This document shows positions 1 through 47,605 of a stretch of 47,605 bases of DNA, in pieces. Numbering within the stretch: the first letter of the stretch is position 1; the number at the start of each line of letters is the position of its first letter. The position numbers and the translations under genes are program-made. The notes under the pieces are model-generated. The model was given only the letters and a program-made list of their open reading frames with translations. It was not told the DNA's origin and made no database searches. The stretch comes from an uncultured Lachnospiraceae bacterium (GTDB taxonomy: Bacteria; Bacillota; Clostridia; Lachnospirales; Lachnospiraceae). The DNA lies in assembly GCA_947631605.1 (NCBI GenBank), contig CANRMC010000003.1, positions 1 to 47,605 on the forward strand, given 5' to 3'.

Positions 1-384
1 TGAAACAGGGACGCTGCCAGAACCGCATCCGCTTTTCCCGCCGTCAGCGCGTCATAGAAATGTTCCATCGTCCCGGCGCCGCCGGAGGCGATCACAGGCA
101 CCGACACATTTTCCGCCACCAGCGCCGTCACTTCCTGCCCGGACTGGCTGATTCCTTCCTCTGTTACGCCGTTATCGGCGCACATGACGATCACTGCCTT
201 TTTCGCTATATCAATATCCGGACTTCCGGAAATCGCGCCGATTTTTGCCAGAATGGTTTCAAACTCCCCCAGGCTGTCCAGAGGCTTCGCCATTCCGTCA
301 AAGCGCCGCTTTACCTCCCAGAAGATTTCTTCCTTCGGCGGCGTAATTGCAAGGCGTTCCAATTCATTTCTTGTCATAGTCATT
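1..384 (-). CDS. Chimeric partial ORF: CobT-like N-terminus (nicotinate-nucleotide--dimethylbenzimidazole phosphoribosyltransferase) joined in frame to HisF-like C-terminus; runs off window edge
   Basis: Manual translation from ATG at 384: [92 protein letters not shown] (CobT-like), then [35 protein letters not shown] (HisF-like). Confidence 0.75.
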
Positions 385-398
385 GAAACCTTTCCTTC

Positions 399-1925
399 TC
401 AAACCGTATCAATCTTAGCTTCCTGCAGAGAGTGATAGATAAATTCCATATCCATGGACTGCCGCAGATGATCCGCCAGTTTATCATACTGGCTCTCTTT
501 AAATTCCCTATAATCAACCGGCTGTACCGCCTGCCAGGAAATTCCCTTTCGCTTTGCCAATGCGGTAACCAGCCGCTCCTTGATCTCACCATGGTCAAAG
601 ATACCATGCACATAGGTTCCTGCTGCCATATTCCGAACACAACCGTCCGGATAAATTTCCTTCTGCTCCGAAAACTGCGGCAAAATCTGTAAAAACGCCG
701 CCTGCTGCCTGCTCTCGATCATTTCCGTTCTTCCCATATGTATCTCATAACCTTCCAGTTCCATGCCGGAAAGCGGCGAAAAAAAACCTTTCAGTTCGGA
801 AAATCTTCCCGTTACCCTGCTCCGTCTCTTTTCTTTTTCCAGAACAGTCTGGACCGGAAGAATTTCCATTCCGCGTATCCTTCCGGAAGCCTCGGTTCCC
901 AAAGGATCGCAGATTTCCATACCAAGCATCTGATAACCGCCGCAGATTCCAAATACCGGATGATCCTCCGCGTATTTTTTCACTGCCGCTTCCAAACCGT
1001 TCATCCGCATCCATTTCAGATCTTCTATGGTATTTTTACTGCCCGGAAGGATGACGATATCGGGCGACCGTAATTCCGCCGCTGTCGTTACATACCGGAG
1101 CGACACCTGCTCCATGCTGTCAAACACGTCAAAATCGGTAAAATTGGAAATCCTCGGATAACGGATAACCGCAATATCGATCAGGGCTTCCTTTCTATTA
1201 TGAAAACGTTCGGTCTGACTGTCCTCATCCGGCAGGCAAAGCTCCATATAGGGGATCACGCCTGCAACCGGAACCTGTCCCATTTCTTCCAGCATGGAAA
1301 TCCCCGGTTCGAGGATCTTTTTATCGCCGCGGAATTTATTTACCAGAAGTCCTTTCACGTATGTTCGTTCTTTCTCCGTAAGCAGCATTAAGGTTCCAAG
1401 AAGCTGGGCAAATACGCCGCCTCTGTCGATATCTCCCGTAAGAAGAACCGGAGCGCCTATCATTTCCGCCAGCCCCATATTGACGATATCCTGTTCCTTG
1501 AGATTGATTTCCGCGGGACTTCCGGCGCCCTCCACAACAATGATATCATAAGAATCCGAGAGTTTCCGGAACGCCCGGAGAATATCGGGTATCAGTTTCT
1601 TTTTATAGGAAAAATAATCCTTCGCAGTCATATTTCCCAGCACTTCACCGTTTACAATCACTTGGGAGCCGGAGGTACTGGTGGGTTTTAGAAGAATGGG
1701 ATTCATAAGAACGGAGGGTTTTATCCCCGCTGCTTCTGCCTGCATGACCTGCGCCCTTCCCATTTCCAGTCCTTCTTCCGTAATAAAAGAATTAAGCGCC
1801 ATATTCTGGGATTTAAACGGCGCCGTCCGGTAGCCGTCCTGACGGAAAATACGGCAGAGTCCTGCTGTGATCAGACTTTTACCGACATTCGACATGGTTC
1901 CCTGTATCATGATTACCTGTGCCAT
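399..1925 (-). CDS. cobQ: Cobyric acid synthase (CobQ/CbiP)
   Basis: [47 protein letters not shown]..., plus GATase motif [12 protein letters not shown]. Start placed at the internal ATG (1925) because the upstream codons lie inside a terminator hairpin. Confidence 0.95.
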
Positions 1926-1960
1926 AAAAAACCTCCATGCCACGAATAGGCATAGAGGTT
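1925..1960 (-). terminator. Intrinsic terminator of the riboswitch expression platform, abutting the cobQ start codon
   Basis: Minus strand AACCTCTATGCC-TATTCGT-GGCATGGAGGTT followed by TTTT and ATG. Confidence 0.8.
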
Positions 1961-2004
1961 CCTAAAAATTTATGTTCCGGAACCAGTTACTCGTGGCCGT
2001 ACTT

Positions 2005-2175
2005 CCTTCATATAAGGCAGGTCTCCTGACTGAAAGGTTCTCGTTCCGGCTGCCTTCCCAAATTACTTCAGTGGCGTATTGCCGTTACTCCTTTATCACA
2101 GTGACGAGTTCGTACAGGATTTTCACCTGTTTCCCTTTTCACCCGCAGAAAAACTTCTCCGGACACCTTATATGG
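2005..2175 (-). promoter_or_regulatory. Cobalamin (AdoCbl) riboswitch
   Basis: Minus strand contains B12 box AGTCAGGAGACCTGCC (2016-2031), GGGAAGGCAGCCGGAACGAGAACC and GGTGAAAATCCTGTACG; lies directly upstream of cobQ. Confidence 0.92.
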
Positions 2176-2245
2176 ATGAAATTGACTGACAGATACAATC
2201 GTATCCGATAATTATTTTAGCATGATTCTTTCATACATACCATAG

Positions 2246-2836
2246 TTAAATTGGAATATCATACTTTCTTTTATCTGCTTCCGTGATCGGACGAAGAACC
2301 CTGCATGGATTACCCACTGCGATCACACCGGAAGGGATATCCCTTGTCACAACGCTTCCCCCGCCAATTACCGTATTATCTCCAATGGTAACGCCCGGCA
2401 TGACTGCGACATGTCCTCCGATCCAGACATGACTGCCGACCGTGATCGGACGGGCGATCTCCAATCCCATATCTCTCTGCGGCGCATCCAAGGCATGACC
2501 TGCCGTATAAAAGCCGCAATTCGGAGCAACGAAACAAAAGTCGCCAAAGGTAACTTTTGCACCATCCAGAATTACCAGATTATGATTGGAATAAAAATTC
2601 TCTCCGATTTCGATATTATAACCGTAATCACACCAGAAGGAGGATTCTATCCAGAATTCCTTTCCGGTTTTTCCAAAGAGCGAACGGATGATCTCTTTTC
2701 TTTTTTCCACATCCGACGGCATCAGCTGATTGTATCTGGCGCAGATTTCCTTACAGCGCAGCCGTTCCGCCGCCAGTTCTTCATTATTATTCGCATCATA
2801 CAGGATGCCTGCCTGCATTTTTTCTTTTTCTGTCAT
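2246..2836 (-). CDS. Sugar O-acetyltransferase (LacA/Maa family, hexapeptide repeat)
   Basis: MTEKEKMQAGILYDANNNEELAAERLRCKEICARYNQL...; left-handed beta-helix hexapeptides GSHVWIGGHVAVMPGVTIGDNTVIGGGSVVTRDIP. Confidence 0.9.
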   Translation of the reverse strand: MTEKEKMQAGILYDANNNEELAAERLRCKEICARYNQLMPSDVEKRKEIIRSLFGKTGKEFWIESSFWCDYGYNIEIGENFYSNHNLVILDGAKVTFGDFCFVAPNCGFYTAGHALDAPQRDMGLEIARPITVGSHVWIGGHVAVMPGVTIGDNTVIGGGSVVTRDIPSGVIAVGNPCRVLRPITEADKRKYDIPI

Positions 2837-2937
2837 GATTTCAATCTCCTTAACCATATTCTTCCAGTTGATATTTATAAAAATGACTTCCTTCATCACT
2901 CTGTCTCTTGTGACAAAGGAAGTCGTTTTATGCATGA

Positions 2938-3867
2938 TTAGTAGATAAATAGCTGGGACCAGTATTTTGTTCCGGATGAAGATTTATAGTAACCCACGCC
3001 AATCTTTGTAAAGTTTGGATTCAGGATGTTTGCCCTGTGTCCGGAGCTGTTCATCCAGCCCTCCATAACTGATTCCGGTGAAAATTGTCCGTATGCGAGA
3101 TTTTCTCCGGAGCCACGGTAACTGATTCCATTATCGGTCAGTATGGAACTGAAACTTCTTCCATCCGGTCTTGTATGGGAGAAGGAAACCGCACTCTCCT
3201 TCGCTCTTACATTTGCGGCAGAAGTAAGGCTTGTATCCAGTGTCACCGGACTCAGTCCTGCTTTCGAACGCTCAGCATTAACCAGCGCTGTGATCTGCTC
3301 TGCTATCGAGCTGTCATTTGTATCCGTATTACTGCTATCCGTGTCCGGCTTGCCGGTATTTGTATCCGGCTTACTGCTGTCCGTATCCGGCTTGCCGGTA
3401 TTTGGAATTACCAAACCAAAGACCGGCTTATTGCAATTCGGAAGTTTATTGCTATTGGTATCCGGCTTTTCCTCAGTACCAGCCAAATCGTCTGCTTCTG
3501 TCTGCACTTCGGTGCTTTCGGCTGCCTGTCCGGTTCCAGTCTGCGGTTTATAATCGGTCTTAGTCTCCGTTTCAGAAGAACTCTGTTCTGTATTCAAACA
3601 TTCAGAATCCTGAACATTCTGCTTTATGCAAACCGGAAACAAGGTTCCCTGCCTTCCGCTGAAAACAACTTGTGAGAAACTGTCGCACATTTGCTCCAAT
3701 ATTTCCACTATAAATGCCGGGTTGAAAACCTGTGCTTCTGTGATATTCGTTTCATATACGGCAGGCTCATTCTGAAGATTCATCCCCCCTGCCGCAAGCG
3801 AATCATGTGAAATACATCCCATGAACCCAAGTACCGCTGCTATTGCAAGTGCTGATAATTTTTTCAT
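2938..3867 (-). CDS. Secreted CAP-domain (SCP/YkwD-like) protein with low-complexity linker
   Basis: Signal peptide MKKLSALAIAAVLGFMGCISHDSLAAG; C-terminal LVNAERSKAGLSPV...SHTRPDGRSF...GENLAYG...VMEGWMNSSGHRANILNPNFTKIGVGYY. Confidence 0.9.
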   Translation of the reverse strand: MKKLSALAIAAVLGFMGCISHDSLAAGGMNLQNEPAVYETNITEAQVFNPAFIVEILEQMCDSFSQVVFSGRQGTLFPVCIKQNVQDSECLNTEQSSSETETKTDYKPQTGTGQAAESTEVQTEADDLAGTEEKPDTNSNKLPNCNKPVFGLVIPNTGKPDTDSSKPDTNTGKPDTDSSNTDTNDSSIAEQITALVNAERSKAGLSPVTLDTSLTSAANVRAKESAVSFSHTRPDGRSFSSILTDNGISYRGSGENLAYGQFSPESVMEGWMNSSGHRANILNPNFTKIGVGYYKSSSGTKYWSQLFIY

Positions 3868-3990
3868 AGAAACCTCCTAAAATCTTGAAATTGTTGCGTT
3901 TTTATTACGTTTCAATTTCTTTTTTGTTACAGCAATACAATAGCATATTTTTTTTCGAAATAATACAAGTAAATTCTGGGATATTCGTCA

Positions 3991-4668
3991 TCAATCCTGT
4001 TTTGCTACGATAATATTCCCTGTTTTTACAATACTGTCCGCCGGAATATATCCCCGTATGGAAGAAAGCGGATAGATATTTGTGTTTCTTCCGATCACGG
4101 ATCCCGGATTCAGCACACTGTTGCATCCGACTTCCACGCAGTCTCCCAGCATTGCGCCGAATTTTTTCAGACCGGTTTCTAGCCGGAATGTACCGTTCAT
4201 ACCCTCCCCCTTTACTACTACAAGCGTTTTATCAGACTTTACATTAGAAGTAATAGAGCCTGCGCCCATATGGGAACGATAACCCAGTACGGAATCTCCT
4301 ACATAGTTATAATGAGGCACCTGCACGTTATCAAACAAGATCACGTTTTTCAGTTCTGTGGAATTACCAACCACACAATTTGCCCCGACCAGAGCATTTC
4401 CCCGGATAAATGCACACTGCCTTACTTCTGTCTCCGGTCCGATAACGACAGGTCCATGCAGGTACGCGCTGTCAAATACATGCGCCGTCTTATGCACCCA
4501 TACGTTTTCTTCCCTCTGCTCATAATCATCGGAAAGTGTTTTCCCAAGGTTTTTGATAAAATCTCCGATTTCCGGAAGCACCTCCCATGGGTAAACGGCT
4601 TTTTCAAAAAGCGGTGCTGCCAGCGTATGGGTAAGGTCATACATATTCACAATCTTTATATCATCCAT
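3991..4668 (-). CDS. Left-handed beta-helix protein similar to the C-terminal part of GlmU (sugar-nucleotide acyltransferase-like)
   Basis: Hexapeptide repeats GPVVIGPETEVRQCAFIRGNALVGANCVVGNSTELKN...; no nucleotidyltransferase domain. Confidence 0.75.
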   Translation of the reverse strand: MDDIKIVNMYDLTHTLAAPLFEKAVYPWEVLPEIGDFIKNLGKTLSDDYEQREENVWVHKTAHVFDSAYLHGPVVIGPETEVRQCAFIRGNALVGANCVVGNSTELKNVILFDNVQVPHYNYVGDSVLGYRSHMGAGSITSNVKSDKTLVVVKGEGMNGTFRLETGLKKFGAMLGDCVEVGCNSVLNPGSVIGRNTNIYPLSSIRGYIPADSIVKTGNIIVAKQD

Positions 4669-4684
4669 GTCATTTCCTCCAAGA

Positions 4685-6688
4685 TCACCCTTTTCCTTTC
4701 TTTCTGTAATAAGGGGCTGTTTTGTCAAATACAATACTCATCTGATTCTGATTCCGGATACCTTTTACAAAATCGGTATACTTTGTCACATAGTCGTTCA
4801 TCTTATCCGTATATTCCTGTTCCGTAATCGTTCCTTCGGCTACGCCCTCCAGGCCTTTCTCCCAGCTTGCCGTAAGATCCGCCCGCAGAAGTCCGTTTAC
4901 GGAATAAAGAACCACGTCGTGAATGATCTCTCCGAGAAATGTCGGCGTTACGATCTGCGTTTTTTTATTCAAAGCGATATATTTGTTATTAACGAGCTTC
5001 GTAATGATCGAGTCTCTGGTTGCACTGGTTCCAATACCGCTTCCTTTTATCTGCGCCCGAAGTTCCTCATCTTCGATCAGCTGTCCGGCATTTTCCATCG
5101 CAAGGATCAGAGTACCGGAAGAATACCGTTTCGGCGGTGTGGTTTCCCCCTCCCGGATATGGAATTCCTGTACCGGAAGAATATCGCCTTTTTTCAGAGA
5201 GGAAAGATAGGAAAGCATTTCTTCACTGCATTTCTCATTCTCGGTATTCCCGTCTTTTTCTTCTTCCGCTATCATAAGATATCCCGGTTTTGCAAGCCGC
5301 TTGAAATTTGCAAAGAAATACTCGTCTTTCCGTTTCAGGGTAAGGGCGATCTTCTCATATTCCGCCGCCGGATAAAAGATACTCAGAAACCGCCGCGCGA
5401 TCCGTTCGTATACGCCGGCTTTCAGAGAATCTAAGGAATTCAAGGCAGAAAGCCCCTGGCCGGTCGGAATGATGGCATAGTGATCCGTGATCATCTTATC
5501 ATTCACATACTTTGACTTTGCAAGATTGACATACCCTTTCTGATTTATGATATTCTGAGCAAAAGCAGAAAGTTTCGGGTACTTCTGGAGACCGGAAATA
5601 TTTTTATAGATTTCCTTTGCCACTGCCGTTGACAGAACCCTGGCGTCGGTCCTCGGATATGTGACCAGCTTCTTTTCATATAATTCCTGTACGATTGCCA
5701 AAGTCTCCGTCGGACTGATCTTAAACAGTTTGGAGCAGTCGTTCTGCAATTCCGCCAGATTATAAAGCATAGGCGGATTTTTTTTCTCCGTCTTTTTTTC
5801 TTTCTTTTCCACCTGCATGGTGACCGGTTCCGGCACACGCAGTTTTTCGATCAATGCTTCCGCATCTTCTTTTTTCCGAAAACCGTTTTCCTTATACAGA
5901 GCCGGATGCTCAAAAAAAGGACTTCCGCTAACTGCTTTCCACTCCGCTTCAAAAACCATGGCGGCGTCATCGCTATCCGCCTGCCGAAGGTCCGCCGTCA
6001 CCCTGTAAAAAGGCGTCGGCACAAATTCCCGTATTTCCCGTTCCCGTCTCACGATCATGCCCAGTACGCAGGTCATAACACGTCCTACAGCGATCACGCA
6101 TTTATCCAGTCCCAGATACTGTTTGACGGGATAACCGTATTTCAGCGTAAGCGCGCGGGAAAAATTAATTCCCATCAGGTAATCTTCCTTTGCCCTTAAA
6201 TATGCCGCAGTACCCAGATTATCATAACAGGAAAGAGGTTTTGCCTCCCGTATCCCACGCAGGATTTCTTCCTCTGTCTGGGAATCGATCCACACCCTGC
6301 GTTTCTCCTTCGCGGGATTTACCTTTGCCATCCGGTCAACCAAGCGGTAAATATATTCCCCTTCCCGTCCGGAGTCGGTGCATACATAAATACAGCCTAC
6401 GTCCTCACGATTTAAGAGGCCGCTTACGATCTTAAACTGCTTGGAAGCAGACGGGAGCACCTCGTATTTATATTCAGTTGGTATAAAAGGGATGGTATTC
6501 ATCGTCCAGCGTTTCATATTTTCATCATATGCGTCCGGATAACTCATCGTAACAAGATGCCCCACACACCATGTGATGATCTGGTCGCCCTGCTCGATAT
6601 AACCGTCCCTGCCCTGCGCCGTTACGCCGAGAGCCTTGGCAAATTCGCGCGCAACACTCGGCTTCTCGGCAATGTATAGATTTTTCAA
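4685..6688 (-). CDS. topB: DNA topoisomerase III
   Basis: MKNLYIAEKPSVAREFAKALG...; Toprim CTDSGREGEYIYRLV; active-site region VTYPRTDARVL; SGIGTSATRDSIITKL. Confidence 0.95.
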   Translation of the reverse strand: MKNLYIAEKPSVAREFAKALGVTAQGRDGYIEQGDQIITWCVGHLVTMSYPDAYDENMKRWTMNTIPFIPTEYKYEVLPSASKQFKIVSGLLNREDVGCIYVCTDSGREGEYIYRLVDRMAKVNPAKEKRRVWIDSQTEEEILRGIREAKPLSCYDNLGTAAYLRAKEDYLMGINFSRALTLKYGYPVKQYLGLDKCVIAVGRVMTCVLGMIVRREREIREFVPTPFYRVTADLRQADSDDAAMVFEAEWKAVSGSPFFEHPALYKENGFRKKEDAEALIEKLRVPEPVTMQVEKKEKKTEKKNPPMLYNLAELQNDCSKLFKISPTETLAIVQELYEKKLVTYPRTDARVLSTAVAKEIYKNISGLQKYPKLSAFAQNIINQKGYVNLAKSKYVNDKMITDHYAIIPTGQGLSALNSLDSLKAGVYERIARRFLSIFYPAAEYEKIALTLKRKDEYFFANFKRLAKPGYLMIAEEEKDGNTENEKCSEEMLSYLSSLKKGDILPVQEFHIREGETTPPKRYSSGTLILAMENAGQLIEDEELRAQIKGSGIGTSATRDSIITKLVNNKYIALNKKTQIVTPTFLGEIIHDVVLYSVNGLLRADLTASWEKGLEGVAEGTITEQEYTDKMNDYVTKYTDFVKGIRNQNQMSIVFDKTAPYYRKKGKG

Positions 6689-6709
6689 TATTAACTACCT
6701 GTTTCTTAT

Positions 6710-7252
6710 CTACCGATATGAAAGAATATCGGCTGTTTCTTTTCTAGGAGTCGGATTCGGAGCCTCAACTGCAATACCGATCGGGATCAGGGCTGATACC
6801 GTCTGTCCCTCCGGCAGTCCGATGATCTCCGCCACTTTGGAATCATCAAAAATTCCCAGAATACAGGAGGCAACTCCCATATCATGCGCTGCAAGACAGA
6901 ATGTCTGCGCGGCAATGCCGGCGTCAAACATTTCCCAGCCAGCGCCCTTTGATGTGGAAAAAGAGCCGTCCCTCTCATATCCGCTGCGCTTTGTAACGGA
7001 AGCAAGTACCATCAGCGTACTGCAGCCTTCCAGAATCCCTTTGTTATGCTCAAAACCCAGAGTTCCCTCCGCAGCGATCTTATCGATCATCGCCCGATCC
7101 TCTACGGCGATATAGCGGACAGTCTGGGAATTTTTCCATGTCGGAGCCATCTTTGCCGCCTCTACCAAAGCTTCTATCGTCGCATGACTGATCTTTTCAT
7201 CTGTATAAGCTCTAACGCTTCTTCTTGTTTTAATACATTCTAATGTTTCCAT
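6710..7252 (-). CDS. Nitroreductase family protein
   Basis: METLECIKTRRSVRAYTDEKISHATIEALVEAAKMAPTWKNSQ...; SD-like GGAGGAACGT before ATG at 7252. Confidence 0.92.
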   Translation of the reverse strand: METLECIKTRRSVRAYTDEKISHATIEALVEAAKMAPTWKNSQTVRYIAVEDRAMIDKIAAEGTLGFEHNKGILEGCSTLMVLASVTKRSGYERDGSFSTSKGAGWEMFDAGIAAQTFCLAAHDMGVASCILGIFDDSKVAEIIGLPEGQTVSALIPIGIAVEAPNPTPRKETADILSYR

Positions 7253-7342
7253 ACGTTCCTCCGTTCCGGGTAAAAGCACCCATTTTTTGATATTTTACCA
7301 TAGGCTGCCTTGGAAATTCAATGTGAATCTCTGAAAATGCGC

Positions 7343-10300
7343 CTACAGGTTACGATCCTCTTTTTTCTTTAACAGCGCGGATGTATCCAGCGTCTGTGTT
7401 TCCTGTTTCTTTCCTGATTTCTTCTTTTTGTCTGATTTTCTTTCTTCCTTCTTTATCTCCGGTTTCACTGCTTCTATTTCATCCGTATTTCCGGTTTCCG
7501 CTATGACGTCTGCTTCCACCGGTTCTGTCTTAAGACGCCCCTTCCGTTTCGGAAGAGCCGGCACATACTGGAACCTCCGAAGCGCAACATCCAGAACAAA
7601 GAGAAGGATCAGCAGTATGAGTATCGGTTCCGTAAGATGAAATTTGCTTGCGGCGCTGCTTTTCATCTTTGTCCATATAGAATCTTCAAACGTGATCATC
7701 CGTCCGTATTCCTGAATAAAATGTTCAAAATTACCGGAATCCACGTCAAAACGGTATTCCGTTGAAAACTGCACGGCTGCGGCGGTCGTTATTGCATTTG
7801 TCACTTCGCCTTCATCGCTTTTTCTTACATTGATATTGTAAATACCGCTCTGATCCGCTGAAAGAACCGCTTCAAATTCTCCCGGCGCCGTACAGATCAG
7901 GTCGATCTCTCCTGAAGAGCCGTCCGGTCCCTGATAAACCGCCCCTACGGTTGTGGAATCCCCGAAATCCTCCGTATGGTAACGGATCACGGTCTGTCCC
8001 GCTTCATTTGTGACGTCTACGGAATCAGCGCCCGGTGAAATATTCCCCGCCGTATAATCAATGATCCGTTTCCATAAATGTGCGTAATCATCCGTTCCGG
8101 CATATGCCGCCGTCCATTCATTTGTTACATCTGTATTCCATGCCGCGGTCCTTCCTAATCCGTATTGCCATGTGGTAAGGATCGGATCGTCTTTATCCGA
8201 CGCTATGACAACCGTAGACGCCTGCTTTGGCGTGGCGGCAATATAACCGTAAATATTCGGCCACCCATCCGGAAATAAGCCCGTTGCAAGCTGATTGGAG
8301 GAAGCAACCATAAGCCCGAAATCCCCATTCTGGATATAGGTATCGCCGCTTAAAAATACTTCCTGTGCAAAAATCCTCGGTATATCCGTTGAAATATCGG
8401 AATAATAGTATCTGCCGTTACATTTTTCCGCCAGATCTTCCAGCAGCCTGGTATCGGAATAAGTACCGACTGCAACGGTGGAAAGAGTGATCCCCGCACC
8501 ATTCAGCTTATCGGTAAGGTCGTCAAAATCCGTCGTCTCTCCCATTCCATCCGTCAGCAAAATGATATGTTTGATCTTCGCATCACTCTTCAAAATTTCC
8601 TTATAGGCTTCCTGCAGCGCCGGTTTGATCGTTGTGCCGCCGCCGTCTCTTATGGTTTTTATCTTGTTCTTTATTTCTTCACGATCTGTTGCCTGTATGA
8701 TCGGCACCTGCCATGTATACGTATCGTCAAAGGTAAGTACGCCGACATAATCCGATTCCCGCAGATTATCTACGGCGCCGGTTGCCGCCTGAATGGCAAT
8801 ATCCAGATTCGTTACTACGCTGCCCGGCGAAACGGCGTCTAACATACTTCCGGAATGATCGATAACCATAACCATAGCCATAGACGGCGCTTCATTTACG
8901 CCCCGGAGCATCATATCCACAGGAAGTACATCCTCAATGACCGTATCCCGATAACCGCCCAGAGCAAAACTGTCCTCACCTCCGCAGCAGATGAAGCCGC
9001 AGCCATAATCCTTGACATATGGATCTAAGTTTTCAAGAAATTCCTTTGGCAGATCGTCTATATAAACATTTTCCAAAATGATACACCGGTATTTCAGCAT
9101 TTCCTCCAGCGTTTCCGGCGCGTTTACAGCGGATACGATATTAAAATCCGCTCCGGCTGCTGTAAGGACTGACCGGAAATTATTGCTATCCTCGTCCATT
9201 CCGGATATTACCAGTATCTTCGGCGCTGCTTCCACCATGGAATATACGCTGTAGGCATTGTTTTCTTCGCAGGTATCGCCCGGTGCGGTAACGGTCACCT
9301 GAAAACTTTCCATGCTGTCGTTCGTTACCGTCTGCTTAAAGACAAACTGATTCGTTCCCTTGTTCAGATGTACCGCTTTTGAAAGAACCTTACGGCTTCC
9401 GCTGACAAAGCTGATCTCCGCATCCGTATCGTAATTGCTGACGACAGTTACCGTCATGGAATATTCGTCATTCGGATGCAGGTAAGACGGCATTGTGACA
9501 TTTCCGATATAAGCATCCTCCGTTTCCTCATTTGTAAGAAGCACTGCATCCAGTTCGATCTCACCCGAAGAAACGGCAGCCGCCATACTGTCTATATTTC
9601 CGTTTGTTTCTTTTCCGTCTGTCAGAAGCACGATCCGGCCGGAACGGTCCGGTGGAATGAGCGCCATCGCCCGTCCCAGAGCTTCTTCAAAATTCGTGGC
9701 GTTGACATCCGGCTCCGTCATAAATTCAGTAAAGGAGTCTGACTCCGTAAGGAACTGCTCCACGCAGGAATCTTTTCCGAATGTCACGATACCATATTGA
9801 TTATTTTTCGGCATATCCGAAATTGATTTTTTGAGATAGTCCGAGATTTCCTCCACATGCGCTTTGTTGCTTTCCGAAAGATCCACGACAAAGACTGTTG
9901 CCTGTGCGCGGCTCCTCTTAGGAATGGAGATTCCGATCAACGCAAGGATCAAAAGCACGATCCCGCAGATTCGGAGGATCAGATAAAATCTGCCTTTATA
10001 TTTCATCTGATAAATATAGATCAGCCACTCGATAACAAGAAGAACAAGCGCTGCGACAAGCAGGAAATTCCTGAGATTCTTCCGTATCTTCACCTGTTTA
10101 TAAGCTTCGCTTTCCGTAACGCCCTCTGACATGATCCTGCCGTCCGATTCCTCGCCGCCGGAAAACCGCACCACATAATGCTCCGTCTTATCTCCCGCCG
10201 TTACTTCATAAAGTCCCGCTTTCTCCGTATCCGTCCGGATTTCCCGAATATCATACTCCGCCGAAGGATTCAGCAAAACGGTTTCTCCCGGATAATAGAT

Positions 10301-11824
10301 ATTCTGTGCCAGAATGGAGGTATCGGAAAGATAGCTGAGTACATTCGCTATAAAGACCGGAAATTCCGCCCGAAGCGGAAAATCAGACTCCCGCAGGTTG
10401 AATCCAAGCACAACCTCCTTTACACCGTCGTGCTCGCCGTAATAACCGATACACTTTCCTTCGGTTTCTATAAAGCTCTCCGCCCATTCCGGCGGATCAT
10501 AATAATAGGTTTCATTGACGCCGATCCGAAAATCAGAAAGCCCTGTAGTAAGGCTTCCCGTCGGCACATCCAGCATAATACCGTCCATAGAACCCGCCTT
10601 ATATTCCGTATCACCATGGATCAAAAAATAATTTACGGGCTCTGTATCTTGTTCCGTTTCCTGCTCCGATTTCCCGGTATGATCCGTCACTGCGGCACCC
10701 GAATCATAAATTGCGATCCGGTAATCACCGTCCGAAAGTACGTCATCCTTCTCCGCCTTTGCGATACTGTTTCCGGTAACGGCAGTATACGCCTTTTCAA
10801 TATAGGTATTTCCGTTTCCGATCAAAACCGCGGAGATATCCTCTCCGGCGTTTCTTACCGCATAAGAAATGTTATCTTCCGCAAGGCTGTCGGACGTCGT
10901 TTTCCCGTTTTTATCTTTCTCCGCAAAGGTTATGGCGGAAAGTTCGGCGCGGAGGGTATCCTGCTTCCAGTCCACTCCCTGAAAGAAACACATCCCTGTG
11001 CCGCTTTGCTCAATACTTACCTGTTTGGTGGCAAGCAGGGCGTCCCCTTCGTAAATGCTCACATCCATGGAAGCCTGTCCGTCGCTGTAATTCGTGATCC
11101 GGACCGCCACATCAAAGCCTTCCTCCGACTTTGCATACGATACATAATCCAGCGATACATTGGATACTTTTTCTCCAAAAACGGATATTTCCGCCTCAAA
11201 ATTTTCCGCGTACGGCTCTGCCGCTTTTGCGCCGCTTCCGTCCGTAAGCACGATCAGGTGCGGTCTTCTGCCATCTTCCCCGCTGTCGTAAATCGTCTGG
11301 AGCAGGCTTTGGGCGTCCGAGAGATTACCCGCCGCATCCCCGCAGGAAATATTCTGCAGGGCGCGTTTCACCCTTGTTTTATCCGATGAGTTTGAGAGAA
11401 CGAGTTTTGTTTTTCCGTCGCAGGTAAGCACGGTAAATGCAGTGCCGTCCGCCGCGTCCACATAGTCGCAGGCGGCCTCCACCGCTTCATAAAACCTAGT
11501 CTTTCCGGAACCCGCATCATGCTGCATACTGCCGCTGGTATCTAAGAGAAATACCACGTTTCCGCCGCTTTTTCCGTTGACACGGACAAAAGGCGCCATC
11601 AGCGCCAGGATCAGTAATAAAGCAATGAGGATCTGCACATACATCAGAATATTATGCACAAACTTCTCAAAAAAGGTTCTGGACTGCGTATTCCGGAATA
11701 ACCGTTCCCACAGCGCATTGGAAGAAATCTTCTTATCCTTCCCCTTTGGCTTTAACAGATATAAAATTACGATGATCGGTACCGCCGCAAGAAAAGCCAG
11801 CGGCCATAAACTGTTAAATATCAT
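7343..11824 (-). CDS. Large membrane protein with three VWA domains: BatA-like N-terminal half fused to a VWA + GATase1-like + VWA half
   Basis: N-terminal BatA motif MIFNSLWPLAFLAAVPIIVILYLLKPK; MIDAS-like motifs VVFLLDTSGSM, VFVVDLSESN and VMVIDHSGSM; GATase-like APKILVISGMDED...GFICCGGEDSFALGGY. Confidence 0.9.
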   Translation of the reverse strand: MIFNSLWPLAFLAAVPIIVILYLLKPKGKDKKISSNALWERLFRNTQSRTFFEKFVHNILMYVQILIALLLILALMAPFVRVNGKSGGNVVFLLDTSGSMQHDAGSGKTRFYEAVEAACDYVDAADGTAFTVLTCDGKTKLVLSNSSDKTRVKRALQNISCGDAAGNLSDAQSLLQTIYDSGEDGRRPHLIVLTDGSGAKAAEPYAENFEAEISVFGEKVSNVSLDYVSYAKSEEGFDVAVRITNYSDGQASMDVSIYEGDALLATKQVSIEQSGTGMCFFQGVDWKQDTLRAELSAITFAEKDKNGKTTSDSLAEDNISYAVRNAGEDISAVLIGNGNTYIEKAYTAVTGNSIAKAEKDDVLSDGDYRIAIYDSGAAVTDHTGKSEQETEQDTEPVNYFLIHGDTEYKAGSMDGIMLDVPTGSLTTGLSDFRIGVNETYYYDPPEWAESFIETEGKCIGYYGEHDGVKEVVLGFNLRESDFPLRAEFPVFIANVLSYLSDTSILAQNIYYPGETVLLNPSAEYDIREIRTDTEKAGLYEVTAGDKTEHYVVRFSGGEESDGRIMSEGVTESEAYKQVKIRKNLRNFLLVAALVLLVIEWLIYIYQMKYKGRFYLILRICGIVLLILALIGISIPKRSRAQATVFVVDLSESNKAHVEEISDYLKKSISDMPKNNQYGIVTFGKDSCVEQFLTESDSFTEFMTEPDVNATNFEEALGRAMALIPPDRSGRIVLLTDGKETNGNIDSMAAAVSSGEIELDAVLLTNEETEDAYIGNVTMPSYLHPNDEYSMTVTVVSNYDTDAEISFVSGSRKVLSKAVHLNKGTNQFVFKQTVTNDSMESFQVTVTAPGDTCEENNAYSVYSMVEAAPKILVISGMDEDSNNFRSVLTAAGADFNIVSAVNAPETLEEMLKYRCIILENVYIDDLPKEFLENLDPYVKDYGCGFICCGGEDSFALGGYRDTVIEDVLPVDMMLRGVNEAPSMAMVMVIDHSGSMLDAVSPGSVVTNLDIAIQAATGAVDNLRESDYVGVLTFDDTYTWQVPIIQATDREEIKNKIKTIRDGGGTTIKPALQEAYKEILKSDAKIKHIILLTDGMGETTDFDDLTDKLNGAGITLSTVAVGTYSDTRLLEDLAEKCNGRYYYSDISTDIPRIFAQEVFLSGDTYIQNGDFGLMVASSNQLATGLFPDGWPNIYGYIAATPKQASTVVIASDKDDPILTTWQYGLGRTAAWNTDVTNEWTAAYAGTDDYAHLWKRIIDYTAGNISPGADSVDVTNEAGQTVIRYHTEDFGDSTTVGAVYQGPDGSSGEIDLICTAPGEFEAVLSADQSGIYNINVRKSDEGEVTNAITTAAAVQFSTEYRFDVDSGNFEHFIQEYGRMITFEDSIWTKMKSSAASKFHLTEPILILLILLFVLDVALRRFQYVPALPKRKGRLKTEPVEADVIAETGNTDEIEAVKPEIKKEERKSDKKKKSGKKQETQTLDTSALLKKKEDRNL

Positions 11825-12689
11825 AGATTGTCCTTAATTCATCAAACAATAGTTTATCAAATTCCACGCCTGTACTGCACATAACATATGTGCTCTGATA
11901 TCTCGCACAGCTTTGACGGATCCCGTTTATAAAACGGTTCAGCTCGTTTTTGTATGATTCTTCCGCTGTCCGGTCTACCGTTACTTTTAATTTCTTTTCC
12001 GTCTCCGAATCGATGAGATTCAAAGTTCCCATAAGATCGGTATTTAGTTCCTCCGCCGCTAAAACATGAAGCACTGCGGCCTTTTGTTTCCGATATTGCA
12101 GGAACCGTAACATTTTAGAAAAATCCTTCGTTCCCGAAATGATCGCTTCATCCAGAAAATCCGAAAGTAAAATCGTAAGTCCCGGATTTCCAAGTTTCAT
12201 CCGGAGAATTGCATTTTCACAGTCAATACTTCCGGAGAACTCTATCTGCTCCAGAAAAGAAAGAAGCCTTGCATATCCTTTCTTTCCTCCGGACACAGGA
12301 AACGGCCGCTCCATATGCTGCATATCATATAAAACGACTCGATCCATATTATTCAGCGCGATATAAGAAATGGCGGCAGCAAGCTCTATTGCAAGCTCAG
12401 ATTTCTTCTTTTCACCATAATCCATGGAAGCGCTCGTGTCGAGAAGAATACTGACCGCTGTTTCTTTTTCTTCCATATATTCTTTTATAAACAAGCGGTC
12501 CAGTCTGCCGTAAGCATTCCAGTCGATCCGCCTCAGATCGTCACCGGGCATATATTCGCGGAAATCCGAAAACTCCGCCGAACTACCCTTCTGGACGGAT
12601 TTCCGGTTACCCGCCATATTCATGCTGCTCTTATACCCCATGGCAAGCCTGAGGCGGGCCAGCCTGTCATAAAATCCGGAATCAAACAT
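11814..12689 (-). CDS. DUF58 domain-containing protein (VWA-like)
   Basis: GSSAEFSDFREYMPGDDLRRIDWNAYGRLDRLFIKEYMEEKETAVSILLDTSASM is the characteristic DUF58 signature. Confidence 0.93.
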   Translation of the reverse strand: MFDSGFYDRLARLRLAMGYKSSMNMAGNRKSVQKGSSAEFSDFREYMPGDDLRRIDWNAYGRLDRLFIKEYMEEKETAVSILLDTSASMDYGEKKKSELAIELAAAISYIALNNMDRVVLYDMQHMERPFPVSGGKKGYARLLSFLEQIEFSGSIDCENAILRMKLGNPGLTILLSDFLDEAIISGTKDFSKMLRFLQYRKQKAAVLHVLAAEELNTDLMGTLNLIDSETEKKLKVTVDRTAEESYKNELNRFINGIRQSCARYQSTYVMCSTGVEFDKLLFDELRTIYDI

Positions 12690-12701
12690 AAAGCCAAACT
12701 C

Positions 12702-13658
12702 CTATCTTTCCACCGTCTGCCTGCAGTCGGCAAGGATCTTTGAAATGATCGAATCACAGGAAACACTGTCGGAAACGGCGTCAAAGCTTACGATCAGCCT
12801 GTGCCGCAGCGCCGGATATGCCACAGCAGCTACATCCTCAAAAGACACGTTCCATCTGCCTTCCATAAACGCTCTTGCGCGCGCCGCCCGGACGATCGCC
12901 TGCGCCGCTCTCGGACTTGCTCCCTCCCGGATATACCGGTTTTCTCCATGGGTTGCGATCACGATATTCAAAATATATTCCATCACCGCATCCGCGATCG
13001 GAATCGTACTTACCAGTTCCCGCACCGTAAGAAGCTCGGAACCGTCCATAACGGCCTGAATCTCCGGTTCTCCGGTTCCTTCCGTAAGACCGATGATCCC
13101 TTTCAGCTCTTCTTTGGTCGGGAAATTCACCAGAATCTTAAACATAAACCGGTCAAGCTGCGCCTCCGGAAGCGGATAGGTTCCCTCATTTTCAATCGGG
13201 TTCTGCGTCGCCAGAACAAGGAACGGCTCCTGCAAAAGATAACTGTCCGTTCCCACTGTTACAGTATGCTCCTGCATGGCTTCCAAGAGGGCGGACTGGG
13301 TTTTCGGCGTCGCCCGGTTGATCTCATCCGCAAGAACCAGATTTGCAAAGATCGGTCCCGGATTGAACCGGAAGTCATTGCCGTTTTCTCCCTTTACGAT
13401 AATATTCGTACCGGTTACGTCGCTTGGCATAAGATCCGGCGTAAACTGAATCCGCTTAAAAGAAAGCTGAAACACACGGCTTACGGTACTGACAAGTTTC
13501 GTCTTGCCCAATCCCGGCATACCCTCCAAAAGCACGTTGCCGCCGGTAAGCATTGCAAGCATCACCTGTCTTACAATTTCCTTCTGTCCAATGATCCCCT
13601 TTCCGATCTCCGCTTCGCACATAGCGATCTTCTGCTGCCAGACTTCATAATCATTCAT
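12702..13658 (-). CDS. MoxR family AAA+ ATPase
   Basis: VLLEGMPGLGKTKLVSTVSR, LVLADEINRATPKTQSALLEAMQE, LATQNPIENEGTYPLPEAQLDRFMFK. Confidence 0.96.
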   Translation of the reverse strand: MNDYEVWQQKIAMCEAEIGKGIIGQKEIVRQVMLAMLTGGNVLLEGMPGLGKTKLVSTVSRVFQLSFKRIQFTPDLMPSDVTGTNIIVKGENGNDFRFNPGPIFANLVLADEINRATPKTQSALLEAMQEHTVTVGTDSYLLQEPFLVLATQNPIENEGTYPLPEAQLDRFMFKILVNFPTKEELKGIIGLTEGTGEPEIQAVMDGSELLTVRELVSTIPIADAVMEYILNIVIATHGENRYIREGASPRAAQAIVRAARARAFMEGRWNVSFEDVAAVAYPALRHRLIVSFDAVSDSVSCDSIISKILADCRQTVER

Positions 13659-13679
13659 AGTTTCTATTCCCGCCTTCCT

Positions 13680-15137
13680 CTATTCATTAAAGCTTCCGAA
13701 ATATTCCTTGATCACATCTTCCATCCCGCTTGGATATTTCCCCTGTTGAATACCCTCGTAGGCGTTTTGTGAGTAACTTCCGATCACGGAATCATAAGAT
13801 ACATGGTTTCCTTCCCATGCAAGTCCGTTCTGTGTATGGTAATACTGGGATTCGTCGGAATCTCCTGCCTGACCGGTGAGATTATCGTCATTTCCGTAAT
13901 TATTCGGAACACTTACATAATCATGCGGCGTATTACCGCCGGAGCCATGACCGGCTCCGTTTCCGGCACCGCCGTCTCCTCCGCCGTTTCCGTTTCCTTC
14001 GCCGCTTCCTTCTCCTTCGCCGTTTCCGTTTCCTTCGCCGTTTCCGTTTCCTTCACCATTTCCGTTTCCTTCGCCGCTTCCGTTTCCATTACCATTTCCG
14101 TCATTGCCGTTTCCATTATTGTTTCCGCCATTTCCGTTCTGACCATTATTGCCGTTTCCGGAATTGCCGTTATTTCCATTTTCATTATTTCCTGCGTTTC
14201 CGTTCTGACCGCCGTTTCCGTTCTCATTTCCGGACGGATTATTTCCGTTCTGACTGCCGCCGGAATTTCCGTTCTGACCGCCCGAAGCGTTCTGGCTTCC
14301 GGACGGGGTATGGCTCATCATCGTTCCCGCCGCCTGCTGCATGGCGTTTCCGGCGCCGCTCTCCCCCGCCGGGTTGTTCTGCGCCGCATTTTCCGCCATC
14401 TGATTCAGATTGCCTGCCATTTCCTCATATTTGTATTCCAGTTTCTCCTGCGCCTGCTGCAGGGCTTCCATGGACTCCGCCTGATCATACTCTGTAATGG
14501 AAGCATTCAGGGAATCGATCATATTCTGGATCTCTGCCTGCTGATCCGGACTGAGTTCGTTCATATCCACTTCCTCAAGTTCCTCGATCACTTCCTGAAT
14601 CTCATCCTGCTTCTCCTTTGCCAGTTCGTGGATCTCGTGCTGTTCTTTCGCAAGAAGCTTGACCGGAGACGGAATGAAGATCATGGCGATCATAAGAACA
14701 AGCCCGCCTGCCAGAATAAAAAGCACCTTCCGATCCGGACAAAGCCTGATCTTTACGTCATCCTGCCGTTTCTTCAAAATCCCCGCCGCGTTTCTTCTCT
14801 GACATTCAAAGACCGCATCCTTCTTTTTACGGTTTTCATATGCGGTAATTATACGCTCCTTAAATCCAAAGGAATCAATGCAAAGCGCCGCAGCCTCCAT
14901 TCCGTACCGTTTCATGATCCCCATAACAAGTCCTGTCAAAAGTCCGGTTAAGACGGCAAGCGCCGCGCATAGATTTACATAATAAAACGGAAAGAAGAAG
15001 GCTATGCCCTCCAGCAAAATGCCGGCTCCGCAGCCAATGATCGTGCCCCTTGCCGCATAGTCCAGTATACGGGAGGTATTCATTCTGGCTCTGCATTTCG
15101 TTATGAAATTTATGATAAATTTCATATGGTCTTCCAT
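13680..15137 (-). CDS. Membrane protein with coiled-coil region and Gly/Asn/Glu low-complexity tract; function unknown, MoxR/VWA locus component
   Basis: Two hydrophobic N-terminal segments, Glu-rich helical stretch, (GNGNGE)n tract, conserved-looking C-terminus VIGSYSQNAYEGIQQGKYPSGMEDVIKEYFGSFNE. Confidence 0.8.
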   Translation of the reverse strand: MEDHMKFIINFITKCRARMNTSRILDYAARGTIIGCGAGILLEGIAFFFPFYYVNLCAALAVLTGLLTGLVMGIMKRYGMEAAALCIDSFGFKERIITAYENRKKKDAVFECQRRNAAGILKKRQDDVKIRLCPDRKVLFILAGGLVLMIAMIFIPSPVKLLAKEQHEIHELAKEKQDEIQEVIEELEEVDMNELSPDQQAEIQNMIDSLNASITEYDQAESMEALQQAQEKLEYKYEEMAGNLNQMAENAAQNNPAGESGAGNAMQQAAGTMMSHTPSGSQNASGGQNGNSGGSQNGNNPSGNENGNGGQNGNAGNNENGNNGNSGNGNNGQNGNGGNNNGNGNDGNGNGNGSGEGNGNGEGNGNGEGNGNGEGEGSGEGNGNGGGDGGAGNGAGHGSGGNTPHDYVSVPNNYGNDDNLTGQAGDSDESQYYHTQNGLAWEGNHVSYDSVIGSYSQNAYEGIQQGKYPSGMEDVIKEYFGSFNE

Positions 15138-15148
15138 AAAAACACTCC

Positions 15149-16027
15149 TTATTTTTTCCTTCCATGCAGCGGATTGATCCTTCTTGCGGACCAGAGCATG
15201 AAAAGGAGCGTAATACCGAGGATCACAAATCCGGACACAAACATCCATGTTCCCCCTCTGGCTAACAGACCTGTGAACGGTCCCACGTAACTATTTAGCA
15301 TCTGATTCATCAGGCTGTCTTCAAAACTTCCGGTAATTACCCATGTATAGAATTCTTCAAAGAACATAACCGGATTTATAAGAAGAAGCAGCGGAAAATC
15401 ATACATGGAAGAACCTCTTGTAACCATATCTGCAACCACCATCGGTATAAAGGTCAGAGCATAAATAACAAAATTGATCGCATAAGAAAGTATGATAGCC
15501 GTTATCGACTTCCTGCATATAGTGGAAGATAAAATACCGATACTCCCCGCAAAACATGCATAAAGCGTAACCGCGATCAGAAAATAAAACAGGGTAAGCC
15601 AGCTCATACCGCCGTATATAAAAGCGATAGACATGAGCGGAATACTTGCCAGAACAAAAAGCAGCACACGTGAAACGGCAGAAAATAATTTTCCTGCTAT
15701 GATCGCAAACGGCGTCATGCTGGTAGTCAACATAATATCAAATGTCTGTCGTTCTTTCTCTCCGGAAATGGAGGACGCCGTCATGATCGGAATGATAAGT
15801 CCCACGATCACAATCTGCGCGATCGAAAGGATTGGAAAAAGGGTTACCAGTCTGCTGTAATAATTCTCGGCATCATAGAAGGACGTTGATAAATTCTCAA
15901 AGATATTCAGAGAAAAGATCAGGATAAGAAGCATGATCCCTTCATAAGCGGTAATCCCCCAAGAAAGCCGCATGCTTCTTGATGTAACCTTCAGGTCTTT
16001 TTTCAGGATCGGATTTCCTTTAAGCAT
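15149..16027 (-). CDS. ABC-2 type transporter permease
   Basis: MLKGNPILKKDLKVTSRSMRLSWGITAYEGIMLLILIF...; SSISGEKERQTFDIMLTTSMTPFAIIAGKL is a typical ABC-2 motif. Confidence 0.9.
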   Translation of the reverse strand: MLKGNPILKKDLKVTSRSMRLSWGITAYEGIMLLILIFSLNIFENLSTSFYDAENYYSRLVTLFPILSIAQIVIVGLIIPIMTASSISGEKERQTFDIMLTTSMTPFAIIAGKLFSAVSRVLLFVLASIPLMSIAFIYGGMSWLTLFYFLIAVTLYACFAGSIGILSSTICRKSITAIILSYAINFVIYALTFIPMVVADMVTRGSSMYDFPLLLLINPVMFFEEFYTWVITGSFEDSLMNQMLNSYVGPFTGLLARGGTWMFVSGFVILGITLLFMLWSARRINPLHGRKK

Positions 16028-16949
16028 TCTCTTCACCTCCCGTAAGCTGCATGAACAAAGATTCCAGATTTCCTTCTTCCCTGTTGAAACCGGAAAGAAC
16101 CGCGCCATTATAGATCATCTGTCCGATCATGCCGGATATTTCTTCATCACTGCAGTTGCATACGATCGTCAGCTCATGTTCCATAACAGACTGGATCTGT
16201 ACGCCTGCAAATTCCTGAACCGTCCGGACTGCAACATCCATATTTGCCTTCACCGACACATGAATCTTATTTCCGTTGCCAAGCTGCATCATGATATCTT
16301 CCATACGGCCGGCAGTGATCAGGCGTCCGTGATTCATGATCCCGATACTGTTACACATTTCCGAGAGTTCGGAGAGAATATGGGAACTGATGATAATGGT
16401 CTTTCCCATCTGGTTCAGATTCATAAGAAGTTCTTTCATCTCCACCCTCGCCCTCGGATCCAGACCGGAGCTTGGTTCGTCCAAAATGAGAAGCGTCGGA
16501 TTGTGCAGCAGGGCTCTTGCCACGCACAGTCTCTGCTTCATGCCGCGGGACAGACTGTCCACATAGACATCTTTCTTATCCCTCAGATTCACAAGATCCA
16601 GAAGGTCGTCGGAGAGGTTCTCGATATCTCTCGTATACATGCCGTACATGGATCCGTAAAATTCCATATATTCTTTTACTTTCAGATTGTCATATACGCC
16701 GAAGAAATCCGGAACATACCCGATACATTTTTTAATCTCCCGATAATCGTCCGACGCGGGGATCCCATTGATCTGAATACTTCCCGCTGTCGCCTTCAAA
16801 AGTCCGCAGACGATCCGGATCGTCGTCGTCTTTCCGGCGCCGTTCGGTCCCACAAACCCAAACAGATCTCCCTTCGGAATATGGAGCGTAAGCCCCGATA
16901 CGGCTTGAAACGAACCATAGTTTTTATATAAATTCGTTATATATAACAT
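16020..16949 (-). CDS. ABC transporter ATP-binding protein
   Basis: GFVGPNGAGKTTTIRIV; SRGMKQRLCVARALLHNPTLLILDEPSSGLDPRARVEM. Confidence 0.95.
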   Translation of the reverse strand: MLYITNLYKNYGSFQAVSGLTLHIPKGDLFGFVGPNGAGKTTTIRIVCGLLKATAGSIQINGIPASDDYREIKKCIGYVPDFFGVYDNLKVKEYMEFYGSMYGMYTRDIENLSDDLLDLVNLRDKKDVYVDSLSRGMKQRLCVARALLHNPTLLILDEPSSGLDPRARVEMKELLMNLNQMGKTIIISSHILSELSEMCNSIGIMNHGRLITAGRMEDIMMQLGNGNKIHVSVKANMDVAVRTVQEFAGVQIQSVMEHELTIVCNCSDEEISGMIGQMIYNGAVLSGFNREEGNLESLFMQLTGGEENA

Positions 16950-16961
16950 ATCGCTCCTCCT

Positions 16962-18923
16962 TTACTTATCGCCTGTTTCATAAATGCAGCCCAAAGAATT
17001 TCCATTGGTTTCTTCATCAACAATGCTTGGATAATTTTCCACCAGTCCTATAACGATCGTCTGGTCATATTCATAAACCTGTCCCCAGCCGATAAAGAGC
17101 GCTGCCAGCGCTTTCGCTTTATCGAAATTTTCACGCCGGTACTGCCGCTCCATCTCATACAGCACATCATCCGGACTGCTGGCTGAATCAAGATCTGCAG
17201 AAGACAGATCTGCCGTTTCTCCGTCTTTCACGTTTTCCAGCACCGTACTATAATCATTATTTACTACAAGAACATAAGAGAAATCATGTCCGCTGAGATT
17301 TGTGACTGTTCCCTGCGGATGATCCGGATTGCTGAAATCTATATGATAATCCAGACTTCCGGTTTCCCGGTTATTTGAAAGGGCCGTAAAGACAGCAGGT
17401 TCAAAGCTGCCGGACGGAACATATCCCACGGATATTCCGTCGGCGCCTTTCAAGATCCGCCGGTCATATGTTCCTCCGTCAAACGAATACGAAGAATAAT
17501 AATAGTTCGCTTCATATGAAGGTCCTGCGGCAAATACATTTTCGGAAAGGGACAGCCTCCATTCCTTCGGACTTCCCTGATAAGCCGAAAATATGGTTTT
17601 TGCCAAACCGCTTCCTCCTGCCTTTGCTACGGTTACGGTCTGCACTGTCATTCCGTCGATCCGCTTTCCCCGTCCGTTTAAATAGATAATTCCGAGAAAG
17701 AGAAGGGCGATCGAAGGAATTACGATCCAGACATATTCCCTCTTTTTTACAAGTTTCAAAACCAGATACAGCAAAGGTCCGATACATAAAACGTAGAGTA
17801 CGACCAAAAAGGTCAGACCACCGGTAACGATCTTAACCTTCCCCTCTATACTCTGAAATGCTTCGTCTGCTTCATAGGAATAAAGGGAATAATCACTGCT
17901 CATGATGTAATTAGAGTTCTCCATGGCGTTTTCGTATAACCTTTCAGCATATAAATTCAACGTATTAATATCCGTCTTTTCCGTAATTTCCGTATCCGAA
18001 AGTCCCAGATTCAGTACGATAACGCTACCGTCTCCTTCCTGCTTCATTTCTCCATCGAGTTCATATATCGTTGAATAATCATAACCGAATTTTAAAGCGG
18101 TAAAAATAACATCTTTTTCAAGGAAACTGCTATAACCTTCATACTGATAAGCCTGCGCTGCGTCTCCCGCCGTCGCCTGTACCGAAGGCGTCGTATCCAA
18201 CTCCACATTTATAAAATCAGCGTCAAATCCTGCAAAGGTACTGTCTCCTGCCTCTCCGGTTCCGATAATCAGAAAACCGCCGTTCCGGACCCATGTCTGG
18301 ATCGCGGAAATCTGCTCGCCGCTCAAAGAGGAGGTGTCATAATCATCGATCACCAGATACCTAAGACCGTTTAATTCCTCCAACAGGTTCTCTTGGGTAA
18401 GCTCCGTAGTGCTTACCGCGTATTCATCCCCCATGACATATAAGGATTCTCCGCCCAGATCCAGATATGTCAGATCCCGGAAACTATCGCTCAGTATCCC
18501 CACAGGCATCAGATTATCGCTCTCAAAAAATATGTTATTCTTTTGCTCTTTCCAAAGGACCTTTCCATCGGAGTCCAGAAAAGAAACCTCCACTATACAG
18601 CGGGCGTCCAAAATACTGCACCTTGGAATCCGCACCGTACAGTTTTTCGTACTCTTTTCCGCAAGAGAGATCGGCGTATCATAAACCGCTTTATTCTCAT
18701 CCCATATGGCGAGACGAAGAATACCGGAAATATCCTTCCCCCCGTTATAGACCTCCATTTCCAGATTATAAGTGTCACTGTCCTCCTGAGAAACCGATTC
18801 TATGGTCACCTGAATCGGCGCGTTCCCTGATTCCGCTGCCAAAACGCCTTCTTTCGTCCAGAAAAGCGCCATGCAGATAATAAGAATCACCGCTGTCAGG
18901 CACTTGTGTTTCCGTATATTCAT
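16962..18923 (-). CDS. Exported/membrane protein of unknown function with GATase1-like region, first gene of the MoxR/VWA locus
   Basis: Signal peptide-like N-terminus; LRYLVIDDYDTSSLSGEQISAIQTWVRNGGFLIIGTGEAG; TM segment VTGGLTFLVVLYVLCIGPLLYLVLKLV. Confidence 0.8.
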   Translation of the reverse strand: MNIRKHKCLTAVILIICMALFWTKEGVLAAESGNAPIQVTIESVSQEDSDTYNLEMEVYNGGKDISGILRLAIWDENKAVYDTPISLAEKSTKNCTVRIPRCSILDARCIVEVSFLDSDGKVLWKEQKNNIFFESDNLMPVGILSDSFRDLTYLDLGGESLYVMGDEYAVSTTELTQENLLEELNGLRYLVIDDYDTSSLSGEQISAIQTWVRNGGFLIIGTGEAGDSTFAGFDADFINVELDTTPSVQATAGDAAQAYQYEGYSSFLEKDVIFTALKFGYDYSTIYELDGEMKQEGDGSVIVLNLGLSDTEITEKTDINTLNLYAERLYENAMENSNYIMSSDYSLYSYEADEAFQSIEGKVKIVTGGLTFLVVLYVLCIGPLLYLVLKLVKKREYVWIVIPSIALLFLGIIYLNGRGKRIDGMTVQTVTVAKAGGSGLAKTIFSAYQGSPKEWRLSLSENVFAAGPSYEANYYYSSYSFDGGTYDRRILKGADGISVGYVPSGSFEPAVFTALSNNRETGSLDYHIDFSNPDHPQGTVTNLSGHDFSYVLVVNNDYSTVLENVKDGETADLSSADLDSASSPDDVLYEMERQYRRENFDKAKALAALFIGWGQVYEYDQTIVIGLVENYPSIVDEETNGNSLGCIYETGDK

Positions 18924-19061
18924 CTCTATCCTCCGATCTTAATTATTTATATTTATTTTTCGTTCTTTTTCCCAATCAATATTTTATCACAAGACTATTA
19001 AAATAAATAGGGAAAAATATTAATATTTCTTTAAAAATAGCGTCATTTATGCTACTATATA

Positions 19062-19406
19062 CCGGTAAGCCAGACAGATGATCGCGGCTGCCTTCCGGCA
19101 GGTGAGGAAAGTCCGGGCTTCACAGGGCAGGATGCCGGATAACGTCCGGTAGAGGCGACTCTCAGGAAAGTGCAACAGAAATAAACCGCTGTCGCATACC
19201 GCGACAGTAAGGGTGGAAAGGCGAGGTAAGAGCTCACCGCTGGACTGGTAACAGGACAGGCTCTGCAAACCCCATCCGAAGCAAGACCAAACAGAAGCAA
19301 TGCAGCGGCCCGCTGGGCTTCAGGTAGGTTGCTTGAATCCTGTGGCAACACAGGATCTAGATAGATGATCATCCACGACATAACCCGGCTTATCGTCTGA
19401 CTTACA
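19062..19406 (+). ncRNA. rnpB: RNase P RNA (bacterial class A-like)
   Basis: Conserved GAGGAAAGTCCGGGCT near the 5' end, ACAGAA, AAACCCCATCCGAAGCAAGACCAAA, and terminal TAAGCCAGAC/GTCTGACTTA pairing (P1). Confidence 0.93.
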
Positions 19407-19409
19407 TTT

Positions 19410-19455
19410 AAAAAACGGATCCTTTTGTATAGATACGAAAAGGATCCGTTTTTTT
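19410..19455 (+). terminator. Intrinsic terminator of rnpB
   Basis: AAAAAACGGATCCTTTTGTATAGATACGAAAAGGATCCGTTTTTTT hairpin plus T-run; could act in both directions. Confidence 0.9.
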
Positions 19456-19481
19456 ATGGCATTTTTTTCAATATATATTTT

Positions 19482-21155
19482 TTAGATATCGAAACAGCCG
19501 CCGCCGATAAATTCTCTCAGGATCGAATTCTGCGGCACATGGGTAATATCAATTCCGAGGAAGTAATCCAGAAACTTCAGCAGCCGTTTTGCCTCGTAAT
19601 ATTCCTGTGAATCCTTCGGGACGCCGAAAAGCAGCGGTTCTGCATACTGCTTCAGTGCCGCGAGCTCATAGATCAGGGCGGAATTAAACATAACGTCCGC
19701 TTCTTCCTGATACGGAAAGATATTATGTTCTTCCCCGCGTCTTACGGATTCCCACATACGGATCGTCGCCTGCGCGTCGTTTCCTCTGGTTCTTGCATCC
19801 CTGACGATCCGGCGCAAAAGCCTGCCGTCGCTGGTCGACACACGGTTATGTTCATCAATATTCAACTGCGTTAACGCGCTGATATAGATCTTAAACTTGC
19901 TTTCATCCGGCAGGGCTTCCGTCATTTCAGGATTCAGGGCATGGATTCCCTCCGCGATCAGTACGTCTCCCTGCTTTAACGTAAGAAAATCTCCTTTATA
20001 CTGTCGTTTTCCATGCTGGAAATCAAACTGCGGAATCTCTACGGTCTCACCCGCCAGAAGCTTTTTCATATCCTCATTGAAAAGCCTTAAATCCATGGCT
20101 CCCAGACATTCAAAATCATAGTTGCCGAATCTGTCCTTCGGCGTTTTTTCCCGATCGACAAAGTAGTTATCCAGAGCGACCGGATGCGGATGCATACCAT
20201 ACGCCCGAAGCTGGATACTCAGCCGGTGGGAAAAGGTAGTCTTTCCGGAAGAAGAAGGTCCGGCGATCAGAATGATCTTTTTCTTTTCAACCAGGATCCG
20301 TTCCGCAATTTCCGCGATCTGCTTCTCCTGCAACGCCTCCTGTACCAGAATCATATCATTCATTTCACCGTTCGTAATAACGTCGTTCATTTCGCCAACG
20401 GAAGCAATGCCAAGCATTTCTCCCCATTCATCAGACTTCCGGAGTACCCGGTACAATTTTTCCGGCGCCCTGTAAACCTCCGGAAGTTCAAAGGTTTCTT
20501 TATCCGGCAGTACCAGAACAAACCCGTCGTCATGCAGAGCCAGATCAAATTTTTTCAAATAAGCGGCGGACGGAAGCATATAGCCGTAGAAATAATCTTC
20601 ATAACCGCCCAGCTGGTAAAGGTTTACTTTCGACACTCTCCGGTAACGGAACAGTTTTTCCTTCTCTTCCATCCCTCTCTCAGCAAAGCGGATGGCCGCC
20701 TCTTCCGTTCCGATGGTTTCCTTATGGATCGTTTCATCCAGCGACACGATTTCATGCATTCTCTGCTTTACTTTCGCAAGAAGTTTTTCATCGGTTTCAA
20801 TTTCTTCGCTGATCAATCGGCAGAAATATCCCTTTCCCAAGGAATACATCACAAGTACCCGATAGTCCGTCCTCTCGCCTAACACGTCTGAAAACGCGCG
20901 CATCATAAGCAGCGTCAGGCTTCTCCGGTACATATCCATGCCAATGACGGATTTCAGCGGCACATATTCCAATTCGCAGTCGCGTTCCGGTACGAACGTC
21001 ATTTCCCGCAGTTTCCGGTCCGCAAAAACCGCCGCATAATCCATTACATTCTCCGGCGCGGCAAGTTTTAATATCTCATATGCCGTAGAAATCCGGTCTG
21101 TCTGATATACCTTTTTTTCATCACCTAAAATAACCGTAACATTCATCTTCTCCAT
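19482..21155 (-). CDS. Nucleoside (uridine) kinase-like protein with N-terminal TGS/ThrRS-like region
   Basis: IAGPSSSGKTTFSHRLSIQLRAYGMHPHPVALDNYFVDREKTPKD (uridine kinase/PRK Walker A region); VADVMFNSALIYELAALK C-terminus. Confidence 0.9.
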   Translation of the reverse strand: MEKMNVTVILGDEKKVYQTDRISTAYEILKLAAPENVMDYAAVFADRKLREMTFVPERDCELEYVPLKSVIGMDMYRRSLTLLMMRAFSDVLGERTDYRVLVMYSLGKGYFCRLISEEIETDEKLLAKVKQRMHEIVSLDETIHKETIGTEEAAIRFAERGMEEKEKLFRYRRVSKVNLYQLGGYEDYFYGYMLPSAAYLKKFDLALHDDGFVLVLPDKETFELPEVYRAPEKLYRVLRKSDEWGEMLGIASVGEMNDVITNGEMNDMILVQEALQEKQIAEIAERILVEKKKIILIAGPSSSGKTTFSHRLSIQLRAYGMHPHPVALDNYFVDREKTPKDRFGNYDFECLGAMDLRLFNEDMKKLLAGETVEIPQFDFQHGKRQYKGDFLTLKQGDVLIAEGIHALNPEMTEALPDESKFKIYISALTQLNIDEHNRVSTSDGRLLRRIVRDARTRGNDAQATIRMWESVRRGEEHNIFPYQEEADVMFNSALIYELAALKQYAEPLLFGVPKDSQEYYEAKRLLKFLDYFLGIDITHVPQNSILREFIGGGCFDI

Positions 21156-21169
21156 TGTTTACCCCAATC

Positions 21170-21943
21170 CTAAAATACACGCATTGGAATTCCCTCATTG
21201 ACCTTCACGATCTCTACATTCCGGCAGAGGGGTTCCAGATAATTATATATATATTCAACAAAAATCTTTTCAATGCCTGCATGGGTAGCGTCAATAACCG
21301 TAAGTCCCTGCTCAATGGCGTCTAAGCCTTCATGATGTCCGATATCGCCTGTGATCAGGCAGTCAACGCCCTTCGCCACCGCCTGAGGGATCATGCTTTT
21401 GCCGGAGCCCGGACTGATCGCAACCGTCTTTACCCTGCGGTAAGGATCCCCGTATACAAATACATGCTCCAAACCGAACTTTTCCTTTACGATGCGTATC
21501 ACGTCCCGGCAGTCGGACACGCCTTGCAGCGTACCAATCCGTCCGATTCCTTCCCGCTCATCGGTTTCCTCCAGAATACTCCGGTCCGTAAGTTCCAGGA
21601 GGTTGGAAGCATATACGGACATACCGCCTTTCACATCAAAGTTTGTATGCATGGCGTAATAACTTACATCCGCGCCTGCAAGCTTCAGTATTTTTTTCCC
21701 AAGCACGTCGTCATCCGTAACACGCTTGATCTTGGAAAATATCATAGGGTGGTGCGTGATCAGCATATCGGCTCCTTCATCCACGGCAAGGTCCACCACA
21801 TGACTGGAAGCATCCAGCGCTATCATGATCTTCTTTATACGCTTATCTTTTCTCCCCACTAACAGTCCTACGTTATCCCAATCCATAGCGAAATGCTTTG
21901 GGGAAAGGTTCTCAAGATAATCTATAATCTCATAACATCTCAT
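21170..21943 (-). CDS. Nif3-like dinuclear metal center protein
   Basis: MRCYEIIDYLENLSPKHFAMDWDNVGLLVGRKDKRIKKIMIALD...; LITHHPMIF; VDCLITGDIGHHEGLDAIEQGLTVIDATHAGIEK. Confidence 0.94.
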   Translation of the reverse strand: MRCYEIIDYLENLSPKHFAMDWDNVGLLVGRKDKRIKKIMIALDASSHVVDLAVDEGADMLITHHPMIFSKIKRVTDDDVLGKKILKLAGADVSYYAMHTNFDVKGGMSVYASNLLELTDRSILEETDEREGIGRIGTLQGVSDCRDVIRIVKEKFGLEHVFVYGDPYRRVKTVAISPGSGKSMIPQAVAKGVDCLITGDIGHHEGLDAIEQGLTVIDATHAGIEKIFVEYIYNYLEPLCRNVEIVKVNEGIPMRVF

Positions 21944-21984
21944 ATATGTACCCCTTTCTTAGGGATGTAACTAACGGCTGCGTT

Positions 21985-22725
21985 TCATTTTCTTTCCATC
22001 ATCGAAAGCGCAATATCCGCCGCCTCGATTTCCTGATTCAGCTCTGTGATCCGAACCGCATACTTTTCTGCTTCATTTTTTTCCTGCAGACCTTTCAAAA
22101 TCTCAAGGAGCGTTTCTTTTTCCCTGAGCAGATTTTCCCGCAGCACATCTGATCTTTTCCGGATCAGATATGCTCCAAACCGGTCGTAGATCCCGACAAG
22201 CGGGGATTCCTCATTCAATTCCGGCGGAGCGTCTGTTTTTACCGCTTTGATTGCCGTATAATACTTTCCGTCCTCGAAAAGCATAGCCTCTTCCAGAATT
22301 TCCCAGCCGTTCTTACGCAGGAATTTCCGCACCTCCGAAAGTTCTGACTGAGGCTGAAGGACTACTTCATATCCGTTATGTATGATCGAATTCCCTTCTG
22401 TCAGTATTTTTATCGCCAGCGCACCGCCGATACCGGAAATAACAGCAGTATCTGTCTCTCCTTCTTTTAACCCATGGAAACCATCGGAAAGGCGGAGCGT
22501 GACTGCGTCTTCCACCTGATATTGCCTGATATTTTTTTTTGCCGCTTCCAAAGGTCCGGCATTCACGTCCATTGCAAAAACATGAGGTATGTGCCGCTCC
22601 CTGACAAGATAGATACTGACAAGGGCATGGTCGCAGCCAATATCTGCCACCCGTTTTCCTTCCGTTACAAGTCCGGCTACCATCTTCATTCTATTTGAAA
22701 GCCTGTTGTTCAATGCATGATTCAT
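21985..22725 (-). CDS. trmK: tRNA (adenine(22)-N1)-methyltransferase TrmK family
   Basis: LSNRMKMVAGLVTEGKRVADIGCDHALVSIYLV...; position immediately after rpoD and before nif3-like gene. Confidence 0.92.
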   Translation of the reverse strand: MNHALNNRLSNRMKMVAGLVTEGKRVADIGCDHALVSIYLVRERHIPHVFAMDVNAGPLEAAKKNIRQYQVEDAVTLRLSDGFHGLKEGETDTAVISGIGGALAIKILTEGNSIIHNGYEVVLQPQSELSEVRKFLRKNGWEILEEAMLFEDGKYYTAIKAVKTDAPPELNEESPLVGIYDRFGAYLIRKRSDVLRENLLREKETLLEILKGLQEKNEAEKYAVRITELNQEIEAADIALSMMERK

Positions 22726-22737
22726 GCAGTCCCCCGC

Positions 22738-23943
22738 TTACTCCAGAAAATCTTTCAGTTTGCGCCTCCGGCTTGGATGTCTCAGTTTCCGCAATGCTTT
22801 TGCTTCAATCTGCCGGATTCGCTCTCTTGTAACATTAAATACCTTTCCCACTTCTTCCAGTGTCCGCGCCCGTCCGTCATCCAGACCGAAACGCAGTCGA
22901 AGTACTTTCTGTTCCCTGTCAGTAAGGGTTCCCAATACTTCCACAAGCTGTTCCTTTAACAGCGTAAATGCAGCGGCGTCAGCAGGCACAGGTACGTTTT
23001 CGTCCTGAATGAAATCTCCCAGATGACTGTCCTCTTCTTCGCCGATCGGCGTTTCCAGAGATACCGGTTCCTGTGAGATCTTTAAAATCTCCCGAACACG
23101 CTCTACCGGTATATCCATTTCTTCTGCAATTTCTTCCGGGGTTGGTTCCCTGCCCAGTTCCTGAAGGAGCTGACGGGAAACACGGATCAATTTGTTGATA
23201 GTCTCCACCATATGCACAGGGATACGGATAGTACGCGCCTGATCTGCTATCGCCCTCGTAATCGCCTGACGGATCCACCATGTTGCATAGGTACTGAATT
23301 TATATCCCTTCCGGTAATCAAATTTTTCCACAGCTTTAATAAGTCCCAGATTTCCTTCCTGGATCAGATCCAGAAAGAGCATGCCGCGCCCTACATAGCG
23401 TTTTGCGATCGATACAACCAGACGCAGGTTCGCCTCCGCGAGTTTTTTCTTAGCCTCTTCATCACCGTTTTCCATCCGCTTTGCGAGTTCAATTTCTTCC
23501 TCGGCAGAAAGAAGCGGAACCTTACCGATTTCCTTCAGATACATCCGGACCGGATCTTCAATGCTGACGCCGTCCGGTACGGACAGATCGATCTGCTCCA
23601 CATCAATTTCTTCTTCCTCATCCAGTTCAAAGGAAAGGGCGTCCGGATCCACATCGTCGTCATCTTCTGTGATAGTCAGGACATCCACGCCTCGCTGCTC
23701 CAGAAATTCCAGGATTCTTGCCATATTATCAGAAGTCAGGAGTTCTTTGCAGTCACTGAACATATCGATGATTTCCGTATCTTCAATGACATTCTTTTTT
23801 TTCTTCGCAAATTCCAGCAGAGCTTCCAGCTTCTGTTTGAATTTCTCCTGAGAAACAGCAGATGTTGCAGTCTCTTCTGTCTGTTCTTCTGAAGTTCCCT
23901 TAATATCTGCTTTTTCTTTCTTTTCTTCCATGATTCTATCCAT
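22738..23943 (-). CDS. rpoD: RNA polymerase primary sigma factor RpoD/SigA
   Basis: [116 protein letters not shown]. Confidence 0.98.
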
Positions 23944-23972
23944 CCTTCCATAACATTAGTATTTTATCCATT

Positions 23973-25730
23973 TCATAACGAAATATGCAATTTTAACAGT
24001 TCCTGCTTCTTCCGGATCAATTCCGGAAAACGTTTTGGATCCTGATTATCAGAAAGTTCCCGTTCGACACTCTCAAGTTTGATCTTTCTCACCACATCTG
24101 TTACGGCCCTTACCATTTCCTCATCGGATGTTTCAAACGGAAGCTCCGTCTGAAGCATGCCTGCCGCTATACTCTGCTTGTCTACATCATCAAACCGGTT
24201 AACGATCGCCGCCGGATTTACCTTTCCGGTGGTTCTGTACTGCTCAAACAGAGCCTCCGCCACAACAAAGCAGTCGCCTTCCGTAAAATCCTTCTCGGAT
24301 ATAATCCCGTCCAGTTTCCGGAAAAGCTCCGGGCGGTTGGCAAGCCATGTCAGAAGAAGTCCCTGCTGCGTCAGACTTCCGGTCGGCTTCTTTCTATCCG
24401 GTTCCGGCGGAGGAGGAACGGTTTCATAGTCCCCCGACAGCCCATACTGGGTAACGGTTGCTTTTAAAATACCCGCATCCAGCATATATTGCCGGCTGAC
24501 TGTCTCGATATAACTGTTTCTCGCTACGGCGTCGGTAAGCATTGCAAGTTTTCTTGCCACATTATGCAGAAATTCTGTCTTTCCCTCCGGATCGTTCAGA
24601 TTATATGCTTTCCGCATCTGCTCGATCTCAAACATCAGACCGGGGACTGCATCCCGTATACGTTCCTCGAACGCTTCTTTTCCGGCTCCCTGTATCAGTT
24701 CGTCCGGATCTTTATATGGTTTCAGATTTATGACGCGTTGGGAAAGTCCTATGCTCCGGAGGATCCCGATCGCTTTCAGCGCAGCGTTTACGCCCGCCTC
24801 GTCGCTGTCATATGCCAGATATACTTCCTTGGTATAGCGCTTGATAAGATTTGCCTGTCCGATCGTAAATGCGGTGCCGAGAGAGGCTGTGGCATTGTCA
24901 AATCCGGCCTGATGCATAGCAATGACATCCATATAGCCTTCACATAGGATCATGCCCCGTCTCCTGCTGCGCCTCGCCAGATGCAGGGCAAACAGCATAT
25001 GGCTCTTATCAAAAATCTCTGTTTCCTTTGTATTTAGATATTTCGGTTTTGCGTCTCCTAAAACACGCCCGCCAAATGCAACGACTTTTCCGTTGATATC
25101 CAGGATCGGCACCATAACGCGGTTCCAGAACCGGTCATGCGGTCCGCGTTTTTCATCAAATTCAATCAATCCGGCGTCACGCATGAGGTCGTCCGGATAA
25201 TTCTTCTGTTTTAGATACTGATATAGTCCGTTCGGTCCAAAATCCGCATATCCCAGTCCAAAGCGCTGGATCGTCTCATACGAAAGACCTCTTTTTCGGA
25301 AATATTCCAATCCTTTTTTGCCCCGCTCCGTCTTGGTAAGCAGATAATGATAGTATGCCGCCGCACTTTTATTCACCTCACGAAGCTGTACCTTCCGGCT
25401 TTCCTTCTGTTTCTCTTCGCCGGAAAGCTTTTGCTCCGGAAGTTCCATTCCTGCCCGATCCGCTAAATATTTCACTGCTTCCGGAAATGAGTAGTGTTCA
25501 TATTCCATTAGAAATGTGAATACGTTTCCTCCGGCTCCGCAGCCGAAGCAATGATACATCTGCTTTTCCCTGCTTACATGGAAAGACGGCGTCTTCTCAT
25601 TGTGAAACGGACAACAGGCGGTGTATGTATTTCCTTTTCGTTTCAATCCCACATAACCGTTAATGACATCGACGATATCATTCCGGGATCTTACTTCTTC
25701 TACGATCTCATCCGGGTAATACAAGTTCAT
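23973..25730 (-). CDS. dnaG: DNA primase
   Basis: Zinc finger CPFHNEKTPSFHVSREKQMYHCFGCGAGGNVFTFLM; Toprim ILCEGYMDVIAMHQAGFDNATASLGTAFT. Confidence 0.98.
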   Translation of the reverse strand: MNLYYPDEIVEEVRSRNDIVDVINGYVGLKRKGNTYTACCPFHNEKTPSFHVSREKQMYHCFGCGAGGNVFTFLMEYEHYSFPEAVKYLADRAGMELPEQKLSGEEKQKESRKVQLREVNKSAAAYYHYLLTKTERGKKGLEYFRKRGLSYETIQRFGLGYADFGPNGLYQYLKQKNYPDDLMRDAGLIEFDEKRGPHDRFWNRVMVPILDINGKVVAFGGRVLGDAKPKYLNTKETEIFDKSHMLFALHLARRSRRRGMILCEGYMDVIAMHQAGFDNATASLGTAFTIGQANLIKRYTKEVYLAYDSDEAGVNAALKAIGILRSIGLSQRVINLKPYKDPDELIQGAGKEAFEERIRDAVPGLMFEIEQMRKAYNLNDPEGKTEFLHNVARKLAMLTDAVARNSYIETVSRQYMLDAGILKATVTQYGLSGDYETVPPPPEPDRKKPTGSLTQQGLLLTWLANRPELFRKLDGIISEKDFTEGDCFVVAEALFEQYRTTGKVNPAAIVNRFDDVDKQSIAAGMLQTELPFETSDEEMVRAVTDVVRKIKLESVERELSDNQDPKRFPELIRKKQELLKLHISL

Positions 25731-25750
25731 CCCTCTTTCTACTATCTATC

Positions 25751-25842
25751 CGCAATGCAAAAAGTTGCAAAATGCTGCGATACAGAGCGGCTGTGCTGCA
25801 AAATGCTGCAACATGTTGCAAAATGTTGCAAAGTGTTGCAAA
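25751..25842 (-). repeat. Short direct-repeat array, consensus TTTTGCAACA (minus strand), 10-bp period, upstream of dnaG
   Basis: Five contiguous 10-mers at 25791-25842 (minus: TTTTGCAACA CTTTGCAACA TTTTGCAACA TGTTGCAGCA TTTTGCAGCA) and about three degenerate units at 25751-25780. Confidence 0.85.
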
Positions 25843-25856
25843 ATACCGCCATACTG

Positions 25857-26864
25857 TCAGATTCCGCCCCATGCGGTCGGAATATATATATTCTGAAAAC
25901 AGCTTACCGCATAGTTATCACTCATGCCTGCGATGTAATCACATACGATGACTCGTTTTTCTTCGCCCTCATCAATCATACGCTGGTATTCCTCCGGCAT
26001 TTCCTCCGGTCTTGCCAGATAATAAGCATACAGTAATTCGATCATTTTAGCTGCTTTCTTTTCCTCGCCCTTTGCTTTGGGATTCGTATAAAGATAGGAA
26101 AACATAAACGTCCTCAGATTAAAGAGCGCTTCTTCATATTCTTTGGAGAGACAGATATGAGACTTGCCTTCCGAATTCCGTATGACATCATGAATAACGG
26201 AATCAATCCTATCCCTGGTGGAATGTCCCAATACATAGGTACATAAGGCAGGCAGGTCTTCTTCAGTCAGTATTCCCGCACGTATGCCGTCATCAATATC
26301 ATGGTTTACATAAGCAATTTTGTCAGAAATTCGGACTACTTCTCCCTCCAGAGTTGCAGGATTTCCGGAAATTTTGTGATTGCGTATTCCGTCTCTTACC
26401 TCCCAGGTAAGATTCAGGCCTGCTCCTTCTTTTTCCAGACGCTCTACCACACGCACGCTCTGTTCGTTGTGCTTAAACGGAGCGCCCATCGCAGTGGATA
26501 ACGCGCGTTCACCGGCATGTCCAAAAGGCGTGTGCCCCAGATCGTGTCCAAGGGCGATCGCCTCTGTCAGATCCTCGTTCAGCCGGAGAGCTTTGGAAAT
26601 CGTTCTTGCGATCTGGGATACCTCTAATGTATGCGTAAGTCTCGTCCTGTAATGGTCTCCGCCCGGCGAAAGAAATACCTGTGTTTTATGCTTAAGGCGG
26701 CGAAATGCCTTAGAATGGAGTATCCGGTCCCTGTCTCTCTGATAATCCGTCCGGATATCGCAGGACTCTTCTTTCCTTTCCCGTCCTTTTGATCCATCAC
26801 TAAACGATGCATAAGGACTTAATATCTGATGTTCCATTTTCTCAAATTCTTCGCGTATCAGCAT
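25857..26864 (-). CDS. dgt: Deoxyguanosinetriphosphate triphosphohydrolase (dGTPase, HD domain)
   Basis: DYQRDRDRILHSKAFRRLKHKTQVFLSPGGDHYRTRLTHTLEVSQIARTI...ALGHDLGHTPFGHAGE. Confidence 0.95.
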   Translation of the reverse strand: MLIREEFEKMEHQILSPYASFSDGSKGRERKEESCDIRTDYQRDRDRILHSKAFRRLKHKTQVFLSPGGDHYRTRLTHTLEVSQIARTISKALRLNEDLTEAIALGHDLGHTPFGHAGERALSTAMGAPFKHNEQSVRVVERLEKEGAGLNLTWEVRDGIRNHKISGNPATLEGEVVRISDKIAYVNHDIDDGIRAGILTEEDLPALCTYVLGHSTRDRIDSVIHDVIRNSEGKSHICLSKEYEEALFNLRTFMFSYLYTNPKAKGEEKKAAKMIELLYAYYLARPEEMPEEYQRMIDEGEEKRVIVCDYIAGMSDNYAVSCFQNIYIPTAWGGI

Positions 26865-26940
26865 GCTTCCACCTCGTCAGACAATAAAAGAGCACCTAAT
26901 TTATTATTCTACAAAATTCCCGATAAACCTTTTTTTATTT

Positions 26941-26980
26941 TAAAAAGCCATGGACAATTTTCTTATCCATGGCTTTTAAA
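26941..26980 (-). terminator. Intrinsic terminator hairpin downstream of the PrsA/SurA-like gene
   Basis: AAAAGCCATGGA-CAATTTTCTTA-TCCATGGCTTTT with T-rich flank on the minus strand. Confidence 0.8.
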
Positions 26981-27001
26981 GCATATATTATAATGCCTGT
27001 C

Positions 27002-28105
27002 TTACTCCGGAAGTACGCCCTGATCGACTAAAGTATCAAGGATCGGCCGCAATGAATAATCCGCCCATACGGTATCATACATATCCGCCTCCGGATCTAC
27101 CGGTATTGTTGCCAGCCAGCGCTGACGCAGGGTTTCATACTCTGTATTTAGATTCTGCGTTGACAGATAATATACATATGTTTCCTTCATCTCTTCGCTG
27201 TCCGCTTCCGTCAGATAGGTAACGGCATACCCAAGCGGCGTTTCCATAGGATCCGTACATTCTCCTGTTTTCAGTCCCTCAAGCGCCTTATTCATCTCAT
27301 CCGAATACATTCCCACATAACCGGTCCGTACCGTAGAATACGCCGAGACGCCATACTTTTCTGCAACATCCTCCGGTTTTGCGCCCGCCCTGAGTTCGGC
27401 AACCGCTGCATCCGCCTGTTTCTTTACCTCTTGCTTTTCGGCGTCGGAAATCGGCTCATAAATGGCGTCACCGTTAGAAGCGGTCTCTCCGGTGGTCTTT
27501 GGATTTCCGTTTTCATCAACCTCAACCGTCGGGAATACCATATAATAGCTTTCGTGAAAGCTGTAATCCGCATAGACTTCCATGAAATCATCATAAATCT
27601 GCTGTCCCATTTCATTCTGGATATCATCCTGAAAACTTTGAATCGCTGCCTGCTCCTCAAAAACGCGGTCGATCAATTCATCGGAAATTCCATACTCATC
27701 CAGTATGTCCTGAGATACCATGGCTTTAAAATTAGCCGCCAGCTGTTCTCCGGCTTCCCGGTCTTTTTCTTCCAGTTCATAATCGTTATTCTGAACCACG
27801 TTATACATAATTACCCGTTCCCGGATCATGGAAAGCACTTCTTCCTTATACGTGCTTTCATTCACCTCAAATGTCTTTGGGGACGCTTCCTGCATAATAA
27901 GTTCCTGAAGCGCATAGAGATTCATTTCGTCCATATAAATATCCTGATCGCCCACCTTCATTGCCTTTACGGTCGAATATTCGTCCTTGGAATAGGTAGT
28001 TGCGGTACTTTCCTGCTGACTTCCGCCGCAGCCGGTCAGTGAGCCTGCAAGAAGGAAAGCCAAGGCAAGTGTTAAAATCTTCTTTGTGCATTTATTCTTT
28101 CTCAT
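27002..28105 (-). CDS. PrsA/SurA-like peptidyl-prolyl isomerase-type lipoprotein
   Basis: Lipobox ILTLALAFLLAGSLTGCGG; SurA-N-like helical region; rotamase-like segment QEVKKQADAAVAELRAGAKPEDVAEKYG...; SD GGAGG before ATG at 28105. Confidence 0.75.
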   Translation of the reverse strand: MRKNKCTKKILTLALAFLLAGSLTGCGGSQQESTATTYSKDEYSTVKAMKVGDQDIYMDEMNLYALQELIMQEASPKTFEVNESTYKEEVLSMIRERVIMYNVVQNNDYELEEKDREAGEQLAANFKAMVSQDILDEYGISDELIDRVFEEQAAIQSFQDDIQNEMGQQIYDDFMEVYADYSFHESYYMVFPTVEVDENGNPKTTGETASNGDAIYEPISDAEKQEVKKQADAAVAELRAGAKPEDVAEKYGVSAYSTVRTGYVGMYSDEMNKALEGLKTGECTDPMETPLGYAVTYLTEADSEEMKETYVYYLSTQNLNTEYETLRQRWLATIPVDPEADMYDTVWADYSLRPILDTLVDQGVLPE

Positions 28106-28206
28106 AATAGCCTCCGAATTATGAATCATTCTTTTTTATCCGTTCATCATTTTAGTTTAAATCCGTCAATTCGTCAACTACTTTCACAATAAGTACACAA
28201 TCCCTC

Positions 28207-28890
28207 CTACCTTGCTTCCTGTTTCGGATATTTCTGAAATAACTCCTTTTTTAAATCCATCATCATATTCACGCTGTCTTCTGACATCAGGAACATTTCC
28301 TCGTCTTTCACGTCTTTATAGAGAATCGAATTATTATCGGGATCCGGATTGGTGCTTGCAAAATAATTCTTCTGAGTATTATCATAGGAAAAATACGGTT
28401 TTACAAGGAAATGGTCGTTCTGCATGTAAAGCGGTCCATTTTCAGTCTCTACCTTCTGATCCAGAAATATAAGATAGGTTTCTCCGACCTGAAGGCGGTT
28501 CACGAAGTCAAGATTACACGCATTTTCTCCCGCGCCGCCTGCCTCAGGAAGCGACACAAGCGTACTGACCAATATATCAATTTCATCTCCCGCCTCCAGA
28601 TCATCTCCCTGAAAGACATGCTCGATCTTTACCTTTTGCATTCCGCAGGAGAATTGAAACTGCATTTCCTCCGTACAGGCTACCTGAAGGATATAACGGG
28701 AATCCGGAAGATCATTTTGCAGAATAGGAACCTGCCGCTCCACTAATTCATCCGGCAGAAGCCCTACATAAAATTCCTCCAGCCCCGAAATGTCCAGCTC
28801 CTTATGAAAACTCCGCTCATATCGCCCATAGATAAAGAGTGCGGAAAATAAAATACCGGTAATTAAGAAATGAATGGTAATTTTTTTCAT
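28207..28890 (-). CDS. Membrane-anchored protein of unknown function linked to ABC exporter
   Basis: N-terminal TM ITIHFLITGILFSALFIYGR; overlaps the start of the ABC ATPase stop region (28887-28890). Confidence 0.7.
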   Translation of the reverse strand: MKKITIHFLITGILFSALFIYGRYERSFHKELDISGLEEFYVGLLPDELVERQVPILQNDLPDSRYILQVACTEEMQFQFSCGMQKVKIEHVFQGDDLEAGDEIDILVSTLVSLPEAGGAGENACNLDFVNRLQVGETYLIFLDQKVETENGPLYMQNDHFLVKPYFSYDNTQKNYFASTNPDPDNNSILYKDVKDEEMFLMSEDSVNMMMDLKKELFQKYPKQEAR

Positions 28891-29549
28891 ACAGACTCCT
28901 TTCCGCTTCGTGAACCCTCCATCGGATATAGTTTTCCTTCCGACATACGATAGGTTTCATCGACAAGAATATCAATATCCTCCCGGTTATGGCTGGCGAT
29001 CAAAATAATATGGTCCTTTTGTTTCTGCTCCAAAATCAGCGTTCGGATCATCTGAACGCCTTCTTCGTCTAAGGCATTTGTCGGTTCGTCCAAAAATAGA
29101 ACCTTCGGCTGCTCAAAGATTGCCTGCGCAAACACCAGACGCTGCTTCATACCCAGCGAATACTTCGAGAACGGACGTTTATCCGCCGGATCAAGCCCTA
29201 CTTTTTGAATCGTCTCCCTGATAACATCCAAAGAAACGTTTTTATTTAACTTTGTCAGGAATTTTAAGTTTTCCACGCCGTTCAGTTCCGGATAAAGTCC
29301 CGCATTTTCAATCAATATCCCGCAGTCCGGCAGGACCTCCATATCTTTATGGAGTTTTGCGCCGTTAAGCAGCACCTCTCCCGAATCCGGCTGGATCAGA
29401 CCGGTCAGCGCCCGAAACAGCATCGTTTTCCCGGAGCCGTTCCTGCCGACGATGCCATATATCTTTCCGCTTTCAAATTCCACGCAGACGTCATCTAATA
29501 CGGTCTTTCCTTTTATCTTCTTGTTTAAATGACTGACTGTAAGTACCAT
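28887..29549 (-). CDS. ABC transporter ATP-binding protein
   Basis: IVGRNGSGKTMLFRALTGL; KYSLGMKQRLVFAQAIFEQPKVLFLDEPTNALDEEGV; start at MVLTVSHLNK after SD. Confidence 0.93.
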   Translation of the reverse strand: MVLTVSHLNKKIKGKTVLDDVCVEFESGKIYGIVGRNGSGKTMLFRALTGLIQPDSGEVLLNGAKLHKDMEVLPDCGILIENAGLYPELNGVENLKFLTKLNKNVSLDVIRETIQKVGLDPADKRPFSKYSLGMKQRLVFAQAIFEQPKVLFLDEPTNALDEEGVQMIRTLILEQKQKDHIILIASHNREDIDILVDETYRMSEGKLYPMEGSRSGKESV

Positions 29550-29550
29550 G

Positions 29551-30372
29551 TTAATTTCCTCCTTCCGGCTTTGCATAATAAATTTCTTTTTTGGACACGA
29601 TCAGGCTTCCGATCACTACGAGAACCAGAGCCAGAATTACATATAAAAGAAGCGAATCGCCAAGAAAAAAAACGTGTTCCAGCCTGCCGATATCCGCCTC
29701 AATCGCAGGTATCCGGCTGCTATGGATATCTAAAAAAATATGTGCGATCGGGTTATATCTGATCAATTCCGGATGCGCCAAAATATATTCTTCCTCAAAA
29801 AATATCTCCCCCAAGATCAGATAGGAACAGATACCGCCAAGACAGATAAATTCCACACAGGCAAATCCCGCCCCGCTTCCGGTACAGATCGCAATGATAT
29901 TGATCAGTTCTGCCGCAAGGAATAAAAACAGGGAATAGATCACGAGATAATAAAACAGGAAAAACACATCCGTTCCTGTCGGTGTCTGTAGATCTCCCCT
30001 TAGAAAAAGCATAACGACAACCGGAAGGATCAGAAAAAAAGCGTATTCCAGAACGTTCCAATAAAGCTTCAGGGATTCCTTTACGAACCATGTCTTCCGT
30101 TTTTTTGTCCGCGTAAAATAATAGACGGACGCCGAGCAAAAATGTTCATACAGATATGTTCCAAAAATAACATGCGCGATCATAACAGGAAGATAACGCT
30201 GAACGGCGTCCCCGACATATGGCATAACCCATTGTATATCCGAAAACTGGAAATACCCCGTAATCTGGAAGATACTGGCAGTTCGCCCGTTCGCAAAAAC
30301 AGAGAAATAATAAATGAAGCCGACTATAAGAGGCACCGGTAATTTATAGTTTTTACGATAGTTCATCGGCAT
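29551..30372 (-). CDS. Multi-pass membrane protein, probable ABC exporter component (start may be 30366)
   Basis: Several hydrophobic segments; sandwiched between an ABC ATPase and another membrane protein in the same orientation. Confidence 0.75.
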   Translation of the reverse strand: MPMNYRKNYKLPVPLIVGFIYYFSVFANGRTASIFQITGYFQFSDIQWVMPYVGDAVQRYLPVMIAHVIFGTYLYEHFCSASVYYFTRTKKRKTWFVKESLKLYWNVLEYAFFLILPVVVMLFLRGDLQTPTGTDVFFLFYYLVIYSLFLFLAAELINIIAICTGSGAGFACVEFICLGGICSYLILGEIFFEEEYILAHPELIRYNPIAHIFLDIHSSRIPAIEADIGRLEHVFFLGDSLLLYVILALVLVVIGSLIVSKKEIYYAKPEGGN

Positions 30373-31186
30373 GCCCCTTTCTTGTTAAAATGATGATAGA
30401 GATAAACAAAAGCAGAAGCAGAAAACCGACATAAACGAACAGATTCATATCTTTTGATGATTCCGAGAACATTCTCAGAATAAAGTAATAATTTGTAGCA
30501 AACTTCGCTTTTCCATACTGCGCGAGTCTTGCCAGAAATTCGAGTAAAAAATAAACCGGAAGCAATGTAAATATCTGAAACCGAAAGATCCGAAGAGAAG
30601 CCAGCGCCAGATTGAATACCGCCAATATACCGGAAACAATGCCAAAAATACCGATCATTATAACGACATACCATATTCTGTGTCTGATATAAAAATCTCC
30701 AAAAGGATAATGCTGATCTGTCACTACCGACTGATAGTAAGAAAAATTTGACGGATCGCCCTTGGAAGAAATATGGAAACATAGAACACTCAGTAAAAGC
30801 TCCAGTAAAAAGGGAATGGTGAATAGAAGAAAGGTGGCAAAAAATGCAGCGAACGCCTTACTGTAATAGTACTTCCTCTTTCCCAGTCTTTGAGAAAGAT
30901 AAAGAACATTCTTTGAGCTGCGGTCATTTAAAAACAAAGTAGATGTGGGAATAACCACAAGAATCGGATAAAACAGCATAAAATAATGACCGAACTTCGA
31001 CCAGCCGGATAAGAGAACCTCTTTCGTAAGATCAAACATCTGGCTGATGTATACAACCTGACGGTTCCATATGACATTTTTCAAAAAGTTCATGGTGATA
31101 AACCCGCATAACGTATACCAGATCAACACACTGGTCTTTCGCTGCAAAATATATGCTGTTTGCGTTTTTACAGATTTCCAAAACAT
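30353..31186 (-). CDS. Multi-pass membrane protein, probable ABC-2-type permease
   Basis: MFWKSVKTQTAYILQRKTSVLIWYTLCGFITMNFLKNVI...; multiple TM segments; overlaps the next gene's start. Confidence 0.75.
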   Translation of the reverse strand: MFWKSVKTQTAYILQRKTSVLIWYTLCGFITMNFLKNVIWNRQVVYISQMFDLTKEVLLSGWSKFGHYFMLFYPILVVIPTSTLFLNDRSSKNVLYLSQRLGKRKYYYSKAFAAFFATFLLFTIPFLLELLLSVLCFHISSKGDPSNFSYYQSVVTDQHYPFGDFYIRHRIWYVVIMIGIFGIVSGILAVFNLALASLRIFRFQIFTLLPVYFLLEFLARLAQYGKAKFATNYYFILRMFSESSKDMNLFVYVGFLLLLLFISIIILTRKGHADELS

Positions 31187-31306
31187 ATTTTTTCTCCTTC
31201 CATTGATCGTTTTTTTGTTCCTTCTTTCTTCTATTCTTATCGTAAAACGAAAGAATTTCCGAGTCAATGGATTGGAGGCACCTGTAAGAAAACCGTAAGA
31301 ATCATT

Positions 31307-31339
31307 AAAAAAGACCGGGCGGAAAACCCGGTCTTTTGA
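31307..31339 (-). terminator. Intrinsic terminator downstream of the sugar ABC permease operon
   Basis: AAAAGACCGGG-CGGAAAA-CCCGGTCTTTT. Confidence 0.9.
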
Positions 31340-31357
31340 AATTTAGAACTATTAAAA

Positions 31358-32233
31358 TTACTCTTTTACACCACCAAGCGCAACACCGGCGATAATATAC
31401 TTTGACAGTGCAAAGTAAATGATAAAGAGCGGTAATACTGTCATCGTCAGACCTAAGTAAATATAACCGAAATCCTGCTTTGCGAAGTCGGAACGGAGAG
31501 CCTGAACGAACATAGGCAGTGTCTTCTTTGACTGGTCTACGATCATCATAGAAGGCGTATACAGGTTATTCCATGATGCTACGAATGCGAAAATAGCCTG
31601 TGTTGCCATAGCCGGTTTCATAAGCGGTAATACAATCCGGTTAAAGGTTGCAAACTCACCGGAACCGTCGATTCTGGCAGCCTCGATAATTTCAAGGGAA
31701 AGCGCGCTTGCCATATACTGCTTCATGAAGTAAACCGTACTTGGCGCTGCCGCTGCCGGAATGATCAATGGCCAGTATGTATTATACAGACCGATCTTCA
31801 TCATGAAGTTGATGAAACCGATAATAGATACCTGAGCCGGAATCATCATGATTGCCATGATGAATGACCATGCAACATTTTTAAGCTTGAACTGGTATAC
31901 TGTAAGACCATAAGCGGTCATCGTTGCACAATATACCTGAAGAATCGTAGCTGGTACTGTGATAATTGCACTGTGAAGCATTGCTACCCAGATATTTGTA
32001 CCAAGTCCGGCTGCTTTCTTCATAAGTCCGGTATAGTTACTACCAAGCTTTGTACCCGGAAGTAACTGCATACCGATTTTGATCGTATCAGAACTGTGCG
32101 TTGCGTTAATTACCATGATATAGAACGGGAAGACACTCAAGAGACAGAGTATCACGCATATAATGGTTCTGATAATCTTTTTTGTACGAATCTGTGCGGA
32201 ATAACTAGCATCCGCAGTATTTGATTTTGCCAT
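31358..32233 (-). CDS. Carbohydrate ABC transporter permease (MalG-type)
   Basis: EIIEAARIDGSGEFATFNRIVLPLMKPAMATQAIFAFVASWNNLYTP (EAA motif). Confidence 0.95.
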   Translation of the reverse strand: MAKSNTADASYSAQIRTKKIIRTIICVILCLLSVFPFYIMVINATHSSDTIKIGMQLLPGTKLGSNYTGLMKKAAGLGTNIWVAMLHSAIITVPATILQVYCATMTAYGLTVYQFKLKNVAWSFIMAIMMIPAQVSIIGFINFMMKIGLYNTYWPLIIPAAAAPSTVYFMKQYMASALSLEIIEAARIDGSGEFATFNRIVLPLMKPAMATQAIFAFVASWNNLYTPSMMIVDQSKKTLPMFVQALRSDFAKQDFGYIYLGLTMTVLPLFIIYFALSKYIIAGVALGGVKE

Positions 32234-32250
32234 TATCTACGTCCCCCTTT

Positions 32251-33219
32251 CTATTTCACAACTGCATGTTTCTGCTTTGGTTCTCTATCCTTCGTCAGGG
32301 CAAAGAATACCAAGCTGATGATCAATGTTATGATAAATAATACGATAGAAGCTGATGCAGCTTTACCATAGTTTTTACTTACAAAACCATACTCACGAAT
32401 CTGCATTGCAATCGTTTCAGAAGCACGGTTCGGTCCGCCGATACCGTTTGATACGTTAAACAGTGACGGAATATCGAACATCTGAAGACCACCGATTGCA
32501 GATGTTACTAATGTAAACTGAAGAATCGGCTTCAGCAGAGGTAAAGTAATCTGGAAGAACTGCTGCTTGCTGCTTGCGCCGTCTACCATGGCTGCTTCAT
32601 ACAAGGATGGATTGATACCAAGAATACCTGCGATCAAGGTAATCATCGTATTACCATACCACATCCAGAACTGCATGAATGCGATCAATCCGATTGTAGG
32701 TGCGGCATGCTCCATCAGGTTGTAATCATTATCCAGAATTCCCATATGCTTTAATGTCAGTGTGATCGGTCCGTTGATATCGAACAACTGATAGAAAAGT
32801 ACGGCAATGGAAGAAGCTGTGATAATGTTCGGCAGGTACATAAGAACCTTAAATGCACCCTGACCTTTCAACTTAACGGTTGTATCTGTAAACCATGCTG
32901 CCAGAAGCAGTGATAACAGAATCTGCGGAATGAAGTTGCACACCCACATAATAATCGTATTCTTAATTGCATTCAAAGGATATGTATCCAGATAACGCCA
33001 TGAATTGGTAGTAAAGTCTTTTTCTCTAATGATATCCAGATAATTTCCTAAGCCGTTGAACTTCGGACCAAACATCTTTCCGTTCTTGTCCTTATATTCA
33101 ACAAAACTGAGGAAAAACGTGTAAAGCAACGGATATAATTGGAATACCAAAAATACCAGGAAGAACGGAGCAATGAATATATATCCATATTTTCCATATT
33201 CAACTGTCTTTTTCTTCAT
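32251..33219 (-). CDS. Carbohydrate ABC transporter permease (MalF-type)
   Basis: SLYEAAMVDGASSKQQFFQITLPLLKPILQFTLVTSAIGG (EAA motif). Confidence 0.95.
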   Translation of the reverse strand: MKKKTVEYGKYGYIFIAPFFLVFLVFQLYPLLYTFFLSFVEYKDKNGKMFGPKFNGLGNYLDIIREKDFTTNSWRYLDTYPLNAIKNTIIMWVCNFIPQILLSLLLAAWFTDTTVKLKGQGAFKVLMYLPNIITASSIAVLFYQLFDINGPITLTLKHMGILDNDYNLMEHAAPTIGLIAFMQFWMWYGNTMITLIAGILGINPSLYEAAMVDGASSKQQFFQITLPLLKPILQFTLVTSAIGGLQMFDIPSLFNVSNGIGGPNRASETIAMQIREYGFVSKNYGKAASASIVLFIITLIISLVFFALTKDREPKQKHAVVK

Positions 33220-33266
33220 GTTTTCACTTCCCCAATCTTATTTTTCTACATACTCACGTTTCCACC

Positions 33267-33321
33267 GTTAGACATTTTATAAGAGACACATATTTTTTAT
33301 GGCTCTTATAAAATGTCTAAC
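33267..33321. repeat. Perfect 19-bp inverted repeat between solute-binding protein and permease genes
   Basis: GTTAGACATTTTATAAGAG (33267-33285), 17-nt loop, CTCTTATAAAATGTCTAAC (33303-33321). Confidence 0.9.
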
Positions 33322-33356
33322 AGGGCATATGTCCTTTTTTCATGTCTTTTTTCAAA

Positions 33357-33384
33357 TTATGCACCGGACGAATCCGGTGCATAA
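33357..33384 (-). terminator. GC-rich hairpin downstream of solute-binding protein gene; candidate (partial) terminator or mRNA-stabilising hairpin
   Basis: TTATGCACCGGA-CGAA-TCCGGTGCATAA; only a weak U-run follows on the minus strand. Confidence 0.6.
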
Positions 33385-33417
33385 CTAAAATCAGATATGA
33401 TTTGCTACAATATACAA

Positions 33418-34821
33418 TTACTCAATTGTAATGTAATCGTAAGCGTTCTGTACCTGGCTCTTGATGTTTGCAACAGCGTCATCAATTGTCTTCAGCTCGC
33501 CTGAGTTGTATGCAGATGAAGCAGAATCCATGTAACCGTTGAATGTTGCATCATAATCTGTAGCATTCTTCAGTGAGATACCGCTAGCCATATCATACCA
33601 AACTTCGAAAGCGTTCTGTCCGCCAAGGATTTCGGAAGTACCGTTTCCGTCAGCGATCAGCTGCTCGATAGCTGCTGTGTTGTTTACAAAGTCAGGAGCT
33701 TCGCCTACACCCATTGTGTACATGTAATCTGTATCACAGCAAAGTGTATAGAGGATAAGACCTGCTAACTCTTTGTTCGGGCAATCGTTTGTAGGAATGA
33801 GGTATGTACCGCCCCAGTGATATGCTGCAGGACCTGTACACATATGTCTCTTTCCATAAACTTCCGGCTGAGCATCCTTGCCAGGCATTGACCAGTATGT
33901 GAACCATGTACAACCGAAGTAACCGAATACGTCACCAGCCATGTTAGCTGTCCAGTCGTTTGACCACATAGTAGTCTTCAATGTGTAACCTTCGTCATAA
34001 GCCTTCTTAGCTTTCTCCATGTAATCTGTGATTGCTGGATCGATGTTCAGCTTATCATCAACTACCCATGGAGATGTCTTCTGATCAAGACATACATACT
34101 TCAGATCATCTGGACCTGAAAGCATTGCATAACCGGCATCCTTCATTGTCTGAGCTGTTGTCCAGAATGTATCCCAATCCTTAACATACTCCTGAACCTC
34201 TGCTGGATCTGATGTTCCAAGAACTTCCTCAGCGATATCAGTTCTGTAAATGAAGCATCCTGGTGTACACTGCCATGTAAGAGCCTTCAGCTCTCCATCA
34301 ACTGTAGCGAAATCTACAGTATACTGGAATGCGTTAGCATACATATCAGCTGTGATACCAAAATCAGATACAGGCGCTGCATAATCCTGATTCATGAAGT
34401 ACAGAGCGAAGTCGTTATCAGCTGCGATGATTGAAGGAACCTTGTCGGTTGAGAAAGCACCATCAATACCTGTCTTGTACTCAGGATCTGTACCGCCGGT
34501 ACCAAGTGCTACGCACTCTACTAAATCCTTGTACTGTGGATACTGTGCCAGAACACCGTCAACCTTTCCACCGAGCTCGTCGTTCCAAGAGTAGATGTAG
34601 ATCTTCTCTCCATCCTCTGCAGGTAATGGATAACCAGTTTCCTCTGGAGCCTCTGTGTCATCACTCGGAGCCTCTGTGTCCTCGCTCGGAGCCTCTGTGT
34701 CCTCGCTCGGAGCTGCTGTGTCTGTTGGTGCTTCGGTTGATTCTTCCTTGCCACAAGCTGTCAGGGAAAGTCCCATAGCAAGTGCTAAAGAAAGAGCCAA
34801 CGCTTTTTTGAATTTTTTCAC
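33418..34821 (-). CDS. Extracellular sugar-binding lipoprotein (ABC transporter solute-binding protein)
   Basis: Lipobox ALSLALAMGLSLTACGK; EDTEAPS low-complexity linker; upstream of two MalF/MalG permeases. Confidence 0.92.
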   Translation of the reverse strand: MKKFKKALALSLALAMGLSLTACGKEESTEAPTDTAAPSEDTEAPSEDTEAPSDDTEAPEETGYPLPAEDGEKIYIYSWNDELGGKVDGVLAQYPQYKDLVECVALGTGGTDPEYKTGIDGAFSTDKVPSIIAADNDFALYFMNQDYAAPVSDFGITADMYANAFQYTVDFATVDGELKALTWQCTPGCFIYRTDIAEEVLGTSDPAEVQEYVKDWDTFWTTAQTMKDAGYAMLSGPDDLKYVCLDQKTSPWVVDDKLNIDPAITDYMEKAKKAYDEGYTLKTTMWSNDWTANMAGDVFGYFGCTWFTYWSMPGKDAQPEVYGKRHMCTGPAAYHWGGTYLIPTNDCPNKELAGLILYTLCCDTDYMYTMGVGEAPDFVNNTAAIEQLIADGNGTSEILGGQNAFEVWYDMASGISLKNATDYDATFNGYMDSASSAYNSGELKTIDDAVANIKSQVQNAYDYITIE

Positions 34822-35099
34822 GAAAAAACCCTCCTTTTATAGTGTGTGCTGTTTTTTCCGATTTCCTTCTTCCGAACCGTCTCTGAAACGTCCTTTTGTT
34901 CAAAAAGAACATCCGTCTGTTTCATTAACCGCATTCAAAATATGTACGCCGGAAAAACTACTTTCTATGAACCTATTTCATAATCAGTCAAAGACTGCTG
35001 GTTCCAGAAAATAAACTTTATCATGACTTTCTCGTCGTGACTAAAGTAATTATAGGACATATTAAACAATAATGCAAGTATTTTTTGATTTTTTTTTGT

Positions 35100-36167
35100 T
35101 TAATTATACACTGTGCCTATTTCTTCTATATAATTATCAATGATTCTTCCAATTCCTTCCGGATCAAACAGATATAGGCGGGCAGGTCCGGACAGTTCCT
35201 CGATCGTCACATTTTCATACTGTTTGAAATGTTCCCGCCTTTCCTTATTATATGCAGAAACATAATCAAAGTCCGGATATTCTGCAAGTTCTTTCTCATA
35301 TTCTTCTTTCATTTCCGAATCTTCATTAATATACGGTTCCATGATCGGGTTCGCATAAATGAGGCAGACCGGTATATCGGTTGGGAACCCTGCCTCTTTT
35401 ACTGTGGCTGCGTTTTTGATCGTAGCCAGATCTTCATTATACATATCTTCCGTATAATAGTTCTTGGAGATCAGCGCGCGCCGTTTTGACATTTCCAGTT
35501 CCGTATAATACGCCCACGCGTTATCCGGATAGACGCTCTTTATCAGCCGCTGCACGCCGATGTAACTGCTCTTCATCATCAGATAATCAAAAAATGTGCA
35601 ATACTGCTCTTCCACGATACCGTCAAACTCTTCCGGATAATCCATGCCGATACCGATGATTCCCTGTACCTCTTCCGGATATTTTTCCGCCCAGTATATG
35701 GCTTCCAGTCCGGCAGTACCGGAAGGGACCAGAATATAAGGGGCTGAAAGCCCTGCGCCTGTAAGGGCGGCTCTCGTCTCGGAAAGTATGGTTTCAATAT
35801 CCCGCGGGGCTCCGCTCTCTTCACTGAACCCGAACCCGCTCCGGTCCACATAGGCAAGCCGGTAGTCGGAAAGTTCTTTGAAAAGCGGATGCAGGGCGAT
35901 GGAATCATCCGTAATGCGGGCGCTGTGCATGAAAACCAGCGTATATTCCGATTCTTCATTTCCGGAAAGCAGAACATGCATATTATGTCCGTTTACCTCC
36001 ACCATTTCTCCCGGCGGTTCCAGAAAGACCTTTTCATTTCCAAGTTTATTCCTGTGGTTGATATAAACTGCCAGAATCACGCCTAAGTTTACCACCAGAG
36101 TAATCAGCATGAATATAATGAATATCTTAAAAAACTTATGAAAAAAACGTTTTAACTTCTTCTTCAT
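35100..36167 (-). CDS. Alpha/beta hydrolase, membrane anchored
   Basis: N-terminal TM; MHVLLSGNEESEYTLVFMHSARITDDSIALHPLFKELSDYRLAYVDRSGFGFSE... Confidence 0.85.
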   Translation of the reverse strand: MKKKLKRFFHKFFKIFIIFMLITLVVNLGVILAVYINHRNKLGNEKVFLEPPGEMVEVNGHNMHVLLSGNEESEYTLVFMHSARITDDSIALHPLFKELSDYRLAYVDRSGFGFSEESGAPRDIETILSETRAALTGAGLSAPYILVPSGTAGLEAIYWAEKYPEEVQGIIGIGMDYPEEFDGIVEEQYCTFFDYLMMKSSYIGVQRLIKSVYPDNAWAYYTELEMSKRRALISKNYYTEDMYNEDLATIKNAATVKEAGFPTDIPVCLIYANPIMEPYINEDSEMKEEYEKELAEYPDFDYVSAYNKERREHFKQYENVTIEELSGPARLYLFDPEGIGRIIDNYIEEIGTVYN

Positions 36168-36340
36168 TTCTATTTATATTTCCTCGCATATATTCCTGTA
36201 ACAAATTCCTTATCTATCATAATGGAGATTTCCTAAATTGTAAATACTTTTGATTTTTTTCACACTTTTTTCTTTTTCTGCCCCGATATATATGATAGTA
36301 TAAGGAAAGTAAAATGTTTCAGAAAGGATTTTAGATAGAT

Positions 36341-37291
36341 ATGAAAGAATACGCAGACGCGCCGGAGAAAGAAATAAAACAAAAACCGGAGAAAAGCAAA
36401 AAAGATTCCGAAAATGAGAAGGCAGGAACGAAAGCCGAAAACAACGGGAAAGAAGAAAAAAACGACAGAAAAAAAGAAGTAATAGAAAACAGCGAAGAAA
36501 CGGAAGAAGACAACGAAGCAGAAAAAGATGTCAAAGAAGCTGCCGAAGACAATCTGGAGATGCGTCTCCTGCCTTTTCGGGAGCGGATGAAAGCGAAACG
36601 GGCGAAGCTCAAAAAAACGCTTTCTTCCATGTCCAAAAAAGAACAGTTCAGTTACATTCTCTTCTATTATAAATGGACGTTCCTGGCAATTACCATAGCG
36701 ATCGTATGCGTTGTTTCCATCACGCTTACCATTTACAAGAATACCCGTCCCTTCGCCCTGTCTTATGCGGTGCTGAATATCAGTAATCCCATGGACCTGA
36801 ATCGGGGTTTTGAAGCTGAATATTTGGATTATTACGGATTTCCGAAGAAATATCAGATCAATCTGGACGCCCAGCGGCATCTCGACAAGGAAACATATCT
36901 TAAAGTATTGAACAGCGGTCAGGATTCCGCCGATTATACCGGTTTTCCCGCTCTCTGTTTTAACGGACGGTTCGACGTGGTCGTAACCGATGAAAAAGGA
37001 GCCGAATATTGCAGCATGCAGGAAATCTTTAACCCTTTGCAGAGTTATTTCCCGGCTGACATCTATCCGCTCCTTGAAGATCGCATTTATGAAGCCGCAA
37101 ATAATGATGATGTTGTTATGCCCTTTGCGATCGACATCAGCGATACCGCCTTTGCCAAGTCCCTGAATACCGGATATGAGAAAGTCTATCTGGGATTTCC
37201 GGGAACCACCGAGGAGAATTACCAGCATGCGAAACTCTTCCTGAAATTTATCCTCGGTCTGGACATTGAAGTAACGGTTCCGGAGGATTAA
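36341..37291 (+). CDS. Hypothetical single-pass membrane protein with highly charged N-terminus
   Basis: Lys/Glu-rich first ~70 aa; TM TFLAITIAIVCVVSITLTIY; upstream AGAAAGGA SD. No family recognised. Confidence 0.8.
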   Translation: MKEYADAPEKEIKQKPEKSKKDSENEKAGTKAENNGKEEKNDRKKEVIENSEETEEDNEAEKDVKEAAEDNLEMRLLPFRERMKAKRAKLKKTLSSMSKKEQFSYILFYYKWTFLAITIAIVCVVSITLTIYKNTRPFALSYAVLNISNPMDLNRGFEAEYLDYYGFPKKYQINLDAQRHLDKETYLKVLNSGQDSADYTGFPALCFNGRFDVVVTDEKGAEYCSMQEIFNPLQSYFPADIYPLLEDRIYEAANNDDVVMPFAIDISDTAFAKSLNTGYEKVYLGFPGTTEENYQHAKLFLKFILGLDIEVTVPED

Positions 37292-37300
37292 GGAATGTTC

Positions 37301-38929
37301 CTATTCCTCCGATAAATCCATATTCATGATCTGCCGCTTTCTTGCAAGCTCGTCATTTGCAAGATATTCGTCATACGTCGTCTGCTTATCGATCAGTCCC
37401 GTATTTGTAAGCTCCATAATCCGGTTTGCCGTAGTCTGAAGGAACTGGTGATCCTGGCAGGCAAATAAGACAACTCCCGGAAATTTAATCAACGCATTGT
37501 TCAGGGAAGTGATTGACTCCATATCCAGATGATTGGTCGGTTCGTCCAGAATCAGGACATTGGAACCCATGATCATAAGCTTGGACAGAAGGCAGCGGAC
37601 TTTCTCACCGCCGGACAAAACCTTTACTTTCTTCACGCCGTCTTCGCCGGAAAAAAGCATCCTGCCTAAGAATCCCCGGACATAGGTCGCGTCCTTTTCA
37701 TCGGAATACTGTGTCAGCCAGTCTACGATAATATTGTCATTATCAAATTCTTTCGTATTATCTTTCGGGAAATATCCCTGTGAAGTAGTCACTCCCCATT
37801 TATAGGTTCCCTCATCCGGCTCTTCCTCGCCGGCAAGGATCTTAAAGAGCATAGTGGTCGCCAATGTATTCGGACCTACAAAAGCAATTTTATCATCATG
37901 ATTTACGGTAAAGGAGATATTGTCCAGAAGTTTCACGCCGTCCACCGTCTTGGAAATGCCGGAAACGGTCAGGACTTCGTTTCCAATCTCCCGTTTCGGC
38001 CGGAAATCAATATACGGATATTTCCGGCTGGAAGGCCGTATTTCATCTAACTCGATCTTTTCCAGCGCACGTTTTCTGGAGGTTGCCTGTTTGGATTTTG
38101 AAGCATTCGCAGAAAACCGCTGGATAAACTCCTTTAATTCTTTAATCTTTTCTTCTTTCTTTTTATTCGCTTCTTTCATCTGCCGGATCATAAGCTGGCT
38201 GGATTCATACCAGAAGTCATAATTTCCGGCGTATATCTGAATTTTGTTATAATCCAGATCCGCAATATGGGTGCACACCTTGTTCAGGAAATACCGGTCA
38301 TGGCTGACGACGATAACGGTGTTGTCAAAGTTGATCAGAAATTCCTCCAGCCATGCAATCGCGTCCAGATCCAGATGGTTGGTCGGCTCATCCAAAAGCA
38401 GAATGTCCGGATTTCCGAACAACGCCTGCGCAAGCAGGACTTTCACTTTCTGGTTGCCGTCCAGTTCATGCATACCTTTATCATGAAGTTCAGTTTCAAT
38501 GCCCAGACCGTTCAGAAGCGTCGCCGCATCGGATTCCGCGTTCCAGCCGTCCATGGAAGCAAATTCGCCCTCCAGTTCCGACGCCCGAATCCCGTCTTCA
38601 TCCGTAAAATCTTCTTTGGCATAGATCTCATCTTTTTCCTTCATGATCTCATACAGGCGCTTATTGCCCATGATAACGGTATCCAGTACCGAAAATTCGT
38701 CATATTTGAAGTGATCCTGCTGAAGCACCGAGAGCCGTTCGCCCGGATCCATCGTCACATCACCGCCGGTAGGCTCCAATTCCCCCGACAGAATTTTAAG
38801 AAATGTTGATTTTCCCGCACCGTTCGCACCGATCAGTCCGTAGCAGTTGCCCGGCGTGAATGTGATATTTACATCTTCAAAGAGAGCCTTTTTCCCAAAA
38901 CGGAGGGATATATTATTTGCGCTTATCAT
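37301..38929 (-). CDS. ABC-F family ATP-binding protein
   Basis: Two NBDs: GLIGANGAGKSTFLKIL and second AFVGPNTLATTMLFKIL; LSGGEKVRCLLSKLMIMGSNVLILDEPTNHLD. Confidence 0.93.
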   Translation of the reverse strand: MISANNISLRFGKKALFEDVNITFTPGNCYGLIGANGAGKSTFLKILSGELEPTGGDVTMDPGERLSVLQQDHFKYDEFSVLDTVIMGNKRLYEIMKEKDEIYAKEDFTDEDGIRASELEGEFASMDGWNAESDAATLLNGLGIETELHDKGMHELDGNQKVKVLLAQALFGNPDILLLDEPTNHLDLDAIAWLEEFLINFDNTVIVVSHDRYFLNKVCTHIADLDYNKIQIYAGNYDFWYESSQLMIRQMKEANKKKEEKIKELKEFIQRFSANASKSKQATSRKRALEKIELDEIRPSSRKYPYIDFRPKREIGNEVLTVSGISKTVDGVKLLDNISFTVNHDDKIAFVGPNTLATTMLFKILAGEEEPDEGTYKWGVTTSQGYFPKDNTKEFDNDNIIVDWLTQYSDEKDATYVRGFLGRMLFSGEDGVKKVKVLSGGEKVRCLLSKLMIMGSNVLILDEPTNHLDMESITSLNNALIKFPGVVLFACQDHQFLQTTANRIMELTNTGLIDKQTTYDEYLANDELARKRQIMNMDLSEE

Positions 38930-38961
38930 CTTTTAATCCTCTTACTTTTCCTGTTTTTCTA

Positions 38962-39732
38962 TTATTTCTTTGCGGAAGGTTTTTCCGGTTCTTTTTTGAC
39001 CGGTTCCTTTTTCGCTGCTTCCTTCTTCGACGGCTGCTTTTTTTCCGCTTCTTTCTTTGCGGTTTCTTTCTTTGCGTTTTCCTTCTTTACGGTTTCTTTC
39101 TTCGAAGATTCCTGTTTTTCTTCTTTCTTCTTTGCAGCCTCTTCCTCCGCCAGTTCATCGATCATCTTTTCAATCAGACGTTTCTTGCTATAGATATCAT
39201 AGCTCAAAAGATAGATAAATGCCATTTTATGCAGATATTCATCATCGGAAGCCGGAAACTTCTTCTCCGTAATGGAAGCTGCTTTCGCAACGCTGCTTTC
39301 GATATTAAAGTACTGCGTTTTCTCCAGTTCAAAGATCAGATTGTATATTTCATATAAGGTTTTCCCACTATTGGAATCCTCTGCATCGAAATACCGCTCA
39401 ATCATAGGATTCAGAAGATTCTGGATATCGCTGATGGAGATCACGTTTTTCAGATAATAAATATAGATCAGAATGATAATATGTTCTTTTGAATATCGTT
39501 TCTTTTCAGGCGGCGGCAGAAGTTTATTCTTCGTATAATTATTGATCATGGTTTTGGTAAGGGTTTTATCCTCGTTGTTCCGCCGGTTATGCTGCAGGTG
39601 CTGATCCATAAAGGTCGTCACCTGATCCATATACAGTTCAATATCCGGAATATCCTCCGGCATAATATAATCCAGCCGGATCCATTCCCTGATCTGTTTT
39701 TTTATCGCAAGCAAATGCTCATCCATTTTCAT
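38962..39732 (-). CDS. DUF1836 domain-containing protein with Lys/Glu-rich C-terminal tail
   Basis: IREWIRLDYIMPEDIPDIELYMDQVTTFMDQHL...TKTMINNYTKNKLLPPPEKKRYSKEHIIILIYIYYLKNVISISDIQ. Confidence 0.85.
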   Translation of the reverse strand: MKMDEHLLAIKKQIREWIRLDYIMPEDIPDIELYMDQVTTFMDQHLQHNRRNNEDKTLTKTMINNYTKNKLLPPPEKKRYSKEHIIILIYIYYLKNVISISDIQNLLNPMIERYFDAEDSNSGKTLYEIYNLIFELEKTQYFNIESSVAKAASITEKKFPASDDEYLHKMAFIYLLSYDIYSKKRLIEKMIDELAEEEAAKKKEEKQESSKKETVKKENAKKETAKKEAEKKQPSKKEAAKKEPVKKEPEKPSAKK

Positions 39733-39823
39733 TCCACCTTTAACTGTTCCATGCAAAAATTTACAAAATGCTGGTTATACGAACTTTATTATATAGTATT
39801 GAAAACCGTATGTAAAGAGAATT

Positions 39824-41131
39824 TTATTTCTCTTCTTCCGGTTTTTCCATGGTTTCTTCTTCATTTTCCTGCGGTTCCGGAAGCCGAAGTTCAATACGGT
39901 CGATTCTGTTTTTATTCATTTTCAGAACCTTGAATAAGATTCCGTCCTCCTCTACCTTGTCGCCGGCGTCCGGCAAACGGTCCAGAAGCTCGATCACATA
40001 TCCGCCCAGGGAATCATAGTGCTCGGATTGGAAGGTTGTGCCGATCGCATCATTCAGATCATCCAGCTTAACTGCCGCGTCTATATTGTAATGATTCTCG
40101 CCGATCGTACGGATCAGGTCTTTCTCCGCTTCATCATATTCATCCCGGATATCGCCGACAATTTCCTCTACCAGGTCTTCCATGGTAATAAGCCCTGCCG
40201 TGATCCCGTATTCATCCAGTACGATACAGACCGATGCGGAACTGGTTTTCATATCCGCAAATATCCTTGCCGTCTTCTGATACTCATAGACAAAAAGCGG
40301 CTTCCGCATGATCTTTCTGACATCCAGCGCTTCCGTTCCGTAACGTTCCCGATACATGAAAAGATCTTTTACATGGAGAATTCCAATGATATGATCCTTG
40401 GACTCTTCATAGATCGGAATTCTGGAATAGTTTTCGGAATTCAGGATCTCAATCATTTCTTCATATGTGGAATTGACATCCGCGCATACCATATCCGCAC
40501 GCGGGATCATGATGTCCTTGGAAAGAGCGTCTCCGAAATCCACCACGTTGGTGATCATTTTCTTTTCTTCCGGCTCGATAACGCCCTCCTCATGACTGAC
40601 ATCCACAATGGTCCGGAGCTCGCTCTCCGTCATCTGATTCGGATTATGATTCAGATCGATGCGGAACAGTTTAAAGATCAAATAGGAAAGCTTGTTCAGT
40701 ATCCAGATAACCGGCGTGAATATGAACATAAGAAACGCGATTGGATACGCATAAAATAATGATAATTGCAGGCTGTAAAGTGTTGCCAGAGATTTTGGCG
40801 TGATCTCACCAAAGATGAGAATCAGAAATGTCAGAATACCGGTGGCAAGCCCTACGAATTTACTGCCGAAAAGCTCCGTACACAAGGTCGTTGCCAGTGC
40901 GGAGGCAGACAGGTTCACGATGTTATTGCCAACCAGAACGGTACTGAGGAGTTTTGAAGAATCCTCCGTCATTTTCAGAACTTTACCCGCGCGCTTATGA
41001 CCTTCTTCGCTCATAGCGCGGAGTTTGTTCCGGTTTACAGTCGTAAGGGCGGTTTCCGCCGACGAAAACAAACCGGATAATATCAATAAGAAAAATAATA
41101 CAATTAACTGTACTATGGAACCGGGCTCCAT
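39824..41131 (-). CDS. CNNM/CBS-domain hemolysin-family (CorC/HlyC) membrane protein
   Basis: GLFSSAETALTTVNRNKLR...; FGEITPKSLA; CBS domains; IVGDIRDEYDEAE. Confidence 0.94.
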   Translation of the reverse strand: MEPGSIVQLIVLFFLLILSGLFSSAETALTTVNRNKLRAMSEEGHKRAGKVLKMTEDSSKLLSTVLVGNNIVNLSASALATTLCTELFGSKFVGLATGILTFLILIFGEITPKSLATLYSLQLSLFYAYPIAFLMFIFTPVIWILNKLSYLIFKLFRIDLNHNPNQMTESELRTIVDVSHEEGVIEPEEKKMITNVVDFGDALSKDIMIPRADMVCADVNSTYEEMIEILNSENYSRIPIYEESKDHIIGILHVKDLFMYRERYGTEALDVRKIMRKPLFVYEYQKTARIFADMKTSSASVCIVLDEYGITAGLITMEDLVEEIVGDIRDEYDEAEKDLIRTIGENHYNIDAAVKLDDLNDAIGTTFQSEHYDSLGGYVIELLDRLPDAGDKVEEDGILFKVLKMNKNRIDRIELRLPEPQENEEETMEKPEEEK

Positions 41132-41199
41132 TTAAAAAAATCAACTCCTATCACAAATTTTATGCCTATTTTACCTATTATCAATCACAATGTCAAGAC

Positions 41200-41241
41200 A
41201 GCTGCGTTATGGCTGTATTTAGCTGCGTTATGATTGTATTT
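41200..41241. repeat. 21-bp tandem direct repeat, two copies
   Basis: AGCTGCGTTATGGCTGTATTT followed immediately by AGCTGCGTTATGATTGTATTT (2 mismatches). Confidence 0.9.
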
Positions 41242-41322
41242 GCTACTTACCGCATATTTTAAATAGAACTGCGCATAATGATTTTACAACCGGCTTTGCC
41301 GAAAAAATGGAGGAATTATATT

Positions 41323-41526
41323 ATGCGTAGTTCAAAGGAAATGTATGAGGAAGTTGCGGAACGCTGCAGCGCCTATGACTATGACTGCAAAGACCAGAAA
41401 AATGGCCAGTATAAAAACAGCTATCCATCCAAAAGCTGTCTCAACTGCATTCATTTTTCAGATGAGGAATACTGCCGTCTCGACCTTTATGATCCGATTG
41501 CCCACAATCTGAATCGGGAATCATAA
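41323..41526 (+). CDS. Small Cys-containing protein of unknown function
   Basis: MRSSKEMYEEVAERCSAYDYDCKDQKNGQYKNSYPSKSCLNCIHFSDEEYCRLDLYDPIAHNLNRES; strong SD TGGAGGAA upstream of the internal ATG. Confidence 0.8.
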   Translation: MRSSKEMYEEVAERCSAYDYDCKDQKNGQYKNSYPSKSCLNCIHFSDEEYCRLDLYDPIAHNLNRES

Positions 41527-41531
41527 ATAAC

Positions 41532-41573
41532 AAAAATCGGAGCATATGAACACCTGCATATACTCCGATTTTT
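41532..41573. terminator. Bidirectional intrinsic terminator between convergent genes
   Basis: AAAAATCGGAGCATATG-AACACCTG-CATATACTCCGATTTTT. Confidence 0.9.
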
Positions 41574-41607
41574 ATTTTATCTCTTATATCTTACGGAACC
41601 GTCCGCA

Positions 41608-41919
41608 TTATGAAGGAGTTCCGTCATTATTTTCCTGCTGCAGCCGATCAAAGATCATATCATAACTTCCATTTCCAAAATTCATGGAACGGTTCACCCG
41701 ACTGATCGTAGCGCTGGATGCGCCGGTCGCCTTCGCTACTTCTACATACGTTTTATTGTCATGAAGCATTCTTGCAACAGAAAACCGCTGGGCAATGGAA
41801 ACCACCTCTTGCACTGTGCAAATGTCCTCAAAGAACGAGAAAAATTCTTCTTCGTTTTGTAATGTCATAACTGCCCTGAAAAATTCTTCTACCGACTCTG
41901 TTCGAATGGTCTTTTCCAT
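41608..41919 (-). CDS. YerC/YecD family TrpR-related DNA-binding protein
   Basis: EEFFSFFEDICTVQEVVSIAQRFSVARMLHDNKTYVEVAKATGASSATISRVNRSMNFGNGSYDMIF. Confidence 0.93.
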   Translation of the reverse strand: MEKTIRTESVEEFFRAVMTLQNEEEFFSFFEDICTVQEVVSIAQRFSVARMLHDNKTYVEVAKATGASSATISRVNRSMNFGNGSYDMIFDRLQQENNDGTPS

Positions 41920-41928
41920 ATGCTCCCC

Positions 41929-43386
41929 CTATTTGCTTTCTTTTCTTACCCAGACAGCAACCGAACCTCGGTTTACATAAAAATCGCCACATCCGTCTTC
42001 GTCAATCTTAATATTATACTTGGCATTTCCCATAACATCTGAAAAATGAGCGCCGGCAAACTGTCTGCCGATATACATACGCTTGGTTCCGCCCGTGCCG
42101 TCGGAAAGCACAACCGCAAGTCCGGAATCCTTATGCTCCTCATCGCCCTCTCTGGTCCAGCCGATACAATTTGGATCGTCAATATAATCATGCTGCTGGC
42201 CATATGCCTTATTCTTTCTTAATTTCATCAGCTTGTCCAGAACCGTCTTCATCGGCTTGATCTTATCATGCGGGATTCCCTTGTAATCTCCATAGAATAC
42301 GCATGGATATCCGTCGCTTCGAAGAAGGATCATCGCATATGCCATCGGTTTGAACCAATCCTCTACCCATGAACAGAGGGACTGTCCCGGCTGGGTATCA
42401 TGATTATCCACAAAGGTAACGGATTTTACAGGATTTACTCTGGTCAGGGTTCCGTCAAAGATTCTTCTCAGATCATAATCTCCATGTGCTTTGGAACAGT
42501 TATGGAAATTGAAGTGGAGCGGCACATCAAAGAGAGATGCTCCCATATTGATACTATTCAGGTAATTGCTAAGCGCATTGACATCCCAGTGCCAGTACTC
42601 GCCCACTGCAAAAAGCTCTTTCTGTGTCAGTTCCCGCACGCGGTACAGCCAGTCTCTATAGAAGGAAGCCGGAATATGCTTTACCGCATCCAGACGAAGT
42701 CCGTCCACACCTGTGGTATTTATATACCATTCTCCCCATTTCACTAATTCGTTGTAAACATCCGGATTGCTGAAATCAATATCCGCACCCATCAGATAAT
42801 CGTAATTCCCGTTTTCCGTATTATCTACAGAATCGTCCCAGTTTTTACCGGAAAACTTATATAACGCATTTTTCAGATGATCCTGATCCCAGTCAATTCC
42901 GTCGAAATGCGTCCAGTTCCAGGTAAAATCCGAATACTTGCCTTTTCTGCCCGGAAATGTAAACTTCGTCCACGCGCCGATCTTCTTTTCTTCACCGATC
43001 ATCTGGTAACGGTTCCTGTTGTTGAATTCCTGTGCAGAAACCTCCTCCATCTCATCTGCGCCGACTTTATGATTGAGAACGATATCCGCATAAACCTGAA
43101 TCCCTTTTGCCTGAAGCGCCTTGATAGCGTCTAAGTACTCTTTTTTTGTTCCGTATTTGGTACGTACCGTATCTTTCTGTTTAAATTCGCCCAGATCGTA
43201 CAGGTCGTATACGCCATATCCCACATCCTGCGCGCCTGCGGCGCCTTTATAAGCCGGCGGCAGCCAGACCGACGTTACTCCGTTCGTTTTTAATTTCGCG
43301 GCGTCCTCCGCTACCTGTTTCCAAAGGGAACCGTCATCCGGCAGATACCACTCAAAATACTGCATCATAAGTCCGTTATTTAACAT
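41929..43386 (-). CDS. Alpha-amylase (GH13, cytoplasmic type)
   Basis: MLNNGLMMQYFEWYLPDDGSLWKQVAEDA...; VYADIVLNHKVGAD, GLRLDAVKHI, TFVDNHDTQPGQSL catalytic regions; no signal peptide. Confidence 0.96.
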   Translation of the reverse strand: MLNNGLMMQYFEWYLPDDGSLWKQVAEDAAKLKTNGVTSVWLPPAYKGAAGAQDVGYGVYDLYDLGEFKQKDTVRTKYGTKKEYLDAIKALQAKGIQVYADIVLNHKVGADEMEEVSAQEFNNRNRYQMIGEEKKIGAWTKFTFPGRKGKYSDFTWNWTHFDGIDWDQDHLKNALYKFSGKNWDDSVDNTENGNYDYLMGADIDFSNPDVYNELVKWGEWYINTTGVDGLRLDAVKHIPASFYRDWLYRVRELTQKELFAVGEYWHWDVNALSNYLNSINMGASLFDVPLHFNFHNCSKAHGDYDLRRIFDGTLTRVNPVKSVTFVDNHDTQPGQSLCSWVEDWFKPMAYAMILLRSDGYPCVFYGDYKGIPHDKIKPMKTVLDKLMKLRKNKAYGQQHDYIDDPNCIGWTREGDEEHKDSGLAVVLSDGTGGTKRMYIGRQFAGAHFSDVMGNAKYNIKIDEDGCGDFYVNRGSVAVWVRKESK

Positions 43387-43471
43387 ATTTTAACCTCCCA
43401 GTCATTATATGAAAACTTCATCTTGCATAAGATAAATTATACCAAAATCCATGTTTGTAGTAAAGAACAAA

Positions 43472-43541
43472 TTCTATGTCGGACGTTGCGTTAATCTATG
43501 CGGGACGTTGCGTTAATTCTATGGAGGTCGTTGCTTAAATC
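43472..43541. repeat. Three imperfect 22-23-bp direct repeats, consensus TTCTATGnnGGACGTTGCGTTAA
   Basis: TTCTATGTCGGACGTTGCGTTAA / ATCTATGCGGGACGTTGCGTTAA / TTCTATGGAGGTCGTTGCTTAAA; third copy abuts the VWA gene stop codon. Confidence 0.85.
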
Positions 43542-45240
43542 AGTGGCATATCACTATCCTGCCCGCCTTAATATCTACAAGATCAATAAACTCCGACTTC
43601 AGCGGATCATCTGAAAAATCACAGGAGGAAGCCAGATCCCGCACCATATCATAATCCAGGTTTCCGGCGTATTCGCTTTCCCGAAGAAGCATTCCGAAAC
43701 CAGCGACGGCGGCAGCCCACCGCATATTATCCGACGGTTCTTCCCGATAGCAGTCTGCGGCAAATCCATAAGTAAGAAGTTTACTTTCAGATTCTTTCGG
43801 TTCTTTGTAACGGATTGAAAGGGTAAGCAGTGTGCCATCCTGATTTCTGACGGCAGCTTCTCCCTTCTCCGTCAGCGCCACTTCATACAAAGCGGTCACT
43901 CTGTGTCCGGCTCCGATCTCTCCGCCGTCTACCGTATCATCCTGAAAATCCTCCGCCGCCATCGTCCGGTTTTCATATCCGATCAACCGGTATTCTTCCA
44001 CATAACCGCTGTCAAATTCCGCCTGAAGCTTCACATCCTTTGCCACCGTCTGTAAGGAAGCTCCCATTTCATTTGCCAGCACCCGTTTTGCCTCAAAAGC
44101 GGAATCAATAAATGCATAATTCCCGTTTCCATGGTCCGCCAGAGCTTCCAGTTTATTATCCTTCAGATTATCCGTACCGAAACCAAGGACGCTGAGATCG
44201 ATCCCGCTTTCTTTTTTCTCTTCGATCAGATGGATCAGTCCGCCCTCGTCTGTGATCCCAACGTTCAGATCACCGTCCGTTGCCAGAATGACGCGGTTAT
44301 TTCCATCCGGTATAAAATACTGCTCTGCCAGTTCATAGGCAGTATTGATCCCGGCGGAACCGTTTGTGGAGCCATAGGCTTCCAGACTGTCCAGACAATG
44401 CATGATGGTTCTCGTATCATTTCCTGCCGCTCCCTCCAGTAATACTTGGTCGGAACCGGCGTAAGTCACGATCGAAATCCTGTCATTTTCGTTCAGATTT
44501 TCCGCCAGTCTTGTAAACGCCGTCTGAACCAGCGGCAGTTTATTGCTGTCATACATGGAGCCTGAGGTATCGATCAGGAAAACAAAATTACTCGGTTTTC
44601 GATTCTCCATATCTATATCCCCGGTCTTCAGTCCGATCTGAACCAGATAATGCTCCGTATTCCATGGACATTTCCCCAGCTCCATATTTACGGAAAACGG
44701 CTCTCCTTCCTTCGGCTCGGCATAATCATAATGGAAATAGTTTATCATTTCCTCAATCCGCACCGCAGAAACCGGTATATCAAGATTTCCTTCGTTTAAA
44801 TATGAACGGATATTGGAATACGAGGCGGTATCGACATCAGCGGCAAATGTGGAAAAAGGCGTCATAGCCGCCGAATAAAACCGGTTTTCCTCCTCATAAT
44901 CATATTCCCTGCTGTCCCCTTCTCCGAATCCGTAATAATATTCCATATCGACGCCGTTACTCGGAGCACTCTGAACATCACACGCATCTTCCGGAAAAAA
45001 TTCTTCTCCCGCTATCACGTCGTTTTCCAGCCCTTCCGTATCGGGATTAATTTCGATCACGTCATCTTTTACCGTCGGTTCTTCTTTTAGTGCCGGATCC
45101 TCTTTTTCTGCTTCCTTTTTCCCGTCATTTCCACAACCGGTTGTAAAAAGAAGCTGTGCGGCCAGGAGTATGCAAAGCAGCTTCTTGCCGTTTTTCTTTC
45201 GATTTTTCTTTAAATGATTTTTATTTCTTACCATATCCAT
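43540..45240 (-). CDS. VWA domain-containing lipoprotein (YfbK-like)
   Basis: Lipobox LLCILLAAQLLFTTGCGN; TFAADVDTASYSNIRSYLNEG; NFVFLIDTSGSMYDSNKLPLVQTAF; C-terminal DMVRDLASSCDFSDDPLKSEFIDLV. Confidence 0.92.
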   Translation of the reverse strand: MDMVRNKNHLKKNRKKNGKKLLCILLAAQLLFTTGCGNDGKKEAEKEDPALKEEPTVKDDVIEINPDTEGLENDVIAGEEFFPEDACDVQSAPSNGVDMEYYYGFGEGDSREYDYEEENRFYSAAMTPFSTFAADVDTASYSNIRSYLNEGNLDIPVSAVRIEEMINYFHYDYAEPKEGEPFSVNMELGKCPWNTEHYLVQIGLKTGDIDMENRKPSNFVFLIDTSGSMYDSNKLPLVQTAFTRLAENLNENDRISIVTYAGSDQVLLEGAAGNDTRTIMHCLDSLEAYGSTNGSAGINTAYELAEQYFIPDGNNRVILATDGDLNVGITDEGGLIHLIEEKKESGIDLSVLGFGTDNLKDNKLEALADHGNGNYAFIDSAFEAKRVLANEMGASLQTVAKDVKLQAEFDSGYVEEYRLIGYENRTMAAEDFQDDTVDGGEIGAGHRVTALYEVALTEKGEAAVRNQDGTLLTLSIRYKEPKESESKLLTYGFAADCYREEPSDNMRWAAAVAGFGMLLRESEYAGNLDYDMVRDLASSCDFSDDPLKSEFIDLVDIKAGRIVICH

Positions 45241-45277
45241 CCTGACCTTTCTTTTTTATTTTCATATGCTCCGAAAG

Positions 45278-45327
45278 GAAAAACCGGAGCGCTTTCAACA
45301 TAGATACGAAAGGGCTCCGGTTTTTTA
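45278..45327. terminator. Intrinsic terminator between putative anti-sigma and VWA lipoprotein genes
   Basis: AAAAACCGGAGCGCTTTC-AACATAGATAC-GAAAGGGCTCCGGTTTTTT. Confidence 0.9.
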
Positions 45328-45344
45328 TGGTAATTTATGAAATT

Positions 45345-46145
45345 TTATTCAAGCACCTGAAGAACCTCTACAGATACTATATCGGTCTGGGAATCCTCCG
45401 CCGATTGGACCTTGTCTGCGGCGGATAAACGGAGAAGTACTCCCACTTCTTTTTCTTCTCCTTCCTTTAGATCCGGCAGCATAGTGGTCAGGGTTTCTGT
45501 CTCTTCGATAGAAAAAATCTCCGGAAGTTTCTCCGGTCCTTCTACGCCAATAAGGACACAATCGCGGATATAATATCCGCCGTCGTCCCGAAAAATAACT
45601 CCCCGCACCAAAAATGTTTCCGGAAAGGTTTCTGCAGCTTCGCTTTCCGTCATATTTTCGGAATCCAACACTGGCTTCGACATTTCTCCTTCGAGTCCGT
45701 TTCCGTCTGCGGACGCATTCTCCTCCGGCATGCTATCCTCTGCCATGCTATCCTCCGGCATTTCCGCAGATTCGTTTATACTGTCGCCACTCATATCAGA
45801 ATCATATGCCTGATCCTCCTGCGGAGCGTTTTCCATTTGATCTAACGTTTCATCCGATGCGCTTTTATCCATGGAATGTCTTCCGCCAAGGAAAAACCAT
45901 GCGGGGATCGCCAGTACCAGAAGTATGGCGGCTGCCGCCAGATATTTCACATAGATCTTTCGTTTCTTTGAGATTGGAATCGGTGCCTTTGTTTCCTGTG
46001 GCTGATCTTCCGTTTTCCCGTCTTTTATTCCTGTTTCTATACGGTTCCAGAGGTCCGGAATCTCAATATCTGCAGCGTTTCGATACAGTTCTTCGATTTC
46101 TTCGTCTTGTATGCTGTTGTCTGAATCCAACTTATCCTGCATCAT
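45345..46145 (-). CDS. Putative anti-sigma factor (single TM, acidic extracytoplasmic region)
   Basis: Overlaps the 3' end of the ECF sigma gene by 14 nt; TM YVKYLAAAAILLVLAIPAWFFLGG; repeated acidic PEDSMAEDSMPEEN. Confidence 0.7.
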   Translation of the reverse strand: MMQDKLDSDNSIQDEEIEELYRNAADIEIPDLWNRIETGIKDGKTEDQPQETKAPIPISKKRKIYVKYLAAAAILLVLAIPAWFFLGGRHSMDKSASDETLDQMENAPQEDQAYDSDMSGDSINESAEMPEDSMAEDSMPEENASADGNGLEGEMSKPVLDSENMTESEAAETFPETFLVRGVIFRDDGGYYIRDCVLIGVEGPEKLPEIFSIEETETLTTMLPDLKEGEEKEVGVLLRLSAADKVQSAEDSQTDIVSVEVLQVLE

Positions 46146-46683
46146 CCAGATACCTCCTTAATTTTTTGATTCCCGTATTATAATGCCATGTCACGGTTCC
46201 CAGAGGCATATCCATGCACTCTGCGATCTCTTTAAATGTAAAGCCTCCCAAAAGCTTCATATCGATAACTGCTTTTTCTTTTTCTTTCAGAAGTTCCATT
46301 GCCTTCTGTACCGTAAGACGGGTAACAATGCTTTCTTCTTTTGATTCCTGCGAAGGTTCCGCCACATAGGCACCTTCCTCTGCTTCGTCTTTATCCAGAA
46401 CCGGCATTTCGCGGGAATTTTTCCGTATATGATCGATACACATATTTCTTGCTATCGTCATGATCCATGCCTTGTGATGACCGTCGCCGCGGAATTTCCC
46501 CGCCGACTGGTAAAGCCGGATAAAAAACTCCGACGTAATGTCTTCCGCCGCCTCCTTCTGTTTCACGATATTATAGACCGTTATATAAATGACCTTCAGG
46601 TAGGCGTCATATACAAGCCGCAGGGCTTCCGTATCACCTTCCGCCATGGCCTGCATGCATTTATGAAATTCTTCCTCTGACAA
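46132..46683 (-). CDS. ECF-type RNA polymerase sigma factor
   Basis: AAEDITSEFFIRLYQSAGKFRGDGHHKAWIMTIARNMCIDHIRKNSRE...; region 4 VIDMKLLGGFTFKEIAECMDMPLGTVTWHYNTGIKKLRRYL. Confidence 0.95.
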   Translation of the reverse strand: MSEEEFHKCMQAMAEGDTEALRLVYDAYLKVIYITVYNIVKQKEAAEDITSEFFIRLYQSAGKFRGDGHHKAWIMTIARNMCIDHIRKNSREMPVLDKDEAEEGAYVAEPSQESKEESIVTRLTVQKAMELLKEKEKAVIDMKLLGGFTFKEIAECMDMPLGTVTWHYNTGIKKLRRYLDDAG

Positions 46684-46865
46684 AGGCGCTCACCTCTGAT
46701 TCTGATACGGATAAAAACCCGTATTTTATGGTACGATTTTAAAAAGTTTCACTTATTTTGGTATTATAAAGGATAATGGAGAGATTCACAAGCAAGATAT
46801 AAAAGACAAAGAAAGCTTGAATTTTTATTTTGAACATTATATGATTAGCTGTGATGGAAGGAGTG

Positions 46866-47605
46866 ATGCGTATGGCATACTATAAACCGGTAGAATCCGC
46901 CAGAGAGATTCACAAACTTGCAAAACTGTGTATAAAGAACAACCACATCGAGGACAGCCTCTATGATACCTACCAGGTAAAACGGGGATTGCGTGAGGCA
47001 AACGGAAAAGGCGTCCTGACGGGGCTTACCGAAATTTCCACGATTTATGGCACAAGAGAGATCGACGGCACGCTGACGCCGATCGAAGGTGAGCTTTCCT
47101 ATCGGGGCATAAATATTTTTGACCTTGTAAACGGCTTCACGGCAGAAGACCGGTTTGGTTTTGAAGAAACGATCTATCTGCTTCTCTTCGGCGAACTTCC
47201 GGACAAAACGGAACTGGATCATTTCACCCGTCTGCTTGCTTATCACAGACGGCTTCCGGAAGACTTCGTTCCGGACGTTATTCTGAAGTCCCCAAGCAAA
47301 GATATTATGAACGCCATCGCAAGGAGTGTCCTTTCCCTCAGCTCTTATGACAAAAATTCGGGCGACCTGAGTATTCCGAATGTTCTCCGCCAAAGCATCC
47401 AACTGATCGCGAATATTTCCCTGATCGGCGCATATTCGTATCTGGCATACAGACACGCTATGAAAGGCAGGGGATTATATATCCACAATCCGAAACCGGA
47501 GTATTCCACAGCGGAAAATATCCTGCGTATCATGCGGCAGGATAAAAAATTCTCGCCGCTTGAGGCAAGGCTTCTGGATCTGGTGCTGGTGCTTCATGCC
47601 GAGCA
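46866..47605 (+). CDS. Citrate synthase (partial, runs off window end)
   Basis: Manual translation: MRMAYYKPVESAREIHKLAKLCIKNNHIEDSLYDTYQVKRGLREANGKGVLTGLTEISTIYGTREIDGTLTPIEGELSYRGINIFDLVNGFTAEDRFGFEETIYLLLFGELP...; SD GGAAGGAG. Confidence 0.93.
   Translation, partial: MRMAYYKPVESAREIHKLAKLCIKNNHIEDSLYDTYQVKRGLREANGKGVLTGLTEISTIYGTREIDGTLTPIEGELSYRGINIFDLVNGFTAEDRFGFEETIYLLLFGELPDKTELDHFTRLLAYHRRLPEDFVPDVILKSPSKDIMNAIARSVLSLSSYDKNSGDLSIPNVLRQSIQLIANISLIGAYSYLAYRHAMKGRGLYIHNPKPEYSTAENILRIMRQDKKFSPLEARLLDLVLVLHAE

Follow-up and report, generated by a model that had tools for sequence, protein, structure and literature searches.

We analysed a window of 47,605 nucleotides, which is one entire contig of the 2.34-Mb draft genome of an uncultured Lachnospiraceae bacterium. 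Three genes follow one another on its minus strand: an open reading frame for a dGTPase-like protein that is homologous to the dgt of relatives (25857-26864), the primase gene dnaG (23973-25730), and rpoD/sigA, which was recognized from its open reading frame and sequence (22738-23943). The genomes that share matching dgt and dnaG genes are Lachnospiraceae. The dnaG gene probably starts at a TTG at 25724 rather than at the ATG at 25730, because AAAGAGGG adjoins this ATG (25722-25730, minus strand) and because aligned relatives begin at the TTG position (TTG/ATG-TAT-TAY, with Y-Y-P codons). If so, the distances from the upstream array described below to the start of dnaG, which the first-pass annotation of this DNA had given as 20-110 bp, shift by 6 bp.

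Between dgt and dnaG, a gap of 126 bp holds a 10-bp repeat array on the minus strand, in which an 11-bp spacer separates five contiguous units (25794-25843) from three degenerate ones (25753-25782). The contiguous units, seen both in the sequence and by Tandem Repeats Finder, are TTTTGCAACA (unit 1, 25834-25843), CTTTGCAACA (unit 2, 25824-25833), TTTTGCAACA again (unit 3, 25814-25823), TGTTGCAGCA (unit 4, 25804-25813), and TTTTGCAGCA (unit 5, 25794-25803). After the spacer, CAGCCGCTCTG (25783-25793), the sequence reads TATCGCAGCA (unit 6, 25773-25782), the weaker TTTTGCAACT (unit 7, 25763-25772), and TTTTGCATTG (unit 8, 25753-25762). Tandem Repeats Finder reported the segment 25797-25844 with a period of 10, 4.8 copies, 86% matches, and a score of 75. 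The best tandem score of the gap was 31, compared with a mean of 7.6 and a maximum of 15 in 2000 dinucleotide shuffles of the same 126 bp. The array is real and above chance, and the sequence, the repeat score, and the shuffles bear out the earlier description of a phased array in this gap.

Other details of that description stood in full or in part. The 14-bp palindrome TGCAACATGTTGCA lies at 25807-25820 as annotated and is made by two adjoining near-palindromic units. Because the array unit itself comes close to being self-complementary (TGTTGCAACA forms a perfect palindrome), its orientation is ambiguous. The TGCA cores were found at the positions listed for them, except that 25776 reads TGCG. 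The claim that every unit faces the same side of the DNA holds only approximately, as the period of 10.0 bp, set against a helix of 10.5 bp, gives a drift of ~17 degrees per unit and ~100 degrees over 81 bp. A coding repeat was rejected because a 10-bp period shifts the frame; the antisense open reading frame at 25551-26036 overlaps the array by chance.

The internal structure of the array points to an origin by duplication. Neighboring units resemble each other, with GCAACA in units 1-3 and GCAGCA in units 4-6, and the 13-mer TGCAAAATGCTGC (25766-25778, plus strand) recurs as an identical copy at 25797-25809, offset by 31 bp, a sign of segmental duplication. When we searched the 2.34-Mb genome for three-unit patterns with 0 or 1 mismatch, the array was the sole match, so that the search for further arrays proposed in the first-pass annotation yielded none, in other intergenic regions or elsewhere. 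The unit TTTTGCAACA occurs 20 times in the genome; two copies belong to the array, and the 18 stray copies lie in long open frames, save possibly one at a contig edge. A genome-wide regulon or dispersed operator was rejected on these grounds. Tandem arrays of other kinds are frequent: in 446 kb sampled from this genome, about seven further places held arrays that had a period of 7-20 not a multiple of three and a score of at least 55, or roughly one per 60 kb. Tandem duplication is therefore common in this genome, and no other array in the sample combined a period as short with a score as high. Within the window, two other tandem arrays, apparently outside long open frames, were seen at 43470-43538 and 41200-41241 (periods of 22 and 21 bp), and dense 18/36-bp tandem repeats (CCGTTTCCTTCGCCGTTT) at 13972-14180 probably encode a repetitive protein.

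The order dgt-dnaG is kept in 104 relatives, where the spacer has a median length of 30 nt. The first-pass annotation had named absence from relatives beforehand as its refuting test, and the array was indeed absent from the gap in all 104, a set from outside the genus in which dnaG identity reaches at most 67%. In the closest relative, whose dnaG is 67% identical, the spacer measures 11 nt by alignment. When the spacer was searched as DNA against 396 further genomes of the family, nothing beyond short weak matches came back. With two mismatches allowed, the three-unit pattern was found in 4 of the 396, in none of them at dnaG. In one of the other Lachnospiraceae genomes (L166, ~1495-1580), three degenerate units, TTTTTACAAC, TTTTTGCAACA, and TTTTGCAA, lie directly 5' of a TTGCTA-17-TATAAT promoter and a lipoprotein-like gene, an isolated case. 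Because the array is absent at the 104 dgt-dnaG loci and the dgt-dnaG spacer has only short weak matches among the family genomes, the array most likely arose once this lineage had separated from its known relatives. Its absence at those loci also led us to reject a conserved dnaG operator.

A promoter scan of positions 25500-26200 returned 0 sigma-70-type sites, and a scan of the same interval found no intrinsic terminator. The predicted RNA fold of the gap was not unusually stable (z-score -1.07) and an Rfam search gave only sub-threshold matches to eukaryotic miRNAs, results that led us to reject an RNA element. Upstream of dgt, a hairpin is followed by a T-rich run (~26940-26975), and an A+T-rich stretch is also present; a simple scan before dgt gave no terminator and no promoter on the minus strand. 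The hairpin and T-rich run, together with the short dgt-dnaG gaps of relatives, suggest that transcription may enter 5' of dgt.

Taken as a whole, the array is probably a lineage-specific minisatellite made by duplication, without a required regulatory role. A 10-bp unit would have been multiplied locally in the dgt-dnaG spacer, by replication slippage or a similar process, and would then have partly decayed, and the resulting array probably lies inside a single dgt-dnaG-rpoD transcription unit. Slippage fits best of the three readings first offered for this site; neither the operator nor the iteron-like reading is supported by recurrence in the genome, by a promoter, or by conservation. Three features speak against a plain repeat, namely that no other array in the sampled DNA was at once as short in period and as high in score, that the unit matches a motif apparently used by phages as a promoter element, and that the phasing of its T-tracts gives a marked predicted curvature, which could have an effect. 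If the array is only a repeat, it illustrates that phased arrays 5' of key genes can be lineage-specific and otherwise has little import.

The phage motif is the one point in favor of an operator. On this reading, several molecules of a DNA-binding protein would occupy one face of the array cooperatively and control dnaG-rpoD, a role that could fall to a sigma-region-4-like activator of the phage Ltr/RinA/Alt type or to a regulator of the host. We found 13 viral contigs with three exact TTGCAACA decamers, although these were retrieved by querying this very decamer, so that the match alone carries little weight. The units of the phage arrays follow one another at exactly 10 bp and are oriented towards the downstream gene as in the window array; the reversed motif occurred in 0 contigs. 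In 9 of the 13 contigs, representing about six independent groups, the stop codon of a small regulator gene precedes the array by 1-21 bp. Arrays of a control decamer were present in 7 contigs, none of them beside such a gene (0/7), and the same was true of other TTGCAAYW arrays (0/10). Since the control decamer also gave 7, the count of TTGCAACA arrays alone was rejected as proof of phage specificity; these arrays differ from the controls by their neighboring genes.

The phage regulators fall into those that match DUF1492/Sigma70_r4 and phrog_36 (L173, L179, and L183) and those that are DUF6362-like and match phrog_6836 (L175, L177, L178, and others). HNH or terminase genes lie downstream of the arrays, and in four phages of the DUF1492 type a TATAAT stands exactly 28 nt past the last unit. 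Phages and prophages of Lachnospiraceae, Streptococcus, Erysipelothrix, and Ruminococcus often carry other units at the same position (TTGGCACA, ATGTCC, GGTACA, or TTCACC). Judged from these sequences, the array layout is common across phages while the unit varies, which suggests that regulator and repeat site co-vary. At twelve loci (L173, L175, L176, L177, L178, L183, L205, L207, L208, L213, L228, and L230), we observed arrays of decamer direct repeats directly 3' of genes for sigma-70-region-4-like (DUF1492/phrog_36) or DUF6362-like regulators, followed in most cases by a TATAAT-like box and HNH/terminase genes. This arrangement fits what has been published on the late regulators Ltr and Alt, whose binding repeats lie immediately 5' of the late promoter, and deletion of the repeats abolishes late-promoter activity in S. 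aureus phage phi13 (PMC13123087). In phages, near-identical decamer arrays apparently act as elements of late promoters. A literature search for the array motif itself returned chance occurrences only. These decamer arrays directly behind sigma-region-4-like regulators, constant in layout and variable in unit, are the more useful side result of this work, as they offer a simple signature by which late promoters of gut phages can be located and their regulators matched to sites.

Several observations at the host locus nevertheless argue against an operator. The best TATAAT-like match after the array agrees at only 3-4 of 6 positions, late genes are not near, and the array has neither a second copy in the genome nor a counterpart in relatives. 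No DUF1492 gene was matched in this draft genome, from which prophages may be missing, and a search for DUF6362, run without a positive control, gave no match either. Besides ordinary sigma factors, the best phrog_36 match was a prophage regulator on another contig (C11, ~24115-24633), and behind this late-regulator-like gene come 9-bp TTTTGNCCG repeats of its own and a TATTAA-like box rather than TTGCAACA. The C11 repeats are followed by HNH and portal-like genes, the phage layout with another unit. We therefore regard an operator of dnaG-rpoD as possible but rather unlikely.

Less probable still, in our estimate, is an effect of DNA shape, whereby T-tracts phased at 10 bp would bend the DNA and so influence transcription or the binding of nucleoid proteins without a sequence-specific regulator. 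A dinucleotide wedge model, crude and indicative only, predicted a curvature of ~105 degrees over 90 bp, a value reached by 0.07% of windows; the contig averages 32 (sd 17). However, any T-rich decamer repeat gives such curvature automatically, and no recognizable promoter adjoins the array.

We give little credence to a more elaborate proposal, in which the array would be a late operator of phage type, either captured or convergent, through which a phage switches on or hijacks the host genes for primase and the main sigma factor, the sigma-region-4-like activator coming from an infecting phage or from a prophage missing from the assembly. An iteron-like or replication-related site is the most improbable of all, for although regularly spaced direct repeats adjoin a primase gene, no replication initiator gene lies nearby, no DnaA-box cluster was seen in the gap, and the locus is the host chromosomal dgt-dnaG-rpoD rather than a replicon origin.

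We lastly compared the array with three kinds of known repeats. Phage late promoters of the Ltr/RinA/Alt type (phi13 P23, TP901-1, and the DUF1492/phrog_36 and DUF6362-like groups) likewise place a number of direct repeats ahead of a gene, and one subgroup shares with the window array the identical decamer TTTGCAACA, the 10-bp spacing, and the orientation; the operator unit is recognizable here as the TTGCAACA decamer of the phage contigs. The published phi13 repeats measure 18 bp, compared with 10 bp in the window. The surroundings also differ: late promoters have their regulator gene directly 5' of the repeats, where the window array has dgt; they carry a TATAAT-like -10 box ~28-33 nt downstream, whereas the partial match in the window lies elsewhere; they precede HNH, terminase, or late genes rather than dnaG and rpoD; and they have a cognate regulator, whereas the draft genome of the array gave no DUF1492 match. 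Sites of OmpR-family regulators resemble the array in that their repeats are spaced by about one helical turn. The direct repeats of WalR, PhoB, and PhoP recur every 11 bp and differ in sequence, whereas the window array has a period of exactly 10 bp and up to five contiguous units. The closest agreement is with VNTR-like bacterial minisatellites, with which the array shares lineage-specific, partly degenerate units arranged head to tail, a location in a non-coding spacer, and a period that is not a multiple of three; the array is not conserved between species at this site (0/104 relatives), and its head-to-tail copies exceed chance (repeat score of 75; tandem score of 31, at most 15 in the shuffles).
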